Source of the DNA: Rhizobium sp. NLR16a | GTDB taxonomy: Bacteria > Pseudomonadota > Alphaproteobacteria > Rhizobiales > Rhizobiaceae | Assembly: GCF_017948245.1 (NCBI RefSeq) | Contig: NZ_CP072865.1 | Span: forward strand, 2,753,501 to 2,817,500 | DNA: 64,000 nucleotides | Direction: 5' to 3' | Part shown: one piece after another, positions 1 to 64,000 of the stretch | How the letters are laid out: every line of letters begins with the position of its first letter | Position numbering within the stretch: the first letter of the stretch is position 1 | Program-made: the position numbers and the translations under genes | The notes under the pieces: generated by a model | Database searches by the model: none | The model's input: only the letters and a program-made list of their open reading frames with translations | What the model was told of the DNA's origin: nothing

Positions 1-123
1 CTTGTTGCCGTTGTCGACATAGGCCTTGTGGTGCTTGTCGTGGTGAAACTCCAGCGTTTCCTTCGACATGAAGGGGGCAAGCGCTTCGTAATCATAGGGA
101 AGTTCAGGCAATTCGAAAGCCAT
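1..123 (-). CDS. sodB: Fe/Mn superoxide dismutase, N-terminal part (runs off the window)
   Basis: Only the first 41 codons are present. They begin with an ATG preceded by an AGGAGATC ribosome site and read [18 protein letters not shown], the classic start of iron-type SodB. His27 in the EFHHDKHH stretch matches the first metal-ligand histidine of the family. The enzyme converts cytoplasmic superoxide to hydrogen peroxide and oxygen. The metal (Fe, Mn or either) cannot be decided from this fragment. The gene is transcribed leftwards out of the window and faces away from the secreted protein at 336. Confidence 0.93.
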
Positions 124-335
124 GTCAGATCTCCTCTTGGCAATAGATTGCGTCATCGGCAGGTGAGGCGGAACATAGGAGGGGAAAGGGGGAGAGGCAA
201 CCGCCGAAATATCAAAAAACGACCGGACGGAGGAAAATTTGCCTCAGTTTCAGGGCGGGATTCGGGCGTGCAAAATCGCCGGCATGACGCCCCGAAAACC
301 GCTTCACCGGCCACCGACATCAATGGAGATCCGGT

Positions 336-794
336 ATGAACAGGAATATAATCCCGCATCTCGCCATTGCCGCGCTTCCCTCTCTTGTCCCTGCGGCGCA
401 TGCCTCTTCGGACGAGGCCTGGAAACAGCTGGCCGCAGACGTGGAAGACAAGTGCAGGAAGGCGGCGGTCGCAATCGAGAAGCCGAAGGCCGTGGTCGAT
501 CCCTTCGGCACCTCGCATTACGGGCTGGCCCTGGTGACGGGAAAGTCGAAGGGGGCCAGGGGGCTCATCGTCCAGATCTGCGTCTATGACAAGCAGACGG
601 AATCGGTTGAGATCGGCAGCGAGATCGATGCTGAAGAGCTCGGCTTGGCGCCAGCGAAGCCGGCCACCGCAGCGTCATGTGACTTTGGTCACATTGCGAG
701 CGGAACCCAAACCCACTCTCAGGAGTTGAAGTGCTCAGTTTTTAGAGCCCCGCGCCTCTATGAGAGGCGCCAAGGCGCTCTATGTTTGCGATAA
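336..794 (+). CDS. Small secreted protein of unknown function with an odd C-terminal tail
   Basis: A 152-residue protein starting with a Sec-type signal peptide (basic MNRN, hydrophobic core, likely cleavage after AHA near residue 23). The mature part is polar, has three to four cysteines and no family I recognise. About the last 45 residues read through a stem-loop (752-770) and a palindromic intergenic sequence. They look like extension into non-coding DNA, so an ancestral stop may have been lost near residue 112. Followed by pmtA on the same strand, but 60 bases away behind the palindrome. Confidence 0.6.
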   Translation: MNRNIIPHLAIAALPSLVPAAHASSDEAWKQLAADVEDKCRKAAVAIEKPKAVVDPFGTSHYGLALVTGKSKGARGLIVQICVYDKQTESVEIGSEIDAEELGLAPAKPATAASCDFGHIASGTQTHSQELKCSVFRAPRLYERRQGALCLR

Positions 795-830
795 ACGCAT
801 GATGCTTTCCGAAATCGATTCGATTCTCGG
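752..830. repeat. Intergenic hairpin plus imperfect palindrome
   Basis: A 7-bp perfect stem (GCGCCTC at 752-758 with GAGGCGC at 764-770) is followed at 809-830 by an AATCGATTCGATT-centred imperfect palindrome. CG/AT-rich palindromes of this style are typical of rhizobial intergenic repeats. No terminator T-run is present. The first stem lies inside the reading frame of the upstream secreted protein. Confidence 0.5.
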
Positions 831-854
831 GGTCAGGCGCAGGGAGGTTTATGC

Positions 855-1508
855 ATGTCGGAGCTTCGCAACCGGGCGGAAGATCAGCAGAAAATCTATC
901 AGCGCTGGGCACCGGTCTATGACCGCGTCTATCGCGGCATCCTGCGCGACGGCCACCGCAAGCTGGCCGCGCTGGCTGCCGCAGCCGGCACCGATATTCT
1001 TGAAGTTGGTGTCGGCACCGGTCTAACGCTCGCCCACTATCCGAGCCGCTGCCGGGTGACAGGCATCGACATTTCCGAACATATGATCGCACGCGCGCGC
1101 GAAAAGGTACGGCGCGAAAACCTGCAGCATGTGCAGGCGCTCGAGGTGATGGATGCACATGCGCTGCACTTTGCCGACAAGTCTTTCGACGTGGTCTGCC
1201 TGCCCTTCGTCATCACGCTGATTCCCGAGCCCGAACGGGCGCTGGACGAATGCGCCCGGGTGCTGCGGCCGGGCGGCGAGATCATCCTAGCCAGCAAGCT
1301 CGGCGACGGCGCCGGCCTTCAGGGCGCGATCGAGGCGGCGGTGGCGCCGCTGGTGCGTCACATCGGCTGGTCGTCCGCCTTCCGCATCCACCGCATCGTC
1401 GCCTGGGCCGAACGCCGCGGCGATTTTTCAACGACCGATATTCTGCCGGTCTTTCCGAACGGCTTTTTCAAGATCGTCCGGTTGAAGCAGCGCGGCTTTT
1501 CCTCCTGA
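855..1508 (+). CDS. pmtA: Phosphatidylethanolamine N-methyltransferase
   Basis: A 217-residue class I SAM-dependent methyltransferase resembling the rhizobial PmtA that methylates phosphatidylethanolamine stepwise to phosphatidylcholine at the inner membrane. The SAM-binding loop EVGVGTG is at residues 50-56, an acidic ribose-binding GIDIS follows, and the post-core motif LRPGGEI is present. Length fits the soluble 'Sinorhizobium-type' Pmt. It starts at an ATG after an AGGGAGG-like site (GCAGGGAGGTTT). Followed 59 bases later by a TSUP permease. Specific function rests on family resemblance; another small lipid methyltransferase is possible. Confidence 0.82.
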   Translation: MSELRNRAEDQQKIYQRWAPVYDRVYRGILRDGHRKLAALAAAAGTDILEVGVGTGLTLAHYPSRCRVTGIDISEHMIARAREKVRRENLQHVQALEVMDAHALHFADKSFDVVCLPFVITLIPEPERALDECARVLRPGGEIILASKLGDGAGLQGAIEAAVAPLVRHIGWSSAFRIHRIVAWAERRGDFSTTDILPVFPNGFFKIVRLKQRGFSS

Positions 1509-1567
1509 GAGCAAAAGTTTTCTCCGCATCGGCGATTCTGATGCTACCGTTCGCCTGAGGGGACAGC

Positions 1568-2299
1568 ATGCCATCGGATATCTTCTTTTTCATCGCTGTC
1601 GGCTTCTGTGCGCAGATCGTCGACGGCGCGCTCGGTATGGCCTTCGGCGTGCTGTCGACGACGAGCCTCTTGGCCTTCGGGGTGCCGGCGGCCAATGCCA
1701 GCGCCATGACGCATGTGACGGAAATGTTTACGACGGCCGCGTCAGGCCTGTCGCATGCCTATCATCGCAATGTCGACTGGCGGCTGGTGGCGCGTCTAGC
1801 CCCGGCCGGCATGATCGGCGGCGCGATTGGCGCCACTCTGCTTGCCAATATAGACGGCAAGGTGATCGAACCCTTCGTGTCGGCCTATCTGATCGCGATC
1901 GGTCTGCTGATCCTCTACAAGGGCTTCCGACCACCGAGCAAACGCGAGGTGCGCGACTGGGCCGTGCCGCCCGTCGGCTTTTGCGGCGGCCTGCTGGATG
2001 CGATCGGCGGCGGCGGATGGGGTCCTGTCGTCACCAGTACGCTGGTCGGGCGCGGTCATGATCTGAAACGGGTAATCGGCTCGACGAATTTTACCGAATT
2101 CGCCGTGACGCTGACGATTTCGCTCACCTTCGTCGTGACGCTCGGCTGGTCTGAGCTCAATTCGGCGATCGGCCTCATTATCGGCGGCGTCATCGCCGCC
2201 CCCTTCGGCGCCATCTTCGTCAAGCGCCTGCCGGTGCGGGCGCTGATGGTGGCGGTCTCAATGGTCATCATCACGACGTCGGCGTTGCGGATCTTCTAA
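1568..2299 (+). CDS. TSUP (TauE/SafE/DUF81) family membrane permease
   Basis: A 243-residue hydrophobic protein with about seven to eight membrane segments and two internally similar halves, the layout of the TauE/SafE sulfite-exporter family. The glycine-rich GALGMAFGV in the first half and GGGWGPVV in the second half are the paired family motifs. Members move sulfite, sulfonates or other small anions across the inner membrane, and the substrate here is unknown. It follows pmtA in the same direction; cotranscription is possible but there is no functional link I can defend. Confidence 0.85.
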   Translation: MPSDIFFFIAVGFCAQIVDGALGMAFGVLSTTSLLAFGVPAANASAMTHVTEMFTTAASGLSHAYHRNVDWRLVARLAPAGMIGGAIGATLLANIDGKVIEPFVSAYLIAIGLLILYKGFRPPSKREVRDWAVPPVGFCGGLLDAIGGGGWGPVVTSTLVGRGHDLKRVIGSTNFTEFAVTLTISLTFVVTLGWSELNSAIGLIIGGVIAAPFGAIFVKRLPVRALMVAVSMVIITTSALRIF

Positions 2300-2314
2300 A
2301 GGCGTTTCGGCGTG

Positions 2315-2656
2315 TCAGAGATTGCGGCCGAAATAGACCTCCACGGAGGCGATCCTATCGCCGCGGAAACGAATGCTTTCCATGTTGGCGAAGCTCGTGC
2401 CGTCCAGTTTTTCGGCCCGGTAGCGAACAACAGCCTCGTCGCCGTCGACCGACAGGAACTCGATGTGGATTGCGCGGAAGACCGGCTCCTTGGGCCAGCA
2501 GCGCTCGAAATAGGTCGCCCGGTCGATATGGTCGTCACGCGGGCTGGAGAAGGTGAAATCCTCCGTCAGCATGGCGCCGACAAGGTCCTTGCGATCGGCG
2601 AGATAGGCGGTGTAGAGATCGCGGACAGTCTGTTGCCTGGATCGCATCTCGTTCAT
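2315..2656 (-). CDS. SnoaL-like / NTF2-fold protein
   Basis: A 113-residue protein with the SnoaL pattern: an N-terminal helix (VRDLYTAYLADRKDL), then alternating strands ending in RFRGDRIASVEVYFG. These small cone-shaped folds act as cyclases, isomerases or binding proteins; no reaction can be assigned. Start ATG is preceded by GGAAGGTTTTGCC. It is convergent with the TSUP gene (stop codons 15 bases apart) and divergent from the MFS pump. Confidence 0.75.
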   Translation of the reverse strand: MNEMRSRQQTVRDLYTAYLADRKDLVGAMLTEDFTFSSPRDDHIDRATYFERCWPKEPVFRAIHIEFLSVDGDEAVVRYRAEKLDGTSFANMESIRFRGDRIASVEVYFGRNL

Positions 2657-2772
2657 GGCAAAACCTTCCGATTATCCGATTGCATTATGCAATCGGCTAT
2701 CTTCTACCACTTTTACCCGAGATGATCCAGCTTGCGGCGCAACTGCCCCGCAGGATCGATGCCGAGGCAAGA

Positions 2773-4038
2773 ATGACCGACACGCAACGGGACGCGGCCA
2801 GCGCTGGACCAGGCTCGATCTACTGGAGGCGCAACCTTGCCGTCTCGCTGATCGGCTCCTTCACCACGATCGTGGCGATGACGCTGCTGCTTCCCTTCCT
2901 GCCGCTTTATGTCGAAGAGCTCGGCGTGACCGATCATGCGGCGATCGTGCAATGGTCGGGCATCGCCTATGGCGCCACCTTCCTGGCGGCCGCTCTCGTC
3001 GCGCCGCTCTGGGGGCGGCTCGGCGATATCTATGGCCGCAAGCTGATGCTGGTGCGCGCCAGCCTCGGCATGACGCTGGCGATCTCGCTGATGGGCATGG
3101 CCGGCAATGTCTGGCAGCTGGTGGCGCTGCGCCTGTTCGTCGGGCTTGCCGGCGGCTACTCTTCCGGCTCGATGGTGCTGGTGGCGACGCAGACGCCGAA
3201 GGACCGCTCGGCGTGGGCGCTCGGCGTCTTGTCTTCCGGCATCATGGCCGGCAATCTCGTCGGGCCGCTGATTGGCGGCGCACTGCCGCAGCTCATCGGC
3301 ATCCGCGGCACGTTTCTCGCCGCCGGGGCTATCATCTTCCTCGCCTTTCTCGCCACCACCCTGCTGATCAAGGAGGAGAAGTCACCGGCCCGCAGCCTGG
3401 CGGCCAAGGCGAGCGGCGGCTGGAGATCCATAAACGACAGGCGCCCCGTCATTGCCATGCTGGCAACCGGCATGCTGCTGATGCTCGCCAATATGTCGAT
3501 CGAGCCGATCATCACCGTCTATGTCGCTGAGATCGTGCCCGTCGATGCGCAAGTGACGATGATCTCCGGTCTCGTCATGTCGGCCGCCGCCCTCGGCAGC
3601 ATCGTTTCGGCCTCATGGCTCGGCAGGCTCGCCGACAGGGTCGGCCACTGGCCAGTGATCGCGGGTGCGCTCGTGGTCGCCGGGCTGCTGCTGATCCCGC
3701 AGGCTCTCGTCACCAGTCCCTGGCAGCTGATCATCCTGCGCTTCTTGATGGGAGCAGCACTCGGCGGGCTGCTGCCCTGCATCGCCGCCGTCATCCGCCA
3801 TAGCGTGCCGGACAGTGCGGCCGGCAGCATTCTCGGGCTTTCCATCTCGTCGCAATATGTCGGCCAGGTCGCGGGCCCCATCCTCGGCGGCTTCGTCGGC
3901 GGGCATATCGGCATGCGCTCGGTTTTTCTCGGCACCTCGCTGCTGCTTCTGGCCGGTGCTGCCTATGCCTGGCTGGTGCGGCCGAGGGAGGCCACAACAT
4001 CAGACCTGCGAGCTCCCGCAGATCAGCTCGACGCCTGA
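2773..4038 (+). CDS. MFS drug efflux transporter, MdtG-like (DHA1 family)
   Basis: A 421-residue, 12-segment major facilitator. The opening (YWRRNLAVSLIGSF, then LLPFLPLYVEELGV) and the motif A loop GRLGDIYGRK at residues 81-90 closely resemble E. coli MdtG, linked with fosfomycin and deoxycholate resistance. It should exchange protons for hydrophobic compounds at the inner membrane. I chose the ATG at 2773 because the protein then begins like MdtG; an upstream in-frame ATG at 2680 would add 31 unlikely residues. The last 39 bases overlap the TetR gene on the opposite strand, so the pair is convergent and possibly co-inherited. Confidence 0.87.
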   Translation: MTDTQRDAASAGPGSIYWRRNLAVSLIGSFTTIVAMTLLLPFLPLYVEELGVTDHAAIVQWSGIAYGATFLAAALVAPLWGRLGDIYGRKLMLVRASLGMTLAISLMGMAGNVWQLVALRLFVGLAGGYSSGSMVLVATQTPKDRSAWALGVLSSGIMAGNLVGPLIGGALPQLIGIRGTFLAAGAIIFLAFLATTLLIKEEKSPARSLAAKASGGWRSINDRRPVIAMLATGMLLMLANMSIEPIITVYVAEIVPVDAQVTMISGLVMSAAALGSIVSASWLGRLADRVGHWPVIAGALVVAGLLLIPQALVTSPWQLIILRFLMGAALGGLLPCIAAVIRHSVPDSAAGSILGLSISSQYVGQVAGPILGGFVGGHIGMRSVFLGTSLLLLAGAAYAWLVRPREATTSDLRAPADQLDA

Positions 4039-4617
4039 GCGGGCGATCGACTCCAGCACCTCACGGCTGTCGCCGGCGCGGGCGCGCACGGCAAGCGAAT
4101 GCATGACCGCGGAGGCGAGCCTTGCCAGCATCAGCGGATCGGCGCTCTCGGGAAGCTCGCCCCTTTCGACGGCAATGCGCATGCGTTTTTCGATCTCACC
4201 ATCGAACTCGTTGAGGCTGCGGCCGAGCACCTCGCGCACACGCTCATGTTGGACCGCCTCGACCGAGGCGGTGCCGATCAGCAGGCAGCCGCGGGCGGCG
4301 GTTTCGCCGTGCAGATAGATCGCTAACGCCCCGGCGTAGACGCTCGCGAGATTGTCGCGCAGCGGCAGTGACGAGTCGAGCGCCTGCTTCAGCACGTCCA
4401 TGCCATCCTGCCGATAGGCCTCCAGGGCTTCGAGATAGAGAGCCTCCTTGTCGCCAAAGGCGCCGTAGAGGCTTGGGCGGTTGAGGTTGGTCGCGGCACT
4501 CAGATTGTCGAGCGAGGCGGCGGCAAAGCCCCTGTCCCAAAAGACGTCCCTCGCCTTGCCGAGCGCCGCCTTGGCGTCAAAAGCCCTCGGGCGGCCGCGT
4601 TTCTTCTCGTCCTTCAT
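4000..4617 (-). CDS. TetR/AcrR-family repressor
   Basis: A 205-residue regulator. After a basic GRPRAFD lead, residues ~20-60 form the TetR helix-turn-helix (LDNLSAATNLNRPSLYGAFGDKEAL). The C-terminal half is the ligand and dimer domain. It is divergent from a glutathione S-transferase. The 115 bases between them hold a long inverted repeat (4621-4676) directly upstream of this gene's start codon, so it probably represses itself and the transferase. Its 3' end overlaps the MdtG-like pump, which may also belong to the response. The ligand is unknown; an electrophile or toxin is a reasonable guess. Confidence 0.88.
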   Translation of the reverse strand: MKDEKKRGRPRAFDAKAALGKARDVFWDRGFAAASLDNLSAATNLNRPSLYGAFGDKEALYLEALEAYRQDGMDVLKQALDSSLPLRDNLASVYAGALAIYLHGETAARGCLLIGTASVEAVQHERVREVLGRSLNEFDGEIEKRMRIAVERGELPESADPLMLARLASAVMHSLAVRARAGDSREVLESIARSGVELICGSSQV

Positions 4618-4620
4618 ATT

Positions 4621-4676
4621 TTGTACTGCTTCGCATTAAATTGTTGACGACGGTTATTTTATGCGAAACAGTACAA
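4621..4676. promoter_or_regulatory. Inverted-repeat operator between tetR and the GST gene
   Basis: Two 20-base arms (4621-4640 and 4657-4676) are reverse complements at 18 of 20 positions, separated by 16 bases. The core of each arm is TTGTACTG, one variable base, then TTCGCAT. The repeat begins three bases upstream of the tetR ATG and ends 57 bases before the GST ATG. A TTGACG hexamer sits in the spacer. This is the expected place for an autoregulatory TetR operator controlling both genes. Confidence 0.75.
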
Positions 4677-4732
4677 ATGTCCAAACATATCGGCCGGCGG
4701 CATCTTGCCGCCTCCGCAGAAAGGAAACCGAG

Positions 4733-5404
4733 ATGAAACTCTATATGCACGCCGCAGCCTGCTCGCTTTCGCCGCACATCATCTGCCGGGAGCTGGGGCT
4801 CGACATCGAGCTCGTCCAGGTCGATCGGAAGACCCACAGGACAAGCAAAGGCGAAGACTACCTGGTCATCAACGGCAACGGCTATGTGCCGGCGCTGATG
4901 CTGGACGATGGAAAGGTACTGACCGAAGGGCCGGCGATCGTGCAGTTTCTGGCGGAAGGCTCGGGCCTGCTGCCGGAAGTCGGCGACATCAAGCGCAACG
5001 AGGTGCAATCCTATCTCAATTTCATCACCGCCGAGCTGCACAAGCCGATGGTGCTGCTGTTCAGCCCGATCTATTCCAGCGTGCATGGAGAAATCCGCGC
5101 AGTGATCTCGAAGCGGCTCGCCTGGCTGAACGACCGTGTGACCGCACCCTATCTTACCGGCGATGCCTTCACGGTGGCCGACGCCTATCTCTTCGTCTGC
5201 CTCAACTGGTCGCCCTGGATCGACATCGATCTGAAACAATGGCCGGCACTGAGCGGCTTCATGGCTCGCGTCGCGGCGCGCCCCAAGGTGCGAGAGGCAC
5301 TGCAGGCCGAAGATCTCCAGGCCTTCGAGGCCGGCGGCGTCTATTTCGCCCCGCAGGCCTATCTCGCCTCGGCCGGACGGGCCGGCGAACCGGTGCGGCC
5401 GTAG
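4733..5404 (+). CDS. Glutathione S-transferase, beta-like
   Basis: A 223-residue protein with an N-terminal thioredoxin fold beginning MKLYMHAAACSLSPHI. Cys10 sits where beta-class bacterial GSTs hold the glutathione-bonding cysteine. The GYVPAL loop supplies the cis-proline, and TEGPAIVQFLAE matches the glutathione-binding ES/EGPAI region. The helical C-terminal domain carries the N-capping motif DAFTVADAYLF. Role: conjugation of glutathione to electrophiles in the cytoplasm. ATG at 4733 follows AAAGGAAACCGAG. It is divergent from the TetR repressor with an operator between, so it is probably induced by a toxic ligand. Confidence 0.88.
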   Translation: MKLYMHAAACSLSPHIICRELGLDIELVQVDRKTHRTSKGEDYLVINGNGYVPALMLDDGKVLTEGPAIVQFLAEGSGLLPEVGDIKRNEVQSYLNFITAELHKPMVLLFSPIYSSVHGEIRAVISKRLAWLNDRVTAPYLTGDAFTVADAYLFVCLNWSPWIDIDLKQWPALSGFMARVAARPKVREALQAEDLQAFEAGGVYFAPQAYLASAGRAGEPVRP

Positions 5405-5412
5405 CGCCGCTC

Positions 5413-6244
5413 TTAGAGAGCGTTGACGGCGACCGGCAGGGCTCGCTTATGAGCAGTCGCCCGATAGGCGGCAAGGATCCGGCGGCGGGCAATCTCGCCG
5501 ACCGGCTTGCCTTCAAGAAAATCGTCGATCTCGTTATAGGTGACGCCATAGGCCTCCTCGTCGGGACGCAGCGGCCGCTGGTCCTCGAGATCGGCCGTGG
5601 GCACCTTGAAGACCAGCTCATCCGGAGCGCCGAGCCGGTTTGCCAGCAGGCGGACGCGGCGCTTGTTGAGGCCGGCGAGCGGCAGGATATCGGCGGCGCC
5701 GTCGCCGAACTTGGTGAAGAAGCCCATGACCGCCTCGGCGGCGTGGTCGGTGCCGATCACCAGGGCGCCGAGCGCGCCGGCCAGGGCGAACTGGGCGATC
5801 ATCCGCTGGCGGGCCTTGATGTTGCCGAGGATAAAATCCTGCCGGCCGGCATCGGCAAAGGCAAGGCCGCCGTTCTGCGCGGCGGCCAGCATCGCATCCG
5901 CCGCTTCCTTGATGTTGACCACCATCGAACGATCGGCGCCGATCGTTTCCAGCGCCCGGTTCGCATCGGCCTCGTCGGCCTGAACACCGTAGGGAAGTCG
6001 CACGGCAATGAATTCCGCCGCATGGCCACCTTCACGCAACTCGCGCACCGCCTTCTGAGCAATCAGCGCCGCCGTCAGCGAATCGACGCCGCCGCTAATG
6101 CCGAGGACGTAGCCGCGCATGCCCGACGCCACGAGATAATCCTAGAGGAAGGCGGTCCGCCGCTCGATCTCGTGCTCCGGATCGATCTCGGCGGCAAGGC
6201 CCAGCTCGCGGATGATCTCACCGTTCGTCGGAGAGCACGGTCAT
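5413..6244 (-). pseudogene. nadE: NH3-dependent NAD+ synthetase, damaged at the 5' end
   Basis: From 6132 (GTG) down to 5413 the frame is intact for 239 residues and contains the ATP-pyrophosphatase loop SGGVDS (residues 13-18 of that part), [18 protein letters not shown] and the C-terminal [15 protein letters not shown], all typical of NadE (deamido-NAD + ATP + NH3 to NAD). Upstream the family's N-terminus is still legible (EIIRELGLAAEIDPE, then RTAFL, stop, DYLVASG). It is broken by an in-frame TAG at 6142-6144 and by a net +1 (or -2) shift near 6220 that makes the original ATG (6242-6244, behind GAGGAACC) read only eight codons. Whole-gene length, 832 bases, is one base off a 276-residue NadE. 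Restart at the GTG is possible; otherwise it is a pseudogene. Confidence 0.8.
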
Positions 6245-6431
6245 GGGTGGTTCCTCTGTGTATGAAAATTTCGGCGCACTATGGCGGAAAGGTGTGGGGA
6301 AGCGAAGCGGTTTCGGGCAGGCCCGCTCTGCATCGTCAAGTGAGCGTTAAGGTTTGGGATCGATTTGCGAAGCTGAAATCGTCGCGTGACGACCCTGTTC
6401 CTGACGAACTGAAACCTACGTCCGCCGTTGC

Positions 6432-6468
6432 AATCGATTCGCTGAATCGATTACCTCGGCTACGCCGA
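6432..6468. other. Two tandem stem-loops downstream of ilvE
   Basis: AATCGATTC / GAATCGATT (6432-6440, 6444-6452) and TCGGC / GCCGA (6456-6460, 6464-6468) are perfect stems with 3-base loops, lying 8-45 bases past the ilvE stop on its strand. No T-run follows, so they are more likely a transcript-end stabiliser or a repeat relic than a classic terminator. Confidence 0.45.
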
Positions 6469-6476
6469 ACCACTGC

Positions 6477-7364
6477 TCACTCCTCGCTCTCACTTCTCCC
6501 GTGGGCCCAGTCCATGTAGAGTTCCAGCGCCTTGCGGGTGACCGGGCCTTCCTGGAAATTGCGATCGTCGAGGCGGGTGACGCCGGCGACTTTGGAATAA
6601 TTGCCTGTCGTGAAGATCTCGTCGGCTGCAAGGAAATCTTCGACCGAGAGCGTGGCTTCCACGACGTCGAAGCCGGCCTTGCGCAAGAGGCCGATGACGC
6701 GGGCGCGGGTGATGCCGGCGAGAAAGGTGCGGTTGGCGGCGGGCGTCATCACCACGCCGTCGCGCACCAGAAAGACGTTGGAGGAGGCTGTTTCGACGAC
6801 ATTGCCGTTCAGATCGCGCACCAGCGCATTGTCGAAGCCGCGGCTGCGCGCCTCGGTGATCATGCGGCCGCTGTTCGGGTAAAGGGAGCCGGTCTTCGCC
6901 TCCGTCATGGCCGTTTCGGGCGAGGGACGGCGATAGGGCGAAACGGTGAGGCTGGTGCCGCCATGGCCGCCCATCGGCGCCTCGAACAGGCAGAGCGCGA
7001 AGCGGGTCGATTCGGCATCGACGGAGACAATGCTGCCGGGCGAACCATGTTCGCCCCAATACATCGGCTTGATGTAGATCGCCGTCGCGCCGTCGAATTT
7101 GCCAACGCCTTCCCAGGCGAGCGCGGCAATCTCCTCGGCCGATTTCACCGGCTTCAGGCCCATGGCGAGTGCGGAGCGGTTCACGCGCTGGCAGTGAAGA
7201 TCAAGATCCGGGGCGATGCCGTCGAACCAGCGGGCACCGTCGAACACCGTGGAGCCGAGCCACATCGCATGCGAGGTCGGCCCGATCAGCGGCGGATTGC
7301 CGGGAAGCCATTCGCCGTCGACATGAGTCCAGGTGGTGGAACGCGGTGATGTATCGACGGCCAT
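6477..7364 (-). CDS. ilvE: Branched-chain amino-acid aminotransferase (class IV PLP enzyme)
   Basis: A 295-residue class IV aminotransferase that would swap amino groups between glutamate and the 2-oxo acids of valine, leucine and isoleucine. Lys157 in TEAKTGSLYPN is the expected PLP-binding lysine. GFDNALVRDLNGNVVETASSN is the cofactor-binding segment, and FTTGNYSKVAGV lies near the C-terminus. The ATG at 7364 was chosen because GGGAGA lies seven bases upstream; a longer in-frame extension to 7625 would read through the leader hairpin. That terminator-like hairpin (7391-7417) ends about 25 bases upstream, suggesting control by attenuation. A D-amino-acid or ADC-lyase relative is a less likely alternative. 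Confidence 0.83.
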   Translation of the reverse strand: MAVDTSPRSTTWTHVDGEWLPGNPPLIGPTSHAMWLGSTVFDGARWFDGIAPDLDLHCQRVNRSALAMGLKPVKSAEEIAALAWEGVGKFDGATAIYIKPMYWGEHGSPGSIVSVDAESTRFALCLFEAPMGGHGGTSLTVSPYRRPSPETAMTEAKTGSLYPNSGRMITEARSRGFDNALVRDLNGNVVETASSNVFLVRDGVVMTPAANRTFLAGITRARVIGLLRKAGFDVVEATLSVEDFLAADEIFTTGNYSKVAGVTRLDDRNFQEGPVTRKALELYMDWAHGRSESEE

Positions 7365-7390
7365 TGCTGATCTCCCTTGCGAATCCGGGA

Positions 7391-7417
7391 AAGCAAAAAC
7401 CCCGGCGGCACGCCGGG
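7391..7417 (-). terminator. Intrinsic-terminator-like hairpin in the ilvE leader
   Basis: On the minus strand CCCGGCG-TGC-CGCCGGG forms a perfect 7-bp stem with a 3-base loop and is followed by G and a run of five T. The next gene upstream (at 7615) is divergent, so ilvE transcripts must start between 7614 and this hairpin and pass through it. It therefore looks like a conditional terminator. A second stem, GCCGGA...TCCGGC, lies just upstream on the same transcript. Confidence 0.65.
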
Positions 7418-7614
7418 TCAAGGACAAATCCCGGCCGGAAATACGGAAGCAAGAAAATGCCGGAGCACAGCGTCCGGCCGCAATATTCGTGCGCGACACC
7501 TGCGGCGTTGGCGATGGGTGCATCAGCAAAAATGATGGAATCTCTGTTGGAATGGCGGGCTGGCGCATGCGATCATGAGGAGAAATCGCCGGACAGCAGC
7601 AAGGGAAGACGCCG

Positions 7615-8658
7615 ATGAAAGCCATGTTCTACGAAGCCTTCGAGCAGGCGCCGGAAATCCGCACGCTGCCCGATCCGACACCTTCCGAGGACGGAGTCGT
7701 CATCGCAGTCGGCGCAAGCGGGCTCTGCCGCAGCGACTGGCACGGCTGGATGGGCCACGATCCCGATATCCGCCTGCCGCATGTGCCGGGGCACGAGCTT
7801 GCCGGACGCGTCGTCGCCACCGGCCGCGGCGTCATGCGCTTCAAGGCGGGCGACCGGGTGACCGTGCCCTTCGTGTCCGGCTGCGGCCATTGCAGCGAAT
7901 GCCATTCCGGCAACCAGCAGATCTGCCCGAACCAGTTCCAACCGGGTTTCACCCATTGGGGCTCCTTCGCCGAATATGTGGCGATCGATTATGCCGACAC
8001 CAATCTGGTGCATCTGCCCGATACGATCGAGGACGCGACAGCGGCAAGCCTCGGCTGCCGCTTCGCCACCTCGTTCCGCGCCGTCGTCGACCAGGCGCGC
8101 ACCGGACCCGGCGAATGGATCGCCGTGCATGGTTGCGGCGGCGTCGGCCTGTCGGCGATCATGATCGCCACCGCGCTGGGCGCCAATGCGATCGGCATCG
8201 ACATATCGGAGGAGAAACTCGCCTTCGCCAGAGAGTGCGGCGCGGTGGCGACGGTCAATGCCTCAAGCGTTGCCGACGTGGCCGAGGCGGTGCGCGATAT
8301 CACCAAAGGCGGCGCGCATGTCTCGATCGACGCGCTCGGCCACCCCGCCACCTGCTTCAACTCGATCAAGAATCTGCGCCGGCGCGGCCGGCATGTGCAG
8401 GTGGGGCTGATGCTCGGCGAATACGCGACACCGCGGATTCCGATGGGCCAGGTGATCGGCCACGAACTGGAGATCTACGGCAGCCACGGCATGCAGGCCT
8501 GGCGCTACGACGCCATGCTGTCCATGCTGGCGGCGGGGAAGATCGCGCCGCAGAAACTGATCGGACGCCGCGTCAGTCTCGAGGAGGCCGTGCCGGCGCT
8601 GATGGCGCTCGATAAGGCGGAGGCGATAGGGATCAGCGTGATTACGCGGTTTTCATAG
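7615..8658 (+). CDS. Zinc-dependent alcohol dehydrogenase
   Basis: A 347-residue MDR-family dehydrogenase. Catalytic-zinc residues are Cys38 (GLCRSDWH) and His60-Glu61 (GHELAG). Structural-zinc cysteines 90, 93, 96 and 104 are all present ([15 protein letters not shown]). The nucleotide fold has [10 protein letters not shown]. The closest described type is the Zn-dependent alcohol dehydrogenase of the ADH/'alcohol dehydrogenase-like' subgroup; substrate unknown. ATG is preceded by AAGGGAAGACGCCG. Divergent from ilvE with a 250-base shared upstream region; nothing ties the two functionally. Confidence 0.85.
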
Positions 8659-8738
8659 GGATCGTCCGAGCCAGGGCATAATGAAGTCGCAAGGAGAGAA
8701 TACATCTTCCCTCCTCTTTAGGTATCATCGACTGATCG

Positions 8739-9671
8739 CTAGGCTGACTGCACAGGCATATGATCTGTCGCTGTCTGAGGTAACGGAACGGTTCTGCGGT
8801 TGGTGGACAGTTTCCGGTATTTCGTCGGTGTTAGGTTATGGTGGCGGAGAAACACCCGGTTGAAATTTGACAGATTGCGATAGCCCACCTCGAAGCAGAT
8901 GTCCGTTATCGGCATAGAGGTATCGGTCAATAGCTGACCCGCTTTCCAGATACGAAGCTTGTTGACGTGGTCGGTGAAGGTGTGGCCGCTGTTTTTCTTG
9001 AAGAATCGCGAGAAAGCGCTGTCGCTCATGCCGACCATGCGAGCCATATCAGGCAACCGGATATCCTCCGACAGATTGGCAAAGACATACGCGAAGACCT
9101 GTTGCAGGGCTTCGAGCGAGCCATAGCTCAGGTCCGGCACATAAGCCTCTGAAGACAGCATATCGAACTCGTCGGTGTCCCGCAGCAGCGAGAGCAATGA
9201 CAGGAAGGTCGAAAGCCGCAGCGAGCCGGTCTGGAACTCCATGTCGAGTATCAGCGCCTCCGCCTGCTCCCGCGCCCGGCCCTTGAAGGAGAGCCCCCGC
9301 TGTGCGCGGGCGAGAAAGTCACGCAGCCCCGCCAGTTCCGGCAGGAAGGCCGAAGCCTGCTCCAGCTTGGCCGGCAGAAACTGGATGACGATGTCACGTC
9401 CTGGAATGCGCTCACCCGGTCCGAGCGGCGTCACCCAGTCGTGCGGCAGGTTGCTGCCGATGACGGAAATATGGCCCGGCGTGAACGCGCCGACATGATC
9501 GCCTGCAAGCAGGACGCCGCTGGCGTTGGGAATGTAGTGGATCTCCACCTCCGGGTGGAAATTCCAGACGTTGCGTTCCCACGGATAGTCGTCGCGGCGC
9601 CAGAGGAACGACTCGTCCGCGCCGGTCAAGACATATTCAAATCTCGCGACCGTTGGCGAAACAACTGACAT
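8739..9671 (-). CDS. AraC-family regulator of the polyol locus
   Basis: A 310-residue regulator: N-terminal cupin-like sensing half (VEIHYIPNASGVLLAGDHVGAF) and C-terminal AraC/XylS double helix-turn-helix from about residue 200 (MARMVGMSDSAFSRFFKKNSG, then ITDICFEVGYRNLSNFNRVFLR). The ATG at 9671 is supported by GGAGG eight bases upstream; the ATG nine bases earlier abuts that site. Divergent from the ABC importer at 9915, so probably the activator of the polyol operon. An inverted repeat (9705-9737) lies in the shared region. The inducer is presumably a sugar alcohol. Confidence 0.86.
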   Translation of the reverse strand: MSVVSPTVARFEYVLTGADESFLWRRDDYPWERNVWNFHPEVEIHYIPNASGVLLAGDHVGAFTPGHISVIGSNLPHDWVTPLGPGERIPGRDIVIQFLPAKLEQASAFLPELAGLRDFLARAQRGLSFKGRAREQAEALILDMEFQTGSLRLSTFLSLLSLLRDTDEFDMLSSEAYVPDLSYGSLEALQQVFAYVFANLSEDIRLPDMARMVGMSDSAFSRFFKKNSGHTFTDHVNKLRIWKAGQLLTDTSMPITDICFEVGYRNLSNFNRVFLRHHNLTPTKYRKLSTNRRTVPLPQTATDHMPVQSA

Positions 9672-9704
9672 TGCGGACATCCTCCAGTGCTTCCCGCGAT
9701 GCTC

Positions 9705-9737
9705 GTTGCGCTGACAATCAATATTGGATTGTGCAAC
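9705..9737. promoter_or_regulatory. Inverted repeat in the AraC / polyol-operon intergenic region
   Basis: ACAATC (9714-9719) and GATTGT (9727-9732) are perfect complements, extended outwards by GTTGC (9705-9709) and GCAAC (9733-9737) with a 4-base bulge on the left. It lies 34 bases upstream of the araC-type start codon, which suits an autoregulatory or bidirectional operator. Confidence 0.55.
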
Positions 9738-9914
9738 GCACACAAGATTTCATGGATATTTTCGGCATTTCGCGCATGAGAGTATCAGTATCGCGCAACG
9801 GCCGCGCTTGTGTCCACCCGTTCTTTCTACAACTATTGTGGTCCGTTGAGCGTGTCGGAGGAGAGTTTAGCACGCACAACCGGACCGATTTTGCGATCCA
9901 AATGGAGGAGAACA

Positions 9915-11345
9915 ATGAACAGTTTCGTCAAAGCCGTGGGCGTCGGCTTCATTTCGCTTGGCCTTTGGAGTTCGACCGCTCTTGCTCAGGATTCCTGGTG
10001 GAAAACTGCCGCCCAACCCTACCAGGGCGCGACCATCCGGGGCATCTCGGAATCGACCCCAGCGTCGAAATATGTCGAGCAGGTGCTCGGTCCCAAGTTC
10101 ACCGAAGAGACCGGCATCAAGGTCGAATTCGAAGCGACATCCTGGGACCAGATGTACGACAAGGCGATCAAGGACATGGAGGCCAATACCGGCATCTATG
10201 ACTTCGTCTATATCGAGCAGGACATCGTATATACGTATCTGGCTCGCAATTTCCTGGTCGACATCACCAAGTCGCTTACCGATAATGCGAAGATCGCTTC
10301 GCCGGACTTCAAGCCGGAGAATTTCACTACTTTCTTGAACTATTTCAAGGATCCGAAGTCGGGCGATGTCATGGGCGTCCCCATGGAAGCCTTCATCAAG
10401 CCTTACCTCTACCGCAAGGATCTTTTCGATGATCCGGCGATCCAGAAAGCCTACAAGGATTCCACCGGTGCGGATCTGAAGCCCGCGACGACGCATGACG
10501 AGTATACCCAGATCGCCAAGTTCTTCACCGAATACGGCGCAGACAAGGAGCTCTGGGGAACCACCGTACAGGCCTCGTCGAGCCATCCCGCCGCCTTCTA
10601 CGAATTCTTCGAGTCGGTCGCGCCGACCTTTGGCGTGTATAACTGGGGCATCGATGGCACGACCTTCGCGGCCACCGAAGCCAACGGCGGCCAGATGAAC
10701 TCCGCCGCCGCGAAGAAGGCGCTCAACTACTGGATCGGCCTGCTGAAATACGCGCCGCCGGAATCGACGTCGTCCACCTGGGACGAGGTTGCCGGGACAT
10801 TTGCCGCCGGCCGCGCAGCCCAAGGCCTCGTCTACGGTGAAAACGCTGCCTGGATCGCTACCGACGAAAGCAAATCGACGGTCGTCGGCAAGGTGGGAGT
10901 GTCATTGCCTCCGGTCGAGGCGGGTGTCATGGAAGCAGCCGAATCCGGCAAGGGATATATCGGCTATTACGATGGTGGTGCATTCGGCATCCCGCATTCG
11001 TCCAAGAACAAGGACGCGGCGCTGCTATTCCTGCAGTATATCGGTCAGGCCTCAGTGCAGACCGACTGGGCGCTGGCCGGCTCCCGCATCGTCATGAACT
11101 CGACCTACGACGATCCCAAGATCGTCGATCAGGACAAGAAGATGAACGGCTACTACACGCTGATGCGTGAGGACGGAAAGCTGTTCGCCGGAGCTCCGCC
11201 GTTCCCGTTCCACGCGCAAGTTCTGCAGGTAGTCGCGCCCTTCATCTACAAAGCGATCGTCGGTGAGATCAAGCCGGACGATGCGCTGGACCAGGCCGCC
11301 ACCGCAGCCGAAGCCGAACTCGTGAAGCTCGGCTATCGCAAGTAA
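9915..11345 (+). CDS. ABC transporter substrate-binding protein (polyol/sugar)
   Basis: A 476-residue periplasmic binding protein of the family-1 (MalE-like) type. The signal peptide is residues 1-24 with cleavage after ALA. The mature chain has the expected cluster B features: [27 protein letters not shown], a hinge around [13 protein letters not shown], and [22 protein letters not shown]. It captures a sugar or sugar alcohol and hands it to the two permeases that follow. ATG at 9915 is preceded by GGAGGAGAACA. First gene of the operon; a stem-loop (11348-11375) separates it from the permeases and probably raises its relative mRNA level. Confidence 0.9.
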
Positions 11346-11347
11346 AA

Positions 11348-11375
11348 GACCGCACCTCCCAAGCGGTTGGCGGTC
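11348..11375 (+). promoter_or_regulatory. Intercistronic stem-loop after the binding-protein gene
   Basis: GACCGC (11348-11353) and GCGGTC (11370-11375) pair perfectly, starting two bases after the stop codon. Such hairpins between binding-protein and permease genes commonly block 3' exonuclease decay or cause partial termination, giving more binding protein than permease. No T-run follows, so stabilisation is the likelier role. Confidence 0.5.
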
Positions 11376-11449
11376 GCCTTCAGCAAGGTGGCCGCCCCTT
11401 TCCTGACTGCGGTTTGCGGGGCCTGCCCGCGACGCTCGAAGTCAGGCGA

Positions 11450-12361
11450 ATGAGTGTCAAGGACGATCTGACGGAGCGCAGGATGAGACAATCCAACATC
11501 GGATGGCTGTTTCTAGCACCAGCCACGCTAATTCTGTTCGTTGTCGGGTTTGTTCCCTTCATCTACATTCTCTATGTCGGCTTCTTCGACTGGAACACCA
11601 ACGCAGTCGACCCCACCCTGCGCTGGGCAGGCCTGCAGAATTATCGCAGCCTCGTTTTTGACACGACATTCCTGAACTCGCTTGCGCGCACGCTGGTCTT
11701 CGCATTCGTCGTCGTTGTGAGCGAGCTGTTGTTAGGCTATGTCCTGGCCCGCGCGCTGATGGCAGACCGGCTGTGGGGCCGGCAGTTCTTTCGCACGATC
11801 CACACACTGCCGATCGTGGTCGCGCCCATTGCAGTCGGCGCTACCTGGCGGCTGCTTTGCGTTCCCGGCTTCGGCATCGTGCCCTATTACCTGAAACTGT
11901 GGTTCGGCATCGACTACAACATCTCGACCAATGCCTATCACGCCTTCGCCACGGCGATCATCATGGACCTGTGGCATTGGACGCCGTTCGTCACGCTGTC
12001 GCTCATGGCGGGACTGACCGCCTTGCCGAAAGAACCGCTCGAACAAGCGCAGATCGACGGCGGCAACAAGCTGCAGATTTTTTGGTACGTGATCGTTCCG
12101 ATGTTGAAGCCGGTGCTGCTGACAACCGTCTTCATCCGGCTGATGGACGCGCTGCGCTCGGTCGACGAAATCTGGATGCTGACAAAGGGTGGTCCGGCTG
12201 AGGCCACCCGGTTCATCGGCCTTCATATCTGGATCAACGTCTTTCCGAAGACCGATTACGGCTACGGTGCGGCCATGTCGCTACTGACGCTTTACGTCAC
12301 GATCGTTCTGAGCTGGCTGCTGTTCGTCGCCATGACCGGCCGCAAGGGAGGCGCACAATGA
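11450..12361 (+). CDS. ABC transporter permease 1 (MalF-like)
   Basis: About 303 residues with six membrane spans, first at [19 protein letters not shown]. The EAA loop that docks on the ATPase is [20 protein letters not shown]. It belongs to the carbohydrate CUT1 permeases. The ATG at 11450 has a weak ribosome site; an in-frame ATG at 11483 lies behind GGAGCGCAGG and may be the real start, removing 11 residues. The 3' end overlaps the next permease by four bases (ATGA), so translation is coupled. Confidence 0.88.
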
Positions 12362-13191
12362 AACGCTCCGGTATAGCCTCGTTCGTCCTTTGGATATGCC
12401 TGACCATTCTGACGCTGCTTCCGGTCTGGTGGATGCTGGTCGTTTCGATGCGCCCCCGCGTGAAGCTCTATTCGAAGTCGTTCCTCATCGACGATCTTTA
12501 CTGGAACAATTTTCTGGCGGTGCTGAACAGCTCGACATTCCTGCAGTATCTCTGGAATTCGCTGATCGTGGCGACATCGAACGCAGCGCTGGTGTGCGCG
12601 CTCGGCCTGCTCGCGGCGTTCGGGCTGTCGCGTTACAAAATCGGCGGCGGTGACAATGTGTTTTTCTGGCTGATCACCAACCGCATGGCGCCGCCAGCCG
12701 TGTTTCTGCTGCCGCTCTTCCTGCTCTTCACCAAGTGGTTCGTGTTCGGCGATTTCATGCTGTTCGATACGAAGACTGGCCTGATCCTGCTTTATTGCGT
12801 CTTCAACCTGCCCTTCGCCGTCTGGCTCTTGAAGGGCATGCTCGACGGGATTCCGCTGGAGCTTGACGAAGCGGCGCGGGTCGATGGTGCGACAACCGGC
12901 CAGGTGCTGTCCAACGTCATCCTGCCGCTGGCGCGGCCGGGGTTGGCCGTCACCTTCATCCTGACCTGGATTTTCGCCTGGAACGAGTACCTGTTCGCAG
13001 CGACCCTAACGTCCTCGGCTAACGCCAGGACCGTGACGACAGCGCTCGCTGAATATGTCTCGGTCACCGGAACGAACTGGGGCGAGATGGCAGCGATGGC
13101 GTTCCTGACCACGCTTCCGGCCCTAATCGTGCTCGGCTTCGTCCAGAAACACATCGTGACCGGCCTCACGTTCGGCGCGTTGAAAGGGTAA
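12358..13191 (+). CDS. ABC transporter permease 2 (MalG-like)
   Basis: A 277-residue six-span CUT1 permease. The EAA loop [20 protein letters not shown] is near residue 175, followed by the conserved [15 protein letters not shown]. It pairs with the preceding permease to form the membrane channel of the polyol importer. Starts by ATGA overlap with permease 1 and is followed five bases later by a 67-residue membrane protein, so the three are one transcription unit. Confidence 0.9.
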
Positions 13192-13195
13192 GAAG

Positions 13196-13399
13196 ATGGC
13201 TGGCGTTCAACCCCAGAAAACCCAACGCGACGGGTTCCTGCCTATCCGAACCAACGGCTTCGACAGGGGCTTCATCTCCGTCGTGATCCTGATCCTGGTG
13301 CATCTTCTATGGATGCGCTTCCTTGAGGGCGTGTTGCCCCTATGGGTGGCGACGGTGCTCTGCCTGGCGCTGGCCGTGTTCATTATCCGAAAGGGCTGA
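13196..13399 (+). CDS. Small two-span membrane protein in the polyol operon
   Basis: 67 residues: a polar start ([19 protein letters not shown]), a first hydrophobic helix ([15 protein letters not shown]) and a second ([18 protein letters not shown]) ending in RKG. Spaced four bases after the permease stop and four bases before the dehydrogenase ATG, behind GGGTAAGAAG, so it is firmly embedded in the operon. I do not recognise a named family. Other ABC operons for polyols or glycerol carry similarly small membrane proteins of unknown role, so an accessory subunit of the importer is plausible. Confidence 0.75.
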
Positions 13400-13403
13400 A
13401 GAC

Positions 13404-14444
13404 ATGAGATCACTCGTCCTCGAACGCAAAGACGAACTGCGCATTCGCGACCTGGACCCGAAGGAGGCGCTCGGTCCCACCGACGTGCGCATCGCCATCA
13501 AAACCGTTGGCGTCTGCGGATCCGACGTTCACTATTACACTCACGGCGCGATCGGCCCTTTCGTTGTGCGCGAGCCGATGATCCTCGGCCACGAAGCCGC
13601 CGGCATCATCGAAGAGGTCGGCAGCAGGGTGCAGAACTTGAAAGTCGGCGACCGCGTTTGCATGGAGCCCGGCATTCCCGATCCTCAAAGTCGCGCGTCG
13701 CGACTGGGTCTCTACAATCTCGATCCCGCGGTGCGCTTCTGGGCGACGCCGCCGGTGCATGGCGTACTGAGACCGAGCGTGGTCCACCCGGCGGCCTTCA
13801 CCTTTAAGCTTCCGAACAACGTCTCCTACGCCGCTGGCGCTATGGTCGAGCCGTTGGCTGTAGGCTTTCAAGCAGTCTCCAAGGCGAGGCTGACGCCCGG
13901 TGCGATCGCGCTGGTCACGGGTGCCGGGCCGATCGGCATGGTGACAGCGATCGCGGCGCTGTCGGCTGGCTGCGCCAGAGTTATCGTTACCGACGTTGTC
14001 GACGAAAAGCTTGCCGTGGCGCGCAAGCTCGGCCCTGCCATCATGACCGTCAACGTACGCTCGCAGGACCTGAAGAGTGTCATAGCCCGCGAAACCGACG
14101 GCTGGGGCGTCGATGTCGTCTTCGAATGTTCCGGCGCGGCCGAAGTGATCGCAGACACGGCGCACCATGCTTGCCCCGGCGGCGCCATCGTCCTCGTCGG
14201 CATGCCCCTGAAGCCGGTCCCGCTCGATGTCGTCATCGCCCAGACCAAGGAACTGCGCATCGAACACGTGTTCCGCTACGCCCATGTCTACCCGCGCATC
14301 GTCGCGCTATTGGGATCGAACCAGATCAATGTCGATGCGCTGATCACCGATACCTACGCTTTCGAGGATTCTGTCGAAGCGTTCGATTACGCCGTGCGAC
14401 CGAAGCCGTCCTCCGTCAAGATCCAGATCGAGCTTGGGAAGTAG
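13404..14444 (+). CDS. Sorbitol/xylitol-type dehydrogenase (MDR family)
   Basis: A 346-residue zinc dehydrogenase. Catalytic zinc residues: Cys38 in [10 protein letters not shown] and His63-Glu64 in LGHEAAG. Where ordinary alcohol dehydrogenases have four structural cysteines, this has [11 protein letters not shown]...FWATPP, the cysteine-poor lobe of sorbitol and xylitol dehydrogenases (polyol + NAD to ketose). The Rossmann motif is GAGPIGMV. It would oxidise xylitol to D-xylulose, or sorbitol/L-iditol to the ketose. Second half of the polyol operon. ATG follows AAGGGCTGAAGAC. Confidence 0.86.
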
Positions 14445-14445
14445 C

Positions 14446-14623
14446 ATGTACCTGCGGAAGCTGGATCTCAGTGGAAGAGTGGCGGTCGTCACCGGCGCGG
14501 GGCCCAACATCGGCTATGCCTGCGCTGATGCCTTATCGGAAGCGGGCGCGCATGTCGTGCGATGCCGCCAGCCTGATGACCGGCAGCATCGTCGTTGCGG
14601 ATGCAGGATACACCTCATGGTGA
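14446..14623 (+). pseudogene. Scar of a short-chain dehydrogenase (large internal deletion)
   Basis: An ATG two bases after the dehydrogenase stop opens a typical SDR start: LDLSGRVAVVTGAGPNIGYACADALSEAGAHVV with the NAD motif TGAGPNIG. At about 14556-14565 this is joined, one frame off, to an SDR C-terminus (ASLMTGSIVVADAGYTSW, then TGA at 14621). Roughly 190-200 codons, including the catalytic Ser-Tyr-Lys, are missing. The in-frame product would run to 14679 as about 77 residues of no value. The deletion lies inside an otherwise intact polyol operon. Confidence 0.85.
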
Positions 14624-14689
14624 AACTGCCCGTGGACCCGTCCCGATTGATCGGCGGCCATGCCGCCACAACTGACTGAGGATTGACAC

Positions 14690-15760
14690 ATGGCGACGAT
14701 CGAGCTCGACCAGGTCGACAAGCATTACGGCTCCTATCACGCGCTGCGCAACATCTCGTTCGACATAGCCGACGGTGAGTTCGTCGTGCTGGTCGGTCCC
14801 TCCGGTTGCGGCAAATCCACGCTGTTGCGGTCGCTTGCCGGCCTTGAGGAGATCACCGGCGGCACGATCAAGCTTGGCGGACATCGCGTCGACAACATCG
14901 CCGCCAAGGACCGTGACGTGGCGATGGTTTTCCAGAACTACGCGCTCTATCCGCACATGACCGTTCGGGAGAACATGGCCTTCGCACTGAAATTGCGCGG
15001 CGAGAACCTTGCGGATCGCAACGTCAAGGTCGACAAGGCTGCCGAGATGTTGCGGCTTACGCCCTATCTCGACCGATATCCGAAGGCGCCCTCCGGAGGC
15101 CAGCGGCAGCGTGTTGCCATGGGGCGCGCGATGGTTCGCCGCCCAAAGGCGTTCTTCTTTGACGAGCCGCTGTCAAACCTGGACGCCGCGTTGCGCGTAG
15201 ATATGCGTTCGGAGATCAAAACTCTTCACCAGCGCCTCGGCGCGACTTCCGTGTATGTCACGCATGACCAGATTGAAGCCATGACAATGGCGGACCGCAT
15301 TGTAGTGCTTCGCGACGGCAAGGTGGAGCAGATCGGTGTGCCACTGGAGCTTTACGACAGGCCGGCAAATACCTTTGTCGCCGGCTTCATCGGATCCCCG
15401 GCGATGAACATGCTACCGGCCACAATCGATCTCTCTTCGAACTCAGCGCGGCTGGCTGAAGGGTCGGCCCTTCCCCTTCCACAAGGCACGCGGGCGAGTC
15501 ACGGCCAGGAGGTGATATACGGGGTACGTCCTGACCAGTGGATGCTGTCGAACGGCGATGCGGGCGTACCGGCAACTGTCGAGTTGATCGAACCGACGGG
15601 GGCCGAAATTCTGCTGGCAGCCCAGTTGGCGGGCAAGCGGGTCTTGTGCGCCTTTCGCGAGCGCCACGCGCTGAAGCCGGGCGACAGGATACGGCTCGAC
15701 GTCGATCCTGCCGCGGCTCATGTGTTCGACAAGCAAACCGAGCAAAGACTCCCGTTCTGA
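14690..15760 (+). CDS. ABC transporter ATP-binding subunit (MalK/UgpC-like)
   Basis: 356 residues. Walker A GPSGCGKST is at residues 36-44, Q-loop FQNYALYPHM at 81-90, Walker B FFFDEPLSNLD, and the His-switch in VTHDQIEAM. A C-terminal regulatory OB-fold region follows (VIYGVRPDQW). It powers the importer encoded upstream. The signature motif reads [15 protein letters not shown]: the usual leucine of LSGGQ is proline 134 (codon CCC, 15089-15091), which may impair ATP hydrolysis. Follows the SDR scar by 66 bases; ATG is preceded by TGAGGATTGACAC. Confidence 0.9.
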   Translation: MATIELDQVDKHYGSYHALRNISFDIADGEFVVLVGPSGCGKSTLLRSLAGLEEITGGTIKLGGHRVDNIAAKDRDVAMVFQNYALYPHMTVRENMAFALKLRGENLADRNVKVDKAAEMLRLTPYLDRYPKAPSGGQRQRVAMGRAMVRRPKAFFFDEPLSNLDAALRVDMRSEIKTLHQRLGATSVYVTHDQIEAMTMADRIVVLRDGKVEQIGVPLELYDRPANTFVAGFIGSPAMNMLPATIDLSSNSARLAEGSALPLPQGTRASHGQEVIYGVRPDQWMLSNGDAGVPATVELIEPTGAEILLAAQLAGKRVLCAFRERHALKPGDRIRLDVDPAAAHVFDKQTEQRLPF

Positions 15761-15785
15761 GCAACAGGCATCGGAAGGATCAACC

Positions 15786-16514
15786 ATGTCGGACTTTACA
15801 GGAAAAACGGTCATCATCACCGGTGCCGGCAAGGGTATTGGTCGCGCCTGCGTTGAACTGCTCACCCACCGCGGCGCCCGAATCGTCGCCTTGTCGCGTA
15901 CGCAGGCCGATCTGGATGATCTTGCGGCAAAGTTCGGCGCGACGGTAATATCGGTCAATCTCGCCGACAATGCAGCAGCACGCGCCGCCATGAAGAAGGC
16001 GGGACTGGCAGACGCGCTGATCAATTGCGCGGGAACCAACGTGCTTGAAAGCGTCATCGATATGACGGAGGAGGGCTATGAGCAGGTCCTCGGCATCAAC
16101 CTGCGGGCCGCGCTGATTTGTGCGCAGGAGTTCGCGCGGGCTCGCATTTCGAACGGCGGCGGCGGTACGATCGTGAATGTGACCTCGATCGCCGGACATC
16201 GTGGTTTCGTGGATCACGTGGCTTACGCCGCTTCAAAGGCGGGACTGGAAGGCGCGACACGTGTCATGGCCAAGGAACTCGGCGCCTATGGAATCCGGGT
16301 CAATGCAGTGGCGCCTACGGTTACCATGACGGAGCTTGCGGCGAAGGCGTGGTCCGAGCCTTCCAAACGTAACCCGATGATGGTTCGCCACCCGATGGGG
16401 CGCTTTGCAGAGGTCGACGATGTCGCACGCTCGATCGCCCTGCTTATTTCAGAGGACGCAGTCATGATCAGTGGCGCAGTCCTGCCAGTCGATGGCGGCT
16501 TCCTTGCTGTCTGA
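15786..16514 (+). CDS. SDR dehydrogenase resembling L-xylulose reductase
   Basis: 242 residues. The nucleotide motif TGAGKGIG is at 13-20, catalytic Ser in NVTSIAGH and Tyr-x-x-x-Lys in YAASK, with C-terminus VLPVDGGFLAV. The segment VALSRTQADLDDL and PTVTMTELAAKAWSEPSK closely follow animal dicarbonyl/L-xylulose reductase (DCXR), which interconverts L-xylulose and xylitol with NADP(H). This is a family-level inference. Part of the polyol operon, 25 bases after the ATPase and 22 bases before the ribitol-dehydrogenase-like gene. Confidence 0.8.
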   Translation: MSDFTGKTVIITGAGKGIGRACVELLTHRGARIVALSRTQADLDDLAAKFGATVISVNLADNAAARAAMKKAGLADALINCAGTNVLESVIDMTEEGYEQVLGINLRAALICAQEFARARISNGGGGTIVNVTSIAGHRGFVDHVAYAASKAGLEGATRVMAKELGAYGIRVNAVAPTVTMTELAAKAWSEPSKRNPMMVRHPMGRFAEVDDVARSIALLISEDAVMISGAVLPVDGGFLAV

Positions 16515-16536
16515 AAACCAAGAGCGAGACAAGACG

Positions 16537-17265
16537 ATGACTAAATCACTCGAAGGAAAGATCGCTGCGGTAACCGGCGCAGCTTCCGGTATCGGGCTGG
16601 CGACGACCCGTGCCCTGGTCGACGCCGGCGCCAAGGTCGTGATGGTCGACTACAACAGACAGGCGCTGGAAACATACGCTGCCGAGTTCGGCGACGCCGT
16701 AGTCATGCAGGTCACCGATCTTCTGGACGCCGCAAGTTGCGCGGCCATGGTGCCGGAAATCCTGGCAAAGGTCGATCATCTCGACATCCTGCACTGCAAT
16801 GCAGGGTCCTACATTGGCGGGGATCTTATCGATACCGATACCGCGACAATTGATCGGATGCTGAATCTCAACGTGAACGCCGTCATGAAGAACGTCCGCG
16901 ACATCGCTCCGCATATGATCGAGCGCGGGACCGGGGACATTTTGGTGACTTGCTCCGTAGCCGGCCATGCGCCGATCCAGTGGGAGCCGGTTTATTCCAG
17001 CTCCAAATGGGCGATTACCAGTTTCGTCCAGATCATGCGCCGGCAGTTGAAGAACCACGGCATCAGGGTCAGCCAGGTCTCGCCCGGCCCGGTCGTTTCC
17101 GCTCTGCTGGCCGATTGGCCCGCGGAAAACCTCGAGAAGGCAAAAGCCAGTGGGAGTCTTATCGAGCCCTCGGAGGTCTCCGATGCCATCATCTTCATGC
17201 TGACCCGCCCGCGAAACGTCACGATCCGGGACATGATTGTCTTGCCGACCAATTTCGACGTGTAG
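16537..17265 (+). CDS. SDR dehydrogenase resembling ribitol 2-dehydrogenase
   Basis: 242 residues starting MTKSLEGKIAAVTGAASGIG, NAD motif TGAASGIG. CNAGSYIGG, WEPVYSSSKWAI (active-site Tyr and Lys) and VSPGPVVSALLADWP align with Klebsiella/E. coli ribitol dehydrogenase, which oxidises ribitol to D-ribulose and also acts on L-arabitol-type polyols. The ending VTIRDMIVLPTNFDV is characteristic. Last gene of the polyol operon; no kinase follows, so the ketose must be phosphorylated by an enzyme encoded elsewhere. Confidence 0.83.
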   Translation: MTKSLEGKIAAVTGAASGIGLATTRALVDAGAKVVMVDYNRQALETYAAEFGDAVVMQVTDLLDAASCAAMVPEILAKVDHLDILHCNAGSYIGGDLIDTDTATIDRMLNLNVNAVMKNVRDIAPHMIERGTGDILVTCSVAGHAPIQWEPVYSSSKWAITSFVQIMRRQLKNHGIRVSQVSPGPVVSALLADWPAENLEKAKASGSLIEPSEVSDAIIFMLTRPRNVTIRDMIVLPTNFDV

Positions 17266-17446
17266 GTATAGCTGCAGTGTTTTCCTCCGCTGGTGTCATG
17301 TTGCTCTCGATTACCTCAGTGATCTCCACCCGGCTCTTCAGGGCGTGTCTCGTCAATAGCGTGAACAATCCGGCGAAAAGGATTCTTGTGACCCTAATCA
17401 GAACGTCGAGCGCATGGCCGACGGCATTAGCCGGGACACCTCAAAT

Positions 17447-17794
17447 CTAAAAGCCGGCGGTCTCGCGCACCTCGATCGCCCCCATCCGAGCGAGCGGGTC
17501 CCGCACCGCGATCTCCATTACCTCCGCAAGGTTCTTCGCTTCGATGAGCAGGAAGCCACCCAGATGCTCCTTGGTCTCTGCGAAGGGCCCGTCGGTCCAA
17601 CTTGCCTTGCCGGCCCGAACCCGCAATGTCTTTGCGGTCTTTGGGTCGGCAAGAGCATTGGAGGCGATATAGTGGCCTGATCGTCGGAGTTCTTCATTGG
17701 AAGCCAAGGACTCCCGGTCGATCTCGGCCCATTCCTCCTTGCTGGCGGCATCAGCAAGTGTTTGATCGATGTAGAAGAGACAAAGGTAGCGCAT
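17447..17794 (-). CDS. YciI-like (YCII/DGPF) family protein
   Basis: 115 residues: MRYLCLFYID start, the signature DGPFAETKEHLGGFLLIEA, then the AxxxAxxDP pattern. It has the small ferredoxin-like YCII fold, often found beside ECF sigma factors; no activity is firmly known. The ATG at 17794 was taken because GGAGGAACCG precedes it. It stands alone here, on the opposite strand to the polyol operon and 180 bases beyond its end; those 180 bases hold nothing I can identify. Confidence 0.82.
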   Translation of the reverse strand: MRYLCLFYIDQTLADAASKEEWAEIDRESLASNEELRRSGHYIASNALADPKTAKTLRVRAGKASWTDGPFAETKEHLGGFLLIEAKNLAEVMEIAVRDPLARMGAIEVRETAGF

Positions 17795-18009
17795 CGGTTC
17801 CTCCATGGTGCTGCCGATCTGGTCGCATTTGGATACCGCGAATCGACAAAGAGCAAAAAAATGCTGCCAGTTGCGCTTTCCGGTGAGAGCGGCTTGCTGC
17901 TCTGCGTGACCGGTGCCTCACAGTGCCGAAGAAGAGGATACATGAGAACGGCCGCATGCCGTCTCGCCGGCACTTTCACGCGCCGACTACCGGAAGAGGG
18001 GCGACGGCG

Positions 18010-18270
18010 TCAGACATCGTGGACGGATTCTGGTTCCAGCACTCTGATCGTCTGGGTGGAGAGGTCATTCTCCGATCTTTCCAGTGGAGACTCTGGGGGC
18101 GCCAATCCGATGTCACGGAGCAGCCGAGAGTCAAACCGCGAGAGTTCGCTCAAGCTCCGACGGTACCTTCGCTGATGTTCCAGCAGCATCCAAACGGCTT
18201 GCAAAGTGCCCACCGCACTGAAGCGCGGCGACTGTAGTTCGACTTGCTCGGAATACATAGTGGCAGCCAT
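18010..18270 (-). CDS. DUF1127 family small protein
   Basis: 86 residues with the DUF1127 signature: arginine-rich helix (LLEHQRRYRRSLSELSRFDSRLLRDIGL) at the centre, RLLRDIGL being diagnostic. Alphaproteobacterial members bind RNA and influence small-RNA turnover and phosphate or stress responses; this one has a longer N- and C-terminal tail than the 40-50-residue forms. ATG at 18270 lies eight bases after AAAGGAGAG, a strong site. No operon partner. Confidence 0.78.
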   Translation of the reverse strand: MAATMYSEQVELQSPRFSAVGTLQAVWMLLEHQRRYRRSLSELSRFDSRLLRDIGLAPPESPLERSENDLSTQTIRVLEPESVHDV

Positions 18271-18851
18271 ACTTGTCTCTCCTTTGACTGGCTCACGGCG
18301 CTCCGTCTTAATCGAACAGGATCGGCCGAAATCGACACGCTGGGTCAGGAGCTTGATCCGAGCGGGCGACAAGACGGTGTGCGGGCGTGGCTTGATGAGT
18401 GATACGATCTTGAGGGAATAGCGCCGGCCGACCGGCAGGACTTTGTGAAGGTGCTTTTCATCATGAAGGCAGCGGGCTTACTCACGGTGGGTTTTGTCGA
18501 AACTTCACGCCAAACGATATTCCGGCTGGCCTCACCATCGAGGGCGCTGCCTTAGAAGCAATGACATTGCTGGATTGGCCCAATTACATGATGAGCCCTT
18601 GCACGTGCTCGACGAGCCGGCCGAGCCCGTGTCATTTTCACGCAGGCCGCCCTGGATCGGGGACCTTGCGGAAAGGGCTCGCCGCACCGATATCGGCCGC
18701 GACGCTTCATCAGGTCCATCCCGTGCCGAAGCCATCCAGCGATCTTGCCCCCTGCAACAGAAGCGGTTGTCAAAGGCGGCGCAAAGGTCTAACGGCTGCG
18801 CCGGCAAGAAGGCGCCTGCAAGAAAAGCCTCGTCAAGAAGAAGAAAGAGAC
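18271..18851. other. Intergenic stretch without a supported gene
   Basis: 581 bases. The left part is the 5' leader of the DUF1127 gene (AAAGGAGAG at its edge). A 30-codon ORF at 18463-18555 has a weak AAGG site and no recognisable product. The right end is A/G-rich (AAGAAGAAGAAAGAGAC) and serves as the ribosome site of the cupin gene. No terminator, repeat or RNA gene seen. Confidence 0.5.
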
Positions 18852-19313
18852 ATGATGTCCAACTCGTTTGTGAAATTACCTGCCGAAAACACGAAGCGAT
18901 ATTTCGTGCTCGGCGACCGGATCGAGCGGCGGCTTCGGCTCCGCGGAACCTGGTTCAACATTTTCGACGTCACCGTGCCATCAGGCAGCCGGACGCCTAG
19001 ACATGCGCATGCAAGCCCGGAAGTCTTCCGCATTCTCGAGGGCCGTTTGACGATCTGGCGGCTGACCGACAGCGGCCCTGAAGAGATCGAAGCAGGTGCT
19101 GGCGACATCGTCACGATTCCGCCTTTCGTGGTGCACGGCTATGCAAACCGCGGGACCGTCCCCGCAGTCTTTTCGGCCATCGTCGATCGGGAGATGGCTG
19201 AGTTCATCGAAGCGGAAGGCACGAGCGAGCCGCTCAAGGCCCCCTCGCCTGAGACCATCGCCCGGATGACGGCCACTGCCAATGCTTATGGGATCACCAT
19301 TCTGGCGGCGTGA
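18852..19313 (+). CDS. Cupin-domain protein
   Basis: 153 residues. The double-stranded beta-helix metal site is visible as motif 1 (TPRHAHASPEVFRILEGRLTIW) and motif 2 (GDIVTIPPFVVHGYANRG). The residues RHAHA, E and VVH supply the His/His/Glu/His ligands. Single-domain cupins act as isomerases, dioxygenases or ligand sensors; no substrate can be assigned. ATG at 18852 or 18855. Isolated on the plus strand. Confidence 0.78.
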   Translation: MMSNSFVKLPAENTKRYFVLGDRIERRLRLRGTWFNIFDVTVPSGSRTPRHAHASPEVFRILEGRLTIWRLTDSGPEEIEAGAGDIVTIPPFVVHGYANRGTVPAVFSAIVDREMAEFIEAEGTSEPLKAPSPETIARMTATANAYGITILAA

Positions 19314-19721
19314 CATTCGCGCGCGTGATGCCGGAGCGTTCGGCTCGGCATCACGCATGAATGCGAATTTCCCTGAAACTCCCAGCAAGAAGGCATCCTT
19401 GTCGCCGTTTTTCGAAACTGTCACATCAAGGCGCTATAAGGAATTCGCCCAGCGCCTCTTGCGCCGGGCCTGTTTCACCGCCAAAATTGCGCCATGCCTG
19501 ATAGCGACCCATCCAGTACACGCTCCGCCCGCTCAAACCGGAAAGCCGCCGCAGAAGATGCTGGCGCCTGTCGTAGACAGTGTGACGAAGTCTGCCTGGC
19601 CTTGCATCCAGCCGAGCTCACAGAAAGCTTTGCCGATGGGTGATGCGCATATATAGCGTCTCTGCGAAGCTTCCGCCGCCTCGCCTTATGCGGCATCAAA
19701 ACCTCAACGAATAGGGTCCCT
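19314..19721. other. Intergenic stretch before the CorC gene
   Basis: 408 bases with no supported reading frame. Its right-hand half holds a candidate promoter (19630-19657) for the CorC/HlyC gene. Nothing else recognised. Confidence 0.45.
19630..19657 (+). promoter_or_regulatory. Candidate sigma-70 promoter of the CorC/HlyC gene
   Basis: TTGCCG (19630-19635), 16-base spacer, TATAGC (19652-19657), about 65 bases upstream of the GTG start. A fair consensus match for the alphaproteobacterial housekeeping sigma factor. Confidence 0.4.
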
Positions 19722-21002
19722 GTGTTTCTGGAAATTGGAATTGTGGCGTTTCTCACCATCTTGAATGGTGTGCTCGCCATGTCTGAGCTCGCCGTCGTGT
19801 CTTCTCGAACGGCCCGCCTGAAGGTTCTCTCCGAAAATGGGAGCAAAGGTGCAGCTCAAGCCATCAAACTTGCCGAAAACCCCGGTCGCTTTCTCTCCAC
19901 GGTTCAGATCGGCATCACGCTTGTCGGTGTTCTCTCCGGCGCTTTCTCAGGCGCAACACTCGGCGGTCGCCTGACGACATGGCTGGAGGCGCAGGGGATG
20001 TCATCGACGGCTGCCGACGCCATCGGCGTCGGTTTCGTCGTCGTGGCCATCACCTATCTTTCCCTGATCGTCGGCGAACTTGTTCCAAAGCAGATCGCAT
20101 TGCGGGAACCCGAAGCGGTTGCGGCGAGGGTCGCACCCGCCATGGCGCTGCTTTCAAAGATTGCGCTGCCTCTCGTCTGGCTTCTGAACGCCTCGGGAAA
20201 TCTTGTGCTCAAGCTGCTGGGCCAGACAGGAAAAGTGGGCGACAACGTCTCTGACGAAGAGATCAAGACGGTTCTGGCCGAGGCGCAATCGGCGGGCGTC
20301 ATCGAAAGCGAGGAGTCCGCGATGATCTCGGGCGTCATGCGGCTGGCGGACCGCACCGCCCGGGCGCTGATGACGCCGCGACGGGACGTCGAAATTATCG
20401 ATATCGACGACAGCCTCGATGAAATCCGGGCGCAGCTGCACCGGACGAAGCGGTCTCGACTGCCGGTTCGCAAAGGCAGTTCGGACGAGGTGATCGGCAT
20501 CCTTCCGGTGAAGGACTTCTACGATTCGATGTCCGAACACGGCAGCGCCGATATCAAGGCTCTGACGCAGGACGTCCCGGTCGTTTCAGACCTTGCAACC
20601 GCGACCAGCGTGATTGAGGCGATCAGGAAATCGCCTGTTCACATGGTGCTGGTGTTTGACGAATACGGCCATTTCGAAGGGATTGTCTCGTCCGGCGACA
20701 TTCTGGAAGCGATCATGGGCGCGCTCCAGGAGGGGCCGGTCGAGGAGCAGGCGATCGCTCGCAGAGACGATGGTTCCTATCTCGTCTCCGGCTGGGCGCC
20801 GATCGATGAATTCGCCGAGTTCCTGAACCTCAAGCTCGACGACGATCTCGAATATCAGACCGTGGCCGGCCTGGTGTTGGAGGAGCTGAAACATCTGCCG
20901 GAATTGGGGGAGAGCTTCACAAGGGATGGGTGGCGCTTCGAGGTCGTCGATCTCGACGGCAGGCGCGTGGACAAGATCCTTGTGTCTGAAGTTCGCGACT
21001 GA
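19722..21002 (+). CDS. CNNM/CBS/CorC family membrane protein (hemolysin-like)
   Basis: 426 residues. Residues 1-190 form a CNNM (DUF21) domain with three to four spans ([32 protein letters not shown]). Residues ~205-330 are a CBS pair ([39 protein letters not shown]), and the last 80 are a CorC/HlyC domain ([30 protein letters not shown]). Family members are linked to Mg/Co export and acid or salt tolerance rather than haemolysis. The start is GTG; AGGG lies just upstream. Transcribed with, but not obviously tied to, the methyltransferase that follows. Confidence 0.9.
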
Positions 21003-21076
21003 GCTCGACGGGCGCAACAACGACACGATTCGCATCCGCCACAGGAAGAAGTGGCCCGACATCAGGAGGTATCGCC

Positions 21077-21847
21077 ATGGCATGGTCCGCCAGCCAGTAT
21101 GTGAAGTTCGAGGACGAGCGCACGCGGCCGGCGCGCGATCTTCTGGCGCAGGTGCCGCTGCAGAACCTTCGCCGCGCCGTCGACCTCGGCTGCGGGCCGG
21201 GCAATTCGACCGAACTCATCATCAAGCGTTATGGGGCTGCCGGCGTCTCCGGCCTCGACAGCGACATCAACATGCTGGAGACGGCCCGCAAGCGGCTTCC
21301 CGGCACCGCCTTCGTCGAGGCGGATCTTGGCAGCTGGCAGCCGACGGAGCCCGCCGACCTGCTCTTTGCCAATGCCGTCTTCCAGTGGCTGCCCGATCAC
21401 CTCGACATTTTCGAGCGGCTGATGGACGGGCTTGCCGAAGGCGGCGTTCTTGCCGTGCAGATGCCCGACAATCTCGGTGAACCCTCACATCTGGCGATGG
21501 AAGAAACTGCCCATGGCGGCCCCTGGAAAGTTGCATTCGAGGCAAAGAGCGTGCGCCGCAGGCCCCTGCCCGCGCCGTCGGCCTATTACAACAGGCTGAT
21601 CGCCAAGGCCTCGCGCGTCGATATCTGGCACACCATCTACAATCACCCGATGGCCGATGCGGCAGCGATCGTCGAATGGGTCAAGGGAACCGGGCTGATG
21701 CCCTATCTCGCCCGTGCCGGCGCAGAGCATCGCGAGGCATTCCTCGCCGATTACCTCGCGCGGGTCGAACAAACCCATCCTAAGCTGGCGGACGGGCGGG
21801 TGCTGCTCAGATTTCCACGGCTTTTCATGGTGGCGGTGAAGAAATGA
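21077..21847 (+). CDS. tam: Trans-aconitate 2-methyltransferase
   Basis: 256 residues, the usual Tam length. Start [19 protein letters not shown] is diagnostic; the SAM motif is [10 protein letters not shown] (39-48), followed by GLDSDINML and [12 protein letters not shown]. It methylates trans-aconitate, a spontaneous by-product of the citrate cycle that inhibits aconitase, in the cytoplasm. ATG follows AGGAGGTATCGCC, a strong ribosome site. Confidence 0.92.
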
Positions 21848-21972
21848 CCGGCTGCGCCCGGCATGCTCTTCGCACTCTTGCGCTCACAGTCCGCAGGGAT
21901 TGCACATGAGGTTCCGGCGTCGGTGGATCTGTCGTTGCCCCGAAACCGCTGCACATTTCCGAATGACGTGCT

Positions 21973-23010
21973 TTATTTAACGGCGGCCAGCCCGCCAGCC
22001 AGCAGCGCGTCCAGTTGGGCGAGTTCGGCTGCAGTCAGGCTGATCCCTTCAGCTTCCGATTTCATGCGCGCGGCGAAGCGGCGCTGCGATGGCAGCCGAG
22101 CGCCTTGTCCGACGATCGTTTCGAAGAGGATTTCGGCGCGCGCGAACGGATCGCCGGGGCGGCCCCTGGCGAAGGTTTCGGGTGACATTGCAATGATCAG
22201 TTCGCCATGGAACGGCGCCAAGGTCGTCGTTCCGAGATAGTCTAGAACCTCGGGGCTGGTAAGATCGCCGATCATGATGCCGGCGAGCAGCTCTATCATG
22301 GTGGCGATGGCGGACCCCTTGTGGCCGCCAAAAGGCATCATTGCGCCTTCGAGCGCGGCAACCGGGTCAGTGGTGGGATTGCCGGCAGCGTCGATCGCCC
22401 AACCTTCCGGCAGTTGCTTGCCAGCGCGGCGGTGCAGTTCAATCTCACCGCGCGCCGCCACCGACGTGGCAAAATCGAACACGTAGGGCGGTTGGTCTTT
22501 GCGAGGCCAGCCGAAGGCGAATGGATTGGTACCGAGCAGAGGCTTGCTGCCTCCGGATGGGGCAACCGTCGCATAGCTCGGGCACATCACCAATGCTGCA
22601 AGGCCGTGCGCGGTCAGTGCCTCGACCTCGGGCCATAGGGCCGAGAAGTGCGAGCAATCGTTGATGACCATGGCGGCGATACCAAGCCGCCTGGCGCGTT
22701 CCGCGAGTACGGGTACGCCAAGTTCAAACGCCGCACTGGCGAAACCGCCCTGCGCGTCGACCCTGACGATCGCGCTGCCGTCATCCCGCGCAAGGACAGG
22801 AGCGGCATCGGGCTTCACCTTGCCCGCCTTCACCGTGCGCAACGCCCCCTCGATGCGGTAAATTCCGTGCGATTTGCAGGCATCGCGCTCGCCGGCCACG
22901 ATGACATGGCCCAAAGCCGCCGCCTGCACCTTGTTCAATCCTGCGCGCTCGAAGATCGCAACGATTCGATTTTGCAGGGCTTCGATGCTCATCGTAACGG
23001 CTTCAGTCAC
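21973..23010 (-). CDS. Ldh-family (malate/lactate/piperideine-2-carboxylate type) NAD(P) oxidoreductase
   Basis: 345 residues of the type-2 malate/L-lactate dehydrogenase family, which includes YlbC, ComC and delta1-piperideine-2-carboxylate reductase. Family marks: CKSHGIYRI near the N-terminus, INDCSHFSALWP, KPLLGTNPFAFGWPR and PFGGHKGSAIATMIELL. It reduces 2-oxo or cyclic imino acids, or oxidises 2-hydroxy acids. I prefer the GTG at 23010, which overlaps the preceding gene's stop (GTGA) and has GGAG six bases upstream; an ATG at 23022 also exists. Last gene of the minus-strand importer/ureohydrolase set. Confidence 0.85.
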   Translation of the reverse strand: MTEAVTMSIEALQNRIVAIFERAGLNKVQAAALGHVIVAGERDACKSHGIYRIEGALRTVKAGKVKPDAAPVLARDDGSAIVRVDAQGGFASAAFELGVPVLAERARRLGIAAMVINDCSHFSALWPEVEALTAHGLAALVMCPSYATVAPSGGSKPLLGTNPFAFGWPRKDQPPYVFDFATSVAARGEIELHRRAGKQLPEGWAIDAAGNPTTDPVAALEGAMMPFGGHKGSAIATMIELLAGIMIGDLTSPEVLDYLGTTTLAPFHGELIIAMSPETFARGRPGDPFARAEILFETIVGQGARLPSQRRFAARMKSEAEGISLTAAELAQLDALLAGGLAAVK

Positions 23011-24203
23011 GCAATTCTCCATCCGAGATCAAGTTCTTTCGCCGCCCCGCCTTTCGGCCGCCACCGGCTCGCTGGCAAGTCTTCGACCGTCCTGCAGCCC
23101 AGTTGCGCCATCGTTGCCGTCAGTTCGGCTTTCAGGACGTTCATCAAATGATCGCCGCCGCGACGCCCGATGGCGGCGGAAGCAAACAGGAATGGGCGGC
23201 CGATCAGGACAAAATCGGCGCCGAGCGCCAGCATCCGGGCGATATCGAGGCCGGAGCGCACACCGCCGTCTGCGAGCAGCAGGGTCTTGGGGCCAAGTCG
23301 TGCGCGGATTTCACCGATGACCTCCGCCGCAGACGGCGCGGCGTCGAGTTGCCGTCCCCCATGATTTGAGAGGATCAGACCATCGCCGCCCAAGGACATA
23401 TATTCCTCCGCTTCTTCGGGGTGAAGCACACCCTTGACCAGGATCTTGCCTGGCCACGCGTCTCGGATTTTCTTGAAGCGCTCGCGGGTGACGTGACCCG
23501 TCATCACCCTGCCGACAAATTGGGCCGCTGCGGCAAGGCTCGAGCCCTTCGGGTAGTAAGGCGAGAGATTGGCGAAGTCGGGAACCCCGTTTTGCAGAAT
23601 GCCCATTGCCCATGACGGCCGCATCGCCACCTGCGTGATCGTTGAAAAGTCAAAGACCGGCGGAATGGTCAAACCATTGCGGATGTCGCGCTCGCGCCGG
23701 GCGGACGCTGGAATGTCGACAGTCACGACAAGAACGTCGTAGCCCGCTCTGCGCGCCCGATCCACCATGTCGTCTTCCATGGCGGGATCGTTCGGTGGAT
23801 AGAACTGGAACCAAGTGTGATGACCGCCTGCAGGACGGATCGTCTCAAGCGAGGTGTTGGCGAAAGTGCTCAGGATATAGGGAAGGTTATGCTGCCTGGC
23901 AGCCTGTGCGAGCGGCAGCTCGGACCCGGGCCACAGGAGGCCGGCCAGCCCAAGCGGCGCGACGGCAAATGGCGCGTCGAAACGATGGCCGAACAGGCTT
24001 GCGCCAGTATCGGGCTCGTCGGCGTCGGCGAGGTAGCTCGGCATAAGCACCACCTCTTCCAGGGCCGCCAGATTGCGCCGCACGGAAGCTTCGCGCCCGA
24101 GTCCGCCGACGAGGTAGTCCCAGGCGAAACGCGGCATGCGTCTTTGCGCGGCCTTTTTCATGTCGGCGACGCAGGGAAAACGTCGTTCTAGCGCTAGGTC
24201 CAT
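23007..24203 (-). CDS. FMN-dependent alpha-hydroxy-acid oxidase/dehydrogenase (LldD-like)
   Basis: 398 residues, the length of LldD/glycolate oxidase family enzymes. FMN and substrate residues are visible: YILSTFANTSLE, WFQFYPPN, LVKGVLHPEEAEEY, the catalytic His-Gly-Gly-Arg in LSNHGGRQLD, and LLADGGVRSGLDIARML. It oxidises an L-2-hydroxy acid to the 2-oxo acid. The next gene, overlapping by four bases, is an Ldh-family reductase acting on the same type of carbon, so the two probably handle one substrate in sequence. The substrate is not necessarily lactate. Confidence 0.87.
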   Translation of the reverse strand: MDLALERRFPCVADMKKAAQRRMPRFAWDYLVGGLGREASVRRNLAALEEVVLMPSYLADADEPDTGASLFGHRFDAPFAVAPLGLAGLLWPGSELPLAQAARQHNLPYILSTFANTSLETIRPAGGHHTWFQFYPPNDPAMEDDMVDRARRAGYDVLVVTVDIPASARRERDIRNGLTIPPVFDFSTITQVAMRPSWAMGILQNGVPDFANLSPYYPKGSSLAAAAQFVGRVMTGHVTRERFKKIRDAWPGKILVKGVLHPEEAEEYMSLGGDGLILSNHGGRQLDAAPSAAEVIGEIRARLGPKTLLLADGGVRSGLDIARMLALGADFVLIGRPFLFASAAIGRRGGDHLMNVLKAELTATMAQLGCRTVEDLPASRWRPKGGAAKELDLGWRIA

Positions 24204-24278
24204 CTCGGGTGCTTCGATGTTCAGGAGGAAGGAACGGCTGATCGTCCTGGCGTTCCCTGGCGGGACTGGTTGCTTCGA

Positions 24279-25076
24279 TCAGGGCTCGTTGGACGTCATC
24301 GCGCCAAGCAGTTTCGGCAGGTCGCCGAAGCGCGCGACCAGACTGAAGACAATCGCTGCCGTCGCCACGAACAGGATCGTCACCGCCGCCATGGTCGGCG
24401 TGTAGCCGTAACGCAGCGAATTGAAGATCTTGATCGGCAGCGTTTCCAGCGTGAAACCGACCGTCATGTAGGCAACGATGTATTCGTTAAGCGACAGAAC
24501 AAAGGCAAACGCGTAGCCCGATACGATGTACGGCGAGATCAGTGGCAGAACGACGGTTCGGAACACCGTGCGGTCGTCGCCTCCCAGGGTCGAGGCGGCC
24601 TCTACCAGCGAGCGGTCGATCGCCGAAAAGCCGAGCGAAATGGTCACCAGCGGCAGCGTGACGAAGAAGATGGCGTGGCCGATCATCGCCGTCCAGGGTT
24701 GCCCGTAGAATCCGGTCGTGGCCCAGAAAGTCAGCAGGCCGAGCGCCGTGATGACCGGTGGCAAGGTAAAGGGCGCCACGCCGAGCAACTGGAAGATATT
24801 GGCCCAGGGCGCGTAGCGGCGCCAGAGGAACCAGGCGAGCGGCAGGGCGATCAGCACTGCCAGCGCCGCCGACGAGAGCGCCAGCAGAAGCGACGCGATC
24901 AGCGCATTGCGCCATTCCATGTCGAGAAATATCTGACCGTACCAGCCGAGCGAGAAACCTTGCGGCGGGAAGGTGAGGCTCTGCCTTGCGTTGACCGAGA
25001 CGCCGGCGACGACGATCAGCGGCAAAGCGAGAAACAGTCCGACAATCACGAAAAGAACGTTGCGGAGAATGGTCAT
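24279..25076 (-). CDS. ABC transporter permease (PotC-like)
   Basis: 265 residues, six spans beginning ILRNVLFVIVGLFLALPLIVVAGV. The EAA-loop equivalent is VEAASTLGGDDRTVFRTVVLPL and the family end motif is FVLSLNEYIVAYM. It belongs to the spermidine/putrescine-type importer permeases. Overlaps the PotB-like gene by four bases (ATGA), so the two are translationally coupled. Followed 75 bases later by the hydroxy-acid oxidase. Confidence 0.9.
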   Translation of the reverse strand: MTILRNVLFVIVGLFLALPLIVVAGVSVNARQSLTFPPQGFSLGWYGQIFLDMEWRNALIASLLLALSSAALAVLIALPLAWFLWRRYAPWANIFQLLGVAPFTLPPVITALGLLTFWATTGFYGQPWTAMIGHAIFFVTLPLVTISLGFSAIDRSLVEAASTLGGDDRTVFRTVVLPLISPYIVSGYAFAFVLSLNEYIVAYMTVGFTLETLPIKIFNSLRYGYTPTMAAVTILFVATAAIVFSLVARFGDLPKLLGAMTSNEP

Positions 25077-25930
25077 TTGCTCGCCCCTCCGTGGCGGCCA
25101 ACGAGCAAGGTGAGCGCTACAAGGGCCAGTGTGACCAACACCAGGAAAACCGCCATGGCAGCCGCGAAGGGCATATTCGATTGATAGATCGCCTGGTCGG
25201 TAATGTGCACGGAAAGCGTCCAGTGCTGCGGGCGGCCGAGCAGTTGCGGCAACAGATAGGATCCGAGCGCGAAAATGAAGACCATGATCAGCGTGGCGAC
25301 GATCGTATCGCGCAGCGCTGGCACGACAACCGTGAAGAAGGCCTTGACCGGCGAAGCGCCGAGCGTGCGCGCGGCCTCCGAAAGCGTCGGATCAAGCCGC
25401 ACCAGCGCGGGGTAGAGGACCAGGACCGTGTAGGGGAAGGCCTGATAGACCATGCCTGTGACAACGGCCCCGATGCTCGGCGTCAGGGCGACGGCCTGCT
25501 GCATGAGGCCGAGCCATACAAACAGGTTGGTGATGCCGGCCGTGCGCGAAAACAGCGTCGACCAGGCGAAACCGATGATGACCTCAGACAGGGACAGGAT
25601 CGAAAGAAGTGCGACCAACCAGGCCACCTGGGTGCTCCGCTTCATGCGGATCAGCAGATATGTGAAAGGCAGGGCCAGAACGACACAGGTCGCGGCCACC
25701 GCGACCGCGAGGAGCAGGGAAAAGCTGAGCACTCCGCCGAAGAAGGCTGAGAGGAAGCGGACATAATTGTCGAAGACGAAATCCGGCGTGTAGAAGCCGC
25801 CCTGCTGGCGTTTGAAGAAGCTGACGGAAATCATCGTGCCGAAAGGCACGACGAAGAAGACGATCAGCATGATCGCCGGGAAGGCTAGCGGGGCATAGTC
25901 GCCAAGCGTCTGCGGGGCTTCGCGTCTCAT
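25073..25930 (-). CDS. ABC transporter permease (PotB-like)
   Basis: 285 residues with six spans; starts YAPLAFPAIMLIVFFVVPFGTM. EAA loop SEAARTLGASPVKAFFTVVVPAL is near residue 190. It forms the import channel together with the PotC-like subunit and overlaps both neighbours by four bases. Substrate class by family: polyamines or other small cationic or carboxylated molecules. Confidence 0.9.
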   Translation of the reverse strand: MRREAPQTLGDYAPLAFPAIMLIVFFVVPFGTMISVSFFKRQQGGFYTPDFVFDNYVRFLSAFFGGVLSFSLLLAVAVAATCVVLALPFTYLLIRMKRSTQVAWLVALLSILSLSEVIIGFAWSTLFSRTAGITNLFVWLGLMQQAVALTPSIGAVVTGMVYQAFPYTVLVLYPALVRLDPTLSEAARTLGASPVKAFFTVVVPALRDTIVATLIMVFIFALGSYLLPQLLGRPQHWTLSVHITDQAIYQSNMPFAAAMAVFLVLVTLALVALTLLVGRHGGASK

Positions 25931-26961
25931 TGCTCGAGCACCACACAGTCCCTGTCGGTGAGCGCAATGCCCACCGTCTGGCCCACCGCCACGTCAGGGC
26001 GCTCGCGCGGCGTCGAGACCGCAATGAACTGCTGACCGCCGACATTGACAAAGGTTTCGACGACGCCGCCGAGATCGCGCACAAAGGTGACCTCGCCCGT
26101 CAGTGCGCCGGCCTCGGGCGGGCCCAGGCGCACGTCTTCCGGCCGGATTGAGAGTGTGGCGCGCTCGATCCCTGCCGACAGCGACAGGGCCGCGACCGGC
26201 TGCCCCAATATGCTGACCGCGCCGCCCTCCCGCCTGGCCTCGACCAGGTTTGTCTGGCCAATGAAATCCGCGACGAAGCTGTCTGCCGGTCTACGATAAA
26301 TCTCGGTCGGCGACGCTGCCTGGCGGATCTGACCGCCGTTCATGACCACAACCGTATCGGCCATGGTCATCGCCTCGCGCTGGTCATGCGTGACGGCGAT
26401 CGTGGTGATGCCGAGCCTCTGATGAAGCTGGCGAAGCTCCACCTGCATGGCTTCGCGCAGCTTCGCATCAAGCGCCGACAGCGGCTCGTCGAGCAGAAAG
26501 AGTTTCGGAGAAATCGCCAGTGCCCTTGCGATTGCGACGCGCTGCCGCTGGCCACCGGAAAGTTTCGACACGGCGCGATCAGCGTAGCCCGGCAAATAGA
26601 TCATCGCCAACAGCTCTTCGACGCGCTTCGCCTGTTCGTCTTTCGGACGGCCGCGAATGCGCAGTGGATAGGCGATATTCTCGCCAACCGTCAGGTGCGG
26701 GAACAGCGCCAGCGACTGGAACACCATGCCAAGCTCGCGCTGGTGCGTCGGCGTCCTGGTGATGTCTTTCCCGTTGAGCGTGATGCGGCCCGAGGTCGGC
26801 AGATCGAGACCTGCTATCATGCGCAGCAAGGTCGTCTTGCCGCAGCCGGAGGGGCCGAGCAGACAGACGAATGCCCCGTGCGGCACCGTCAGGTCGACAT
26901 TGTCGACGGCGCGAATGACGCTGAAGTCCTTGACGATATTCTGAAGCGTGAGTCCCGACAT
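25927..26961 (-). CDS. ABC transporter ATP-binding protein (PotA-like)
   Basis: 344 residues. Walker [12 protein letters not shown] is near residue 35, signature [15 protein letters not shown], Walker [13 protein letters not shown], His-switch VTHDQREAM, then a TOBE domain ([11 protein letters not shown]). It energises the two permeases that follow. Start ATG lies after GGGAAGAGGCAT; 60 bases separate it from the binding-protein gene, including a stem-loop. Confidence 0.92.
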
Positions 26962-26982
26962 ATGCCTCTTCCCAACTGAAAG

Positions 26983-27005
26983 GCAGGCCTGCGAACGAGG
27001 CCTGC
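26983..27005 (-). promoter_or_regulatory. Intercistronic stem-loop between binding-protein and ATPase genes
   Basis: GCAGGCC (26983-26989) pairs perfectly with GGCCTGC (26999-27005) across a 9-base loop, just past the stop of the binding-protein gene. No T-run. The position parallels the stem-loop behind the polyol binding protein and probably stabilises the upstream message. Confidence 0.5.
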
Positions 27006-27021
27006 GAAAGCACGATTAGTC

Positions 27022-28104
27022 TCAGCTGGCGATCATTTCCGTCCACTTCTCATTCAGCCAGTCGGCCTTGGAGGTGTACATGTCGTAGTGCGGGATGATC
27101 GGTTCGATGTCGGAGGAAACCGCCGCAAATTCCTTCTCGTTCAGGTCGGTCGTTTCGCGCTTGACCGTTGGCGACGTGCCTACCTTGCGTGACAGCACGG
27201 CTTGGATGGACGGCTGGCACATATAGTCGATGAAGATATGGGCCTCTTCCGTCTTTTGCGACGCCTTCGACAGCGCCCACGAGCCTGCGTCCTGAATGCC
27301 GCCCTCTTTCGGGAAGGTCGAGCGAACGGGCTGGCCGTCCGCGGCGGCGAGGCCGGTCACGTCGTGGTAATATTGTCCCATCGGGATCTCACCCGACTTC
27401 AGCGCCTGCTCGAACTGCGCTTCGTCGCGATACCACAGGCGGACATTCGGCTTCAGCTCGGCCAGCTTGGCGAACACCTTGAGGATGTTCTCCTCAGTGT
27501 CGAGCGCCTGGGCGCCGCCGAAATAGGTCTTTGCCGTCACGTCGAGCAGGAAGGAGTTGGAGACGAGCGCCAGCAGGCCGAGCTTGTCGGCATTGGCCGG
27601 GTCCCAAAGCGCTGTCCAGCTGGCCGGCGCTTCCTTGTAAACATCGGTGTTGGTGACCAGGGTGATGAACCATGAGACCGCGCCGATGCCGGCGACGCGG
27701 CCGTCCGGGTATTTGTTGATGAAGCGCTCGAGCAGGTTGCTGGAATTCTTGATCTTGGCGAGGTCGAGCGGAGCCCAGAGCTCTATGGCCTGACCCTTGC
27801 GCATCGCCACCTGCGACATCATCGAAACGTCAGCCGGCGCCTGACCTGCTTGGGCTGCCTGCTGCATCTGCACCAGCCAGGCCTCGCCGGTCGGCTCTGC
27901 GACGGATTCGACCGCGATGCCGGTCGCCTTGGTGAACTCCGGAAAGATGTTCTTGTCGAACGAGTTCTTGAAGTAGCCGCCATAAACACCGACCTTCAGC
28001 GACTTGGCTTGAGCGCGCAGCACATTGGGCATCGCCAACATGGCTACACCAGCACCTATGCCGACACCGAGCACGGTGCGGCGGTTCATTGTCAACTTCG
28101 TCAT
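27022..28104 (-). CDS. Extracellular solute-binding protein (PotD-like)
   Basis: 360 residues. The N-terminus carries a twin-arginine-looking signal (MNRRTVLGVGIGAGVAMLAMP) with likely cleavage near LRAQA. The mature part follows the spermidine/putrescine-binding fold (LKVGVYGGYFKNSFDKNIFPEF; GIGAVSWFITLVTNTDVYKEAP; HIFIDYMCQPSIQAVLS). ATG at 28104 is preceded by AGGAGAAAGATC. It sits directly after a ureohydrolase gene, which suggests a guanidino compound or polyamine as ligand. Confidence 0.88.
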   Translation of the reverse strand: MTKLTMNRRTVLGVGIGAGVAMLAMPNVLRAQAKSLKVGVYGGYFKNSFDKNIFPEFTKATGIAVESVAEPTGEAWLVQMQQAAQAGQAPADVSMMSQVAMRKGQAIELWAPLDLAKIKNSSNLLERFINKYPDGRVAGIGAVSWFITLVTNTDVYKEAPASWTALWDPANADKLGLLALVSNSFLLDVTAKTYFGGAQALDTEENILKVFAKLAELKPNVRLWYRDEAQFEQALKSGEIPMGQYYHDVTGLAAADGQPVRSTFPKEGGIQDAGSWALSKASQKTEEAHIFIDYMCQPSIQAVLSRKVGTSPTVKRETTDLNEKEFAAVSSDIEPIIPHYDMYTSKADWLNEKWTEMIAS

Positions 28105-28212
28105 GATCTTTCTCCTCAACGATGCGGCACCGCCGCTACCCTCTTTCAGTTTATTCGAGGCCTTTGCAGCCTTCTTGTCATTCCGGGCCGCCTTGAGCTG
28201 CGGCCAAGGCCA

Positions 28213-29271
28213 TCAGGCGGCGCGGCGGATTGCCGGGCTGAACGCCATCAGGCTCAATATCTCGAACAGCATCTGCGCGCCGGCATGGGCCGTGTTGGTG
28301 GTGGCGTCATACTGCGGCGCGACCTCGACGACATCGCCGCCGACCAGGTTCACGCCCTTGAAGCCGCGGACAAGCTCCAGCGCCTCGCGGGTGGTGAAGC
28401 CGCCAATCTCCGGCGTGCCCGTGCCCGGCGCGAAAGACGGATCGAGGCTGTCGATGTCGAAGGAAAGATAGGTCGGCCCGTCGCCGATGATGGCCTTGGC
28501 CTTTTCGATGATCGCAGGGATGCCCATCGCCGAGATCTCCTCGGCATGGATCACCGTCATGCCCGAGGCATAAGAAAACTCCCAGAGATATTCGGCCGAG
28601 CCACGAATGCCGATCTGAATCACGCGCGTCGGATCGAGCACACCGTCCAGCACCGCGTTGCGGAATGGGCCGCCATGGTGAAATTTGGTCAGATCGTAAG
28701 CACCGCCGGTGTCGCAGTGGGCGTCAATATGAATCATGCCGACTGGCCGCTCCTTGCCGACGGCCCGCAGAATCGGATGGGTGATCGAGTGGTCGCCGCC
28801 TACCGAGAGTGGCAGCACGCCTGCCGCCACGATCTGCGCCACGCGTTTTTCGATATCCTCGTGCGACAATTCCAACCTGTACCGGCTCTGAAACGCCACG
28901 TCGCCAATGTCTGACACGCGCAGTTCCTGAACCGGCGCGCAGCCCAGCACATGATTGTAGGGCCCGATCCGCTCTATGGCGCGCAGCGCCCGCGGCCCGA
29001 AGCGCGAGCCCGGGCGGTTCGTTACCCCCAGATCCATCGGCACGCCGAGGAGCGCCACCTGCAAGTCCCCGAAATCCGGGTTGTCGTTGTCGATCTGCAT
29101 GAGCGGGGCGGAGAGGAATGTCGGAATGCCCGAATAGGGCGCAAGGCGAGTGCCGCTCTTGTTGAAGATCTTCTCGGCCACCCTGCGGAACTCAGGATCG
29201 TGCAACTCACCGCCGTGGCTGTCGCCATACCTGGTTCGGAGTTCGGAAAGCTTGGTTTCATTCCAGGACAT
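28213..29271 (-). CDS. Ureohydrolase of the agmatinase/guanidino-acid hydrolase family
   Basis: 352 residues. Binuclear metal-site motifs are all present: GGDHSIT, IHIDAHCDT and FDIDSLDPSFAPGTGTPE. These enzymes hydrolyse the guanidino group to urea and an amine (agmatine, guanidinobutyrate, guanidinopropionate and others). At about 350 residues it is longer than E. coli agmatinase (306), as in guanidino-acid hydrolases, and has a 50-residue N-terminal extension. ATG at 29271 is preceded by AGGATGG; an ATG nine bases earlier is possible. First gene of the set, divergent from a LysR regulator. Confidence 0.85.
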   Translation of the reverse strand: MSWNETKLSELRTRYGDSHGGELHDPEFRRVAEKIFNKSGTRLAPYSGIPTFLSAPLMQIDNDNPDFGDLQVALLGVPMDLGVTNRPGSRFGPRALRAIERIGPYNHVLGCAPVQELRVSDIGDVAFQSRYRLELSHEDIEKRVAQIVAAGVLPLSVGGDHSITHPILRAVGKERPVGMIHIDAHCDTGGAYDLTKFHHGGPFRNAVLDGVLDPTRVIQIGIRGSAEYLWEFSYASGMTVIHAEEISAMGIPAIIEKAKAIIGDGPTYLSFDIDSLDPSFAPGTGTPEIGGFTTREALELVRGFKGVNLVGGDVVEVAPQYDATTNTAHAGAQMLFEILSLMAFSPAIRRAA

Positions 29272-29389
29272 GACGGCCATCCTAACGGTTACGATGCTGC
29301 GATCAGGGTAGCAGGTCGGTCCTCGGCTGCAGCTCTGCGGCAGGGGCCGATGGCTTCTTCCACTGATTGAACGGCAAGCTCACTGGAAA

Positions 29390-29407
29390 ATCAATTGATA
29401 TTAATAT
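29390..29407. promoter_or_regulatory. Two overlapping AT-rich palindromes upstream of lysR
   Basis: ATCAATTGAT (29390-29399) and ATATTAATAT (29398-29407) are each perfect 10-base palindromes sharing two bases. They sit between the divergent ureohydrolase and LysR genes, 37 bases before the LysR ATG, and fit the AT-rich dyads LysR-type regulators bind. Confidence 0.55.
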
Positions 29408-29443
29408 ACGGTTTCATGCGAATTTTTCTCACAGGTTGTCGCC

Positions 29444-30322
29444 ATGACCAGCCGTCTTCCGCCCCTCAACCCGCTACGCGCCTTCGAGGCCACTGCCCGC
29501 CATGGATCGGTTTCCGCCGCGGGCCGCGAATTGAATGTCACGCACGGTGCGATCAGCCATCAGATACGCACATTGGAGGAGTCGCTTGGCGTGCGCCTGT
29601 TCGAGCGCGGCGGCAAATGGCTGAAGCTGACAAGTCAGGGCGCGTTGTTGATGCCGGTCGTCTCCAATGCATTTTCGGATATCGCTGCAGCGAAGGCGGC
29701 GATGACCCGGCCCGCGACCGGCGGCACGCTGCGAGTGACTTGTGTTGCGGCAGTGCTGTCACTCTGGCTGATTCCGCGGCTACAGGAGTTCACCGATCAG
29801 TACCCCGACATCCTGCTTGACTTGCGCGCCTCGAACGACCCGAACAATCTGAGCTCCCCGAATGTCGACCTGTGCATTCTTTACGGCGGCGGCAACTGGC
29901 CCAATTATTGGTCGCGCCTCTGGAGCCGGATGGAGCTCTTCCCTGTCGTCAGCCCAGCCCTCATGAACCGGCGCCCGCTACGCTCCCTGCGCGATTTGCG
30001 TGACCATATGCTCCTGCACGCTGATCGCGGCAATGAGTGGAACACCTGGCTCACCGCGGCCGGGGTTGCGATGCCGGCACGCCAACACATGATGAGCGAC
30101 GCGCGCCTGTCGATCGAGGCTGCCATACACGGTCATGGCATTGCGCTCGGCGATAACATCACCACCGCGCACATGATCGCGCGTGGCGAGCTGATCGCGC
30201 CGTTCGACCTTACGGTTCCGGCCAACGACGCGGTCTATGTGGCCTGCCGAACCGAAGCTCACGCAACGCCAATCGTCCGCGTCTTCATCGACTGGTTCTA
30301 CGCTTCGCTCGCCCGCAACTGA
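29444..30322 (+). CDS. LysR-family regulator (GcvA-like)
   Basis: 292 residues. The start PPLNPLRAFEATARHGSVSAAGRELNVTHGAISHQIRTLEESLG is the GcvA-subfamily winged helix-turn-helix; the rest is the periplasmic-binding-like sensor domain. It is divergent from the ureohydrolase/importer genes and most likely controls them in response to the imported compound. Palindromes lie in the shared region. No acidic or metal ligand motif tells what it senses. Confidence 0.87.
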   Translation: MTSRLPPLNPLRAFEATARHGSVSAAGRELNVTHGAISHQIRTLEESLGVRLFERGGKWLKLTSQGALLMPVVSNAFSDIAAAKAAMTRPATGGTLRVTCVAAVLSLWLIPRLQEFTDQYPDILLDLRASNDPNNLSSPNVDLCILYGGGNWPNYWSRLWSRMELFPVVSPALMNRRPLRSLRDLRDHMLLHADRGNEWNTWLTAAGVAMPARQHMMSDARLSIEAAIHGHGIALGDNITTAHMIARGELIAPFDLTVPANDAVYVACRTEAHATPIVRVFIDWFYASLARN

Positions 30323-30439
30323 GCATGCCTTGGGGCTGAGCGCCAACTGTAACATCGCCACACCTTTTGCATACGACCGGGCCACAGCACCTGCCCGCTC
30401 CAAATATTGTCAAATGCCTGTTACCCCTCGCCGCCCAGG

Positions 30440-30467
30440 TTGCGGCGAAACCGGCAGGCATTATAGT
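30440..30467 (+). promoter_or_regulatory. Candidate promoter of the G6PDH gene
   Basis: TTGCGG (30440-30445), 16-base spacer, TATAGT (30462-30467), 26 bases before the start codon; a GGAGGTGAGAC ribosome site follows. The short leader makes this the likely housekeeping promoter. Confidence 0.5.
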
Positions 30468-30493
30468 CGGCCGCAAAATCTCGGAGGTGAGAC

Positions 30494-32011
30494 ATGCACG
30501 CTGCCCCTACCCCGCCGGTCACCCTCGTCATCTTCGGCGCCACCGGCGATCTGACGCGCCGGCTCCTGGTGCCGGCGATCATCAACCTGACGCGTCAGCG
30601 CCTCGTCGGCGAGGATCTCAATATCCTCGGCATCGGCATCGAAACGGGTGACGACGAATTCCTGCGCGGCCGGCTCGATGCCTTCCTCGAGCATCTGAAC
30701 GGCGAGGAGCAGACGGTTAAGGACGAGGCCTGGGAGAGCCTGCGCCGGCGGATTTCCTATATGTCGGGCGATTTCACCAAGGAGGATGTTTTCCTCGAGA
30801 TCGGCAAGCGGCTGGGGCCGAACGCCAATGCCGCCTTCTATCTGGCGGTGCCGCCATCCTTCTTCGGCACGATCATCGAGAAGCTTGGCGCTCATGGGCT
30901 GACCGATGAAAGCGAGGGCGTCTTCCGCCGCGTGGCCATCGAGAAGCCGTTCGGGACCGATCTCGCCTCTGCCCGGGCGCTCAATGCGCAGATCCTCGCG
31001 CAGATCGACGAAAGCCAAGTTTACCGGCTCGATCATTTCCTCGGCAAGGAGACGGTGCAGAACCTGATGACGGCGCGTTTCGCCAACATGATCATCGAGT
31101 CCCTATGGAACAGTCGCTATATCGACCATGTGCAGATCACCGCCGCCGAGATCGTCGATGTCGGCAGCCGCGGCAAATTCTACGATGCCACGGGGGCGCT
31201 GCGCGACATGGTGCCGAACCATCTGTTCCAGCTCTTGGCGATGATCGCCATGGAGCCGCCGAACAGCTTCGATGCCGAGGCGATCCGCAACGAGAAGAGC
31301 AAGGTGCTGAAGGCGCTGCGCATCTATACGCCCGAGGAGGCAAAGACGCATGGCGTGCGCGGCGCCTATGCGGCCGGCCCGCTCAACGGCGTCGAGCTTC
31401 CGGCCTATCGCGACAGCAAGGACGTCTCACCCGACAGCCGGACCGAGACTTTCGTGGCACTGAAGCTCTATGCCGATACCTGGAGGTGGGCGGGTGTGCC
31501 CTTCTACCTCAGAACCGGCAAGGCAATGACGGCGCGCGACACCGAGATCGTCATCACCTTCCAGCCGGTGCCCTTCGCGCAGTTTCGCGAGACCGAGGTC
31601 GATCGCCGCCTGCCGCCCAACCGGCTGGTGATCCAGGTGCAGCCGGACGAGGGCATGAGCATGGAAATCTCGATCAAATCGCCCGGGCTTTCCGTCGATA
31701 CGACGCCAGTGTCGCTCGACTTCCGCTATGCCGACAAGTTCGATATCGGCAAGACCACCGGTTATGAATCGCTGCTCTACGATCTCTTCATCGGCGACCA
31801 GACGCTATTCCAGCGCGCCGACGGCATTGAAGCCGGCTGGGCGGCGGTGCAGCCTTTCCTCGACGTCTGGAGCAAGGACCCGAGCACGCCCGAAGCTTAC
31901 GCGCCGGGTAGCATGGGACCGGCCTGCGCCGACGCGCTCATCGAGCGCGACGGACGCAAATGGCATGAACTCGGCGTCATCCTGCACCGCGACGGCAAGA
32001 ACAGCAAATAG
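30494..32011 (+). CDS. zwf: Glucose-6-phosphate dehydrogenase
   Basis: 505 residues. N-terminal NADP motif GATGDLTRRLL (residues 14-24), active site RLDHFLGKE (canonically RIDHYLGKE), and the substrate loop AIEKPFGTDL. The reaction is glucose 6-phosphate to 6-phosphogluconolactone with NAD(P) reduction, feeding the Entner-Doudoroff and pentose phosphate routes. No pgl or edd gene follows, so this is probably a second, stand-alone zwf rather than the zwf-pgl-edd operon copy. The Lys usually found after GDLxxR is replaced by Leu, hence cofactor preference is open. Confidence 0.88.
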   Translation: MHAAPTPPVTLVIFGATGDLTRRLLVPAIINLTRQRLVGEDLNILGIGIETGDDEFLRGRLDAFLEHLNGEEQTVKDEAWESLRRRISYMSGDFTKEDVFLEIGKRLGPNANAAFYLAVPPSFFGTIIEKLGAHGLTDESEGVFRRVAIEKPFGTDLASARALNAQILAQIDESQVYRLDHFLGKETVQNLMTARFANMIIESLWNSRYIDHVQITAAEIVDVGSRGKFYDATGALRDMVPNHLFQLLAMIAMEPPNSFDAEAIRNEKSKVLKALRIYTPEEAKTHGVRGAYAAGPLNGVELPAYRDSKDVSPDSRTETFVALKLYADTWRWAGVPFYLRTGKAMTARDTEIVITFQPVPFAQFRETEVDRRLPPNRLVIQVQPDEGMSMEISIKSPGLSVDTTPVSLDFRYADKFDIGKTTGYESLLYDLFIGDQTLFQRADGIEAGWAAVQPFLDVWSKDPSTPEAYAPGSMGPACADALIERDGRKWHELGVILHRDGKNSK

Positions 32012-32023
32012 AGCCTGCCTGGA

Positions 32024-32341
32024 TCATTGACCTTGGCTGCAGGCGGGGCTGACGGAGGCGCCGCTATTGCCACCTTGCGTGGCAAGCGCTCCGCGGGCCT
32101 TGCGGGGCGGACAGCGCGCCCAGTCGACGCGACCGCTCGGAGCGCCGTTATCGACACTGCCGGTTTCGATCGAGTCGAGCGGGATGACCAGCCCGGTCTG
32201 CGGCTCGGCGCCCGGCGCGGTGCCGAGCGGCGGCGTGCCGTCAAAGCGGCCGCTGGCATCCATGCCCATGTTCGATTGGGCAAGAACCGGGCCGGAGAGG
32301 CTGAGGAGAGCGATCGACGTTGCTGCAATGAACCTGCGCAT
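32024..32341 (-). CDS. Small secreted hypothetical protein
   Basis: 105 residues: signal peptide MRRFIAATSIALLSLSGPVLA, then a glycine- and proline-rich, low-complexity mature part with two cysteines. No family recognised. Convergent with zwf, the stops 12 bases apart. Confidence 0.6.
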   Translation of the reverse strand: MRRFIAATSIALLSLSGPVLAQSNMGMDASGRFDGTPPLGTAPGAEPQTGLVIPLDSIETGSVDNGAPSGRVDWARCPPRKARGALATQGGNSGASVSPACSQGQ

Positions 32342-32461
32342 GATGCTGTTCCTTCTGATGTCGGCAATGCGGCAGAAACAGCCATTCTACGCCCCTTGTT
32401 CCCTATCGGGCAGGCCCGGGCGATCAAAGTTTGGCGAGCAGATTAAAAACCTCCCCAAGCC

Positions 32462-32917
32462 TCAATCACGCCAGGGCGACAGCACCCTCTCGAGGCCTGT
32501 CGGATAGAGATCGAGGCCGGCATCACGCAGCATGTCGCGGCCGAACCAGCGTGCCGTCGCCGCCGTCTCGTCCAGCTCGGAATAGCGGATTTCGTCACGA
32601 TCGTAGAGGGCATTGTCGGCCAACTCGATATCGGCGGCGAAGATGAATTCGTGGCCGATTGCGCCATGGTGTTCGAAGATGTTTTCGAGAAGATGCCAGG
32701 GGCCGACGATGCGGATATCCGTCTCGAGCTCCTCCCGGATTTCGCGGTGCAGGGCTTGTTCGCGTGTCTCGCCGAATTCGATCGAGCCGCCGAGCGGGCG
32801 AACGCCCTTGATGCGGCCGCTGTCATCTTCCACTTCTGCAGCGAGCAACCGGTTCTCTCGCCAGGCAAGGCCGATCACTTTCACCCTGATCTGCTGCGGC
32901 GGGCGCCAGACGGTCAT
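32462..32917 (-). CDS. NUDIX hydrolase
   Basis: 151 residues. The Nudix box GGSIEFGETREQALHREI continues REELET, keeping the metal-binding glutamates (REIREE) but with Glu-Thr where the box normally has Gly-Ile/Leu. It cleaves a nucleoside diphosphate linked to X; substrate unassigned. ATG at 32917 lies after AAGGAGAGCCGC. Neighbouring genes on the same strand show no operon link. Confidence 0.83.
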   Translation of the reverse strand: MTVWRPPQQIRVKVIGLAWRENRLLAAEVEDDSGRIKGVRPLGGSIEFGETREQALHREIREELETDIRIVGPWHLLENIFEHHGAIGHEFIFAADIELADNALYDRDEIRYSELDETAATARWFGRDMLRDAGLDLYPTGLERVLSPWRD

Positions 32918-32993
32918 GCGGCTCTCCTTCGGGCGCGGACGAATAGAAAAGCCTCGCAGCGAATACGGCGAGGCTCCTATGTTCGGCCATCGC

Positions 32994-33386
32994 TCAGACG
33001 AACTGGCTGAGCCCCGGAACGGAAGCGACGACTTCGTCGACGACCTCTTCGCCGGCATATTGCTTGGCAATCGCGATGGTTTCCTTGGCGAGCGAGGTGA
33101 TCTCGCCCATGCCGAGGCCCTCGCCCATCAGCTGCTGACCGAGACCCATGATGCCGCCGCCGCCGAGCGAGCTCATCAACCCTCCAAGCAGGCCGCCGCC
33201 GCTGGCGCCTGCGCCATTGAACTGGGCGACGAGATCGGCCCCGCCAGGAATCGCCTCGATCATCCGCGCCACCGGACCGTCGGCGGCCTCGCGCTGCAGG
33301 AAGCCGAGCATCATGCCGAGCGCCTTCTCCGCCTGCTCGGGGGAAATACCCACGCGATCGGCGATTTCAGTCACAATTTCGTTCAT
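32994..33386 (-). CDS. Small glycine-rich protein (DUF2267/DUF2780-like)
   Basis: 130 residues with two helical ends (MNEIVTEIADRVGISPEQAEKALGMMLGFL; AKETIAIAKQYAGEEVVDEVVASVPGL) and a glycine-rich centre (GGGLLGGLMSSLGGGGIMGL). The N-terminal 'EIADRVGISPEQAEKAL' pattern is that of DUF2267-like proteins. Function unknown. ATG at 33386 follows AGGAGGCTGACG. Confidence 0.65.
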   Translation of the reverse strand: MNEIVTEIADRVGISPEQAEKALGMMLGFLQREAADGPVARMIEAIPGGADLVAQFNGAGASGGGLLGGLMSSLGGGGIMGLGQQLMGEGLGMGEITSLAKETIAIAKQYAGEEVVDEVVASVPGLSQFV

Positions 33387-33589
33387 CGTCAGCCTCCTGT
33401 TATTTTTTGACGTTAACGTCAACGTTATTCGAGAATCGATTGCAACTCAAGCCAGCGGTTTCGCTTCCCATGCAAACAGTTGTCCGCATCTGCCTGCCTG
33501 CTTATAACAGGGAAACGATGGTTCGATGAAGGCCGCGGACGCCGGACCTTCTCGACAAATGGCGGCAGCGCCGAAGGGAGCATTTGGGG

Positions 33590-35146
33590 ATGATCGAGGA
33601 CGGCAAGATTTTCATCGGCGCAAGCCGCAATCCCGACGACAGCATCAACAAGCCGGAATATCTTGACCTGAAATTCGGCAACCGCCACGGCCTCGTCACC
33701 GGCGCCACCGGCACCGGCAAGACGGTGACGCTGCAGGTGCTGGCGGAAGGCTTCTCCCGGGCCGGCGTGCCGGTCTTTGCGGCCGATATCAAGGGCGATC
33801 TTTCCGGCATCGGCGCCAGGGGAGAGCCGAAGGATTTCCTCACCAAGCGTGCCGAACAGATCGGTTTTGCCGATTATGAATTCGACCAGTTTCCGGTGAT
33901 TTTCTGGGATCTGTTCGGGCTGAAGGGCCACCGGGTGCGCACCACCGTCGCCGAGATGGGCCCGCTGCTGCTCGCCCGGCTGATGGATGCCAGCGAGCCG
34001 CAGGAAGGCGTCATCAACATCGCCTTCAAGATCGCCGACCAGGCCGGGCTGCCGCTGCTCGATCTCAAGGATTTCACCTCACTGCTCAACTATATGGGCG
34101 AGAACGCCAGCGAGCTTTCCAGCCAGTACGGCCTGATCTCCAAAGCCTCGGTCGGCTCGATCCAGCGGGCGCTGCTGGTGCTCGAACAGCAGGGCGCGGA
34201 GCACTTCTTCGGCGAGCCGGCACTGAAGATTTCCGACATCATGCGCACCAGCAACAATGGCTACGGCCAGATCTCGGTGCTTGCCGCCGACAGACTGATG
34301 ATGAATCCGCGGCTCTACGCCACCTTCCTGCTCTGGCTGCTGTCGGAGCTCTTCGAGGAACTGCCGGAGGTCGGCGATCCGGAAAAGCCGAGGCTCGTCT
34401 TCTTCTTCGACGAAGCGCATCTGCTCTTCAACGACGCGCCGAAGGTTCTCGTCGAACGCGTCGAGCAGGTGGTGCGGCTGATCCGCTCCAAAGGCGTCGG
34501 CGTCTATTTCGTGACGCAGAACCCGCTCGACGTGCCGGAAACAGTACTTGCCCAGCTCGGCAACCGCGTCCAGCATGCGCTGCGCGCCTATTCGCCGCGT
34601 GAGCAGAAGGCGGTGAAGACGGCCGCCGACACCTTCCGCCCGAACCCGGCCTTCGATTGCGCCACCGTCATCACCACTCTCGGCACCGGCGAGGCGCTGG
34701 TCTCGACACTGGAGGCCAAAGGCGCGCCGTCCATCGTCGAGCGGACGCTGATCCGCCCCCCGTCGGGCCGCGTCGGCCCACTGAGCGATGGCGAACGCCA
34801 GCAGGTCATGGACAAGAGCCCGGTTCTCGGCGTCTATGACGAGGACGTGGACCGGGAATCCGCCTTCGAAATGCTGACGGCGCGCGCCAAAAAGGCGGCG
34901 GAAGCCGAGGCCGCCAAGCGAGCGCAGGAAGAAGCGGCAGAGCAGCCGGGCACGACTTCCGGCTGGAGCCTGCCGGGCTTCGGCGATGACGACAACCGCC
35001 AGGGCCGCGGCCAATCGCGCGGCAGGTCTTCCGGCTACCAGCGCGAAACGGTGGTGGAAGCGGCAATGAAGAGCGTCGCCCGCACGGTCGCCACCCAGGT
35101 CGGCCGGGCATTGGTGCGGGGGATCCTAGGGAGCTTGAAGCGGTAG
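33590..35146 (+). CDS. HerA/FtsK-like ATPase, DUF853 (YjgR) family
   Basis: 518 residues. Walker A GATGTGKT is near residue 38, preceded by NRHGLVTG. Walker B is RLVFFFDEAHLLF, the arginine-rich sensor is VYFVTQNPLDVPETVLAQLGNRVQHALR. A charged low-complexity tail follows (ARAKKAAEAEAAKRAQEEAAE) and the end is a basic helix. Family members are hexameric DNA-translocase-like ATPases of unknown role. ATG at 33590 is chosen over a TTG six bases upstream because AAGGGAG lies at a suitable distance. Stands alone. Confidence 0.88.
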   Translation: MIEDGKIFIGASRNPDDSINKPEYLDLKFGNRHGLVTGATGTGKTVTLQVLAEGFSRAGVPVFAADIKGDLSGIGARGEPKDFLTKRAEQIGFADYEFDQFPVIFWDLFGLKGHRVRTTVAEMGPLLLARLMDASEPQEGVINIAFKIADQAGLPLLDLKDFTSLLNYMGENASELSSQYGLISKASVGSIQRALLVLEQQGAEHFFGEPALKISDIMRTSNNGYGQISVLAADRLMMNPRLYATFLLWLLSELFEELPEVGDPEKPRLVFFFDEAHLLFNDAPKVLVERVEQVVRLIRSKGVGVYFVTQNPLDVPETVLAQLGNRVQHALRAYSPREQKAVKTAADTFRPNPAFDCATVITTLGTGEALVSTLEAKGAPSIVERTLIRPPSGRVGPLSDGERQQVMDKSPVLGVYDEDVDRESAFEMLTARAKKAAEAEAAKRAQEEAAEQPGTTSGWSLPGFGDDDNRQGRGQSRGRSSGYQRETVVEAAMKSVARTVATQVGRALVRGILGSLKR

Positions 35147-35171
35147 GCGTTTTGCGCGGCGGCGCGCTTGA

Positions 35172-35339
35172 GCCCCTCATCCGCCTGCCGACACCGACTG
35201 GGTCGAGCCACTGGTCTCGACCCGTCCTTCGGAAGCCGCAAACGGGGCGAAGGGACCATACCGCGACCTATCCATTCCCCACCAGTCTCTCGCAGGGCAC
35301 GTCCCCTCTCCCCGTCAGAAACGGGAGAGGGTGAGGGGC
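35172..35339. repeat. Palindromic intergenic repeat, copy A
   Basis: Bounded by GCCCCTCAT (35172-35180) and GTGAGGGGC (35331-35339), with an internal hairpin CCTCTCCC-cgtcagaaac-GGGAGAGG. The right half matches copies B and C (39059, 41904); the left middle differs. The rest of the 361-base gap before the ABC-F gene holds only that gene's leader. Confidence 0.75.
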
Positions 35340-35507
35340 ATCGGCACGGTTTGCCGGAAAGAATGCAGAATCGCCGCTTTACCTTGAACCTTCGGCCTTT
35401 CTTTCCTAAATTGCCCGGCATCGACCATTTCAACAGGATGTGTGCCGCAATGGATCTCAACCCGATCGCAATGCCAGTTCGCCTTGCCAACGGGGAAATC
35501 CATATCC

Positions 35508-37100
<1,593 letters not shown>

Positions 37101-37190
37101 GTGATTTAAGCGGGCAGCAGTGCTCTCCGCCAGCGGCACCTTCCATTCCCTACCCCCGCTTATTGAGAGCGCGGCCTCCTCCAACCTCCC

Positions 37191-37219
37191 TTGCCTCCTT
37201 TTGTCGGCAATGGTATTTC
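37191..37219 (+). promoter_or_regulatory. Candidate promoter of the ABC-F leader transcript
   Basis: TTGCCT (37191-37196), 17-base spacer, TATTTC (37214-37219). A start near 37226 would give a 30-base leader before the small ORF and about 265 bases before the ABC-F start codon. Confidence 0.45.
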
Positions 37220-37255
37220 CATCCTGCAACCCTTTCGAGAAAGGAGGATCACGCT

Positions 37256-37327
37256 ATGCAGTATTATTTCCGGCATCATCGCCAGCGTGGTCCAGTCAAC
37301 GCCCTGCAAATGCGTTTGCAGGGCTGA
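37256..37327 (+). CDS. 23-residue leader peptide upstream of the ABC-F gene
   Basis: ATG at 37256 to TGA at 37325-37327, product MQYYFRHHRQRGPVNALQ plus MRLQG. It is preceded by AAAGGAGGATCACGCT, the best Shine-Dalgarno site in the neighbourhood and far better than that of the ABC-F gene itself. The 3' end of the ORF is one arm of a perfect 10-bp hairpin (37301-37324). Strong translation, small size, aromatic then basic composition, and position before an ABC-F gene all fit a regulatory leader peptide whose stalling or completion is sensed. Confidence 0.7.
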   Translation: MQYYFRHHRQRGPVNALQMRLQG

Positions 37328-37480
37328 CCAGAGACGCTTTCACTCTCTTCCTGGTCTGCCCTTCGTGGCCGATGCGCCGCCGTCGGATGACTGCGCGCAT
37401 TCCTCTCATTCCCGGGCCCGCAAGACGCAATCCGTGATGGCCTGACGCCACCGATTGCGCCTGCCCCCGGTCAGGACCAG
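37288..37480 (+). promoter_or_regulatory. Alternating RNA stems: candidate attenuator of the ABC-F gene
   Basis: Stem 1: GCCCTGCAAA (37301-37310) with TTTGCAGGGC (37315-37324), extended by TGGTC (37288-37292) pairing GACCA (37326-37330). Stem 2: GACCAG (37326-37331) with CTGGTC (37351-37356), exclusive with the stem 1 extension. Stem 3: the same CTGGTC with a second GACCAG at 37475-37480, ten bases before the ABC-F ATG and part of its only ribosome-site-like sequence. The nine bases GACCAGAGA occur at both sites. Another stem, GCAATC/GATTGC (37427-37432, 37453-37458), lies between. There is no T-run, so control is probably at translation or through Rho. Confidence 0.6.
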
Positions 37481-37489
37481 AGAACGAAC

Positions 37490-39010
37490 ATGACCCTCAT
37501 CAATATCCGCAATCTCGGCGTGACGCTCGCCAATCGGCTATTTTCCAACCTCAATCTCGTCGTCAATGCAGGCGACCGCATCGGTCTCGTCGCCGCCAAC
37601 GGCCGCGGGAAATCCACCCTGCTTGCCTGCATCAACGGCGCGTTGGAGCCGAGCGCGGGCGAGATCACCAAGGCGCGCGGGCTGACGATCGGCCATGTCG
37701 CGCAGAATGCGCCGACCGCCCTTTTCGACACGCCGTTCCATGATGCGGTGCTGCAGGCGCTGCCGGCCGATCAGGCCGAAAGCGAGAGCTGGCGCGTCGA
37801 TGTCGTGCTGGAATCGCTGGAGGTGCCGGAAGTCATGCGCAGCCGGCCGCTGAAGCAATTGAGCGGCGGCTGGCAGCGGCTGGCGATGCTTGCGCGCAGC
37901 TGGGTCAGCGAGCCCGACGTGCTGCTGCTCGACGAACCGACCAACCATCTCGACCTCGAAAAGATCGCGCAGCTGGAAAGCTGGCTGAATGCGCTGCCGC
38001 GCGAGGTGCCAGTCATCCTCTCCAGCCACGACCGCGCCTTTCTCGATGCGACGACGAACAGGACGCTGTTCCTGCGGCCGGAGCAATCGCCGGTCTTCGC
38101 GCTCCCCTATAGCAGAGCACGCGCCGCCCTCGACAAGATCGACGCTTCCGAGGCGCGGCGTTACGAGCGCGACATGAAGGCGGCCGAGCAATTACGCAAG
38201 CAGGCGGCCAAGCTCAACAATATTGGCATCAATTCCGGCAGCGACCTGCTGGTCGTCAAGACGAAGCAGCTGAAGCAGCGGGCGGAGAAGCTGGAGGACG
38301 CGGCAAAACCGGCCCATCTCGAGCGCTCGGCCGGCGCCATCCGGCTTTCCAACCGCGGCACGCATGCCAAGGTGCTGATGACGTTGGACGACGCGGCGGT
38401 GACGACGCCGGACGGGACGCTGCTGTTCAAGACCGGCCGCCAATTCATCTGCCAGGGAGACCGCATCGTGCTCCTCGGCCTCAACGGCGCCGGCAAATCA
38501 CGGCTGGTGTCGATGCTGAAACAAGCGATCGACAGACCCGAGGCCGGGCAGAATGGAATCAAGGCGACGCCGTCGCTGGTTCTCGGCTATGGCGATCAGG
38601 CGCTGGCCGATCTTGCCAACAAGGATACGCCGATCGGCACGATCATCCGCCGCTTCGATGTCGGCGACCAGCGGGCGCGGGCACTGCTCGCCGGAGCCGG
38701 CATGACGATCGACATGCAGTCAAAGCCGATCGGCCAGCTTTCCGGCGGCCAGAAGGCGCGGCTCGGCATGCTGGTGCTCAGGCTGACGGAGCCGAATTTC
38801 TATCTGCTCGACGAGCCCACCAACCATCTCGATATCGAGGGACAGGAAGCGCTGGAAAACGAGCTGATGGCGCATGAAGCGAGTTGTCTGCTGGTCTCGC
38901 ACGACCGCAGCTTCGTGCGGGCGGTTGGAAACCGCTTCTGGTTGATCGAGAAGAAGCGGCTGGTGGAGGTGGAGAGCCCGGAGGGTTTTTTTGCTTCTGT
39001 GGCAGTGTGA
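37490..39010 (+). CDS. ABC-F family ATPase (second), attenuator-controlled
   Basis: 506 residues, two soluble ATPase domains. First P-loop is AANGRGKSTLL (family usually GxNGxGKST), signature LSGGWQRLAML, Walker B LLLDEPTNHLDL. The linker (~205-270) is charged and helical. Second P-loop is GLNGAGKSRLV, with Arg replacing the usual Thr/Ser after GKS; signature LSGGQKARLGML; LLDEPTNHLDIEG. The role is ribosome binding, and antibiotic protection is possible. The ribosome site is poor (CAGAGAACGAAC), in contrast with the strong leader ORF upstream, which suggests inducible translation. Confidence 0.87.
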   Translation: MTLINIRNLGVTLANRLFSNLNLVVNAGDRIGLVAANGRGKSTLLACINGALEPSAGEITKARGLTIGHVAQNAPTALFDTPFHDAVLQALPADQAESESWRVDVVLESLEVPEVMRSRPLKQLSGGWQRLAMLARSWVSEPDVLLLDEPTNHLDLEKIAQLESWLNALPREVPVILSSHDRAFLDATTNRTLFLRPEQSPVFALPYSRARAALDKIDASEARRYERDMKAAEQLRKQAAKLNNIGINSGSDLLVVKTKQLKQRAEKLEDAAKPAHLERSAGAIRLSNRGTHAKVLMTLDDAAVTTPDGTLLFKTGRQFICQGDRIVLLGLNGAGKSRLVSMLKQAIDRPEAGQNGIKATPSLVLGYGDQALADLANKDTPIGTIIRRFDVGDQRARALLAGAGMTIDMQSKPIGQLSGGQKARLGMLVLRLTEPNFYLLDEPTNHLDIEGQEALENELMAHEASCLLVSHDRSFVRAVGNRFWLIEKKRLVEVESPEGFFASVAV

Positions 39011-39058
39011 CAAGCTTTTGAGGTCTGGCGTCCGTAGCCCAAAGCGTTTCAGGCGCAA

Positions 39059-39197
39059 GCCCCTCAGCCTAGCCTCTCTCCGTTCTGACGGGGAGAGGGG
39101 ACGTGCCATAAGAGAGGTCGCGTGAAACGGAGAGCTTGCGGCATGTCCCTTCTCCCCGTCAGAACGGGGAGAAGGTGGCGGCAGCCGGATGAGGGGC
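39059..39197. repeat. Palindromic intergenic repeat, copy B
   Basis: Ends are GCCCCTCAG (39059-39067) and GATGAGGGGC (39188-39197). Two internal hairpins: CTCTCtCCG-ttctga-CGGGGAGAG and CTTCTCCCC-gtcagaac-GGGGAGAAG. In reverse complement it lines up end to end with copy C, so the element has been inserted in opposite orientations. No coding capacity. Confidence 0.8.
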
Positions 39198-39216
39198 ACG
39201 CCGTCCGGCACAGCAG

Positions 39217-39996
39217 CTACCGCTTCGGCGCCACCAGGCAGAAGAAGGCGCCTTGGGGATCGGTGGCCTGGATGATCCAGCTGCCGCCGGGGACTTCCAT
39301 CGGGCCGTTGACGACCTTGCCGCCGCCCGATGTGACGCGTTCGATCGCCGCGTCGATGGCGGGAACGATGAAATAGTAGCTCCAGCAGGGCATGGGCACG
39401 CTGTCGGGCTTGGTCATCATCCCACCGATCTGCCTGCCATCATGCGAGAAGAGGTAGTAGACGCCCATTGGCCCCATATCCATCTCGCTGTCCTTCGTCC
39501 AGCCGAACAGATTGGAATAGAAGGCCAGCGCGTCTTTGCCGTTGCCGGCGTAGAGCTCGTGCCAGCCGATGTTGCCGGGTGCGTCGGGGGCGAGTTCCGG
39601 CCACTCCTGTTCCATCGGCGCCGGCGTCATGATGCAAATGACGGCGCCATGCGGGTCGGCGACGACGGCGAAACGGCCTACGCTCGGGATGTCCTGGGGC
39701 GGCCGGCGCACCGCCCCGCCATTGGCGGCGAAATCCCTTGCCGTCTGGTCGACATCGTCGACGCCGACATAACCCGTCCAGTTCGGCGGGATGCCCTGAC
39801 CTTCAAGCTCGGCCGGAAACTCCATCAGGCCGGCGACGCCGATGCCGTTCGCCTCGAAGATCGTATAGGTCGGCATGCCCTCCACCTGCATGTCCGAGGT
39901 GGTCCAGCCGACGACGGAACTGTAGAATTTCGCGGCGGCTGCGGTGTCTGATGTCATCAGCTCACACCAGATGAACTTTCCATGCGTCTTGGACAT
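39217..39996 (-). CDS. VOC-superfamily protein with two glyoxalase-like modules
   Basis: 259 residues built of two similar ~125-residue modules: the first starts GKFIWCELMTSDTAAAAKFY, the second NIGWHELYAGNGKDALAFYSN. Each has the betaalphabeta-betabetabeta arrangement of the vicinal-oxygen-chelate fold; one metal-site histidine (WHELYA) is visible only in the second. Catalysis cannot be assumed, and binding/antibiotic sequestration is an alternative. ATG at 39996 lies after GAGGGAGAACGTG. First of three same-strand small-enzyme genes. Confidence 0.83.
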   Translation of the reverse strand: MSKTHGKFIWCELMTSDTAAAAKFYSSVVGWTTSDMQVEGMPTYTIFEANGIGVAGLMEFPAELEGQGIPPNWTGYVGVDDVDQTARDFAANGGAVRRPPQDIPSVGRFAVVADPHGAVICIMTPAPMEQEWPELAPDAPGNIGWHELYAGNGKDALAFYSNLFGWTKDSEMDMGPMGVYYLFSHDGRQIGGMMTKPDSVPMPCWSYYFIVPAIDAAIERVTSGGGKVVNGPMEVPGGSWIIQATDPQGAFFCLVAPKR

Positions 39997-40046
39997 CACG
40001 TTCTCCCTCTTGTGACGCCACCCTTTCGCTGGGGGCGCCGTGATTG

Positions 40047-40514
40047 TCAGATTCTGCGGATGTAATGTGCTTCCATGAACTGCTTCCACGAACCGTCCTC
40101 CTGCTTGGCGCTGGAGGTGAAAGTGCGGTGATTGTCGTCGATGAAGGTGATCCGCTCGCGGTAATCGGCAAGGCCATCGCCGCTGAAGTCTGGTCCTGTC
40201 GTATAGAGGTCGAGAACATTGCCGGAGGCGTCGACCTCGCCCTCATAGACCCACATATAGTCCATCATGCTGCCGATCCAGCTGCCGACATATCTGCCCT
40301 TCTCGGCGTTGTAGCCGAGCGTCAGGATCGTGGTGGCCCGCTTGCCATTCGGCATGAGGCCGGTTCCTTCGGCGACGAACCAGATGCCGTGCAGCGAACG
40401 CACGGTCTCCGTCCAGTCGTTGCCGTCGGACATCTCGGGTGCGGTGACGCTCCAGTCGCCGACCAGTCTTTCCAAAAAAGAATGCTCCTTCAGCACTTCG
40501 GCCGTTTTCATCAT
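40047..40514 (-). CDS. DUF1579 family protein
   Basis: 155 residues: HSFLERLVGDWSVTAPEMSDG, GIWFVAEGTGLMPNG and MMDYMWVYEGEVD are the pattern of DUF1579, a calycin-like beta-barrel of unknown function often adjacent to VOC, SRPBCC and YCII genes, as here. ATG at 40514 follows GGGAGAAGCG. Lies 50 bases upstream of the VOC gene on the same strand and is likely cotranscribed. Confidence 0.8.
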   Translation of the reverse strand: MMKTAEVLKEHSFLERLVGDWSVTAPEMSDGNDWTETVRSLHGIWFVAEGTGLMPNGKRATTILTLGYNAEKGRYVGSWIGSMMDYMWVYEGEVDASGNVLDLYTTGPDFSGDGLADYRERITFIDDNHRTFTSSAKQEDGSWKQFMEAHYIRRI

Positions 40515-40556
40515 CGCTTCTCCCTTCGGGTGACGATATTCCAAATGTTTGATGGC

Positions 40557-41285
40557 TCAGTGACAGCAGGACGAGGTCTTCGGAGCATCCTCATATTCGT
40601 CGTGGCGGCGCACGAAATTCATCGTGCTTTCCTCGTTGCGGCCCTTCGGCGCGCGGTCGAGGATCATCAGGGTGCCGATCAGTTCTTCCGGCCCGCGGGC
40701 ATAGCTCGAATAGGTATGAAAGACCTCGCCCTTGTCGTTGCGGTAGAAGGCGCTGAGGCCGGGCAGCTCGTCATGAGCCTCAGCCGGCTCGATAGCAGTG
40801 AAATTGTAGAAGACTTTGTCTTTGGCAAGGTCCTCCGGACTGAAAGAGACGTGATAATCGAAATTGAAATCGCTGCCGAAGGATGAGACCCAGGGGAATT
40901 TCCAGCCCATGCGCTTTTTATAGGCGGCGATCTTCTCGAGCGGGGCACGGGAAACAGCGACCCAGGTGACGTCGTGATGGTTGAGATGCGGCAGAGCGCC
41001 ATCGACGTGATCCGACAGGAAGGAGCAGCCGGGGCAGCCGGCCTGCCAGCCGGGACCGAGCATGAAATGATAGATCAAAAGCTGGCTGCGGCCATCGAAG
41101 AGATCGGCGAGCGACTTCTTTCCCTCGGGTGTTTCGAAGACGTAATCCTTGTCAACCTTCACCCAGGGAAGTGCCATGCGGGCGGCGTTGATGCTGTCGC
41201 GCAGCTTCGTCGCCTCCTTCTCCTTCAGCAGCAGGGCGCGGCGGGCCTCCAGCCATTCCTCGCGGGAAACTACTTCGTTCTGCAT
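40557..41285 (-). CDS. DUF899 (thioredoxin-like) family protein
   Basis: 242 residues. EEWLEARRALLLKEKEATKLRD start, WVKVDKDYVFETPEGKKSLADLF, and PGWQAGCPGCSFLSDHVDG with a Cys-x-x-Cys in a thioredoxin-like fold are typical of DUF899. The far C-terminus is TSSCCH, a possible metal-binding end. Precise role unknown; a redox or peroxidase-like activity is plausible. Divergent from a MarR regulator with a palindrome between them, so probably regulated by it, together with the two genes downstream. Confidence 0.83.
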   Translation of the reverse strand: MQNEVVSREEWLEARRALLLKEKEATKLRDSINAARMALPWVKVDKDYVFETPEGKKSLADLFDGRSQLLIYHFMLGPGWQAGCPGCSFLSDHVDGALPHLNHHDVTWVAVSRAPLEKIAAYKKRMGWKFPWVSSFGSDFNFDYHVSFSPEDLAKDKVFYNFTAIEPAEAHDELPGLSAFYRNDKGEVFHTYSSYARGPEELIGTLMILDRAPKGRNEESTMNFVRRHDEYEDAPKTSSCCH

Positions 41286-41350
41286 GAACTGCGCCCTCCT
41301 CCGGCGCCCGCCGGTGAAGCCGGCTCATCTCCTTCTCCTTGACTAATTGC

Positions 41351-41362
41351 ATTGATATCAAT
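41351..41362. promoter_or_regulatory. MarR-type operator palindrome
   Basis: ATTGATATCAAT is a perfect 12-base palindrome, 12 bases before the MarR-family ATG and 66 bases from the divergent DUF899 start. AT-rich dyads of this kind are the usual MarR binding site. Confidence 0.6.
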
Positions 41363-41373
41363 AGAAATTGAGC

Positions 41374-41895
41374 ATGTCAAATTCGATCGAGATCCCGTTT
41401 TCGACGACGCTGCTGGTGCGCGACACCTGCCTCTGCCTGCATGTGCAGCGGGCGGCACGCGCGCTTGCCCGGTTGTTCGATGATGCGTTGCGGCCGGCCG
41501 GTCTCACCAACGGGCAGTTTTCCCTGATGATGTCGCTGAACCGGCCGGAACCGCCCCCGATGGGGCCGGTCGCCGCCCTGCTCGCCATGGACCAGACGAC
41601 GCTGACGGCGGCGCTGAAGCCCTTACAGCGCAGGGGCTGGGTGACGGTGGCGGAGAACCCGAAGGACAGGCGCGGCCGGCTGCTCAGCCTTACTGCGGAA
41701 GGCAAGGCGGTGCTGGCAACGGCGTTGCCGATCTGGGAAAGCACGCATGCGGCCCTCGACGACGGATTGCCGGGCGGCGGCGTTGGGCGGCTGCGGCAGG
41801 ATCTGCAGGCGCTGTCCGGGGCGACGGTGGAAGCGCCGAAACCGGCTGAGGGGTCGCGCCGGCCGCGTCAAAGTGGACGGGCGACGGGCGATTAG
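41374..41895 (+). CDS. MarR-family transcription regulator
   Basis: 173 residues. Helix-turn-helix and wing: LLAMDQTTLTAALKPLQRRGWVTVAENPKDRRGRLLSLTAEGKAVL, the typical MarR pattern with DRR at the wing tip. The N-terminal part has CLCLHVQRAARALARLFDDAL; two nearby cysteines (in DTCLCLH) could act as an oxidant sensor. The C-terminal tail is rich in Arg and Gly and may be disordered. ATG at 41374 chosen over an in-frame TTG six bases upstream. Likely represses the divergent DUF899/DUF1579/VOC genes. Confidence 0.84.
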   Translation: MSNSIEIPFSTTLLVRDTCLCLHVQRAARALARLFDDALRPAGLTNGQFSLMMSLNRPEPPPMGPVAALLAMDQTTLTAALKPLQRRGWVTVAENPKDRRGRLLSLTAEGKAVLATALPIWESTHAALDDGLPGGGVGRLRQDLQALSGATVEAPKPAEGSRRPRQSGRATGD

Positions 41896-41903
41896 AGTGA
41901 CCT

Positions 41904-42043
41904 GCCCCTCATCCCGGCTGCCGGCACCTTCTCCCCGTTGTGACGGCGAGAAGGGATATGCCGCAAGCTCTCCGTTCCACGCCGATCTTCGCAGGGCACT
42001 CCCCTCTCCCCGTCAGAATGGGGAGAGGGTTGCAGTGAGGGGC
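41904..42043. repeat. Palindromic intergenic repeat, copy C
   Basis: Ends are GCCCCTCAT (41904-41912) and GTGAGGGGC (42035-42043). It contains CTTCTCCCCGTTGTGACGG and CCCTCTCCCC-gtcagaat-GGGGAGAGGG. It fits between the MarR and ohr genes and matches copy B reversed over almost its whole length. Confidence 0.8.
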
Positions 42044-42062
42044 AAATCGCAGGTCGCTGCGA

Positions 42063-42485
42063 TCAGGCGACGGTGACCGGTACTTCGGTCGAGGTGCGCA
42101 TGGCGTGGCTGTAGGGGCAGACGATGTGGGCCGCGGCGGCGAGCTTTTCGGCGGTCTCGCGGTCGAGGCCCGGGATATTGACCGTCAGGGCCACTTCGAT
42201 GCCGAAGCCGGTGCCGTCTTCGCGCGGGCCGATGCCGACCTTGGCGGAGACGGTCGTGTCCTCGGGAATCTTGACCTTCTGCTGGCCTGCAACAAATTTC
42301 AAGGCACCGAGGAAGCAGGCGGAATAGCCGGCAGCAAAGAGCTGTTCGGGATTGGTGCCGGTCGCGCCGTCGCCGCCGAGTTCCTTTGGAACGGTCAGCG
42401 TCACGTCCAGAACGCCGTTTTCGGATACGGCGCGGCCGGCGCGGCCGCCGGTGGCAGAGGCTTTGGTCGTATAGAGAATAGGCAT
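42063..42485 (-). CDS. ohr: Organic hydroperoxide resistance protein (Ohr)
   Basis: 140 residues, family length. Reactive cysteines Cys57 (AAGYSACFLGALKF) and Cys123 (HIVCPYSHAMR) are both in place; N-terminus MPILYTTKASATGGRAG and NPEQLFAAGYSACF are diagnostic. It reduces fatty-acid and other organic hydroperoxides using lipoylated proteins. ATG at 42485 follows AAAGGAGATCGTC. Divergent from ohrR with OhrR-box-like palindromes between, the standard arrangement. Confidence 0.94.
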   Translation of the reverse strand: MPILYTTKASATGGRAGRAVSENGVLDVTLTVPKELGGDGATGTNPEQLFAAGYSACFLGALKFVAGQQKVKIPEDTTVSAKVGIGPREDGTGFGIEVALTVNIPGLDRETAEKLAAAAHIVCPYSHAMRTSTEVPVTVA

Positions 42486-42535
42486 GACGATCTCCTTTGG
42501 TTGGCCCTTCGATCGGGTTGGAGTTTTACTATAGC

Positions 42536-42584
42536 ACAATTAAATTGTACGCAAGTGAATTTTGCAAATTGCATTTCGCAAGTG
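42536..42584. promoter_or_regulatory. OhrR-box-like palindromes between ohr and ohrR
   Basis: ACAATT-a-AATTGT (42536-42548) is a perfect dyad of the known OhrR-box type (TACAATT-AATTGTA). A second dyad, TGCAA-a-TTGCA, is at 42563-42573. The 8-mer CGCAAGTG is repeated directly at 42550 and 42577. Two operators, one towards each gene, would explain control of both. Confidence 0.7.
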
Positions 42585-42619
42585 GAAAGAGGACAATCGC
42601 AGCCTCGGGGATGACGGAT

Positions 42620-43093
42620 ATGAAAGCGCAAACGGCAAAGACCATGGAGATACCTGAGGAGGAGAAGCGGCTGGAAAAGCAGCTGTGCTTTGCGGTTTAC
42701 GCGACGGCGCATGCTTTTACCCGCGCCTATAAACCGATCCTGGACAGGGTCGGCCTCACCTATCCGCAATATCTGGTGATGCTGGTGCTGTGGGAACGCA
42801 GCGCCCTACCGGTGAAGACGATCGGCGAGCAGTTGGACCTCGATTCCGGCACGCTGTCGCCGCTGTTGAAACGGCTGGAACAGAGCGGGCTGATCAAGCG
42901 CATCCGCGATCTGCGCGACGAGCGGCAGGTGATCGTGTCGCTGACGCTGAAGGGCGAAGCGATGAAGGGAGAGGTCGATACGATCATGACGGCGATCGGG
43001 AAAGCCGCCGGCTGCACGATCGAGGAAATGGCCGAGATGCGCGACATGCTGCATCGGCTGCGGGCCAATCTCGGCCGGGCCGGCGACGGCTGA
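42620..43093 (+). CDS. ohrR: Peroxide-sensing MarR regulator OhrR
   Basis: 157 residues. The N-terminal EKQLCFAVYATAHAFTRAYKPIL contains Cys23, matching the sensing cysteine of OhrR, with the conserved tyrosines nearby. HTH/wing: IGEQLDLDSGTLSPLLKRLEQSGLIKRIRDLRDERQV. When reduced it represses ohr and itself; organic hydroperoxides oxidise Cys23 and release it. ATG at 42620 was preferred over 42611 because the GGGG site is then correctly spaced; 42641 is a third choice. Confidence 0.92.
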   Translation: MKAQTAKTMEIPEEEKRLEKQLCFAVYATAHAFTRAYKPILDRVGLTYPQYLVMLVLWERSALPVKTIGEQLDLDSGTLSPLLKRLEQSGLIKRIRDLRDERQVIVSLTLKGEAMKGEVDTIMTAIGKAAGCTIEEMAEMRDMLHRLRANLGRAGDG

Positions 43094-43132
43094 AAGCCCC
43101 TGCCCCGCGCCGGTGTGACGTCTGCGGCGGGA

Positions 43133-43369
43133 TCAGGACCGCCGGGTGGCGGTCTTCGCCGTCGAGCGGCGCTTTTTTGCAGGCGCAGGTGCGGCATCCG
43201 CGTCTTCGGCGGCCTGCTGCAGACGAAGCGCCCTCAGCTTCTCCGTCTTCTTGTCACGGGCCGATGCCTCGGCCGCAATAATGGCGCGCGCCGTGTGATC
43301 GGTCGCTTCGGCCTTGTCGCGAGACGAAAGCTTGGCGGGATTGAAGAATTCTCCCTTGGTGGCGGTCAT
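43133..43369 (-). CDS. Small basic hypothetical protein
   Basis: 78 residues: GEFFNPAKLSSRDKAEATDHTARAI helix, then a charged helix and a C-terminal tail rich in Ala, Lys and Arg (PAKKRRSTAKTATRRS) reminiscent of histone-like tails. Possibly nucleic-acid binding; I know of no named family. ATG is preceded by AAAGGGGGCAC. Convergent with ohrR. Confidence 0.6.
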   Translation of the reverse strand: MTATKGEFFNPAKLSSRDKAEATDHTARAIIAAEASARDKKTEKLRALRLQQAAEDADAAPAPAKKRRSTAKTATRRS

Positions 43370-43509
43370 GTGCCCCCTTTCTCAGGTGATGGCGGCGTTT
43401 GATCCTTGCATTTCGGATGCCAACATCATTTTACGGCCGGGACGTAATTCCACAAAGCCGAGATGTGGCGACCGGCCCGTAACACCAGGGCCGGCATGCC
43501 ACGGCCGGA

Positions 43510-43746
43510 TCAGCGAGCGCGGACAGCCTTCTTCGGCGCCGGCAGCAGGCCCTCGCGCTGCAGCTTCTTGCGGGCAAGCTTGCGCTGGCGGCGAACGGCC
43601 TCCCCCTTTTCGCGGGCACGCTTCTCCGACGGCTTCTCATAAGCGCTGCGCGCTTTCATTTCCCGAAAAAGCCCTTCACGCTGCATCTTTTTCTTAAGCA
43701 CGCGCAACGCCTGATCGACATTGTTATCCCTAACGAGTACCTGCAA
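43510..43746 (-). CDS. rpsU: 30S ribosomal protein S21
   Basis: 78 residues: [30 protein letters not shown] is the S21 core, followed by a lysine/arginine-rich helix and an alphaproteobacterial C-terminal extension ([12 protein letters not shown]). The only start giving the family N-terminus is a TTG at 43744-43746, after AGGAAGGATATTCG; no ATG is available in frame close by. S21 binds 16S rRNA near the anti-Shine-Dalgarno end and aids initiation. A single-gene unit. Confidence 0.9.
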
Positions 43747-43802
43747 ACGAATATCCTTCCTGTCGGCGGCGAGGCCGCTGTCATATGATAAAAAATGGCG
43801 GG

Positions 43803-44087
43803 CTACTTGCCCATGCGGATTCCCGAAAATTTCAGCCACGGCTCGGCGTCATCGGCTTTGGCAGCCGCCTCAAGTGACGCCGCCCGTGGCGATTCCCCGA
43901 TGTCGATATCGTCATCGGTAATGCGGCGCTCGAAATTCTCGCCGGTGAACTGGACGCGATATTGCACGTGCCCGTGATCGTTGGGCAGGATGCTGGCGAT
44001 CCGGCACCGCTTGTCTGCCTTTGCCGTGCGGGTCATGCCGGACTTCAGCACGATCATGTCGCCGACCTTGTAGCTTGGTCTGCTCAT
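43803..44087 (-). CDS. Conserved hypothetical with a KOW-like N-terminus
   Basis: 94 residues. [47 protein letters not shown] has the 'x-V-G-D-x-V/I-x-L-K-S-G' look of small SH3-barrel proteins; the C-terminus is helical with [13 protein letters not shown]. Unknown function. ATG at 44087. Located between rpsU and the cold-shock gene on the same strand, separated from the latter by a terminator. Confidence 0.6.
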
Positions 44088-44121
44088 TCTGCGTCCCTCA
44101 ACTCTTCGGCTGCTCAATTTC

Positions 44122-44150
44122 AAAACAAAAGGCCGGGCTTGAACCCGACC
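44122..44150 (-). terminator. Intrinsic terminator of the cold-shock gene
   Basis: On the minus strand GGTCGGG-ttcaa-gCCCGGCC is followed by TTTTGTTTTG. Good stem with a T-rich tail, 105 bases after the cold-shock stop codon, and upstream of the next same-strand gene. Confidence 0.75.
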
Positions 44151-44254
44151 TCTTCCAGTCATTCAGCCACCAAGCTGCCTTTGATGGTCAGCGCGCTGCC
44201 AGTACATCCGTGGTCAGCGCGCCGCAATCTGTGGCCAGCCAAGGCGAACGACAA

Positions 44255-44464
44255 TCATGCGGCCTGAAGGTTATCGGCCGAATTCTTGCCGGACCGCTTG
44301 TCGCGGACCAGGTCGTAGCGGACCTTCTGACCTTCGGTGAGTTCGCGCATGCCGGCACGTTCGACTGCCGAAATATGGACGAAAACGTCGGTGGAACCAT
44401 CATCGGGCTGGATGAAGCCAAAACCCTTGGTGCCATTGAACCACTTGACGACGCCTGAATTCAT
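44255..44464 (-). CDS. Cold-shock protein (CspA family)
   Basis: 69 residues, a single [22 protein letters not shown] contains RNP1 (KGFGFI), [12 protein letters not shown] contains RNP2. It binds single-stranded RNA/DNA as a chaperone. ATG follows AAAAGGAGATCGTT, a strong ribosome site. The upstream untranslated region may extend over much of the 256 bases to the transpeptidase gene, as in other csp genes with long thermo-responsive leaders. It ends in a clear terminator. Confidence 0.93.
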
Positions 44465-44720
44465 AACGATCTCCTTTTCAACCGTTTGAGTGCGCCCGGG
44501 AACGATTCCGCGGGCAATATCGATGTTGAGACGAGATCTGACGAAGCGCTTTCAGCGCATGGACAAAGAGTCACAAGCAATATTCGATACGCCACATGTA
44601 GGGGGTTTGTCGAATTAAGCAATGGATTTTCGAAAATAAATTCCTCTACAGGCAGCGAATGAGAAAGCGTTTGCCGAAAAGATTGCCTTGGGCGGCCGGC
44701 TGGCGACCGCCCCGGCGGTA

Positions 44721-45455
44721 TCACTGCCACACGACGATCGGCGCCTTTGTCGGAACGCGGTCGTAGAGATCGATGATATCCTGGTTCAACAGCCTGACGC
44801 AGCCCGAGGAGACGGCCTTGCCGATCGAGCGCCAGTCGGGATTGCCGTGCAGGCGGTAGAGCGTGTCCTCGCCGTTCGAGAAGATATAGAGGGCGCGTGC
44901 GCCGAGCGGGTTCTTCAGACCCGGCTCCATGCCGCCGTTCTCGATAGAATATTTGACCAGTTCCGGCTGCCGGGCAACCATCTCGTTCGGCGGCTTCCAA
45001 CGCGGCCATCTCTGACGCCACTGAATGACGCCCGATCCCTGCCAGGCGAAGCCCTCGCGGCCGATGCCGACGCCGTAGCGCATCGCCATGCCGTCGGCCT
45101 GGACGAGATAGAGGAAGCGCGACGGCGTATCGACCACGATCGTGCCTGGCGGCTGGCCGGTGGGGTCGAGGACACGCTGGCGATAGTAGCGCGGATCGAT
45201 TTCTTCATAGGGAACGGCGGGAATGAGGAAGCCGCCGTCCTCGACGGGTCCGTACATGACGGCAAGCTCCGGACCGCTCGGCACGCTCGACGCCCCCGGT
45301 GACTGGAACAGGCGCATCGGCGAGCGGTAGATGATCGACGTGTCGCCGGATGTCACGGTGTTGGCGGAGGAGGCGCAGCCGGCGAGCGCGGAAGCTGCCG
45401 TCAGAGCCGAAAGGGAAAGAAAGCTGCGGCGGGAAAGATGTCTATCGGAACTCAT
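44721..45455 (-). CDS. L,D-transpeptidase (YkuD), lipoprotein-like
   Basis: 244 residues. N-terminus SRRSFLSLSALTAASALAGC has a twin-arginine and a lipobox (LAGC). The catalytic motif is HGNPDWRSIGKAVSSGCVRLLN with nucleophilic Cys. YkuD enzymes cross-link peptidoglycan 3-3 or attach proteins to it in the periplasm. Paralogue of the gene at 45597: both share PPNEM/PPVEM-type and NPLGARALYIF motifs. ATG is preceded by AAAAGGAAATCAG, spaced long. Confidence 0.88.
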   Translation of the reverse strand: MSSDRHLSRRSFLSLSALTAASALAGCASSANTVTSGDTSIIYRSPMRLFQSPGASSVPSGPELAVMYGPVEDGGFLIPAVPYEEIDPRYYRQRVLDPTGQPPGTIVVDTPSRFLYLVQADGMAMRYGVGIGREGFAWQGSGVIQWRQRWPRWKPPNEMVARQPELVKYSIENGGMEPGLKNPLGARALYIFSNGEDTLYRLHGNPDWRSIGKAVSSGCVRLLNQDIIDLYDRVPTKAPIVVWQ

Positions 45456-45596
45456 GACGCGGGACTGATTTCCTTTTGATGCGAGAATGCTGGAATAACG
45501 ACATCAAGAAATCTATCGGCTTGCGCCAAATAAACCATAGCTTCACGCAGACGTGTTCCAGCCGGAGCCGACGATATGAAGAGCGCTGTTGCAGCG

Positions 45597-46403
45597 CTAC
45601 ATCACAACGATCTCGGCCTTGGCGGGAAGCCGGTCGTAGAGATCGACGACATCCTGGTTCAGCATGCGCACGCAGCCCGACGACGTTGCCTTGCCGATCG
45701 ACTGCCAGTCCGGCGTGCCATGGATGCGGTAAAGGGTGTCCTGCCCGTCCTTGAAAATATACATGGCGCGCGCGCCGAGCGGGTTCTGAAGCCCGGGATT
45801 CATGCCGCCATTTTCCGCGGAGAAGGCGCGAACTTCCGGCTGGCGCGAGACCATTTCGACCGGCGGCGTCCAGCGCGGCCATTTCTGCTTCCACTGGATG
45901 ACGCCGCGGCCCGTCCAGGCGTAGCCATCGCGACCGAGGCCGACACCGTAGCGCATCGCCTTGCCGTTAGCCTCGATCAAATAGAGGAAACGCGCCTTGG
46001 TATCGACGAGGACAGTGCCGGGGCGCTCGGTCGTCTGGTAGTCGACCTCCTGGCGCAGGAACTGCGGCTGCACACGGCTGATCGGGATCGCCGGCAGGGT
46101 GAAATCCTCGGCGCGCTGCTCGCCATACATTGCCATATGCACGGGATTGGTGAGCGGCAGGCCGTAAGTCTGGTGGAACTGGGTCTTGTAGAGTTCGCGC
46201 GTCTGGGGCACCGGCTGATCGGGGATCGGCCGCACCCGGCGCGGATCGACGCCCGGCGGCTGGTAGAAGACCGGCGAGGTTTCCTGAACGAAGCGGGCCG
46301 GCGAATCGGCAGCGACATCGGGGATCAGAATGTTGCAGCCGCCGAGCGGCGCGACAGCAATCATAAGCCCGGCAATCGGGAAAACCCGGCGCAGAAAATT
46401 CAT
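45597..46403 (-). CDS. L,D-transpeptidase (YkuD), lipoprotein-like paralogue
   Basis: 268 residues. Signal MNFLRRVFPIAGLMIAVAPLGGC with lipobox LGGC. Catalytic HGTPDWQSIGKATSSGCVRML; TKARFLYLIEANGKAMRYGVG and NPLGARAMYIF match the neighbouring transpeptidase. The 141-base gap to the next gene suggests separate or weakly coupled transcription. The tandem pair probably arose by duplication and builds 3-3 peptidoglycan cross-links, which are abundant in polar-growing Rhizobiales. Confidence 0.88.
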   Translation of the reverse strand: MNFLRRVFPIAGLMIAVAPLGGCNILIPDVAADSPARFVQETSPVFYQPPGVDPRRVRPIPDQPVPQTRELYKTQFHQTYGLPLTNPVHMAMYGEQRAEDFTLPAIPISRVQPQFLRQEVDYQTTERPGTVLVDTKARFLYLIEANGKAMRYGVGLGRDGYAWTGRGVIQWKQKWPRWTPPVEMVSRQPEVRAFSAENGGMNPGLQNPLGARAMYIFKDGQDTLYRIHGTPDWQSIGKATSSGCVRMLNQDVVDLYDRLPAKAEIVVM

Positions 46404-46525
46404 GGGACCACCCTAATCAACGATCGGCGAGACGGCGATATCTGGCGCGACGATGGCATTCGCGGCTGGTGCGAGGCTGGCGTTCGTCGCGATACAGGAC
46501 AATGCTGTTTCGCCGACGGCAGAGC

Positions 46526-47449
46526 TTACGCCGCCACCCCGTGGAAGAAGCGGATGCTCTGTTCGATCTCGGCTGGCAGCGCCGAGGTGTGGTTGCCGGC
46601 CACGGTGTCGGTTTCGATATGGACGCCGGCGGCGCGGGCGCGGCGGGCGAGCAGATCGGCGCGGTCGTTGAAATGAGCCTCTTCCGTGCCGTGGACCACC
46701 CGGACCGGGCATTTGAAGCTGTGGGCGTAACAGAGCGCCGAGCGTACCTCGAATTCATGCGCATTGCTGTCGTCGAAGCGGATGTCCTGGGGATAGCGGC
46801 TGAAGAAACGGAAGGCGTTGGGATTGCCGGATATCGGCGCGGCGGCGCGGAATTTTTGGGTGCTCATCGCCGTCAGCATGGTGAGCGTGCCGCCGATGCT
46901 ATGGCCGGCGATGAACAGGCGGCCGGGATCGACACCCGGCAGATGCGCCAGGCGCTCGGCGGCGGCAAGCACGTCGTCGACCTCATCGTAGAAGCCGGAG
47001 AAATTGCCCCTCTGGCCGTTTTCGCCGCGCAGCGACGGCATCATCACGACATAGCCGGCGTCGACATAAGGCTTCATCAGCTGCCAGTGGCCGGCCCCCA
47101 TGGCGTTACCGCCATGCAGGAACAGCACGGCCGGCATGGGCTTGCGCTCGCGCTTGTATCTGGAGACCCAGGCCGCCAGTTCCAGTTCGCCGCCATAGCC
47201 GGAACGATAGAATATCTTCTCGGCGTCGGCAGGCGCGGTCAGCGGTTCGTATTTGTCCGGCGCCGGCCCCTTCTGCAGGAGCTTCGTGCGGAACCGCCGG
47301 CGGACCGTGGCATAGTCGTACTTGGCAAGGCGCGGCTCGTCCGGCACATCGAAAGCGGCCGCCATGCGCGGCAGGATGAGCGCGCCGGCAAGCCCCGCCA
47401 GCACGGCGCGGCGTTGGCGGAAAAAGGAATTTTGTTCATACGAGCTCAT
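46526..47449 (-). CDS. Exported alpha/beta-hydrolase
   Basis: 307 residues. Twin-arginine-like signal (RQRRAVLAGLAGALILPRMAAA). Alpha/beta hydrolase body: oxyanion LFLHGGNAMG, nucleophile elbow GHSIGG, later Asp/His in NHTSALP. Resembles dienelactone-hydrolase or prolyl-oligopeptidase-like esterases; substrate unknown. ATG at 47449. Gap of 119 bases to the DNA ligase gene upstream. Confidence 0.8.
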   Translation of the reverse strand: MSSYEQNSFFRQRRAVLAGLAGALILPRMAAAFDVPDEPRLAKYDYATVRRRFRTKLLQKGPAPDKYEPLTAPADAEKIFYRSGYGGELELAAWVSRYKRERKPMPAVLFLHGGNAMGAGHWQLMKPYVDAGYVVMMPSLRGENGQRGNFSGFYDEVDDVLAAAERLAHLPGVDPGRLFIAGHSIGGTLTMLTAMSTQKFRAAAPISGNPNAFRFFSRYPQDIRFDDSNAHEFEVRSALCYAHSFKCPVRVVHGTEEAHFNDRADLLARRARAAGVHIETDTVAGNHTSALPAEIEQSIRFFHGVAA

Positions 47450-47568
47450 GGCGCAGCACCCAAATCATTTCCCCCGGCACGCGAGATTTGCATCGGAAAA
47501 CCGGTGCCGCCAATACACATGATGTTGAAAATATTGTCCTGCGTCATTGTTGCGCAGGAGCGCAAAGC

Positions 47569-49194
47569 TCAGCCAGGCTTTGCGTCGATCATCGCGATCA
47601 GCGTGCGCAGCCGGTCGGCCTCGTAGGAGGGTTTGTCGGGGCGAAGGCGGGCGATGCGGGGGAAGCGCATGGCGACCCCCGATTTGTGCCGCGTCGAGCG
47701 GTTGATGCCTTCGAAGGCCACCTCGACGACGAAGCCGAAATCCCTGTCGGCCCGCACGGCCCGTACCGGGCCGAAACGTTCGGTGGTGTTGTTGCGCACG
47801 AACTTGTCGAGCAGCTCGAGCTCGGCATCGGTGAAACCGAAATAGGCCTTTCCCACGGGCACAAGCTGTTCGCCGTCCTCGTCATCGGCCCAGACGCCGA
47901 AGGTGAAATCGGAATAGTAGCTGGAGCGCTTGCCGTGGCCGCGCTGCGCATACATCAGCACCGCATCGACATTATAAGGATTGCGCTTCCACTTGAACCA
48001 GGGGCCCTTCATGCGGCCCGCCTGGTAGATGCTGTCGCGCCGCTTGATCATCACGCCCTCGATCACCGGATCGGGCGGCGCGGCACGCAGAGCGTCGAGC
48101 TCCTCCCATGAGGAGAAAGGCACGAGTGGCGAGAGGTCGAACCGGTCATGGGGGGCGCGCTCGATAATCTCGGCCAGATGCGCGCGGCGGTCGACATAGG
48201 CGCGGCCGCGAATATCCTCGTCGCCGGCAAAGAGCAGGTCGTAGGCACGGATAAAGGCGGGGTAGTCGTCGAGCATCTTCGCCGTCACCGTCTTGCGGTT
48301 CAGGCGCTGCTGCAGGTCGGAGAAGGTGCGCGTCGGACTGTTGGAGCGGGCAGTGCCGCCGACCAGCAGCTCGCCGTCGACAACGCCGGAAAAATTGATC
48401 GCGTCGAGAACATCCGGAAAGGCGCCCGATATGTCGTCGCCCGAGCGCGAATAGATCTTGCGCCTGTCGCCGGAGCGCGACAGCTGGACGCGGATGCCGT
48501 CCCATTTCCACTCGGCGGCATAATCGGCCGGCTCGAGACTCGCCAAGTCCCCCTCCTCGACCGCATTGGCGAGCATGACGGAATGGAAGATCGCCGGTGT
48601 CGCCAGCGCCGGTTTCTCGCCGCCGCCCGCCAACCACTGAAACAGCGTCTCGTAAGGCGGCTGCAGGCCGTGCCAGAGGGTCTCGATCTCGGTGACGTCC
48701 TTGCCGCCGAGATCGGCCAACGCCTGCTTCGCAAGACGGGCGGAAACGCCGATGCGCAGCGCGCCGGTCGCAAGCTTGATGAAGGCGAACCGGCCTGACG
48801 AATCCAGCCGGTCAAGCAGATCTCGGACATAGCCGCGCACTTCGGTGCGGCCGAGGCCGTTCATGCGGGTGACGACCTCACCCAGGCGCGGCTGAGCCAG
48901 GGCCGAGCGGTCGATATCCCGCTCATTGTCCCAGACGAGCGAGATGGTCTCGGCGAGATCGCCGACATAATCATAGGAATAATGGAACAGCACCTCGTCA
49001 ATGCGCTCCAGCACCAGGTCGCGCAGCATCGCCGGCTTGACGTTGCGCACCTCCAGCGTGCCGGCGATCGCCGCAAGGCCGTAGCCGCGGTCCGGATCGG
49101 GGGTGTCGCGGAAATAATCGGTCAGCAGCTTCAGTTTGCCGTTACGGCTGGGGGTCAGAACCAGGCGATCGAGGAGGTCGGCGAAGGCTTTCAT
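47569..49194 (-). CDS. ATP-dependent DNA ligase (ligase-associated repair cluster)
   Basis: 541 residues. N-terminal DNA-binding domain (1-200), then nucleotidyltransferase: AEWKWDGIR with adenylated Lys230, RSGDDISGAFPD, DGELLVG, and VIEGVMIKRRDSIYQAGRMKGPWFKWKR (motifs IV-V), then an OB domain. It is the bacterial type linked to cisplatin-damage response, found next to an MBL-fold exonuclease, as here. It seals nicks with ATP, distinct from the NAD-dependent LigA. The usual helicase and PdeM-type endonuclease partners are not in this window. Confidence 0.92.
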   Translation of the reverse strand: MKAFADLLDRLVLTPSRNGKLKLLTDYFRDTPDPDRGYGLAAIAGTLEVRNVKPAMLRDLVLERIDEVLFHYSYDYVGDLAETISLVWDNERDIDRSALAQPRLGEVVTRMNGLGRTEVRGYVRDLLDRLDSSGRFAFIKLATGALRIGVSARLAKQALADLGGKDVTEIETLWHGLQPPYETLFQWLAGGGEKPALATPAIFHSVMLANAVEEGDLASLEPADYAAEWKWDGIRVQLSRSGDRRKIYSRSGDDISGAFPDVLDAINFSGVVDGELLVGGTARSNSPTRTFSDLQQRLNRKTVTAKMLDDYPAFIRAYDLLFAGDEDIRGRAYVDRRAHLAEIIERAPHDRFDLSPLVPFSSWEELDALRAAPPDPVIEGVMIKRRDSIYQAGRMKGPWFKWKRNPYNVDAVLMYAQRGHGKRSSYYSDFTFGVWADDEDGEQLVPVGKAYFGFTDAELELLDKFVRNNTTERFGPVRAVRADRDFGFVVEVAFEGINRSTRHKSGVAMRFPRIARLRPDKPSYEADRLRTLIAMIDAKPG

Positions 49195-49230
49195 GAGGCC
49201 CTCCTTCTGGCATGACGAAGCTCCACAGGA

Positions 49231-49372
49231 ACTCCCTCATTCCCGTGCTCGTCACAGGAATCCAGCGCGCCAAAGTCCTTGGGCGCGGGAGACTCTTCAG
49301 GGTCGCAAGAGTTACTCCCCGCGCCGACGCGCGGTGGCTGGATTCCTGTGACGAGCACGCGAATGAGGGAGT
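49231..49372. repeat. 142-base nested inverted repeat inside the ligase/exonuclease pair
   Basis: Outer arms of 36 bases (49231-49266 and 49337-49372) are complementary at 35 of 36 positions. Between them a second stem (GGCGCGGGAG with ACTCCCCGCGCC) and a third (ACTCTT with AAGAGT) continue the fold. There is no coding capacity, so it is a miniature palindromic element lying between the stop of the exonuclease gene and the start of the ligase gene. Confidence 0.85.
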
Positions 49373-49461
49373 GTGAGGCAGACGTCGCCGCCACATCCAG
49401 AGTGGCGGTAGAGGCAACAGGGTCGGCTGTAGACAGGTTTAGGGCCAATACGCAGCTCATC

Positions 49462-50472
49462 TCAATCCGCCTCATCCTCATAGCCCACCAGATGCAGCGG
49501 CTTCGCCTTGATGCCCTGCAACTGGCACCAGCGCACCAGGGCCTCCTCGCGGCCATGCGTCACCCAGACCTCGGCCGGGTGCAGCTCCCGGATGGTTTCG
49601 GTCAGTTCCGGCCAGTCGCAATGGTCGGAGATGACGAGCGGCAGTTCGACGCCGAGCTGTTTGGCGCGCTGACGCACCATCATCCAACCGGAGGCGAAGG
49701 CCGGCAGCGGCTCGTTAAAGCGGCGCGCCCAGCGGTCGGCAAAGGCCGATGACGGGCCGATGACGACGGCGCCCTTGAAGGCGGACTTGTCTCGGCTCTC
49801 GATCGTGGCGGGTTGCAGCTCGCCGAGATCGACGCCTTGGCCAACGTAATAGTCGCAGAGCTTTTCCATGGCGCCGTGGATATAGATCGGCTCGGCATAA
49901 CCGGCGTCGCGCAGCAGCCGGATGACGCGCTGGGCCTTGCCGAGCGCATAGGCACCGACCAGATGGGTACGCTCGGGAAATTGGCGGAGCGAAGCCAGCA
50001 GCTTGCCGGTCTCATCCATCGGATCGGGATGATGGAAGACCGGCAGGCCGAAGGTCGCCTCGGTGATGAAGACATCGCAGGCGACCGGCACATAAGGGGC
50101 GCAGGTCGGATCGGGGCGGCGCTTGTAATCGCCGGAGACGACGATGCGCGTGCCGTCCTTCTCGATAGCGATCTGCGCGGAGCCAAGCACATGGCCGGCG
50201 GGATGAAAGCTCACCTTGACGCCGTTGACCAGCAGTTCCTCGTTAAAACCGACTGCCTGCTCACTGGCACAGAAGCCCTCGCCATAACGCAGGCGCATGA
50301 TGTCGAGCGTCTGACGGGTGGCAAGCACGTTCACATGGCCGGGCCGGGCGTGATCGGAATGGCCGTGGGTGACGAGCGCCCGCTCGACCGGCCGCACCGG
50401 ATCGACATAGAATCCGCCTTCCGGGCAATAGAGCCCTTCCGGGGCGGGATAAAGCAGCGCATCAGCTCTCAT
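49462..50472 (-). CDS. Ligase-associated DNA exonuclease (MBL fold)
   Basis: 336 residues. Metallo-beta-lactamase motifs THGHSDHARPGH, AGHVLGSAQI and SGDYKRRPDP, with the C-terminal beta-CASP-like half ending WVTHGREEALVRWCQLQGIKA. This SNM1/Artemis-like family processes DNA ends and accompanies ATP-dependent ligases in a repair cluster. It is upstream of the ligase on the same strand, but a palindromic element of 142 bases lies in the 267-base gap. Confidence 0.9.
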   Translation of the reverse strand: MRADALLYPAPEGLYCPEGGFYVDPVRPVERALVTHGHSDHARPGHVNVLATRQTLDIMRLRYGEGFCASEQAVGFNEELLVNGVKVSFHPAGHVLGSAQIAIEKDGTRIVVSGDYKRRPDPTCAPYVPVACDVFITEATFGLPVFHHPDPMDETGKLLASLRQFPERTHLVGAYALGKAQRVIRLLRDAGYAEPIYIHGAMEKLCDYYVGQGVDLGELQPATIESRDKSAFKGAVVIGPSSAFADRWARRFNEPLPAFASGWMMVRQRAKQLGVELPLVISDHCDWPELTETIRELHPAEVWVTHGREEALVRWCQLQGIKAKPLHLVGYEDEAD

Positions 50473-50523
50473 GGACCAAAAGATAGCGGGAAATGGGCGC
50501 GGGGCCAGAGGAGGCGATCGTCA

Positions 50524-51327
50524 TCATCTGATCCCGTCGAGAAAGGATAAAATCGCGGCGTTGAACTCCGCCGGCCGCTGCAGCGGCGCGAAATGGCTGA
50601 CGCCGGGCAGGTAGATCATCTGAGCGTCCGGAATGCTTGCGGCAAGATATTCGGCATGCTCGGCTTTTATGAATTCGTCATTTTGACCGAGCACGATCGC
50701 GACCGGAACGCCGATGCGGCCGAGGTCCTCCGCCCCATAATTCGGCTCGGTGCGCATCATCAGGCTGACCGCCTCGACGAAGGAATTGAAATCGTCCGGC
50801 GTGGCGGACAATGCCGCATAGTCCTTGGCGTGGCGGCTGAAGCATCGGTCGATGACCGGAGTCGGAACGAATTCCAGCGTGCCGCTCGGATCCATGTTGC
50901 AGGCGAAGAAAAAGACGCCCTCGACACGCGACGGCGCCGTCATGGCGAGGATCAGCGCGACGCAGGCGCCGTCGCTCCAGCCGACGAATGCCGCCGTCTC
51001 CAGCCGCAGTTCGTCCATCACCGCAAGCACGTCAGCGGCCATCAGCTCATAGCTGTAGGGGCGGGTATCGCGAGTGCTTCGACCATGGCCGCGGCTGTCG
51101 ATCAGCACGACGCGGCGGCCGCTGGCGAGCAGCGCCGGGACCTGGTAGCCCCAGTTGCCGCTATGGCCTAGGCCGCCATGCAGCAGAATGACGGCAGGGC
51201 CTGTGCCGTAGCTCGCATACCAGATGCGGGCGCCGGCGCGCCCGACATGGCCTTCGACAGAAGCCGGCGGCAACGGCGCGGCCCCCTGCGCTTCGAAATG
51301 GATGAGTTCGTCGTCCTGTCGTTCCAT
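50524..51327 (-). CDS. Alpha/beta-hydrolase
   Basis: 267 residues. Motifs: VILLHGGLGHSGNW (oxyanion), FVGWSDGACVAL (nucleophile Ser in GWSDGA), IVLGQNDEFI (Asp) and GVSHFAPLQRP (His). This pattern resembles short-chain ester hydrolases of the 3-oxoadipate enol-lactonase type. No substrate can be assigned. Convergent layout: it points toward the exonuclease gene, 51 bases away. Confidence 0.85.
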   Translation of the reverse strand: MERQDDELIHFEAQGAAPLPPASVEGHVGRAGARIWYASYGTGPAVILLHGGLGHSGNWGYQVPALLASGRRVVLIDSRGHGRSTRDTRPYSYELMAADVLAVMDELRLETAAFVGWSDGACVALILAMTAPSRVEGVFFFACNMDPSGTLEFVPTPVIDRCFSRHAKDYAALSATPDDFNSFVEAVSLMMRTEPNYGAEDLGRIGVPVAIVLGQNDEFIKAEHAEYLAASIPDAQMIYLPGVSHFAPLQRPAEFNAAILSFLDGIR

Positions 51328-51449
51328 CGCGATGCCAATCCTTTCCGGCGAATAACCCCGCGCATAGAAAAGCCGGAAAACAGCCCAAGAACAACCAGAA
51401 TCGCTTTCTAGCTGCTTCCTCTATCGATGCAATCAGGAGGAGCGGAAAG

Positions 51450-52421
51450 ATGGGCAGGAAGCTTTTCCATTGCGCGGCGGCCATCGCGCTCGCAGCCGCC
51501 GGCATCTATCTCAACAATACCAGCCTCATTGCCGAGCATCGGCCGGGAAAGCCGGTGCTGCTCGCCCATCGCGGCATCGCCCAGCGGTTCGACGAGACCG
51601 ATCTGAAGAACGACACCTGCACGGCAAGCCGCATGCTGCCGCCGAAACACGACTATCTGGAAAACACCATCCCCTCGATTCAGGCGGGCTTCGCAGCCGG
51701 GGCCGATATCGTCGAGATCGACGTGCATCCGACGACGGACGGCGAATTCGCCGTCTTTCACGACTGGATGCTCGACTGCCGCACCGATGGGCACGGCGTG
51801 ACGCGCGAGCATTCGATGGCGGAGATGAGGAGGCTCGACATCGGCTACGGCTATACGGCCGATGGCGGCAGGAGCTTTCCTTTTCGCGGCCGGGGTATCG
51901 GCATGATGCCGACGCTGGCGCAAGTGCTTTCGACCTTTCCGGATCGGCGCTTCCTCATCAACATCAAAAGCCGCGATCCGTCCGAGGCGGAAAAGCTCGC
52001 AGCCGTGCTGAACGGACTAACGGCCGCTCGGCGGGCCGGCATCATCGTCTATGGCGGCGATGAGCCGATCGACGTGCTCGGCCGGCTCGCGCCAGATATC
52101 AGAACTGCATCGCGCAAGAGCCTGAAAGGCTGCCTTTTCGGCTATATCGGCTATGGCTGGACCGGCCTCCTGCCTGATGCCTGCAAACATCGGATGATGC
52201 TGGTGCCGATCAACATCGCGCCCTGGCTCTGGGGCTGGCCGGACCGCTTTCTCAACCGGATGGACGATGCCGGCACTGAGGTTTTCGTGCTCGGGCCCTA
52301 TCGCGGCGGCGATTTTTCCACCGGCATCGACGATGCCGCGCAACTGGCGCGGCTGCCGCATAACTATGCGGCAGGCCTATGGACGAATGAGATCGAGGCA
52401 ATCGGCAAGCTGATGGAATGA
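51450..52421 (+). CDS. Glycerophosphodiester phosphodiesterase family protein
   Basis: 323 residues with a signal/anchor (FHCAAAIALAAAGIYL). GDPD features are clear: LAHRGIAQRF, ENTIPSIQAGFAAGADIVEIDVHPTTDGEFAVFHD and PTLAQVLSTFPDRRFLINIKS. It would hydrolyse glycerophosphodiesters to glycerol 3-phosphate plus alcohol in the periplasm. An insertion with Cys (DTCTASRMLPPKHDYL) sits between HRG and ENT. ATG at 51450 follows AGGAGGAGCGGAAAG. Confidence 0.85.
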   Translation: MGRKLFHCAAAIALAAAGIYLNNTSLIAEHRPGKPVLLAHRGIAQRFDETDLKNDTCTASRMLPPKHDYLENTIPSIQAGFAAGADIVEIDVHPTTDGEFAVFHDWMLDCRTDGHGVTREHSMAEMRRLDIGYGYTADGGRSFPFRGRGIGMMPTLAQVLSTFPDRRFLINIKSRDPSEAEKLAAVLNGLTAARRAGIIVYGGDEPIDVLGRLAPDIRTASRKSLKGCLFGYIGYGWTGLLPDACKHRMMLVPINIAPWLWGWPDRFLNRMDDAGTEVFVLGPYRGGDFSTGIDDAAQLARLPHNYAAGLWTNEIEAIGKLME

Positions 52422-52440
52422 GGCGGAGCCGCCCTGCGCC

Positions 52441-54231
52441 TCAGAACTCCTCCCAATCGCCGCCGGCGACGGCGGCATTGCCACGGAAGGCCGCGCTCAC
52501 CTTCGCGGCCATTGCCCGCGGCGCCGATGCGACCGGTCTGGAAGCGGCGGTCGCCACGGCGGGGCGGTGCTGGCGTGCGGCGGGACCGCCGATGTTGAAC
52601 TGTGCCAGCAGTTGAAATAGTGCGTCCGCCTCCTTGGCGAGGCTGTGGGCGGCAGCCGTCGATTCCTCGACCATGGCCGCATTCTGCTGCGTGCCTTGGT
52701 CCATGGTGTTAACCGCGGTGTTGATTTCCTTCAGTCCCGTCGCCTGCTCCTTGGAACTTTCGACGATCGCGAGAACATTGCCGTTGACCTGCTGAACCTG
52801 TGCGACGATCTCTTCGAGCGCCCTGCCGGTTTCGCCGACCAGGGTCACCCCGCTCTTCACATGCTCGTTGGAGGCGCTGATGAGCTCCTTGATCTCTTTC
52901 GCCGCTTTGGCCGATCTCTGAGCAAGCTCGCGAACTTCCTGCGCGACCACCGCAAAACCCTTGCCGGCATCGCCCGCGCGCGCCGCCTCGACGCCCGCGT
53001 TCAGCGCCAACAGGTTGGTCTGGAAGGCGATTTCGTCGATTACGCCGATGATATTGCCGATCTCCGCCGATGATGTCTCGATCTTGCCCATCGCATCGAC
53101 GGCGCTGCGGACCACCGCGCCGGAACGCTCGGCATTCTCGCGCGTCCTTCTCACCAGTTGGCCGGCCTCCTGAGCGCGGTTGCTGGAATCGGAGACCGTT
53201 GTGGTGATCTCTTCCAGGGCGGCGGCGGTTTCCTCGACGGAGGCCGCCTGCTGTTCCGTGCGCTTCGACAAATCGTCCGAGGCGGAGCGAACTTGCTGAG
53301 CTCCGGCGGCGATGCCGGTTGCGTTTTCGGCCACGGCCTGCATCGCTGCGCGCAGCTTGCCGACAGCGGCATTGAAGTCGGTTCGGAGTTTTTCCAGGGT
53401 CGGAATGAACGGGGTTGCGACTTCCTGGGTTAAATCGCCGCCGGAGAGCGCCATCAAGGATGCCGCCAACTGATCGACATTATTGACGCGGGCAGTGACG
53501 TCGGTCGCGAACTTGACGACCTTGAACACCTTACCGTTCATGTCGAAGATCGGGTTGTAGGACGCCTGGATATAGACCTTTCTGCCGCCCTTGCCGATGC
53601 GCAGAAACTCATCCGCCACGAATTCGCCACCTGACAGGCGCGCCCAGAACCGCCGGTAATCGTCACTGTTGACGTAAGCGCTGTCGCAAAACATCGAATG
53701 ATGGCGCCCCTGGATCTCGGCAAGCTGATAACCGAGCGCCGACAGGAAATTCTCGTTGGCCGTCAAGATCTCGCCCTTCGGCGTGAATTCGATCACCGCC
53801 TGGGCGCGCGACAGCGCGCTTATCTTGCCGGCATCCTCGGCGCTTTGCAGCTTCTGCCTGGTGATATCGGTCGCGAATTTCACCACTTTGTAGGGCTTGC
53901 CGCCACTGAAGACCGGATTATAGGAGGCTTCGATCCAGATTTCCTTGCCGCCCTTGCCGATCCGCTTGTATTGGCGCTGGTCGAACTCGCCTCTGCCGAG
54001 CTTCGCCCAGAATTCGCGATAGCCGGCCGACGAGGCTTCCGCGGGTTCGACGAACATCCGGTGATGCTGGCCAACAATCTCAGACAGTTGATAACCGAGG
54101 GCAGCACAGAAATTGGCATTGGCCGTGAGAATCTTGCCGGTAAGGTCGAATTCGATGATGGCCTGCGACCTGCTCATCGCCGCCAGTACGGCCTTGGCAT
54201 CCGAACCGAAGCCGAATCCTATTGTCTTCAT
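52441..54231 (-). CDS. Soluble methyl-accepting chemotaxis protein with two PAS domains
   Basis: 596 residues, no membrane span or signal. PAS 1 (~20-125, IIEFDLTGKILTANANFC) and PAS 2 (~140-250, VIEFTPKGEILTANENFL) are close duplicates with PAC ends (KPYKVVKFATDIT). A short HAMP-like stretch precedes the signalling coiled coil, whose tip IDEIAFQTNLLALNAGVEAARAGDAGKGFAVVAQEVR binds CheA/CheW. The final five residues DWEEF fit the xWxxF CheR/CheB tether. Likely senses cytoplasmic redox, oxygen or a ligand. Divergent from the LuxR gene. Confidence 0.92.
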   Translation of the reverse strand: MKTIGFGFGSDAKAVLAAMSRSQAIIEFDLTGKILTANANFCAALGYQLSEIVGQHHRMFVEPAEASSAGYREFWAKLGRGEFDQRQYKRIGKGGKEIWIEASYNPVFSGGKPYKVVKFATDITRQKLQSAEDAGKISALSRAQAVIEFTPKGEILTANENFLSALGYQLAEIQGRHHSMFCDSAYVNSDDYRRFWARLSGGEFVADEFLRIGKGGRKVYIQASYNPIFDMNGKVFKVVKFATDVTARVNNVDQLAASLMALSGGDLTQEVATPFIPTLEKLRTDFNAAVGKLRAAMQAVAENATGIAAGAQQVRSASDDLSKRTEQQAASVEETAAALEEITTTVSDSSNRAQEAGQLVRRTRENAERSGAVVRSAVDAMGKIETSSAEIGNIIGVIDEIAFQTNLLALNAGVEAARAGDAGKGFAVVAQEVRELAQRSAKAAKEIKELISASNEHVKSGVTLVGETGRALEEIVAQVQQVNGNVLAIVESSKEQATGLKEINTAVNTMDQGTQQNAAMVEESTAAAHSLAKEADALFQLLAQFNIGGPAARQHRPAVATAASRPVASAPRAMAAKVSAAFRGNAAVAGGDWEEF

Positions 54232-54691
54232 GCTCTTCCCCCTTGCTCACATCGAGCGAATGACTGCCGCCACCCATCACGGATTTGCGCTGGACGGGCA
54301 CCCCTGAAATAAAATCCGATATATTCTTTAAGCTTCCTTTAACCGAGACGTTGCGAAACCGGATGGCCAATGGTCGAGCCGTACGGACAAATAAGAAAAC
54401 AGAATCATTGGCTTGAAACACGATTTCCGCGTCGGAAGCTGATTTTCTGGGAAGTTGGCGAACGCGAAGCCACTGATTTTTTCGCCTCGGCCGCTTCGAA
54501 TAGTTCGAAGATCCGTAAACTCTTTGTTAAGCAACGGCCGTCCGTCTGTTGCCGGCAGCTAAGGGCCTTTCCGTTTTTTCTCGGCAGATGCATATTCCAC
54601 CGTGCTTGGAGCATGCAGAATCAACTTCCGGTACGAGCGGATAAGTGGACACCTCAGCCGCCAGGCGCCGCGAAAGCGATCGGAGAAAGAC
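54232..54691. other. Intergenic region between chemoreceptor and LuxR genes
   Basis: 460 bases containing the divergent leaders. AT-rich around 54310-54350 and 54390-54490, where promoters are likely. No supportable reading frame, repeat or terminator was found. Confidence 0.45.
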
Positions 54692-55414
54692 ATGCCGCTC
54701 GAGGGCGAGTTCAACCGAATTGAAGAAGTCGCTGCAGGCTTCAACACGCATTACGAAGTCTTCAAATATATGAAGCGTCTTACCCAGGACCTGGGCATGA
54801 CGGCTTTCCTGATCATGACGCTCCCTACGGTCGACGTCGTCGAAATAGGCGCGACAAAGATCATCACCAACTGGCCGGCGGAGATGGTCGACTATTACGA
54901 CGCCCATAACCTGTTGGTCGACAGTCCGGTCATCCGGCGGATGCTGAGGTCGACCAGCCCCTTCAACTATGATGTCGAGGCGATCAATACCGATCGCGGA
55001 GCAGCCAAGAAGTCCACCGTCATCGAGTTGTTCAGGCGCTACGGCATGGAAAAGGGCGCCTATTTTCCCGTGCACGATGCCGCGGCTGGACGCGGCGCCC
55101 TTTCGATTTCGGGACCCCGGAATTTCAGCATGGTGGAAATGGCCAAGATCCTGTTTATCGCCACGTTGATTTATGATCGGCTGTCACAGCTGACACTGAA
55201 CGAGAAACACAAGCCGGTTGCCTTTACGCGGAGCGAGCTGGACTGCCTGAGGCTAACGGCCGGAGGCAGGAAGAGCAGCGAGATCGCGAAGCTTCTCGAT
55301 CTCTCGGAAAACGCGGTCAACAATCAGATCGGCAGCGTGATCAGGAAGCTGGGATGCACGACGAGAACGCAGGCAGTGGTCAGCGCTCTGCGTCTCAACA
55401 TCATTCGGGTCTAA
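54692..55414 (+). CDS. LuxR-family regulator with autoinducer-binding-like domain
   Basis: 240 residues. N-terminal ~165 is an autoinducer-binding-like domain ([32 protein letters not shown]), C-terminal GerE HTH ([43 protein letters not shown]). Key acyl-homoserine-lactone residues are partly kept (Trp and Tyr), but the usual Asp-Pro is Asp-Ser-Pro and the second Trp is a Tyr in PFNYD. No luxI neighbour, so it is a solo that may sense something else. ATG at 54692 follows GGAGAAAGAC. Confidence 0.82.
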
Positions 55415-55453
55415 GCGAGCGATCCGTTCGCGACGAGCAAGCTGAGGAAAAGT

Positions 55454-57746
55454 TCAGAGAAGCTGCGCCTGCAGCAATGCCGGAATCTCCTCCGGCGAGA
55501 CGGGCTTCGAGAAGCGGTAGCCCTGCGCCTCCTCGCAATGCGCCTGGCGCAGGAAAGCCATCTGGGCATCGGTCTCGACGCCTTCTGCGAGAACCGACAG
55601 CTTCAGCGTCTGCGCCAGCGAAATGACGGCCGAGGCGATGGCGACGGCTGTTTTGTCGCCCGGCAGGGCCTCGACCAGCGAACGGTCCATCTTCAGCCGG
55701 TCGAAGGGGAAGGTCTTCAGTGCCGCAAGGCTGGAATAGCCGGAACCGAAATCGTCGATCGACAGGCGTACGCCGAGCGCCCTCAGCTGCTCCATCATGG
55801 CGAGCGCCCGCTCGGCATCCTGCATCACCACGCTTTCGGTGACCTCGAGCTCCAGCCAGCGGGATTGCAGGTGGTTGCGCTCCAGCGCCTCGGCGACATG
55901 GCTTGCAAAATCCGGATCGGCGAACTGCTTGGCCGATACATTGACGGCGATCGTCAGCGGCCAGGCCCATATCCTGCCAGCTGCGCGCCTGGCGGCACGC
56001 CTCGTTCAGCACCCAGAGGCCGAGTGGAACGATGAGGCCGGTCTCTTCGGCGAGCGGAATGAAATTGAAGGGCGGCACCCTACCCTTTGCCGGATGGTTC
56101 CAGCGGACCAGCGCCTCAATGCCGGTGATACGGCCGCTGGCGACATCCACCTGCGGCTGATATTCCAGGAACAGCTGATCGCCGGTGATCGCCTGGTGAA
56201 GCTCGTCCTGCTCGCCGCGTGGCATGCCCACCCCGCTGCTGTCGCCATCATGGTGCTGCAGCGTGTTGCGGCCGAACTGCTTGGCGCGGTACATGGCGCG
56301 GTCGGCATTGGCAAGAAGCTCTTCCGAGGTGACGCCGTCGACGGGAAAGGCGGCGACGCCGATGCTCGAAGTGATGGCGATGTCACCGCTCTCGCCGCGC
56401 ATCGGGCGAGTGATCGCCTTCTGCAGGTCGCGAAGGCGGCGGGTGATGCCGGCATCATGACTCGACTGGTGGACGAGCACCACGAGGAATTCGTCGCCGC
56501 CGAGCCGCACCACCATATCCGAGGCGCGGATGCTGTTGGCCATGCGGGTGGCGATCTCCTTCAGCACCTCGTCGCCGGCGGCATGGCCGCGGCCGTCGTT
56601 GACGTCCTTGAAATTATCGAGATCGATATAGGCGACAGTGACCTTGCGATTGTTGCGCCGTGCCTGGTCGAGGATGCCGGCCAGCCTTTCCTTCAGGAAG
56701 GCGCGGTTCGGCAGGCCGGTGAGATCATCATGATGCGCCATGAAATGGATGCGGTCGTCGACGCGCTTGCGTTCGATGGCGATGCCGGCGATATGGGTGG
56801 CGAGCGCCACCAGCCTCGTTTCATGCTCCGTCGGACGGCGTACCTCCATGGAATAGAGCGCGAAGGTGCCGAGCACGTTATTCTCAGAGGTAGCGATCGG
56901 CGTCGACCAGCAGGAGCGAAAGCCGAAAGGGGCAACCAGCGCGCGGAAATCCTCCCACAGCGGATCGCTCAGGACGTCCTCGACGATAACGGGCTGGCCA
57001 CGCCAGGCGGCGGTGCCGCAGGAGCCGACCTTGGGGCCAATCGTGACACCGTCGATGAGCCGGCTGTAGCCTCCGGGAAGATTGGGAGCCGCACCGTGAT
57101 AGAGCCTGGTGCCCTCGCCATCGAGCAGGAGAACCGAGCCGTCGATCCCCGTCAGCTGGGCTTCGATCATCAGCACCAGCGCCTCGAGGATCATCGGCAG
57201 CGGTTCATTGCGGGCGATCATCTCGAGCAGTTTCGCCTGGCCGCGATGGAGCTCCTCCTGCAGCTTGCGTTCGGTGATATCGCGGGAAACGCCGATCAGG
57301 CCGACGACCTCGCCGCGATCGTTGCGCAGCGGTATCTTCGAGGTCAGCCGGCATATCGGCTTGACGGCGCCGGGAAGGACGACCGTTTCCTCCATGTCGA
57401 TGCGGGCTTCGCCGGTCGCCATGATCTGCTGCTCGATATCGAAATGGCGGCGCGCCGCCTCGAAATCGAACAGGTCGAAATCACGCTTGCCGGCAATCTC
57501 TTCGGCGCTGAGGCCGAGGCTGGCCGCCGTGACAGCGTTGGCGAAGACAAAGCGGCTGTCACGGTCCTTGACGTAGAGGAAGTCCGGAAGCTCGTGGATA
57601 ATCGCCTTCAGGCGCAGGTTCTCAACGCCTTCCGCGAGGTGATAGGCGGTCGATGCCATCATCGCCTCGCTCGCGGCAACGAAACGCCGTGTTTCGGCCG
57701 TCAGGGCATCGACGGATTCCCGTCGCCTGGCACTCGGTTCGTGCAT
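55454..57746 (-). pseudogene. PAS-GAF-GGDEF-EAL cyclic-di-GMP protein, frameshifted in EAL
   Basis: From the ATG at 57746 the frame encodes a PAS (~35-150), a GAF (~165-320), a GGDEF cyclase ([11 protein letters not shown]) and the beginning of EAL ([15 protein letters not shown]). Near 55967 the frame shifts by +1 (or -2) after WQDMGLAA. The rest of EAL ([10 protein letters not shown] ... [25 protein letters not shown] ... LAEGVETD) continues intact in the next frame to 55454. In phase the protein would be about 764 residues. Without repair the C-terminal 170 residues of the phosphodiesterase are lost, while the cyclase might remain. Overlaps nothing; the convergent LuxR gene ends 39 bases away. 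Confidence 0.85.
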
Positions 57747-57996
57747 GACGCCATTCTCCCCAGTGGCTGAAGGCCTATCCCGCAACATCCATTTATTTTC
57801 CCTTCAAAGTAGTCCGCATTCCCTTCGGGTTGCTTAAATGAAAGGGTGAACAACACCCCAATATAAGCGGCGAGATCCTGCAATCGGCCTCCGCCGCAAC
57901 AAGAATTTTGAACGGCTGTGAAGGGCCTGTGCCAAAAGAAGACAGGCGGGTTGGCACGTTTTCTGCTACGGGCGCGTCATGACAGGAGAGCCCGGA

Positions 57997-59364
57997 ATGC
58001 CCTTTCGCCGCGACATGCTTCTCTTTCTCGCCGCCTCCGCATTTGCGGGAGGGACATCGCGCGCGCTTGCCTCACCGCTGACGGCTGCCAGCCAGCCCGA
58101 TCTGCGCGGCGCGATCGACGCAGTGGAATATCGCGCCGCTCCCGAAAGCGGCGACCGCAAGACCCGCAACCTGGAGCAGATGATCAGGCAGGCGGCGGCC
58201 GAGAACGTGCCGGTCTTCCTGCCGCCCGGCACCTATAAGATCTCCAACCTCACCCTGCCCGACAATACGCGCATATCAGGCGTGCCCGGCGCCTCGCGGA
58301 TCGTCTATACCGGCGACGGCCATCTGTTTGCGGCCGAGAACATCAGGCGCATCGAGCTTTCCAATCTCGTCATCGACGGCGGCAACCGCTGGCTCGGCGA
58401 TTACGCCGGCGGGCTCCTGCAATTTACCGGCGTCGACGAGGTGCTGATCGACAATTGCGAGATCGGCGGCAGCCGCAAACACGGCCTGCAACTGGAGCGC
58501 TGCGGCGGTCGGATCGAACGCAGCCGCATTTCGGGCGCCGCCCAATCAGGGCTCTACGCCGTCGATTCCGCCAATCTGTCGATCACGGGCAATACGGTCT
58601 CGAATTGCGGCAATGGCGGCATCCTCGTGCATCGCTGGAAGAAGGCGGAGGACGGCACGGTCGTTTCCGGCAACCGGATTTTCAACATCCGCGCCAACGA
58701 CGGCGGCACCGGCCAGAACGGCAACGGCATCAATGTCTTTCGCGCCGACGGGGTGATGGTGGTGAACAACCAGATTTCCGACTGCGCCTTTACCGCCATC
58801 CGCGCCAATTCGGCCTCGAATATCCAGATCAGCAGCAACCAGTGCCGGCGCTCCGGCGAGACGGCAATCTATGTCGAATTCGCCTTCGAAGGCGCCGTCG
58901 TCTCCGCCAATATGGTTGACGGCGCGGCAAACGGCATCTCGATCGCCAATTTCGACGAGGGCGGACGGCTCGCGAGCGTCACCGGCAATGTCGTGCGCAA
59001 CCTGACGCTGAAAGGCCCCTACAAGCACGAGGTCGGCTTCGGCATCGGCATTGCGGCGGAAGCCGATACGCTGGTGTCCGGCAATGTGATCGAGGGCGCG
59101 CCACGCTGGGGCCTGCAGATTGGATGGGGGCCTTATCTCAGAAATGTCGTCGTCAGCGGCAATGTGGTGCGCAAGGCGCCTGTGGGATGCGCCGTCTCGG
59201 TCGCCGAGGGGGCAGGCACGGCCGTCATCACCGACAACATCTTCCAGGAGGTTGGCGAAGGGGCGATCCTCGGTTTTGAGTGGGACAGACAAGTCTCCGC
59301 TGAAATGGCGGGCGGCGGCGCACCCTATGCGCAGTTGACCGTTGAGCGAAACCGCGTGTCCTGA
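57997..59364 (+). CDS. Tat-exported right-handed beta-helix repeat protein (TIGR03808 type)
   Basis: 455 residues. Twin-arginine start MPFRRDMLLFLAASAFAGG, then parallel beta-helix repeats with recurrent motifs NxISGNxVSNCGNGGI / VVSGNVVRKAP spaced about 20-25 residues from 110 to the end. Families of this type (TIGR03808, Tat-translocated repeat protein) are uncharacterised; a carbohydrate-binding or lyase fold is expected. ATG at 57997 follows AGGAGAGCCCGG; an ATG at 57979 is also possible. Convergent with the Raf-inhibitor-like gene. Confidence 0.82.
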   Translation: MPFRRDMLLFLAASAFAGGTSRALASPLTAASQPDLRGAIDAVEYRAAPESGDRKTRNLEQMIRQAAAENVPVFLPPGTYKISNLTLPDNTRISGVPGASRIVYTGDGHLFAAENIRRIELSNLVIDGGNRWLGDYAGGLLQFTGVDEVLIDNCEIGGSRKHGLQLERCGGRIERSRISGAAQSGLYAVDSANLSITGNTVSNCGNGGILVHRWKKAEDGTVVSGNRIFNIRANDGGTGQNGNGINVFRADGVMVVNNQISDCAFTAIRANSASNIQISSNQCRRSGETAIYVEFAFEGAVVSANMVDGAANGISIANFDEGGRLASVTGNVVRNLTLKGPYKHEVGFGIGIAAEADTLVSGNVIEGAPRWGLQIGWGPYLRNVVVSGNVVRKAPVGCAVSVAEGAGTAVITDNIFQEVGEGAILGFEWDRQVSAEMAGGGAPYAQLTVERNRVS

Positions 59365-59383
59365 CACGCGGCTCCGCCTTTGC

Positions 59384-59848
59384 TCAGTGCGTCTGATAGG
59401 TGCCGGTGACGGTCGCTTCCGCCAATGCGTGTTTCCTTGCCTCCGCCCACATCGCGCTGATACCGGCGGCATCCGGCGTAGAAAGCTTCGGCACGTCGAG
59501 GGCCGCGAGGCGGAAGATGTAGTGATGCGGGCGATCGCCTGCCGGCGGCTGCGGGCCATCGTAACGGGCATTGCCAAAATCGTTCTTGTAGAAGCGCGGC
59601 GCCTGCTCCGGCGCCGTATCGACGCTTTCGGCCAGGGCTCTCCACTCAGCGGGAATATTGGCAATGCCGCAATGGCGGAACGTGCCATGCGGAGCATCCG
59701 GATCCTCAACCACCAGAGCAAAGCTCCTGGTCTCCTCGGGGGCGCCGCTCCAGGTAAGGGGCGGAAAGAGGTTCTCGCCGGCGCGCGCATATTTCTTCGG
59801 GATCGGCTGATCCTGGGCAAAAGCCTTGCTGATCAATGTCAAAGTCAT
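59384..59848 (-). CDS. YbhB/YbcL family (PEBP-like) protein
   Basis: 154 residues. PPLTWSGAPEETRSFALVVEDPDAP and the GTFRHCGIANIPAEW ligand-site region are the PEBP signature; YDGPQPPAGDRPHHYIFRLAAL is the second. It binds phosphate or phospholipid-like anions; the bacterial role is unknown. It begins TLISKAFAQDQPIPKKYA, with no cleavable signal. Convergent with the beta-helix gene (20-base gap). Confidence 0.87.
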   Translation of the reverse strand: MTLTLISKAFAQDQPIPKKYARAGENLFPPLTWSGAPEETRSFALVVEDPDAPHGTFRHCGIANIPAEWRALAESVDTAPEQAPRFYKNDFGNARYDGPQPPAGDRPHHYIFRLAALDVPKLSTPDAAGISAMWAEARKHALAEATVTGTYQTH

Positions 59849-59897
59849 GACATTCTCCTTTCTAAGGGGCTCCTTGATGTTCGGGGCTCCGTCATCG

Positions 59898-60137
59898 TCA
59901 GGGACGACCGCTTCCCTTTTTATGCTCGCTCTCCTGATTGCGGCCGCGCGTCATGGCCCGGTCGTCGTTGCGGAGGTCCGGATCGGCCTTCAGATCATTG
60001 CCTTTGCGATAGGCTTCCTTCGCCTGCTCATTGCGTTGCAGATCCGCCCCGGCGTCGAAATCCTCGCCGGCATTTGCGGTCTTCTCGCGTTTCTCGATGA
60101 CACGAAGCTGTTGTTCATGCGTCTTCTTGCCCGTCAT
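59898..60137 (-). CDS. Small hydrophilic hypothetical protein
   Basis: 79 residues, highly charged and without hydrophobic core ([44 protein letters not shown]), resembling unstructured stress-type proteins. Start ATG at 60137 is preceded by a near-perfect AAAGGAGGAACTC, which supports it being real. No family known to me. Located between the PEBP-like gene and a divergent GST gene. Confidence 0.65.
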
Positions 60138-60372
60138 GAGTTCCTCCTTTGCCTGGCCCGCGCTGCGCACGCGGCTCATCGCTTTTCGGCGCCGCGAGGG
60201 CGCCAATCTCAGGGTCCAACCCGCCGGCTCTCTCATTGTTCCCAATTGTGCTCGATCCGGTCGGGAAGGTCCCGGCCGCATCAAAAGCTTTCATCGTCCC
60301 ATCAGCGGTGAGGACTTTTCCGAGGGTGATCCGGCGTCTACGGTTCCTGCGACACAGCGAGGGAATATCGTC

Positions 60373-61038
60373 ATGCTGACAATCTATGGGGTCTATCGAT
60401 CGCGCGCTTCGCGCGTCTACTGGATTGCGGAGGAGCTCGGGCTCGAATTCCGCTCCGTGCCCGTGCTGCAGGCCAGGCGGCTTGCCGACCCGCTCGCCGA
60501 AGAGGCGCCGCTCAACACGCATTCGCCCGAGTTCACCGCCCTCAACCCGATGGCGCAGATCCCCAGCATTCGCGACGGCGACCTCATCATGCACGAGTCG
60601 CTGGCGATCAATCTCTACCTCGCGCGCAAGCATGGCGGGCAGCTTTCCGGCCAAACCGTCGAGGAGGACGGATTGCTGACGATGTGGACGATCTGGGCGG
60701 CCTCGCAGGTCGAGCCGCATTCGGTGCGGATCGTCCTGACCTATGATAACGGGCTTGAGAACAGCGACGACGGCAAGCAGACGATCGCCGCCGCCTGCTA
60801 CGGGCTGCGCCGGCCGCTTGCGGCGCTCGAAGGTCACCTCGCTGGCGGGCAGTGGATCGTCGGCGATCGCTTCACCGTCGCCGATCTCAACATCGCCGAG
60901 GTGTTGCGTTATGCCCAGAGCGAGGCGGATCTTTTCGACGCGCATCCGAACATCAAGGCCTGGATCGAACGCTGCCAGTCCCGCCCGGCCTACAAGGCGA
61001 TGCAGGCGGCCCGCAGCAAGGAGCCGATCGAGGTTTAA
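60373..61038 (+). CDS. Glutathione S-transferase
   Basis: 221 residues. Thioredoxin-like half [26 protein letters not shown] has Ser/Arg at the glutathione site; NPMAQIPSI gives the cis-Pro and [11 protein letters not shown] the glutathione-binding Glu-Ser. The C-terminal helical half has [13 protein letters not shown]. Different class from the GST at 4733 (no active-site cysteine). It may detoxify electrophiles or act in a catabolic isomerisation. Stops two bases before the end of the convergent LysR gene. ATG at 60373. Confidence 0.86.
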
Positions 61039-61040
61039 CG

Positions 61041-61937
61041 CTACCGAAAAAGCGCCAGCGTGCCGGCCATTTCCTCGCGGATCCAGGCCTTGAAATCCTT
61101 GACCTTCTTCGGCTCGCGTGTGCCTTCAGCCGTCACGAAATAATGGCCGAAGCCGGTTTTCGCGCGAATGCCGAACGGCGCTGCCAGCCGGCCTTCGGCC
61201 AGCGCAAAGGCGGCAAGCGTCTGCCAGGCGAGCATGACGCCCTGGCCAGCGATCGCCGCGTCGAGGCAGAGCGAGGCGTCGTTGAAGACGTGGCGCGTCG
61301 CAAGCGTCGCGCCCGACAGTCCGGCCTCGCTCATCCAGACTTCCCAGCTGAACATGGCCGGGCCATCGATAATGGCAGGCAAAGCGAGGATGTCGGCAGG
61401 CTGTTTCAGGTTGGCCGCCATCTCGGGCGAACAAACAGGAAAGACCTCCTGCTCCAGCAGCAACTCGGCCTTCACATCGGGCCATTTGCCGGCGCCGACG
61501 CGGATGCCGATGTCGACGTCTGAGATCGCGGGATTGACGAGATTGGTCGTCGCATCCAGCCGCAGCTTGATGTCGGGGTAACCTTTGGCGAAGCGATGAA
61601 GCCGATGGACGAGCCAGCGGGCGGCGAAAACCGGCGCCACCGAGATGGTCAGGATCGTATCGTCCTTGCGGCTTGCGATCGAGACTGCCGCCGAAAGGCG
61701 GGCAAAGCCCTCGTCGAGCGCTGTGAGCACCGGACGGGCGGCTTCGGTGGCGATCATGCCCCGGGCGGTGCGCTCGAAGATCACTTGCCCCAATTGCGCC
61801 TCGGCCTTGATCACCTGCTGGCTGACCGCGCCGACCGAAACGCCGAGCTCGTCGGCGGCCGCCTGCAGCGAGCCAAGACGACCGACGGCCTCCAGTGCCC
61901 TGAGGCCGTTGAGATGGACGCTATTCAGGTTCTTCAT
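61041..61937 (-). CDS. LysR-family regulator (GcvA-like)
   Basis: 298 residues. HTH: LNGLRALEAVGRLGSLQAAADELGVSVGAVSQQVIKAEAQLG. The sensor domain follows (TILTISVAPVFAARWLVHRL; VDIGIRVGAGKWP). A TATAG-ttttc-CTATA dyad directly overlaps its start region. It is convergent with the GST gene; targets cannot be inferred from position alone, though the divergent small protein at 62117 is one candidate. Confidence 0.85.
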   Translation of the reverse strand: MKNLNSVHLNGLRALEAVGRLGSLQAAADELGVSVGAVSQQVIKAEAQLGQVIFERTARGMIATEAARPVLTALDEGFARLSAAVSIASRKDDTILTISVAPVFAARWLVHRLHRFAKGYPDIKLRLDATTNLVNPAISDVDIGIRVGAGKWPDVKAELLLEQEVFPVCSPEMAANLKQPADILALPAIIDGPAMFSWEVWMSEAGLSGATLATRHVFNDASLCLDAAIAGQGVMLAWQTLAAFALAEGRLAAPFGIRAKTGFGHYFVTAEGTREPKKVKDFKAWIREEMAGTLALFR

Positions 61938-62116
61938 ATAGTTTTCCTATAACGCCGCCGCGGTAATCTCAATTGAAAAAGCACCGGTGCAGGCAGACAT
62001 TATAAGCATAGAGGATCCCACTCGACCGGCGACGACGCGGTGAGAGGGAGAGGGTTATTTGGCACCAGCGGCCGGGTGGTCACCTTTCCGCGTCGCTGGA
62101 GAATGCGAGGCTTGCC

Positions 62117-62308
62117 ATGTCGTGGCTGAAGTTTTTCTTGAAGCCCGCCGTTGCGGCGGGCGCGCAAATCGACCCGGCCTGGAAGAACGACCCGCTTCGG
62201 CATCCCGAGGTCCAACGCATGTCGCTGCGCGAAATCGCCGATCTGCCGCTGGGAGCGGAGAGCGGTTTGCATGCCGAGGGCAGGTCGCCGCTGGCAAAAT
62301 GCGCGTGA
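62117..62308 (+). CDS. Small conserved-looking hypothetical protein
   Basis: 63 residues: MSWLKFFLKPAVAAGAQIDPAW, then PLRHPEVQRMSLREIADLPLG. The 'RHPxxxRMSxRELADLPxx' region looks like a short structured motif also met in other rhizobial small proteins. Function unknown. Start ATG has only a modest GCGAGGC site. Divergent from the LysR gene, convergent with an acetyltransferase. Confidence 0.55.
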   Translation: MSWLKFFLKPAVAAGAQIDPAWKNDPLRHPEVQRMSLREIADLPLGAESGLHAEGRSPLAKCA

Positions 62309-62353
62309 GCACCGCTCCCGCGCATTTGCTAATTTGCCTTATGCCGGCGTCCG

Positions 62354-62824
62354 TTAAACGGCAGATGCCTGCCAGCAAATCACCGGACCGTCCTCAGGAT
62401 CGATGCGCTCGCCGGTGCGGATAAAGCCATTTCGTTCGAGGACACGCTGCGAAGCGATGTTTTCCATGGCCGTATCGGCCGAAACGAGGGTTACGCGCGG
62501 ATCCTGCCGCGCCCATTCCAGCAATTCTCCTATGGCGCGCGTGACGGATCCACGTCCTTGGCGGCTGGGCGCGATCCCATAGCCGATGTGGATTTCGCCG
62601 TTCTGAGGTGCGCGAATGATGGAGCACAGCCCGACGATTTCGGTCGCCTCCACAATCATCCAGGCCGACGGGATGAATTGGGCGGCGATCTCTGCTGCAA
62701 TCCTGGCCAGCATCTCCAGGACCTCAGGAGGCGCGATGGCGCTATCGGAAACCAGGCTGGTATTTACAGGCGCGAAACCTTTCAGCAATGCGTTGAAATC
62801 ATGGGCCGTCAATTCGATGATCAT
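62354..62824 (-). CDS. GNAT-family N-acetyltransferase
   Basis: 156 residues. GNAT core: IVGLCSIIRAPQNGEIHIGYGIAPSRQGRGSVTRAIGELLEWARQ (motif A, acetyl-CoA loop RQGRGS) and SADTAMENIASQRVLERNGFIRTGE (motif B), the RimJ/RimL-like arrangement. Substrate unknown, protein N-termini or small amines being typical. ATG at 62824 follows GAGAAGAAT; earlier in-frame ATGs exist at 62845 and 62866. Confidence 0.85.
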   Translation of the reverse strand: MIIELTAHDFNALLKGFAPVNTSLVSDSAIAPPEVLEMLARIAAEIAAQFIPSAWMIVEATEIVGLCSIIRAPQNGEIHIGYGIAPSRQGRGSVTRAIGELLEWARQDPRVTLVSADTAMENIASQRVLERNGFIRTGERIDPEDGPVICWQASAV

Positions 62825-63046
62825 ATTCTTCTCGACATTGCGCATGCGCCGGTTTTGACGCGTCAAGCCGAGCGATGGAGCGAGACCAGCCCTCGATCAA
62901 TTCGAGCGGTGTCTCGCCGTTCGCCTCGGCCGCAATGATGATTTTCAGAGCAGCAAGCGCCGGTAGTCAAGAGAGTCTCTGAGGTGCCCCTGCGGGGGCC
63001 TCGAAGGATGGGGCGGACATGCTGGCGTTGGATGGGATGCCGTTCA

Positions 63047-63506
63047 TTATCTCGTCGGATTGGCCGGATCCTCGCTGACGCCGACGCGGTGGCGATAGAC
63101 CATTTCCCAGCCTTTCCAGCCGTTGAACAGAAGAAGGGCGGTAGCGATCAAAGACAGCACCAATCCGGTCGGGACGATGAAGTCCCCGCCTTCGGCCAGC
63201 CGCCGCCCGAGGTTGAAGGCCTCGATCAGGACGAGAATGACGTTTCCGATCATGTGAAACCAGGCGTCGCGCAGGTCGCGAATGCGGCTGTCGCCGAAAG
63301 AGTCGATCAAGCCGGCAACTGCCGCCAACGCCGCCATGACAAGGCCGGCGCCGAGCATCCAGTTGGTCGCAACTGCCCAGGCCGGATCGCCCGATCTGGC
63401 GTAGACGATGTCGACAACAAGCGTGCCGACGAAGGCGGCGACGGGACGGGATCAACATCGGGTGGATCGGATGACCGGCAATGCTCAACGTGCTTTTCGG
63501 GTTCAT
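63047..63506 (-). pseudogene. DUF2231 membrane protein, frameshifted near the start
   Basis: The ATG at 63506 (behind AAAGGAGGATAGG) opens MNPKSTLSIAGHPIHPMLIP, the DUF2231 start with its HPIHP motif. Near 63446 two bases seem missing (ATC CCG T-CCC GTC instead of ..CCG TTC CCC GTC). The rest (VAAFVGTLVVDIVYARSGDPAW ... NWMLGAGLVMAALAAVAGLIDSFGD ... HMIGNVILVLIEAFNL) runs open in another frame to 63047. In phase it would be about 153 residues with four spans. It directly follows the DUF2945 gene, whose final codons contain its ribosome site. Confidence 0.82.
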
Positions 63507-63507
63507 C

Positions 63508-63723
63508 CTATCCTCCTTTGACCTTCCGCAATGCATCTTCCCTATAGGCAGCGATATGGTCGCTCTTGTCGCTCTTGATCTCGTATTGGGGTGAGGCCTC
63601 GGTGGCGCGGCGGCGATGACCTTTGTAGTCAAAATCCCGGGTGTGGATCGCAATGATGTGGCCGGAGACCTGCCCGGCCTCCGAATTCCAGGTGACGTGA
63701 TCTCCCCGAGCAGATTTGGCCAT
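63508..63723 (-). CDS. DUF2945 (Tudor-like) small protein
   Basis: 71 residues: ARGDHVTWNSEAGQVSGHIIAIHTRDFDYKGHRRRATEASPQYEIKSDKSDHIAAYREDALRK matches the DUF2945 pattern (GDxVxWNSEAGxVxG...PQYEIKSDKTDH). Small SH3/Tudor-like barrel, function unknown. ATG at 63723 has only a weak ribosome site. Its last codons AAA GGA GGA TAG form the Shine-Dalgarno of the DUF2231 gene, one base apart, so the two are coupled. The remaining 277 bases to the window end hold nothing I can support. Confidence 0.8.
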   Translation of the reverse strand: MAKSARGDHVTWNSEAGQVSGHIIAIHTRDFDYKGHRRRATEASPQYEIKSDKSDHIAAYREDALRKVKGG

Positions 63724-64000
63724 GTCGCACAACTCGTCAGATGCCGCAGAGCATGCGTCAAACATCCAGACCGCATGCTTTGTTCCGGTCATGGCCGACA
63801 AGCTGAAACCCGTAGCTGTGGAGAAGAGACCTGCGTGCTTGGCCCGTGCGAATGGACCCCGCCCCGCAAAAGGCTATCGCCCGGCCGGAGCCACCGAGCG
63901 TGAAGACCGTTGAAATATCGAGGGCGCGGTGATAATTCCTGCATCGGGTCTGCAGTTCACCCAGGCATCGCCGTTCTCCGGAACACGCTAAACCTGACAA

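Follow-up and report, generated by a model that had tools for sequence, protein, structure and literature searches.

A conserved leader ahead of an ABC-F gene in Alphaproteobacteria: a probable translational attenuator with an ermC-like layout

Organization of the locus

The window, that is, the whole 64,000-nucleotide stretch of Rhizobium sp. NLR16a DNA that was analyzed, carries on its forward strand a gene for an ABC-F ATPase of 506 amino acids (37490..39010, ATG at 37490), which is presumed to be the regulated gene of the locus. All the features described below lie upstream of it, on the same strand. A leader ORF of 23 codons followed by a UGA stop codon (MQYYFRHHRQRGPVNALQMRLQG, 37256..37327, UGA at 37325-37327) is preceded by a Shine-Dalgarno (SD) sequence, GAGAAAGGAGG (37237..37247), with the core AAAGGAGG at 37240-37247. 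Its codons include the peptide core R-G-P-V-N-A-L (37286..37306), which codon conservation and the modelled switch window designate as the predicted stall zone. The end of the ORF coincides with a perfect 10-bp hairpin, H1 (37301-37310/37315-37324, loop UGCG). This ORF with its strong ribosome site, as well as the hairpin overlapping its end, had been reported in a sequence-only reading of the window, and direct inspection of the letters bears out both, as it does all the coordinates given there.

Four RNA segments can be delineated. Segment 1, GCCCUGCAAA (37301..37310), is the 5' arm of H1. Segment 2 (37315..37331) consists of the 3' arm, UUUGCAGGGC, running into U-GACCAG, where GACCAG (37326-37331) is located at the leader stop. 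About 20 bases further on, CUGGUC (37351-37356) opens segment 3, CUGGUCUGCCC (37351..37361), for which segment 2, through GGGC-U-GACCAG, and segment 4 are alternative partners. Segment 4, GGUCAGGACCAGAGA (37469..37483), stands directly before the ABC-F start and includes the second GACCAGAGA (37475-37483). GGGC of H1 (37321-37324) has a further possible partner in GCCC (37358-37361), which lies past CUGGUC, so that H1 and the GACCAG stem compete with each other, a point that had escaped the sequence-only reading.

Transcription of the leader is likely to start from a candidate promoter, TTGCCT-N17-TATTTC (37191..37219), located 36 bases before the leader ATG and proposed from similarity alone. 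A promoter-like stretch looks alike by eye in many of 38 same-genus loci; a scan with an E. coli-type consensus found nothing, the consensus being that of E. coli.

Taken singly, features such as the SD copy number and the local fold are unremarkable. The core AAAGGAGG occurs four times in the window versus 1.4 times expected, and 8 of 100 shuffled sequences reach four copies. The local fold of 93 nt has a z-score of -1.5, with 12 of 200 shuffles equally good, and the fold of 291 nt a z-score of -3.4, with none of 200 shuffles equally good. A chance origin of the whole arrangement is ruled out by its conservation among relatives, as described below.

Distribution of the leader and linkage to the ABC-F gene

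When 100 relatives were searched at the DNA level, the leader was found in 59 of the 60 same-genus genomes, that of NLR16a included (G024 being the one without it), and the same search returned one short stretch outside the genus. The 59 same-genus loci (L001-L059) align across the entire leader. The sequence-only reading had staked its claim on conservation of the ORF and of the paired positions in relatives; leader codons and stems are indeed conserved, and the claim survived.

Covariance models extended the search. Model R1, derived from the same-genus loci, detected the element in 68 of 297 genomes of the family, belonging to 29 of 106 genera. Model R2 detected it in 35 of 249 genomes of an order sample, with 25 belonging to other families, and in 17 of 387 genomes of a class sample, 15 of them outside the genus. 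Finally, an exact hairpin pattern retrieved at least 118 loci in named genomes. Genera among the matches listed include Rhizobium, Mesorhizobium, Ensifer, Agrobacterium, Bradyrhizobium, Bosea, Aminobacter, Shinella, Phyllobacterium, Pleomorphomonas, Roseomonas, Sulfitobacter, Yoonia, and Nisaea; Acetobacterales, Rhodospirillales and Rhodobacterales are thereby covered in addition to the order of the window. The spread of the element across alphaproteobacterial orders is wide but patchy.

The leader is tightly associated with one gene. Of the 297 family genomes, 65, from 26 of the 106 genera, encode an orthologue of the ABC-F protein (E<=1e-100), and all 65 also carry the leader element. Only three element calls lacked the gene: weak hits in G103 and G322, and G145, in which the ORFs that follow a leader-like stretch are different ones. 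In the family loci that were fetched, tblastn placed the gene downstream of the leader in 58 of 60 cases (L071 and L104 as partial or broken matches only). Among the hairpin-pattern matches listed, the gene is found no more than 700 bases downstream in 117 of 118 loci, the exception, L136, being a locus where the available stretch ends 113 bases past the hairpin. The gene is also downstream in 28 of 32 class and order loci, with L269 having it behind an inserted stretch; for the class sample, it was found in 9 of the 12 loci fetched, the other three being weak. The element is present on some S. meliloti pSymA plasmids; at the locus on pSymA of S. meliloti M162, the PLSDB table, which is incomplete, gives only an ABC-F family ATPase and no leader feature. 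A similar ABC-F gene (>55% identity) lies beside the locus in at least 24 of 262 loci, most of which reach less than 2 kb upstream; an operon shared with the upstream ABC-F gene was rejected as an explanation.

Comparative analyses used 269 loci, in sets chosen by model or pattern. Twelve could not be parsed: seven with no ABC-F match in the stretch (L118, L119, L136, L247, L248, L249, L267), three in which the match does not begin near the protein start (L102, L117, L252), L269, with its insertion between leader and gene, and L032, presumably owing to a C-A mismatch in H1. The 257 parsed loci, in which some genomes appear twice, were reduced to 106 representatives with a cut at 86% core identity. 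Because the loci are related by descent and the sets were model- or pattern-selected, the counts given here do not correspond to independent events. The observation made in the window is confirmed as real and as reaching well beyond it.

Conservation of the leader peptide

An SD-like motif, defined by a permissive pattern, precedes an in-frame start codon in 101 of the 106 representatives, and the leader is about 20-24 codons long across loci. With codons numbered upstream from the Ala codon that lies at the base of H1, the Gly of the core is found in 101 of 104 loci, encoded by three synonymous codons, and the Pro in 103 of 105 loci, encoded by four. Variation at codon positions 1, 2, and 3 amounts to 0.03, 0.01, and 0.28 for Gly and to 0.00, 0.02, and 0.48 for Pro. 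As Gly-Pro is kept while third codon positions vary, the Gly-Pro of a G-P-x-x-A-L core looks like it is under selection at the level of the peptide.

The two residues following Pro are more variable, the first of them being Val in 66 of 105 loci. The residue before Gly is Arg in 63, Phe in 17, and His in 13 of 104 loci (Arg or His in 76), and Arg is found three codons before Gly in 79 of 104. Ala-Leu and the following residues are largely dictated by the hairpin. In several lineages, the leader stops right after Ala-Leu or inside the loop. In Agrobacterium loci, the RNA is kept and Gly-Pro is lost.

Mutually exclusive helices in the leader RNA

Covariation was evaluated in an alignment (A5) of 100 diverse loci out of the 269, fitted to the structure of the covariance model and comprising 104 rows, of which 101 are distinct and four are antisense hairpin matches. 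Within the genus, no double change was found in H1 or in H2, the second stem. Across genera, H1 and H2 do covary, in keeping with the covariation check proposed in the sequence-only reading: 97.0% of their cells are paired and double changes are seen at 10 of 16 pairs, with 60 double-change cells versus 19.6 in shuffled alignments (none of 500 doing as well) and 3-17 in slid versions. For instance, GCCCUG:CAGGGC is replaced by GCCCCG:CGGGGC in L242-L245 and L262, with an additional change in L246; a C-G pair becomes U-A in L111 and L253, and the closing A-U pair becomes G-C or C-G in some loci. That the four outer pairs of H1 do not vary is in part a product of the locus parser, which demanded GCCC or GCCT followed by GGGC and six contiguous pairs.

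GGGC of H1 together with GACCAG can pair with CUGGUC-U-GCCC to form an extended 2:3 helix. In A5, this helix is 95.8% paired and has 24 double-change cells, compared with 13.3 in shuffles (0 of 500 as high); four pairs show a double change, a number reached by 26 of the 500 shuffles. Because GGGC is shared between H1 and the extended helix, hairpin 1:2 and helix 2:3 are, as read from the sequence, mutually exclusive. When arms were swapped between loci, the 2:3 pair of each locus was not favored over swapped ones (mean rank 0.47, p 0.35), segments 2 and 3 varying little. As segment 3 was located by its complementarity to segment 2, 2:3 energies do not constitute an independent test.

Two partners had been proposed for GACCAG. 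Pairing with the downstream CUGGUC is complete in 57 of 59 same-genus sequences and was retained, whereas pairing with the upstream bases 37288-37292, complete in just 20 of 59, was dropped.

A further stem, H0, would join the leader ribosome site to the stall zone. Its 5' arm, GGAUCACG (37246..37253), overlaps the leader SD and is able to pair with CGUGGUCC (37286-37293), within the R-G-P codons. H0 cells are 85.5% paired, with 28 double-change cells versus 12.6 in shuffles; pairs with a double change number three, not above shuffles (3.2), and the pairing has p<=0.05 in 46 of 101 loci. One may speculate that a ribosome positioned on R-G-P would hold the leader start open via H0.

Pairing of segment 3 with the ABC-F start region

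Complementarity between segment 3 and the region of the ABC-F start exceeds chance. When compared with 100 dinucleotide shuffles, the 3:4 duplex reaches p<=0.05 in 69 of the 106 non-redundant loci, and in 75 of 91 no window of the intervening spacer does as well. It ends at a median of 3 nt from the ABC-F start codon and occupies the same segment 3 site as the 2:3 helix in 96 of 106 loci. For the sequence of the window alone, the 3:4 duplex does not reach significance versus shuffles (p 0.11).

Swap tests give mixed formal evidence for covariation of segments 3 and 4. Own partners are moderately favored (mean rank 0.38, p 3.5e-5) and beat the median swap in 67 of 106 loci; with a simpler score applied to the 49 loci lacking GACCAG, the own partner is preferred in 26, which brings no support. 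By eye, an altered motif is accompanied by an altered partner in L116 and L117, L211, and L242. The start region contains AGACC in 59 of 106 loci. Segment 4 was also considered as a general copy of segment 2, a description that was abandoned, at least 8 of 11 bases being alike in only 33 of 106 loci; in 44 of 94, the likeness is greater than that of any spacer window.

These results also bear on a mode of action in trans. Products of the rnTrpL/peTrpL type exist in Rhizobiaceae, according to the part of PMC10117765 that is accessible, and the present leader RNA or peptide could be imagined to act in trans in the same way as in S. meliloti, its link with the ABC-F gene being secondary. The near-perfect linkage to one gene and the complementarity to the start region of that very gene make this extremely improbable.

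A model for control by a stalled ribosome

The arrangement is best described, probably, as a translational attenuator with the layout of ermC that controls the ABC-F ribosome-associated ATPase. In the absence of stress, ribosomes would read the leader through to its stop codon, and hairpin 1:2 would form, using GGGC. The OFF state would combine 1:2 with 3:4, segment 3 (CUGGUCUGCCC) on segment 4 masking the bases that immediately precede the start codon of the ABC-F gene. A ribosome halted on the G-P-x-x-A-L codons would cover segment 1 and free GGGC; in the resulting ON state, segment 2 would take segment 3 to form 2:3 and segment 4 would be released. We infer that the inducer is a ribosome-targeting antibiotic or another condition halting ribosomes at G-P-x-x-A-L. 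The ABC-F protein may then clear the halt and shut its own gene off. Translation of the leader, stalling on it and the direction of control are likewise parts of the proposal.

The effect of a ribosome was modelled in an equilibrium calculation, by folding the 106 leaders with a ribosome-sized stretch kept unpaired, codon by codon. In this model, the free RNA, a ribosome on early codons and a ribosome at the stop codon all favor 1:2 plus 3:4. Mean 3:4 pairing over the 106 loci is 8.65 in the free RNA; it falls to 3.1-4.2 when the P site holds one of the codons between Gly and Leu, these two included, stays at 6.6 or more with the P site elsewhere and is 9.6 at the stop. Conversely, mean 2:3 pairing rises from 1.55 in the free RNA to 7.1-8.5 with the P site on Gly to Leu. 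Pairing 2:3 exceeds 3:4 in 18 of the 106 free leaders, in 70-81 with the P site on Gly to Leu, in 41 one codon to either side and in 2 at the stop. In the window, placing Gly in the P site raises 2:3 from 2.49 to 11.7, whereas 3:4 drops from 7.48 to 0.01. Since the modelled P-site zone runs from Gly to Leu, the most conserved residues of the leader coincide with the upstream edge of the zone where the fold flips.

The model has its own limits. Other footprint sizes move the switch zone by roughly a codon; for the shortest one (+12), a ribosome with Gly in its P site leaves the fold unswitched. Mean modelled accessibility of the start region rises just from 0.34 to 0.39, with any rise at all in 78 of 106 loci. 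Some loci, among them L021, L109, and L227, stay mostly in 3:4 even under the modelled stall.

Alternatively, the leader might govern whether transcription ends early, ahead of the ABC-F gene, by an intrinsic or a Rho-dependent mechanism, as for vmlR and msrD. Transcription attenuation is used by the Firmicutes ABC-F leaders that were studied (PMC10314930, PMC9226507, PMC10201436, each in part), and in Sinorhizobium meliloti a DUF1127 gene is under the control of a uORF thought to operate through Rho (PMC12218461, in part). A scan of the window at 37090-37520 returned no intrinsic-terminator-like site. Moreover, segment 2 has a conserved competitor in the ABC-F start region, which would be superfluous to a pure terminator. 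Transcriptional control accordingly appears improbable, and translational attenuation remains the preferred reading.

The ABC-F protein and the nature of the signal

The ABC-F protein contains two ABC_tran stretches. With NCBIfam model NF000355 (ribosomal-protection ABC-F), it scores 291.5 bits, below the curated cut-off of 380. Its HMM scores to the Sal, Vga, YheS, Uup, YbiT and Msr families are close together, as are the scores of its best solved relatives, and therefore no single antibiotic class is singled out.

This raises the question of what the switch senses. The same switch could respond to an internal signal: the leader would encode a weak, self-stalling RAPP-like R-G-P peptide and the ABC-F protein would be a general stall-clearing factor, which would result in homeostatic autoregulation and not in drug resistance. 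The sequence R/H-G-P agrees with positions one to three of the (R/Q/H)-(A/G/D)-(P/G/S)-(P/G) arrest motif, and stalling on that motif puts its third residue in the P site (PMC10987492, in the part available), a position within the modelled window for all four footprints. An internal signal would also suit the presence of the element throughout nearly the whole genus and the NF000355 score under the cut-off for ribosomal protection. However, the fourth position of the motif is mostly Val in the leader, not Pro or Gly. In addition, many RAPP-like uORFs act near their C-terminus and carry a localization signal, as far as the accessible text of PMC12992588 describes them, and no such signal is apparent in the 23-residue leader peptide. 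The gene is, besides, patchily distributed among genera and the element resides on some pSymA plasmids; patchiness is taken as a mark of resistance ABC-Fs in the part of PMC6723617 that could be consulted. Overall, an internal signal appears rather unlikely, although it deserves more credit than the transcriptional alternative.

Comparison with known systems

The ermC leader, with its leader ORF ermCL, is a four-segment attenuator in which 1:2 and 3:4 form in the OFF state and 2:3 forms when a ribosome stalls on the leader. The ermCL leader is depicted in PMC10219788 (seen in part). As in this Firmicutes system, the Rhizobium locus combines a leader ORF having its own strong ribosome site (101 of 106 representatives), alternative stems 1:2 plus 3:4 versus 2:3, with the reservation that the 3:4 swap tests are mixed, and a segment 4 at the start of the regulated gene (median gap of 3 nt). 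It differs in that its peptide is unlike the Erm leader peptide, its regulated gene encodes an ABC-F ATPase and not an Erm methylase, and it occurs in several alphaproteobacterial orders. By analogy, the Rhizobium leader would work like that of ermC, but it is no erm leader.

With vmlR, msrD, and cplR of Firmicutes, the locus shares an ABC-F gene under uORF control. The available parts of PMC10314930, PMC9226507, and PMC10201436 indicate that msrD, vmlR, and cplR employ an intrinsic terminator and give the leader peptides as MYLIFM for MsrDL, MIN for VmlR, MK[L/Q] for VmlR2 and MR[I/M] for CplR. Those of PMC9226507 and PMC10201436 add that the vmlR and cplR leaders also own a stem hiding the ABC-F SD and that cplR combines translational with transcriptional attenuation. 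In contrast, the core of the Rhizobium-type leader is G-P-x-x-A-L, and the scan of the window revealed no terminator. The analogy with Firmicutes leaders drawn in the sequence-only reading thus holds for the logic and fails for the terminator, the layout being nearer to that of ermC; its attenuator-like reading of an alphaproteobacterial ABC-F gene is supported by the conservation, the covariation and the tie to the ABC-F gene.

Two other systems are worth comparing. The RAPP/RQH arrest peptides, such as ApdP of Alphaproteobacteria and SecM, resemble the leader in uORF control and in the first three residues of their motif; they differ in that the fourth residue is mostly not Pro or Gly in the leader and in that the downstream gene is not a sec or yidC gene. 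The duf1127-1 uORF attenuator of S. meliloti, found in the same family, also senses inhibition of translation, but it works by transcription attenuation, with a C-rich element and an unrelated gene (PMC12218461, in the part accessible).

No Rfam family matched the leader at gathering level, nor did any match 37150-37560 at E up to 1, and the leaders of six relatives gave no match at gathering level; a known RNA family was thus rejected as the identity of the element. A literature search, to which subscription papers and supplements were beyond reach, found no description of it. Apparently, we are dealing with a known kind of regulation in a variant form that was previously undescribed.

Implications

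The leader-controlled ABC-F genes found in the literature, as far as the sources were available, belong to Gram-positive bacteria and are mostly regulated via transcription termination. Here, in soil bacteria and symbionts that are Gram-negative, the same class of protein seems to be controlled at the level of translation, and natural variants are numerous enough for the mechanism to be read from sequence. The stall zone is predicted to within a few codons, and an uncharacterized group of ABC-F proteins is pointed out. The data also suggest a new arrest motif, which may be triggered by a natural antibiotic or by some disturbance of translation within the cell. If this reading is right, the leader would provide a ready-made reporter of ribosome stress for Alphaproteobacteria.

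As a broader and more tentative view, which we hold to be somewhat short of an even bet, the locus may represent an old stall sensor of Alphaproteobacteria, with G-P-x-x-A-L as a new arrest core, a purely translational four-segment switch and a dedicated ABC-F rescue factor that clears the stall, and may have arisen independently of the mobile resistance leaders of Gram-positive bacteria. If true, leader and ABC-F factor together would make up a self-contained stall thermostat.

Genomic surroundings of the leader

Immediately 5′ of the locus, the window carries a second ABC-F gene (35442-37100), distinct from the one placed under the leader, and a gene resembling it adjoins the locus in at least 24 of the 262 loci. 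On the other side, 3′ of the leader-associated ABC-F gene, an inverted repeat of the ccttctccccgtcagaacggggagaagg type was recognized by eye at 39080-39175. At the extreme end of the window (63946-63999), a COG3860 RNA motif was matched in Rfam with 64.5 bits. In two relatives, the promoter-proximal stretch of 52-54 bases is found a second time about 1.0 kb 5′ of the leader (G005:C58:286630-286683 and G023:C1:1388824-1388875).

Distribution and variants of the leader

Two of the leader loci (L270 and L272) are located on the pSymA plasmids of Sinorhizobium meliloti strains M162 and M270; therefore, presence of the element may vary within one species. In M162, an annotated ABC-F gene lies downstream of the leader, and the M270 pSymA record carries no annotation. 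At L269, an inserted stretch of more than 1 kb separates the leader from the ABC-F gene. L118 and L267, which are one and the same place in a single relative's genome (G145), carry an element resembling the leader, possibly a remnant, and the roughly 6 kb examined downstream of it contain no match to ABC-F.

The peptide itself is altered at other loci. At L216, the RNA stems are intact and the leader ORF is frameshifted. At L154 and L155, both named Agrobacterium, and at L235, the leader RNA is retained with a peptide core that reads RQLCHLFAL, devoid of Gly-Pro. These last three loci represent a natural test of the purpose of the leader peptide.
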